Part shown: piece by piece, positions 1 to 20,998 of the stretch | How the letters are laid out: every line of letters starts with the position of its first letter | How positions within the stretch are numbered: position 1 is the first letter of the stretch | NCBI GenBank assembly: GCA_009602725.1 | Contig: WELB01000030.1 | Coordinates: forward strand, 564,447-585,444 | Source of the DNA: Spirogloea muscicola | Taxonomy: Eukaryota; Streptophyta; Zygnematophyceae; Spirogloeales; Spirogloeaceae | Direction of reading: 5' to 3' | DNA length: 20,998 bases | Notes under the pieces: model-generated | What the model saw: only the letters and a program-made list of their open reading frames with translations | What the model was told of the DNA's origin: nothing | Databases searched by the model: none | Position numbers and translations under genes: made by a program

Positions 1-281
1 CGCGCCGGCGGGCTGACGGCCGAGGCGCGGCCGCCGCGGCGGTTCCGGGCATCCGCGCGGCTGTCCGGGGCCTGGAGACTGGTGACGCTGTCGCCAGAGG
101 CAGGGAGCTCGCAGGACCCTACCAGGCTGCCGGTCCATCGCGCGCGGCCGCACTGAGCCGTCCGCGCGAGTAGAGCTCCAGAGCGCCGCCTCCGCCGCCA
201 ATTGCGGCCGCCGGCGCGCCGGCGGCCACCGAATTAAAGGGGGACCAGGCGGCGGAGCTCCTGGCCAGGCCGCTTCCGAAC
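1..281. other. GC-rich leader/upstream region of the zinc finger-glycosylase gene
   Basis: Very GC-rich sequence with no convincing exon. The frame of the first gene is open upstream from about 174 (a TAG lies at 171-173) but has no ATG before 282. It is probably 5' UTR and promoter. An upstream coding exon spliced into the open frame cannot be excluded. Confidence 0.4.
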
Positions 282-3200
282 ATGGCGGCCATGTCCCTCC
301 GCCAGGCTGCGCCCAGGGGCCTGGGAAAGCACTGCCACTGCTGCCGGCAGAAGCGACCGATCGGCCAGCTTATACCATGCGGCGCGTCCGCCGGCGAGGG
401 CGGGGCCAAGCATGGCCCCTGGTGCCACCGCTGCATCGCCACTCGGCTGCACCAGAGCCCTCACTTCATTGCCGCGGCCAGCGCCGCCGCCCGAGACGGC
501 TCCTGGAAGTGCCCCAGGTGAGCTACAGTCTGCAAGCCTGTGCTTTGGCGACAGGGCATGTTGACATGGCCTAGCGATATGCCTGAGAAGTGAGTCTGGA
601 TGCGGGTAGCATGCATGCCGTTGCCCTTGACATTACACTTCTTGGAGTTCTCATGCTTGACATACTCAGACTTCGATTCACTTGCACAATTACGCCTGTT
701 GTGGCCATCGACGGCGCATCCTGCATGTCAGCTTCAATAGCCTCTTGAAAGGAATGGTGGAACTGCCTCCATGATACTCAAACATTCAGTGCTTGGAATG
801 AAGTGCTTGGCCTCATCATCTGTCATGTGTGAGACTCTGCAGGTGCTATGACGCATGCCCTTGCAACAAGTGCGACCAACGCAGGAGTAAGCTTGGGAAG
901 AGCATGGGGGATGCGATGGAGATGTGGGGCAGGTCTGTGCATTATTATACCTCCCTTTCATGTTGGATGATTGTTCTTCTTACATCATGCTGCTGTATTC
1001 CGCTTGTAATTTGGCTAGCCTACTGGTACTTTGTCATGATTTCCTCTCACCAGCCTGTTCCCGACTGTTTGACCCTGTCATCAGCGAGCGTGACTACGTT
1101 GTGGAAGATGTTGATGTTGGACGGCAATTAGATGAGCTACAAGTAGAGCAGGACGCTGCCAGTGAAGATGATGAAGAGCCACACACAGACGATGAAGAGC
1201 AGAAACCATGTATGACTCTGGATGCTGGGGCTTGTGCGAGCCCGGTCTCTGCTCCAATCACTTTGAGAGGACCTGCTACTCCAGGCACTGGTGTCGGCCG
1301 AGGCCGACCAGCATGTACAAGCGTCCTCACCAGCATTGACAGCCCAGGCGACTCATGTATGTTGGAAACATGCTGCTTCATTGACCCGTGAATTGCATTG
1401 GCTAGTCTTTCTTACTGGTCTGGTTCTAGCATTTCGATACCCTGTCTCATCATCGTAGATAATAGTTGATGTTGTTATGTTGCAGTTCAAGATGATCCAG
1501 AGTTGTACGAAGGAGCCCTTGGACTTTGTAAAATACTCGACGACCTCAGCAGCCCTCACGTACCAAAATTCTCATTGACTCCAAAAAGTCATGTGAGTGG
1601 TTGCCTGGTAGCAGGTGCTGGAGCCTGCAGTTCTGGTTGTTTGTGTCTGTTGAACCTTGACTATGTCCAGCAGAAATGTGCTTGGGTGGGAGTGACAAGC
1701 ATGTTAGAGATGAGTGCCCGCTGGAATAGGAGACCTCCATGATAATGTCACTATCACTATCACTATCACTTGCGTCAAGCAACTAAGAACTATGCTGTAT
1801 GGCGAAGCTCCTACATCGGCCAAGTTGGTTGTAGCACATACCGTTCTCCTGGATATGTCTCTCTACCGCTGATTTGCATCTGCTGTGCTTTGTACTGCAG
1901 GAAGCATGTACAGTCGTGACCCCAGCGTCTGCAATGATCGATTGGGGAGCCCCCTTAAGCCCCCAGAGTCGGAGAAAGCGATCACGAGTAGTCGCAGAGA
2001 GAAGGCAACTACTGCGGGCGGATGAGAGATTAGCCCCTCTTACTGACAGCGCAATCTTGAACAAGAAGCACTTTCATCCCCCAGTACACATACCCACGTA
2101 TTTGCAGCAAGATGGCAGTGTTCATGCCATTGCACACAACAACCGCTTACCATTGCACCCCATTCAGCAGCAGCAGGTGGCAGGGAAAGAGGAGGCCGGA
2201 GCAACGTCACACGAGCAGGCTGACGAGCCATGGGCTGTGACTGAAGTTGATGTTGAGAAGCCCGAAGATGATGGTGGGCACAATGATAGGCAAGGACAAC
2301 CGCAAAGGGAGGTCACGCCTGCCTCGAGGCAGACAGTTGAGGAGTTGACAGGCAGCACAAGCAGCAGGGATGATGCAAGTACAGGTAGCAGCAGGGGTGA
2401 TGCCAGTGCCGGCTTGACTTCCAGCATAGAACTTGGTGGAGAGGCTGGACAAGAAGAGTCCGGCGATTGCTTCAAGGATGGGGGATGTCACAGGACTGAG
2501 GGCAGCGAAGAAGGCAGTGAGAGCTCCCTAGAAGCTTTGCAAGGTACAGTGCCTGGCGATGACTTCACAAAATATGCCTTCCTTCCTGGCAGTGCCGGAA
2601 AGTCCCATCAAGTGAGCTCAGCTTTGAGCATGAAGGCTAAGGCTGAGGCAAGCCTGGCAGCAGCTAAAGCAAGCGCAGAGTCTGGTGGTTGGAGAGCCCT
2701 TGGACATCACCAGGGCCTCAAGGTTGGCCGGCCACGCACCATGCAGAGAGCTGCCAAGGGGGCACCAGGCAAGGTGCAGTTGCAGATCAATGATACTGGC
2801 GATGAGGCCAAACTTGCTGAGAAGAGGAAGAGGAAGGCAAAGGATCTTGGACTGACTCCTGCAGAGGTTGTGAAGAGGAGGAAAAATGTTGTGGATCCTA
2901 CTTGGGTGCCCCCCGTGTCGCCATTTGGCTTGATACAAGAAAAGTTGTACCGTGAGCCGTGGAAGCTCTTGGTGGCATGCATGCTTTTGAACAAGACTGC
3001 GGGTCAACAGGTACTGACAGTAGTGCCAGATTTCTGGAAGGATATGTCTTGCCATGTCTCATAGCTTGTCCTTCAGATCATCTGCCATGGAGGAGATTAA
3101 TAGCTCAGGCTATGCAACATGCTGCTGAATGGAATGCATAGGCTGCTTCTATTCAGTCCGCTGCAAAACTGTCCCACCTACTGTATGCTTCATCATGCTA

Positions 3201-3754
3201 GTTTGATTTTTCTTTGGCTTCAGATGTATCTTGTGATATGGGAGCTTTTTGAGCTCTGCCCGACACCAGAGGCTGCGGTGGCCGCCAGGACCGAAGACAT
3301 TGGAGCTATCATTTACAGGCTTGGTTTGCAAAACAAGCGCGCCCACATGATACAACAATTTTCGGCTGACTACATTCGAGACGATTGGACTGAGATCACA
3401 CAGTTGCATGGAATCGGCAAGTAGGTTTGCAAGCCTGTACTCAAGTGCGTTCAAGTCAGTCCAAGTGTTGTTGTTGTTTACTAACCTTGCAGGCCCATGC
3501 CTTACGTCTACAGTCTGCTTGCGGGCATCAAGCAGCAGAGAATGGCATCGAATTGATCTGTATCAATATCTTGGCACCTTCACTTGATAACAGGGTGCCA
3601 TGCGTTGGTTGACAGGTACGCAGCTGACTCACATGCCATATTCTGTGAGGGGCGCTGGCGGGAAGTGACGCCAGACGATCACATGTTGAACAAGTATTGG
3701 ACCTGGTTGCAGCAGACGCAGGGCCAGGGCTATGGCTTCTCTACGGACATCTGA
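282..3754 (+). CDS. MBD4: CDCA7-type zf-4CXXC_R1 zinc finger fused to MBD4-type DNA glycosylase
   Basis: Seven exons: 282-517, 843-886, 1054-1356, 1486-1592, 1901-3010, 3224-3420, 3616-3754. They encode 711 aa with reading phase kept at every junction. Residues 17-90 form a zf-4CXXC_R1 domain: CHCCRQK, then C33, C48-x2-C51, WKCPRC at 75-80, and C84, C86, C89. The first intron lies inside CPR|C, which ties exons 1 and 2 together. A linker of about 470 aa follows, acidic near residues 140-160 and basic near 530-560. Residues 563-711 match the MBD4 glycosylase: [31 protein letters not shown], the helix-hairpin-helix LHGIGK at 661-666, and [11 protein letters not shown], whose Asp687 corresponds to the catalytic Asp of MBD4. 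MBD4 removes T or U opposite G at CpG sites; CDCA7 fingers bind hemimethylated CpG and help maintain methylation. No MBD domain was seen. The start is the first ATG in the open frame. The least certain point is the exon 4-5 junction, because exon 5 also has an in-frame ATG at 1874. Confidence 0.83.
1746..1771 (+). repeat. Hexanucleotide microsatellite (TATCAC, about 4 copies)
   Basis: A tandem CACTAT/TATCAC array lies in the fourth intron (1593-1900) of the zinc finger-glycosylase gene. It is a short simple repeat with no evident coding role. Confidence 0.8.
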
Positions 3755-4847
3755 GACGAAGCATGACATGGTCAAGTGCCTGCTCAGCGGCGAAATTCGC
3801 TGCACAAGTATGCCCTGAGGCTGGGCAACAGCTCGGTCAGCTGCCCTAAGGAGGCAGACGTCTATACCTTGTGGGCCCATGCGGTTGTGTACAGGAGTTG
3901 GAAGGCTATACGGTGGCAACTGCCCCCTCTGTACGCTCATAGGCAGGACCTCCCCTCCGAGCCCCACCTTCACCCCCTCCCTCCCCCACAACTCTTTGAA
4001 CCTTACTCATACTCCTCAGTGCAGGGACAGTGGCGGGAGTTGGCTCAGCCATACAACATCCACGCCCTTGCCCTAGCGAAGTACATTGTAGCAGAGCACG
4101 TCATGCACCTCACAATGCTCGCCTGTACAGAATACTGGTTTGGTCGTTGGGTGTACAAGTAAGTACCCAGTAGCGAGTACTGCTGTACCGGAGATGAGGG
4201 CGATGGGAGGCCTTGCGGGGTCTCTCCCTCTGGAGCTCGATTTGGCTCACACTCTATGGGCAGTGATACCATGTACATACAAGCCCCTCCTTCCTCTGTC
4301 CCCTGTTGCCTACGTTGTGTAGAGGAGGAGGCCATGCGGCCAGAATGCTTGCCGCCCAGTCAAGGCATACGTCCTTGCCGCCTTGCAGCGGAGGACACAA
4401 CCACTGTGACAAAGCTTTGGCTTGACTTCTTGCTGGCGGCATGCCCCCCCCCCACCCCGGCTCCTTTCAGCCTCCCCCCAAACTATCCCCTTGCTGGACC
4501 TCATATGCGACCTTTTCAGTACTCAGCAACTTACTATGCAACTTTCGGCAACTTGCATGCATGAGGACAATAGCAGCACCAAGTGTGCTGAAGTGCCAGC
4601 GGTGATCTCAGAAGGTATTTTAAGGGGTGAAATATGGTACACATGCACAAGATGTTGGGTGCTCTGTCAGGAAGACACCAATGTTCACGACTTTGGCAGT
4701 CCAAGTTAGCCTCTTGACTAGTTGTGATGATCTCAATCTGCAAATCCTCTTAGTTGTAGCCCAGATGAGAGTAAGGCCACATGACGTGCAGCTTGCCTGT
4801 GACTGAGATCTTTACTTCCTCAGCTGTAGCCCCCTCATCGACAAACA
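3755..4847. other. Intergenic region between two convergent genes
   Basis: About 1.1 kb between the stop of the glycosylase gene (+) and the stop of MED10 (-). It should hold both 3' UTRs. Open frames such as 3776-4162 (+) show no recognisable motif and no splice-linked continuation. A run of ten C lies at 4444-4453. No RNA gene or mobile element was seen. Confidence 0.6.
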
Positions 4848-6298
4848 TCATGGGGGGCCTGCTTCCCGATGGCCAGCAGCGTCTACTCCCTCCATGGGAG
4901 TGGCATCCCCGTGGGATTGGCTGAAAGCCCCCTCGACCACCTCCGCATGTGTAGTTGCCTCGTCCACATCCTTGGGACCGATCGCGCCATTGGACAGACT
5001 AGCGGATGGCTCAACCTTTACCACCTGCATGTTATCAAGGACAAGCAAGGAAGTGGACACATGAGGCTGCTGCAAAATTTGCCAACTATAGAAAGTATGA
5101 TCTCTTGAGTGAGCAGTTCTTTTAGGAGGGCAACAGAGGACAACTTCAGTTTTTTGCTGTGATAGCACTTCTGACGAGCTCGCTGACCCCAATGACAACA
5201 CCGATTTGACAGGCAAGGCCTCACCGAGGAACTCCGCAGGGCACGATATGCCTCGGTCTCTTCGGGAAACGCACCGTCGATGGCAGTGATAAGCTCGCTA
5301 CGCAGAGCCTGCAGCAAGAGCCAGAGCGGAGGCAGTGAGGCTGGCGCACCAAGCAAGGGGCACACGCAGGATGGTGCTGGCGCAGGCGCCGCCAACCTGG
5401 GGCCGCCCAACACAAGCGGCTCGCGGATGGCAATCTTGGCCAGCTCTGCTCCTGCCGTGAGGAGCGAGTGACAGACGCACAAGGCCAAGTGGAGCCGGTA
5501 GCAGGCGCCAACGGTCAGGCCGGAGTGCACCTTGAAGGCGTCCACACGGCCCTTGGTGGCCTGGTTGCGGGCCGCGCACGCCTGCAGGAGGTCACGCGTG
5601 AAGCTGTCGGGGTTGCGCCCCTCGTCGATCAGCCTGCGAGGCAGCAGAGCGCGCCCACAAGCTCGCCGCCTCAGGTTCTCAATCTCATCGGGCTCCATCT
5701 CACGTCGTGTATCACAGAACGGCCGTACATGCTTCATGCAGAAATGCAGTCAAATGAAGTTAAGCATTAAGTATAATGCCACAAGCTGTCAGCATGCAGG
5801 GCTTGAGTGCCCCCAGCGGCGGGCTTCTGTGGGCCAACACCGCACTCCAGCACCTGCGGTTCTGCGCTCCCCTGCTGCCCAGATCCTCGCCCTCACGGTC
5901 TGGCGCTGGAAAGGCTCAGCGCAACGAGGGCCTCTCACGGCAGCGCGTCGTCTGGCCGCTCTCACCTGACGACCTCCAGAGGGACGCGGGCGTCGCCGCA
6001 GCCGTCGGCCGCCTCGGCCACCGCGGCCAGCTCCTTCACCAGGCCATTCCTACAGACCCCCGCCGCCGCCAGGTGCGGGAGCTCAAGCTGGGCGCCAGGT
6101 CCGAGCTCCTGAACCCGTCGCTATGGCCAAGACCAAGGCGGCAGATGGCGGCTCCGGCCTCGGCCAGGAGCAAGGAGGGGGAGCCCACAGGCGCTCGAAG
6201 AGCAGCAGCTGGCTGCTGTCGCGGTACCCCCCCAGCGTCCGCTCCAGCTGGTGGGTCTCGGCCAGCGCCCGCCCCACCGCCGCCCGCAGGCCGTCCAT
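4848..6298 (-). CDS. MED10: Mediator complex subunit 10
   Basis: Five exons on the minus strand: 6298-6189, 6049-5966, 5633-5531, 5308-5225, 5024-4848. They give 185 aa, close to the usual length of plant MED10, and phases match at all four junctions. The protein starts MDGLRAAVGRALAETHQ and continues through an LFERLNGLVKEL helix (the intron splits the Leu codon) and VPLEVVRLIDEGRNPD, the MED10 signature. It then runs through FTRDLLQACAARNQATKGR and a FPEETEAYR segment like the conserved FPED-Y-R of the family. The last 58 residues are acidic and look disordered. MED10 is a middle-module subunit of Mediator, which links DNA-bound activators to RNA polymerase II in the nucleus. The ATG at 6298 is the only one in frame; upstream lie poly-Ala codons from a GCC run, then a stop. 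The gene is convergent with the glycosylase gene. The 3'-most exon is supported by splice phase and an open frame rather than by homology. Confidence 0.87.
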
Positions 6299-6302
6299 GC
6301 CA

Positions 6303-6335
<33 letters not shown>
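6303..6335. repeat. (GCC)11 trinucleotide run 5' of MED10
   Basis: Eleven perfect GCC units sit five bases upstream of the MED10 start codon and about 55 bases left of the orphan THG1 exon. In this position the run is MED10 5' UTR. It is also a likely place for assembly slippage or a false join. Confidence 0.85.
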
Positions 6336-6337
<2 letters not shown>

Positions 6338-6389
6338 TGCCCTCGCTCAGCGCCACTGCGGAGCCGCCGCGGCGGGGGTCGTCCCGCAG

Positions 6390-6521
6390 GTTTTCGCAGG
6401 CGCACGGGTTCGAGAAGCCCAACGACGAGCGCGCGCTGCGCCTCATGAACGCCGCCGCCGCCGCCGTGCTGGACGACCAACCGGACGTCGTCTTCGCCTA
6501 CGGCGTCAGCGACGAGTACAG
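6390..6521 (+). pseudogene. THG1: Orphan internal exon of tRNA-His guanylyltransferase
   Basis: One exon of 43 full codons flanked by a good acceptor (CCCGCAG) and a GT donor (AG|GTGTGC). It encodes FSQAHGFEKPNDERALRL, then PDVVFAYGVSDEY, the conserved Thg1 segment that includes the metal-binding Asp region. Thg1 adds G-1 to the 5' end of tRNA-His. The expected upstream exon carrying the RIDGRGF-type motif is not found to the left, where MED10 lies on the opposite strand only 92 bp away. The expected downstream exon (SFVF-like start) is not found to the right before the F-box gene. An N lies at 6631. The exon itself is intact and under clear coding constraint, so the lack of partners is more likely an assembly break or collapsed repeat than gene decay. 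The type is given as pseudogene only because the gene is incomplete here. Confidence 0.7.
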
Positions 6522-6814
6522 GTGTGCGAGCGCCGCCGCCCTCCGCATTTGGGTGTCACGGCAGCTTCGCCATCTGCTCGGGGCTCCGCCATGACCTGGC
6601 GAATCATTCGTGCCTCTCGCCGGTGCTGTGNGCGCCGCCGCCGGCGCCGCTGCGCAGCCCCGCGGCCCGTAGGACGCCCCCTGGATCCCGCCACGACGCG
6701 CCGGCTGCGGTGCCAGCCGCCGGCGGCTGAGCTCGCTCGTCGGAAGTGGCTCTCGTCTCCGACGGGCGGACGTCGCAGCATGCTCGGCCGCCGGGGGCTT
6801 GCCGCGCAGCCGCC
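6522..6814. other. Region with an ambiguous base (N at 6631), probably an assembly join
   Basis: GC-rich sequence between the orphan THG1 exon and the F-box gene. It contains the single N at 6631 and a GCC/GCN-rich tract. No exon could be supported. The right part is presumably promoter and 5' UTR of the F-box gene. Confidence 0.5.
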
Positions 6815-9800
6815 ATGGACAGCCGGTCCACCAGCAGTTCCGGGAGCGCCGAGGACCTGCAGCAGGCGGCTCTGAGCCTCAGCCGGCCAGCGTCCCCCGC
6901 CGACGTCCCGCACGTCCTCCTCTTCGTCTTCGCGCTGCTGTGCCAGCGGGACCGGTGCAGCGTCGCCCTGGTCTGCCGCGAGTGGCACCGCCTCGCCAGC
7001 CACCCGTCGCTCTGGAAGGTCGCCATTATGCACTCCTGGCCTGCCGAGGATATCAACCATATGGTCATGATTTTTGGCGTGAATGCATGCTAAGTGCTGC
7101 CTGGCACCAAGTGGTTTTCGTGTCGTTGGTGGCGCCCTATTATATAACATATATAGTTCATAGTAACATATAATCAATGGTCTGCTATTTGCGCATGCAT
7201 AAAGCGACAGATGCTCACGCCCTGGTGGTAGTGCCGTGTCCCAGCAGACGCTGAGTCTTCAGGGTGCCAGCAATGCAGGCCAAAGGCTCGCCTCGGCCAT
7301 CATACAGGTCAGTGACACGGAGTGATCAGGATGTGCATATATTTTCTAGCAGACCTCCGTTTGGTCGTAACCCTTGTCTCATCTCGTCTCTGCTGACATC
7401 CCGGGCCACCATGCCTCAATTAGGTTTGCATTGTGACTCCTCCAACAGGCGCGCTTCGTCCTCCTAAGAGAGGTGGACTTCGAGTTCGCACAGGGGCTGG
7501 AGGATCACCATCTTTCCCTTCTAGCCGATAAGGTGACAAGGCCAATATACCTCATCCCCATACTTGTTGGCTGGTCAGCCTCTCATCTGCTCGGTCTCAT
7601 CGATTGCTCGAATCCTGTTGTCAGGTGGTCAAGCTGCTTGCAGACGCAGTCAAAATGCTGCTCACAGAGAATGAGTCTAGCTCATATCAGCGGCAAGCAG
7701 CAAGAGCTCCACATTGTCCTCCTGAGACACAGTGGATGTGACATGCAGCATGTCCTTTACATTCACTTCAGTCTGATTGCCAACGGCGCAATGTGCTCGC
7801 AGGACTTGCGCGTTGTCAATCTCAACGCATGTCAGAAAGTCACTGATGCTGGCGTAGTAAATTTGTGCTCAACTCAGCCTAAGCTGACAAGCCTCTCCAT
7901 CTACTGGAACCTCAAGTAAGTGAGTGCTGCCGCTGGTGGGGTTTGCAGCTTACTTTCTCCATCTGTTGCCTTGGACCTCTTAGATTCATCTTTGTTCTTC
8001 TGACACACAGTGTACTGGCTTGCTTTGGCCTTTTGATTTCCTACGCACAGCGAGCCTTCTCGTATGCAGATCAATTTTGGATTAGCATGCAGACTAGCTG
8101 ATGACCTGGATGATTTTGCTGATGCTGCTAAAGCAGGATAACAGACAGGTCTCTGGAGGCCCTGGCGACTTACTGCCCGCGACTGCAGAAGTTGAACATC
8201 AGTGGCTGCAAGGTAAATGCACACCCCACTTAGACGTGGTCAGTACAGCCGGGTGTTGTTGGCAGGACAATGTTGTGCACGATTAGCCTGATGCCTACAC
8301 GTCAATTTTGCGAATAGTGAGATGTACCACACAGGTCAGACTTAAGATGTCAGCTATATGCAGAGGACATCAAATTGGACTGCCCTGGACTGCAAGTCAG
8401 TCATACGAATTCTGCTGCAGGGACAGTGCATGGCAGGGGCTAGCACACTGTGCCACTATGTCACTGTGTCAGGAATACCATCTCTCATTATTAATTTCTA
8501 TTTTTTGAGCTACTCCTCCACACATCCAGCCTCAATTGTGAGCATAATGGTGACGATGACGGTTGCTAACGATGGATTTTTTATACCGTGGAATCCTGCA
8601 GAACGTCACAAATGTTGGACTTCAAGCTGTTGCCAGAAGTTGTCGTCGATTGACCAGTGTCAACCTCACTCGGTAAGCAACCACTACTCACAGGATGGAT
8701 ATGAAGGCAGCTGATTGCGACCAGACTGATGGACGGCTTCTCCACCATGAGGTAGCCTGAGAATGATCTATGTAACATGTACTCAGGGGTTGTCTTGCAG
8801 GTGCATTCACGTGACAGATGCAGGAGTGACCAACGTCATTAGAAGTTGCACGGGATTGACTGAGTTGTATCTTTATGCTGACTCAAAGTACGTGGATCAA
8901 GCTCTGCTGGACAGTTCATTGTGTTGGTTGTGAACATGTTCGGCTTACTCCTCATTTCACGTCCATGCGATGGATGCATAGCATTTTCACCTGAATGGGA
9001 GTGCTGTCTGGCCTGGCAGCCTCACTGATCTACTTTTCACACGCCTCTCCACTCTCCATAATCTTCACCTTCTCGACCTCTGTGGCATGCAGGTACTTCT
9101 CATAATTAGTAGATTCTCCTCTACTAGCGAAACATGTCTGTTAAGTAGCACCTCATTGACTTGGTACTTCTCTTATACCAAAGAGTAATTATAGTATGTT
9201 GCTAGTTGTGAGAGCATCAGATATTGTTCTTCGCCAACTTACAGTCTTTGCATGCTGTTGAGGCCCTGTTGCAGCATTTGACAGACAAGGGCCTTGAGGC
9301 TATCGGGTGCTGTCCGAGGCTAAGGTCGCTTAATCTGACATGGTGAGATGTGATTAATACATGCTGTGTGCATGATCATGACTTGCTTAAACTATCAATG
9401 ACAACTCAAAGCTAGCCAGAGAATCTCCTGGGAAACATCGGCCACATTCTGAGCAGAATCTGTCTGTCTGAGCTGCTGGCAGGTGTGTCCAGATAACTGA
9501 CGCAGGACTTGCTGCCATTGCGTATGGCTGCCAATATCTGGAGGTTTTGAGGTACTGATGGATGCAGAAGGGTCTACTGCTCAACCATGTACTTTCTGTT
9601 GCAGGTCCCACAATGGAGAGCTTGATGAAAGAGTGACAGTGACTGCAAGGGTGATCAAATGCACCACTTTATGTTTGTGATCTGATTGAAAGTTGTGCCT
9701 GGTGTTAACTTGCAGTCTCTATGGCATCCGGGGAATCACGGACAGCAGCATTGAAGCTCTGGCTCGGGGCTGCAGCACATCGCTCACAACCCTCGATGTC

Positions 9801-10055
9801 AATGGTTGTGTCAACATCACGGTAGCTCCGCCTGCCCTTTTGAGACCACCACAGGCCCTTAGGTGGTATCTTATGCAGTTCCAGCCGCATAATAAGCAAC
9901 ACTCAGAAGCTGGCACGACTTCGCTTCTGGCTTCTCTTTGGATATCTTGGATCTGAGTCTGACTAAATATGTGTTTGCTTATTGTCCAGAGGCGATCCCA
10001 GGCTGAGCTACTGCAGCTCTTTCCCAAGCTGCAGTGCTTCCTTGTTCACAGCTAG
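6815..10055 (+). CDS. F-box/LRR protein of the At3g58530 type (SCF substrate receptor)
   Basis: Twelve exons: 6815-7018, 7248-7307, 7449-7532, 7803-7915, 8137-8212, 8602-8672, 8801-8887, 9020-9092, 9275-9342, 9483-9551, 9716-9821, 9990-10055. They encode 358 aa; the Arabidopsis protein is about 350. Phases agree at all eleven junctions. Residues about 28-68 form a degenerate F-box with CSVALVCREWHRLASHPSLW, which would bind SKP1. The rest is a chain of cysteine-containing leucine-rich repeats with consensus ITDAGL...C..L..LNLT.C, for example VNLNACQKVTDAGV, LNISGCKNVT and LNLTWCVQITDAGL. The C-terminus is near-diagnostic of the family: TTLDVNGCVNIT, then RRSQAELLQLFPKLQCF and LVHS. The role is inferred as substrate selection in an SCF ubiquitin ligase; the target is unknown. 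The start is the first ATG in the frame. Exon 4 may lack a few residues compared with plants between the DHHL and LRVVNLN segments, so a small exon in 7533-7802 could have been missed. Confidence 0.92.
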
Positions 10056-10512
10056 CTAGCGGCAGCATCGTGTGTCCTCGGCTTTGCCTCCACTAAACAA
10101 ATCCACGTCCATGATGACGCTTAAGGGTCATTGCGCTCTGTTAGACGAAGCTCTGCAACACTCTATTCTTGCTTTCAGCTGATGTCTTGGCCTGCTGAGC
10201 CAAGGCATGTCTGCAAATCACAGGACAGGCTCGAGCTGCTAGCTCAGCTGAGTGTCTTGGCCCAATCCTCGCCTCTTCTCAGACACAGACAGGAGTCGCC
10301 AAGCGAACTCTGCTGCTCAATGCTAAGCCATGAGCCCATTGTGCTTCTTGCTAGTGCTTCAAGTAAACCAGTATCTTCATCATGAGCACAGAGTAAAGCC
10401 GCCAATACCCATTGGCCTCTGAGGTCGGCCATGTCTGCCAATATTGAGAACGATGGCCCTCAAACGGACCTATGTCCTCAATTGACTTGGTGCGACGTGC
10501 TTCATGACTATC
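10056..10512. other. Intergenic region between convergent F-box and GARP genes
   Basis: About 450 bp between two stop codons facing each other. It should contain both 3' UTRs. No exon, hairpin or repeat could be supported. Confidence 0.5.
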
Positions 10513-13343
10513 CTAATGATCGTCACGCATTGAGCCTCGAGGCGTGGCTGCGCAGCCTGTTGTGCGGTCATTGCGGCCTCTGCCAGCTCTATTGGCTTCA
10601 CTCCTCGCCTCTCCAAAAGAGGACATGAGATCCCTTGCCTGGTCGCCGCTGGTCCCGCCTAGCACACGCTCTGATCTCCCTCTGGAGGCCCTGAGTGCAG
10701 CCCGGCGGCGGGCGTGGGCCTCCTCATCAGCCTCCATGTCGGGGGCTCCGTCAAACTCGTGCAAGGCTGCCAGGTTGTCCTTGGCGCCATGCAGCTCATA
10801 GCGCCGCCGACTTCGGTGCGGCAGCACGCCCGTCAGGGGCGGGTACTCGCCCACCTCCTGGAAGGCTGCTGACAGTGGCTGCTGCTCCGATGGCCGCTTG
10901 TACGAGGAGGGCTCCTGCCACTGAGGCTGGACACTACCAGGTGCAACTGGAGTGCATCATCAGGCTACAGGATTCCATGCCACCAAGTTACTTACCAAGA
11001 ATGGTGCTCCAGCAGCGAGCTAGTTGTTTGCCAGCAATTATCGAGCAAGGGCCTCTGTGAAGTATTCATCAGCGAGAAGGCCGAGAGGTGACCCTTGATG
11101 TCCTTGTGTGGCCATGTTGTTGCCACAGGTGTTCTCAATAGTGGCGCAGTGAACATGCAGCAGATTGCTGTTTAGTGGCTGGCAGGTGCAGGTACCTGTA
11201 GAGCTCGCGCTCCATCAACACGTGCTGCTGCTGGTGGCCCCCCAAGGATGGCACTGGACCGGAATCCATGTACGGGCCGGATGCTGGTGCACTATATGTG
11301 GCGCCATGCGATGCCGCCACTGTTGCGGCCGGCAGCGCCTGTGTGTAACCTGGGGGCACCCAGATGCTCCCCAGCACCATCAGCTGCTGTGCCGCACCGC
11401 CACTCCCCGCGGTTGCCAGCGTCTGCAGCTGCAGAGACGGGCTCGGCCTCCGCGTATGCAGGCGATACTTCTGCGCCCGCAATGACAGAGGGCAGAATTC
11501 AGAGCTCGGAACTGCACCCAGGAGCAGGCGCATGGTGCCTTGGGCACCCGTGATTTTGCTGCATGTCTGGAAGCTGCCAGGGCACTGTTGAGATCATTGC
11601 GAGACAATGGAAGAGCAGGGCAATGGCTCCGCTTTTACCTGAAGGTGCGACTTGACCTCGTCATTTGTGAGCCCGTCCACCTTCATGAGCTCGCGTATGT
11701 GCTTTGGCGTTGCCACTGCACAGAGCCATTGGCACGCGCTGTGTATCAGTAGAGCACATCATTCTCCTGCATGGGTGAGTGGGGAGAAAGGGGGGGGGGG
11801 TGCAGTTAGGCTGCAACAGCACTGTGGGCCACCGATGCTCATGTTTGACCACGCACTGCGCGCTGATGTGGTGCTGCCTCCTTGGTTGCCTTTCACAGCA
11901 ACCCAGACATGCTCGAGATATTAAAAGATAGGGAAGGGGACATTGGAGGTTTACTGCGGGGCCCGCCAAGCTGCTTGAGCGCCTCCACAAAGCGGCGGTG
12001 CAGCTCCGGAGACCAGCACCGGCGTGCCTTGCGCTCCCGCGGGGACAGGTTCCCGCTGCCGGCACGCTCGAGGCTGTGCGAGCCACCATCGTGTCCCCGC
12101 ATGTCGTCAGAGCTCTCCCCTGAGCTCCTGTCGGGGGGACCCCTGCCGCGCTCGAGGACAACCCTTTCACCAGTATCCAGTGACGCCGACCTCTCCAGCT
12201 TATAACCCGTCGAGGCGCCAAAGCCCACGCCGCCATTGTGGCCGCGGATGCCGAGGGCAAGCTCCGTGGACGTTGGGGAAAAGTGCTGTAGGGAGGAGGG
12301 CCGCCTCGGTGGCTGTGACGGGGGACCATACACCTGCCCTGGGCTTGAGCTGGACCGGCTGAAGGGCGTGAAAGCACCGAGCGGCCGACGCTGAGCAGGG
12401 TGTGAGCCCCCCCCGCCGGTGGCATCACCACCTTCAAGGTGCACTTGAGCGTGTGCACCGTCGTCCGCAAGCTCCTGTGTTGCCTGCTGGCCGTCTGCCT
12501 GCAAGGATACCTGGAGCAGCCGCGTCAGTCTACCAACTGATAGATCTGGCAGGCATGCAGACATGACCGGCAGGAGAGCAAAGCCTTGCAAGGACGTGAT
12601 ACTTAAAGCCCATCAAAGTAGCTGAGCCGGCCCAGCAGGAGCAGGCGCAGCATCTTCTTCTGCAGAAAAAGAAGATGCTACTCCAACTACTGGCCCCTTA
12701 TCGCAATGTCCAAGTCGCGCCACTGCAGACGCGGCAGCCACCCGGCTCGTCCAGCAAGACGTGGACAATAGAAGCAGATTCGTGTTTCCATCTTGGAAGA
12801 TTGCTGCGCCAGGATGCCACGGATGCCTCACCTGCTGGCCTCCTGCCGCCAGCCATTGGTTCCAGAGCTGCGGCCCAACGTGCCACACTGGAGTCGGCGG
12901 CAGCTGCAGGCCCGGGAGATGGCTGCCGTCGCCCTTGGGGGCAGGCGATGCGGCTGCTGCCTGGCTGAACTGCAGCGGCTCTGCCGCGGCGCCACCGTGG
13001 CCGCCGGGCTCCTCCGGCGGGCACCTCGGCTCGGGCGCGGGCGCGGTATCGCCGCCACCGCCGCCGACGAGCGCGCTGCTCCTGCTGAAGACGGTCTGCA
13101 GCCGCCTCTTGGCCACAGCCACCGCTGCGCCAGACCCAATGCATGCCTCCGTGAGCGCGACAAGACCTACATGGCAGTTCTGGTCGTCGAGCACCGCAGA
13201 TGCGTGAGCACAGCGGAGGGGGCCCAACTCATACCTTCGTCGAGGAGGCCCATGCAGAGCGGGAGCTCGCGCTTGAAGGCCTCGATCTTGCGCCGCTCAT
13301 CCTGCAGCGCTCGCAGGTGCTCCTCCAGCTGCGCCGCCAGCAT
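10513..13343 (-). CDS. HHO: NIGT1/HHO-type GARP (G2-like Myb) transcription factor
   Basis: Six exons on the minus strand: 13343-13235, 13166-12832, 12498-11955, 11715-11639, 11470-11196, 10933-10513. They give 586 aa with matching phases. Residues about 8-36 carry the HHO N-terminal motif, [20 protein letters not shown] followed by CMGLLDE. Residues about 303-363 are the GARP DNA-binding domain: [18 protein letters not shown], then [20 protein letters not shown] and [13 protein letters not shown]. Two introns interrupt this domain; the first splits the codon before ATPK, giving Met where plants have Val. In land plants these proteins are nuclear repressors acting in nitrate and phosphate starvation responses; that role here is inference. 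The parts between and after the two domains are Gly/Pro/Ser-rich, and the last 140 residues are not recognised. The start is the first ATG in frame; the GTG upstream at 13379 is not a credible eukaryotic start. The last exon rests on phase and an open frame only. Confidence 0.88.
11790..11800 (+). repeat. G homopolymer (11 bases)
   Basis: A run of eleven G lies in the GARP gene intron 11716-11954. It has no coding effect and its length may be a sequencing artefact. Confidence 0.7.
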
Positions 13344-13562
13344 GCGCCCCCCGGCCGCCCCGGGCGCGTCACGGGGCACCGCCGCCGCCGCCGAATGCCC
13401 GCACGGCCGCCGCGGCGCGCATCCGGCCGCGGCGCAGCAGTCGAGGCTGCCTCGAGCAGCTAGCCGCCATGCTGCATTGGCGCGCCTCAGCCCAGCGCGC
13501 CGCGCAGATGCCAGCGATGGACCATGCGCCGCGGCGCCAGCAACCGGCTTTCAGGCGGCCGC

Positions 13563-13586
13563 GCCGCCGCCGCCGCCGCCGCCGCC
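13563..13586. repeat. (GCC)8 trinucleotide run
   Basis: Eight GCC units lie in the region between the divergent GARP and MPP6 genes. It is the second such run that falls where a first exon is missing. Confidence 0.8.
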
Positions 13587-13889
13587 GCGCCCAAGTGGTG
13601 AGAGCCGCCGCTGCCGGCGCTCCCTGAGACGGCTCCTCATGACCGTGTCAACGGCTTGCCTCCGCCAGGCTGCGGCAGCGACGGCAGCAACCCCTCTAAA
13701 ACCCTTAGCTCCAAAAACTCACAGAGTCTGCACCTCGACTTGTACCCTAGCCCTCAGCTTGGCGCACCCGACCAGCAACTGAGGCCCTCGTTGGTGCGCT
13801 ACTCGATCCCCATGATAAATGGCGTAAGAGCAGATGAATGCCGCTAATGATGTCAAACCAGCGGCTGACAAAGCCAGCCAGGTGCATAC

Positions 13890-13976
13890 AGAGGGTGTTA
13901 GTGAATCTGTTAGCGGAGCCACAGGCTACGCAGGTGTAGCTCAGGGTCTGTCGTTTCGGTGGCGACCAAGATGAGT
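13890..13976 (-). CDS. Possible first half of RNA polymerase subunit RPB12 (RPABC4)
   Basis: A minus-strand frame reads PPKRQTLSYTCVACGSANRF and resembles the N-terminal half of RPB12, which has PPK, then Y-x-C-x2-C and an Asn a few residues later. A possible acceptor (GGTGCAG) and a possible donor (GTATGC) flank it. The second half of the ribbon (CRECGYR-like, with a KKRT tail) was not found between here and the GARP gene, and no start codon could be linked. It may be a partial gene, a relic or chance; confidence is low. Confidence 0.22.
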
Positions 13977-14141
13977 CTGCACCGGTGCCCACAACCCACA
14001 GTCGCCACCGCCGTCCTCAATCGTGGGCGAGGCAGATGTCAGCCTCCATTGCAAGCCGAGTCACGTCTTGAGCAGCTTACAGTTGAGCTCGTTGCCGTTG
14101 GCATTGCTTGCCAGCGCCCTCACATGGGTGCGGCGCGGCAG

Positions 14142-15199
14142 TGCAGCACGGTGATCGTGGAGGCTGACCCGCAGCCGGGTGCGTTGTCCGGCCGCATGTC
14201 CTTCCAGAGCTTCAACCCCGTGGTGGAGGTAAGCCTGTGGTACTGGCGGCCCTGCCTTGCCATGCGTAAGGCTGCTGGACCTCCATGGCTGCTGCACTTA
14301 GTTGCAGCTGGGGTGGCGCACTCTCTTGCCTGCATCGTGCCGCCACACATGGCCACTAGAACATGTTGCTCTGCTCTTTCCAACTGAAATACTGACAATA
14401 TATACGGTGTACCCGGGCTCACAGAAGTACGCCGCGGAAGTCGAGGCCGGGCTTGAGAAGCGGTTGGCTGCAAAGCGAGCCAGCAGCCAAGCCAGCACCC
14501 ACGTGCCTGAGGATGGAAAGCGCCAGAGGCATGAAGATGCACTCTACTTGCTTGCTCCTGCCCAATCAACAAAAAATCATAAGTGTTGCTTATAAAGCGT
14601 TGCTTTTGTATTTCAATCTCCAAAAAAAATTTGCATGACGGTCTGCTAATGCTATAGGCGTGTACCTTACTGGCCAGCTGCTTACTCCCTAAAGGCGACA
14701 TGAAGTATCGTACCCCTCAACTTTGCTGTAGTGCCGCCTTTACATTCTGAGCTCGTTTGACGTTGCCTTATTGCAATCAACATCAGCATATCAGTAGTGA
14801 AGGTTACTTGGGGTGGCTCCTTGCAGGATGAGAGAGTCGCCGGTGGCTGCAGTGGAGGCAACTTCAAGTGGAGTACACGAAGGGGATGATGCCACTGCTG
14901 GGCGGGAGCAAAAGCGGCAGCGTGCTGAAAATGGAGGGCCACGGAGTCAGCCGGAGGGGCTGACCTCGCAGCAAAGACGGCTCAAGGCTGGCGCACCAGA
15001 AACCGCACAGGAGGGCGCAAGTGCGTCAAGAACTACGGAGCTTGCGAGAGACGGGAGGGAGGGCATGCTGGGTGACGGCCAAGCCGATGGGCGAGAGAGA
15101 GCTTCCATACCTCGCAGGGCCGGTGAGGCCGGTAGGAAGGGCGGCAGAGGGCCTCGTCTCGATTGGCGAGTGCTAAGACCAGGCGGACGGGTGCCGTAA
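14142..15199 (+). CDS. MPP6: M-phase phosphoprotein 6 / MPP6-like nuclear exosome cofactor (5' end missing)
   Basis: Three exons are supported: 14142-14228, 14425-14582, 14827-15199. Together they encode 205 aa. The first holds the family signature: CSTVIVEADPQPGA, then SGRMSFQSFNPVVE. The second continues directly with KYAAEVEAGLEKRLAAKR. The last is a charged, low-complexity tail ending RLDWRVLRPGG, which matches the LDW-VLRP end of plant MPP6. MPP6 binds RNA and the nuclear RNA exosome and helps it process 5.8S rRNA and degrade nuclear transcripts. The N-terminal helix (KFMQR-type motif) should lie on an upstream exon that was not found. The donor at 14583 (AA|GTGTTG) was chosen because it is the phase that keeps the LDWRVLRP frame; an alternative donor at the CAC|GTGCCT site does not fit. 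Confidence 0.78.
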
Positions 15200-16274
15200 C
15201 TGGCAGTTACAAAGCCAGATCTCTGATCCTTGATAATCTAGAGGCAGGACGAGTCATTGCCTTAGAAGGGCCACTTACTGCCGCCATTAAAGGGCATTGT
15301 ATCATAGAACCTCATTCTGTCAGGGAGGCAATTGTATGTTGCGCGTTTGCTCTTGTTCTTAAAAAGCTGCCGCAGGAGAGGGTGCAAGCTGTTATCGCAT
15401 GCGAAAGCTGGCCATGTAGTTCGGCTATGAGTGATGGTCTGGAGTTTGCGATGCCGGGACAGCACAATCAGCATTAGTCAGCACAATCTCTGAAGCCCAC
15501 TTGTTAAGCAAGCAATCAAAGTGGGCATGTGCTGTCCTGTCATGATCTCACTGAGTGGTTGACTGCAGCAATTGAAAATATGACTTGCAGAGCTACCTGC
15601 CGTGTTTTGGCCATGCTTGTGCCATGACTTGAGGTCCACCTCCATGGAGTATTCTTCCACATCCTATACAGTACCTCAACTTCGTGCATGTTGCTCTCAA
15701 AGAGGCTTCAGGTTGACTTGCACTTTTGTTGCCTCTGTAAGCAACTGCTGTCAGAGTAGTGGGCCATACAGAGAAGATGCTCCGTAGCAGCACTGAGATA
15801 ATTATCCGCACGTTTTGCATCCAGAAGTAGCTTCAGAACTACAGTCGGTAGGTTTATGAGTCATCCACCAGCGCAGTAGCATAACTCGTGTTTGCATGCC
15901 ATAGCCATTATCGAGAATGTGCTGCTGACGTGAATGTGGTTGTGCTGAGCTTGGCATGCATGCATGGTTGTCATCACTGGGCAGATGCTATGTAGCATGC
16001 TTCATAGTACATGTGGTATTGCTGTTAAAAGGGCAGCTATTACAATTTCATGTGATGGCTGCCCTGGCTTGAAGTTTACTTGTGATAGGATTATCCGTTA
16101 CACAAGCCTTGCATACAGCACAGACAGCTGCTTGTAGTGGTGAACATTGAGGAGGATACGAGTGCTATTATGTAAATGAATGAATCTGACCCCCTAGATC
16201 ATGCTTGGAAGTGGATTTACCCCTGAATTTTGAGAGGATGATCAGCTTCTCTGGATAATGATTTGAAAATGTGA
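15200..16274. other. AT-richer noncoding stretch ending at an N
   Basis: About 1.1 kb following the MPP6 stop. It is less GC-rich than the exons and has no exon with credible splice signals. A TGTAA motif, the usual green-algal polyadenylation signal, occurs at about 15736 and 16171. The stretch ends at the N at 16275, beyond which the sequence is abruptly exon-like. Confidence 0.5.
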
Positions 16275-16289
16275 NATCTGGCCAGCCTG

Positions 16290-19077
<2,788 letters not shown>

Positions 19078-19677
19078 GTCGCCACCATAACGGCGAGCAT
19101 GTCCTGACAACCCTTACAGTGCTTTTTGCGGGCAGGAGTATGCCACAAGCGCGGTAGGTAGCCAGGTTTGATCGACAAGTAGCATGCAGGACCACTCTAG
19201 AGCTTACTTAGGATGAACAACCGTGTAGCTGTGCTTTGTACAACAGACGCGCGAATGCTCGCAAGTAGCGTCTCTGCAGCTCGCTGCACCCTGTTGATGT
19301 CTTCAGCAGGCGGCCATGTTGCCGGCAGCCGATACAAGGCCATGTGACCTAGCTAGCAAGGTCAAGGACCTTCCTCTCACTGTGCCAAGCTCACTGTGTT
19401 TCAGCCCACCAGGTGGCACGGCTGTCAAATGGGCGACAGGATCATCGCGCTGCAGTGGAGTGATATGTTAGCGGGCAGTGCTGAAAGCACTTTGCTCTAC
19501 AATCATATGTCGCTGTGAAATGTACAGGCAGGCGCACAGAGGTTGCCATTGGCGCGATAATAGATGCAGGCAGAAGTTGCACTCTGAAAGTAATGAGTAA
19601 AATGATATATCGGATGACGCGGGCGCTGCAAGCGCCACACTAGTCAAGCTCCACCTCACAGTGTGCGCATAAGTTTG
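19078..19677. other. Intergenic region between convergent YY1 and DUF2358 genes
   Basis: About 600 bp holding the two 3' UTRs. A TGTAA motif on the minus strand (TTACA at about 19115) could serve the DUF2358 gene but lies about 560 bases past its stop. No other feature was seen. Confidence 0.45.
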
Positions 19678-20998
19678 TCACTTGCTGGCTTTGCCACGGG
19701 GCCGGGGGTTGGGCTTGAAGAGCTGCCGCACACCGTCCCAAGGTGATATGTTCCAGCTCTCGACATGCCTGCAGGCATGCAAAGAACCATAGATGGCAAC
19801 CGTGTCAGCCTCTCGGTGAGGCGAGCACCTATGGCTTGCAGGGGCAGCGCATGCGCGAGAGCTGAGAAGCTGTGGCATACAGAAGCAATGAGGGCTGTGC
19901 AATACGCACTTGTAGATCTTCCCGCTGTCCATGTCAAAGTAGTGCTTCGTGCTCCCAGATGCTGAGATGCGGCGCAGCAAGAAGTCAACCGCGCAGGCTG
20001 CGCAAGCGGCCGCACGTGACTGACAAGAACAGCTTGATCACGCAGAAGACAAGCAGCTGACCCAGCTGCCGTCCTGACTTGGCGGCGCCTCTGCACGGTT
20101 GCTCACCAGCGAGGATCGGGCGCCACGGAAGGCCAAGTGTGCAGCGGAAGCGCCACTTGGTGGTGATAGTGTCCTGGGCAAACGATGGCCGCGGCATGAG
20201 GCCATGGAGAGTAGTGCCAGAGGAGCCTCCACATACGCTGGCTCGCACCAGATAATCCACAGCACGGCGGAGGCAATGCCGGCCAAGTCATCAGCTGGAC
20301 GACACCGCTGCAGCGTTCAGCTGAGGAGCGCGCTCAGTCTACCTCAGTCTCCTGCCAGTCGAGCACGGCGAGGTCGACCTCCTCCATGAACGACCCGAGG
20401 TTGGACACGTTCTGCTTGAAGCGCCGGCGGCCGCGGAAGCTCACGAACGGGTCTGCGAACTCGCACTGGTCCTCATAGATGCCCATCGTCATGTCTCCTG
20501 CGCTTCCACCGGCGCAGGCGGCGGTCCCGTCATCGGGGAGCCTGGCCCGGGAAGCGCTGCACTTTTGGGCGCCCACTTGGCGATCACAAGCTCTTCAGCG
20601 GCGGCGCTCACTGGCGCCAGTGCCGGCGCCGCCACGTTGGCCACGACAGCAGTGGCTGTGGCGGCCGCGGCGGCGGAGAGCGCGGACCTGTGACGAAGTA
20701 CGTGTGGTCGTAGTCGCGGCGGAGGAGGCGCTTGGCGTCGTCGCGCGTGAGCGGCGACGGCACGCCGGCGTCGTATTCGCCGCCGTCGCCGGCGTCGGCG
20801 CTCCGCGGCCGCAGCGCCGCCACGGCCTTGCCCAGGGCCTCGGAGCCGTACCAGGCGACGCGCGCCAGTGGGCCCGCCTCCGCCGTCGGCGGCGTCCGCT
20901 CTGACCGCTGCCGCTGCTCCTCCTGCTGCGCCGCGAGCGCGATGGCGCCGCCGTTTCCGCCGCCGCCGCCGCTCCGCCGCCCGGAGATCGGCACGGGC
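19678..20998 (-). CDS. DUF2358 family protein, probably plastid-targeted (5' partial)
   Basis: Five exons on the minus strand: 20998-20688, 20497-20343, 20173-20107, 19961-19910, 19768-19678. They give about 223 aa within the window, with matching phases. The first exon has a low-complexity Gly/Ala/Arg start without an ATG and runs off the window edge, so the start codon and any transit peptide lie beyond it. The conserved domain begins PLTRDDAKRLLRRDYDHTYF and continues with GIYEDQCEFADPFVSFRG, RFKQNVSNLGSFM, TKWRFRCTLGLPWRPIL, KHYFDMDSGKIYKHVESWN and SPWDGVRQLFKPNPRP. This is the plant and algal DUF2358 family, which has an NTF2/SnoaL-like size and pattern. Its biochemical function is unknown, and plastid location is inferred from plant relatives. 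The gene is convergent with the YY1-type gene. Confidence 0.9.

Follow-up and report, generated by a model that had tools for sequence, protein, structure and literature searches.

A putative single-gene fusion of a zf-4CXXC_R1 finger and an MBD4-type glycosylase

The forward strand of the window (the whole stretch of DNA analyzed, 20,998 nucleotides at C30:564447-585444 of a 153 Mb assembly in 471 contigs) most probably carries, at positions 282-3754, a single gene that joins an N-terminal zf-4CXXC_R1 finger to a C-terminal MBD4-type glycosylase. The preliminary description had proposed that one gene joins the two domains, and homology combined with selection across two copies of the locus argues for the same reading, to which we give a probability of about nine in ten.

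Exon structure and the two domains

Seven exons join in one frame of 2151 bases, predicting a protein of 716 residues plus a stop codon, and the six introns are all GT-AG and 129-325 bases long (Table 1). The compatible exon phases reported earlier were borne out, in that a seven-exon, one-frame model could be made and the same phases are found in the second copy of the gene. An acceptor for exon 3 chosen by eye at 1052 was rejected because splicing to it from the donor at 932 leads to a stop after six codons, and 1084 was used instead.

Table 1. Exons of the predicted fusion gene and its disputed intron, in window coordinates.
Feature	Position	Strand	Content
Exon 1	282..517	+	residues 1-78, with the start codon and 6 of the 10 signature cysteines of the finger (zf-4CXXC_R1)
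Exon 2	843..932	+	remaining 4 of 10 signature cysteines; 100% identical in the second copy
Exon 3	1085..1356	+	acidic linker; AT-hook-like RGRP at residue 181 (regular expression)
Exon 4	1486..1592	+	linker
Intron 4	1593..1900	+	disputed junction; 308-base GT-AG intron with two stops when read in the frame of exon 4
Exon 5	1901..3010	+	basic clusters in a long linker, followed by the first part of the MBD4 glycosylase; residues 236-605
Exon 6	3224..3420	+	glycosylase domain as far as the helix-hairpin-helix (LHGIGK)
Exon 7	3616..3754	+	presumed catalytic Asp675 (GIGKYAAD), end of glycosylase, stop codon

Just two Pfam families match the 716-residue protein at E values up to 1. PF10497 (zf-4CXXC_R1) covers residues 15-95 with 33.9 bits against a cut-off of 22.7 (E 3.6e-8), in agreement with the finger described before at residues 17-90, and the match stops at model position 77 of 99. 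PF00730 (HhH-GPD) covers residues 593-701 with 23.0 bits, under its cut-off of 26.2 (E 1e-4). A phmmer search of PDB sequences had 15 distinct MBD4 sequences as its best matches, with E from 3.1e-39 to 2.4e-37; the first of these, 1ngn (E 3.1e-39), aligns with residues 568-705. A glycosylase of MBD4 type had been placed at residues 563-711; its identity stands and its extent is corrected to that of the MBD4 match. The helix-hairpin-helix is indeed retained, LHGIGKY being aligned to MBD4, and the catalytic Asp, numbered 687 in the preliminary description, corresponds to an aligned Asp at residue 675 in the seven-exon model.

Asp675 lies after the helix-hairpin-helix within GIGKYAAD and aligns with the Asp of GIGKYGND in MBD4, which we take to be the catalytic residue there, so that we assign this role to Asp675. 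The alignment also makes Lys600 and Tyr655 the equivalents of what we take to be Arg468 and Tyr540 of human MBD4; given a Lys at the R468 equivalent, thymine activity may be weak. Tyr672 sits where endonuclease III presumably has its lyase Lys, which fits a monofunctional enzyme like MBD4. Within the fusion protein, Pfam gave no match at E up to 1 to an N-terminal MBD (PF01429), to a JmjC domain, or to the permuted CXXC, RNA recognition motif and FeS cluster of DME/ROS1, and a pattern search detected no PIP-box. Exon 5 and exon 1 had no match in NCBIfam, a prokaryote library.

The second copy and the case for one gene

A second copy of the gene lies on contig C376 (locus L011), which aligns with the window over 3-744 and 831-6036 and likewise matches it over 4200-6333 and 6633-13362, at 87% and 86%. 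As judged from these alignments, C30 and C376 carry a duplicated segment, either as homeologs or as two very diverged alleles. The C376 copy has all seven exons in the same order and with the same phases and splice dinucleotides, and this common order, with introns that are 81.6-91.2% identical, rules out an assembly artifact. Identity between the copies is 94.6-100% in exons, compared with the intron values just given, 92.5% in the 5' flank and 90.6% in the 3' flank, a contrast that is clear but modest; in the search of assembly contigs, exon 5 was recovered on C376 at 93%. The only exon indels, of 3 and 12 bases, fall in exon 5, and 78 bases of intron 1 are absent from the C376 copy. Met1 is common to both copies and the protein is identical over residues 5-112.

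Selection was estimated by the Nei-Gojobori method from these two copies of one genome, and P values were obtained from 5000 draws in which the observed changes were placed at random, counting draws with as few nonsynonymous changes. Among the regions measured, dN/dS is lowest in the finger (0.04; dS 0.089, dN 0.004, P 0.0012), followed by the glycosylase (0.07; dS 0.159, dN 0.011) and the exon 5 linker (0.21; dS 0.155, dN 0.032); for the glycosylase, the exon 5 linker and the part of that linker before Met479, 0 of 5000 draws had as few nonsynonymous changes. Exons 3 and 4 together gave a dS of 0.098, a dN of 0.021 and a P of 0.0096, exon 3 alone a dN/dS of 0.13 (P 0.0094). Three of the four changes in exon 4 are nonsynonymous (dN/dS 0.77, P 0.56), which with four changes is uninformative. 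Identity is 96.3% in exon 4, versus 88.4% and 85.1% in the flanking introns, and 4 of 107 exon 4 sites are changed versus 61 of 437 in its two introns (Fisher p 0.0024). Changes fall in excess at third positions over the whole linker (39 of 69, P 6e-5), with a nonsignificant value for exons 3 and 4 (7 of 14, P 0.15).

These comparisons bear on whether two adjacent genes have been wrongly joined, exons 1-4 encoding a CDCA7-like finger protein and exons 5-7 an MBD4-like glycosylase, which we consider very unlikely. Known relatives are described as separate proteins, and retention of intron 4 would lead to a stop after 49 further codons in both copies. Moreover, the stretch of intron 4 that continues the exon 4 frame has a dN/dS of 0.42 and is not clearly neutral, which also means that a dN/dS below 1 over a short stretch is no proof of coding. 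Set against this, the 308-base gap is within the length range of the other introns, its splice dinucleotides and phases agree between the copies, and the two parts adjoin at each of the two places found. An independent downstream gene would also need a start: the ATG at 1874 mentioned in the preliminary description is absent from the sequence, neither copy has an in-frame Met from the upstream stop (1832) to the beginning of exon 5, and exon 5 itself first offers one at Met247, a position occupied by Thr in the second copy. The copies thus share no in-frame ATG close to where exon 5 begins, which makes two separate genes improbable. Support for a start within exon 5 is poor as well, because residues 236-478, which precede the next common Met, are under purifying selection and a start at Met479 would leave these 243 constrained residues unexplained.

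What the finger may read and where repair would occur

With residues 1-113 as the query, CDCA7 (8yv8) was the top match among PDB sequences, and a weak one (phmmer E 0.0085 for the first 113 residues, 0.11 for the whole protein). CHCCRQK of the fusion aligns with CHQCRQK of human CDCA7, making Arg22 and Gln23 the equivalents of R274 and Q275. The G294 equivalent is kept as a Gly ahead of an aromatic-Cys pair and the R304 equivalent as an Arg following the sixth Cys, so that the three ICF residues R274, G294 and R304 are all aligned identities. Ten of the 11 signature cysteines are present; the fourth is without a counterpart, an additional Cys (Cys20) is found inside the first CXXC, and His44 might substitute for the absent Cys. 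Asn stands at the equivalent of S330, the Ser of CSFC in CDCA7, the loop from Cys 6 to Cys 7 (C51 to C77) has six residues more than that of human CDCA7, and neither the Pfam match nor the alignment contained a recognizable counterpart of the C-terminal helices of the CDCA7 finger.

In the sections of PMC11343034 covered here, R274 of CDCA7 touches the methyl group of 5mC and the following G, Q275 lies beside the unmethylated C, where a second methyl would clash with it, R304 and S330 contact the backbone, and G294 is near a zinc site. According to the same sections, residues 341-371 of the human protein are required for hemimethyl-dependent binding, and its Cys-rich part failed to bind DNA when they were missing. 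That the fusion finger reads hemimethylated CpG is plausible, and we grade it no higher because the fourth Cys and Ser330 are absent and the C-terminal helices are unrecognizable. It is nevertheless reasonable to infer that the finger acts as a targeting module, because the residues for hemimethyl reading are kept and the protein has no MBD match. The preliminary description had the finger replacing the MBD in this capacity; the targeting part of that proposal agrees with the kept residues and is weakened by the features just named as lost, and 'replaces' is loose, since the MBD4-like enzymes of plants have, as described, no MBD to begin with (PMC6728418, PMC10573277, as covered in part). The finger was kept out of class I, as defined in the covered part of PMC10538959, because it lacks one of the cysteines, even though it has the ICF residues.

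We tentatively propose, as a possibility falling somewhat short of an even chance, that the fusion is an MBD4-like mismatch-specific thymine/uracil glycosylase that its CDCA7-type finger takes to hemimethylated CpG. In newly replicated chromatin the finger would dock on a CpG with 5mC on one strand, delivering the enzyme to CpG just behind the replication fork, and the tethered glycosylase would scan neighboring CpGs and take out a T or U that faces G. Because of the 5-methyl group of T, a hemimethyl reader is not expected to prefer T:G opposite 5mC; judging from the published contacts, this mismatch would resemble full methylation in the major groove and its direct recognition is unlikely, whereas a new or just-repaired CpG, or U:G opposite 5mC, should suit such a reader better. 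The enzyme should accordingly favor U:G rather than T:G opposite 5mC. The earlier suggestion of repair aimed at hemimethylated CpG fits new or just-repaired sites, or U:G, better than T:G opposite 5mC. In the parts of PMC6728418 and PMC10573277 covered, plant MBD4L, which is without an MBD, prefers CpG and excises U better than T.

Alternatively, the enzyme could remain where repair has left a C that is not yet methylated opposite 5mC, which would tie repair to re-methylation. More generally, and with considerable doubt, a built-in hemimethylation sensor could confine repair of deaminated CpG to the post-replication window of maintenance methylation, or hand it to that window, so that DNMT1/MET1 would act after U:G has gone, or the repaired C facing 5mC would be retained for re-methylation. 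In the part of PMC9266487 covered, MBD4 of mammals is reported to recruit the DNMT1 regulators UHRF1 and USP7, which makes a link between repair and maintenance less far-fetched.

The fusion may be real and its finger nevertheless no longer a reader of hemimethylated DNA, serving instead to dock on protein or chromatin while the glycosylase finds mismatches alone. We regard this as doubtful if quite conceivable. Diverged zf-4CXXC_R1 fingers such as that of IBM1 have presumably taken on other targets, and the missing fourth Cys, the Asn at Ser330, the six extra residues between Cys 6 and 7 and the unrecognizable C-terminal helices would all fit such a change. However, the base-reading pair of CRQK and the G294 and R304 equivalents are retained in a finger whose dN/dS is the lowest of the regions measured, and class III fingers, as described in the covered part of PMC10538959, are without any ICF residue and have deletions between Cys 6 and 7. 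Reports on MBD4 itself, in the part of PMC9266487 covered, point both ways: removal of the MBD was without effect on activity, but a splice form without the MBD lost thymine activity.

It is unlikely, in our view, that the finger reads methylated CpG generally, full or hemi, making the protein an analogue of animal MBD4 with another methyl reader. Such a reading would draw on the layout of an N-terminal reader, long linker and C-terminal glycosylase, which is that of animal MBD4, and on the weak preference of Arabidopsis CDCA7 for fully methylated over unmethylated DNA (PMC11343034, in part); yet the Gln expected, on the role given in the same source, to clash with a second methyl is retained.

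Related proteins and genomic setting

Like the fusion, the plant MBD4-like glycosylase AtMBD4L (AT3G07930), compared here by description only, has a C-terminal MBD4 HhH-GPD domain, no MBD and a long N-terminal extension, but in the parts of PMC6728418, PMC10573277 and PMC9266487 covered it has no recognized N-terminal DNA-reading domain, where the fusion has zf-4CXXC_R1. The reader of animal MBD4, which shares the fusion's layout and its glycosylase (E 3.1e-39), is an MBD. The 5mC glycosylases DME/ROS1 likewise couple an HhH-GPD glycosylase to a zinc-binding module, but carry the permuted CXXC, RNA recognition motif and FeS cluster (PMC9266487, in part) for which the fusion has no Pfam match. 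Unlike animal MBD4, the fusion also has Lys at what we take to be the R468 equivalent.

On the side of the finger, CDCA7 (class I zf-4CXXC_R1, HMZF) has in common with the fusion the finger family, the CRQK pair and the three ICF residues, and differs from it in the cysteine count, Ser330 and the length of the loop. CDCA7 has a HELLS-binding helix before its finger, whereas in the fusion the first finger Cys has only 17 residues ahead of it; and whereas CDCA7 orthologs are recognized by having no other detectable domain, the fusion carries an MBD4 glycosylase at 568-705. Class II (DDR) and class III (IBM1/JMJ24) proteins, like the fusion, join zf-4CXXC_R1 to another functional domain, but their partners are DDT/WHIM1 or JmjC rather than a glycosylase, and at the ICF residues their fingers diverge (PMC10538959, in part). 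The ICF glycine (G294) is substituted in class II and kept in the fusion, and the JmjC domain and Cys 6-7 deletion of class III contrast with the absence of a JmjC match and the longer spacing here.

The preliminary description knew of no protein with this arrangement, and we too found no description of a zf-4CXXC_R1 and MBD4 glycosylase fusion among the literature matches listed, a search whose scope left subscription papers and supplements outside. Among the matches listed, none of the papers with zf-4CXXC_R1 also mentions MBD4; 'glycosylase' and 'MBD4' have no occurrences in the part of PMC10538959 covered, nor has 'glycosylase' in that of PMC11343034. Hence both domains are known, and their pairing and the targeting it implies were not found described among the matches listed. 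The fusion would name one solution to how plant MBD4-like enzymes, described without a methyl-CpG reader, find deaminated 5mC, and would bring base excision repair and the CDCA7 finger together, a connection absent among those matches. It would also couple the mutation rate of 5mC to methylation maintenance. Steering of a glycosylase by a hemimethyl reader becomes directly testable with such a protein, and the argument about T versus U is a sharp prediction that distinguishes it from animal MBD4.

Within the 153 Mb assembly, which has gaps and withheld stretches, the glycosylase domain was found at two places, C30 and C376, and exons 1-4 at the same two, with no further hit for either half; no other MBD4-type enzyme was seen there. 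Searches with the glycosylase part against two collections not meant for eukaryotes gave no match among viral contigs and, among genome contigs, eight stretches that fit the pattern, none of them confirmed. Four MBD exons were matched in the assembly, none on C30 or C376.

A PF10497 search of the assembly returned 11 exon matches, one being the second copy on C376 and ten lying on C127, C89 and C43; as it overlooked the intron-split finger of the window itself, 11 is not a full count. Eight of the ten were inspected as loci and show CDCA7-type pieces (CHQCR or CHQCK, HRQKT, DWVCPVCRDICNCSFC), one of the eight, L005, being more diverged. By eye, the finger in the CDCA7-type genes seems to be divided at positions that differ from those in the fusion, which makes it unlikely that the fusion finger was recently copied from these genes. 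DNA_methylase (PF00145) matches also exist in the assembly, some of them within retrotransposons, and together with the CDCA7-type finger exons they make a methyl mark for such a reader plausible.

Rubisco small subunit exons were found on four contigs of the assembly. Joined by eye into a query whose missing junction residues touch the loop in question, they scored best against 9pvb (E 1.3e-54) and 9n37 (1A; E 4.1e-53) and lower against 1gk8 (E 1.5e-42), of which we take 9n37 to be Arabidopsis small subunit 1A and 1gk8 to be from Chlamydomonas. With moderate confidence, these matches point to a streptophyte genome, and multiple copies would suit the genome of Spirogloea muscicola, which we presume to be triplicated.

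DNA methylase matches beside retroelement motifs

A profile search of the assembly contigs returned 71 matches to the DNA methylase family PF00145, of which four, the loci L020 to L023, were inspected, with their protein motifs assigned by eye. The pattern at these loci looks like that of a Ty3-type retrotransposon with a methyltransferase aboard, an arrangement for which there is precedent in other algae.

Protein motifs at the four inspected DNA methylase loci
Locus	Position	Motifs
L020	C351:11047-14388	retropepsin-like DTGAQP, cytosine-methyltransferase-like stretch, beginning of a reverse-transcriptase-like region
L021		DSGAQP motif and methylase, in different frames
L022	C134:126691-130026	retropepsin-like DTGAQP and cytosine-methyltransferase-like stretch; stop; then reverse-transcriptase-like YIDDVLVFS
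L023		methylase alone

Segments shared with other contigs

Contigs C168, C234 and C256 each carry DNA methylase exons that match the same two parts of the profile (about 89-140 and 285-323), and each also holds a version of the segment at window positions 6298-6630; these common features suggest three homeologous segments. The 333 window bases ahead of a single N (6631) are 100% identical to C256:71367-71699, whereas the C168 and C234 versions show 87% and 86% identity, respectively; window 6298-6631 may come from a misjoin or a filled gap in the assembly. Farther along, a dispersed short repeat of roughly 100 bases (about 13831-13933) occurs on at least 34 contigs at 72-95% identity.

CDCA7-type finger array and listed open frames

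A search of the assembly with the finger profile (PF10497) placed six CDCA7-type finger exon matches in four places within about 32 kb of contig C127 (282094-314553), where CDCA7-like genes or pseudogenes form a local array. Nominal open-frame values of 639 and 874 (aa) are listed for the matches at C30:567328-568182, on the contig of the window, and at C376:21902-22144, on the contig with the diverged second copy of the fusion gene; both values exceed the open frames visible in the window.
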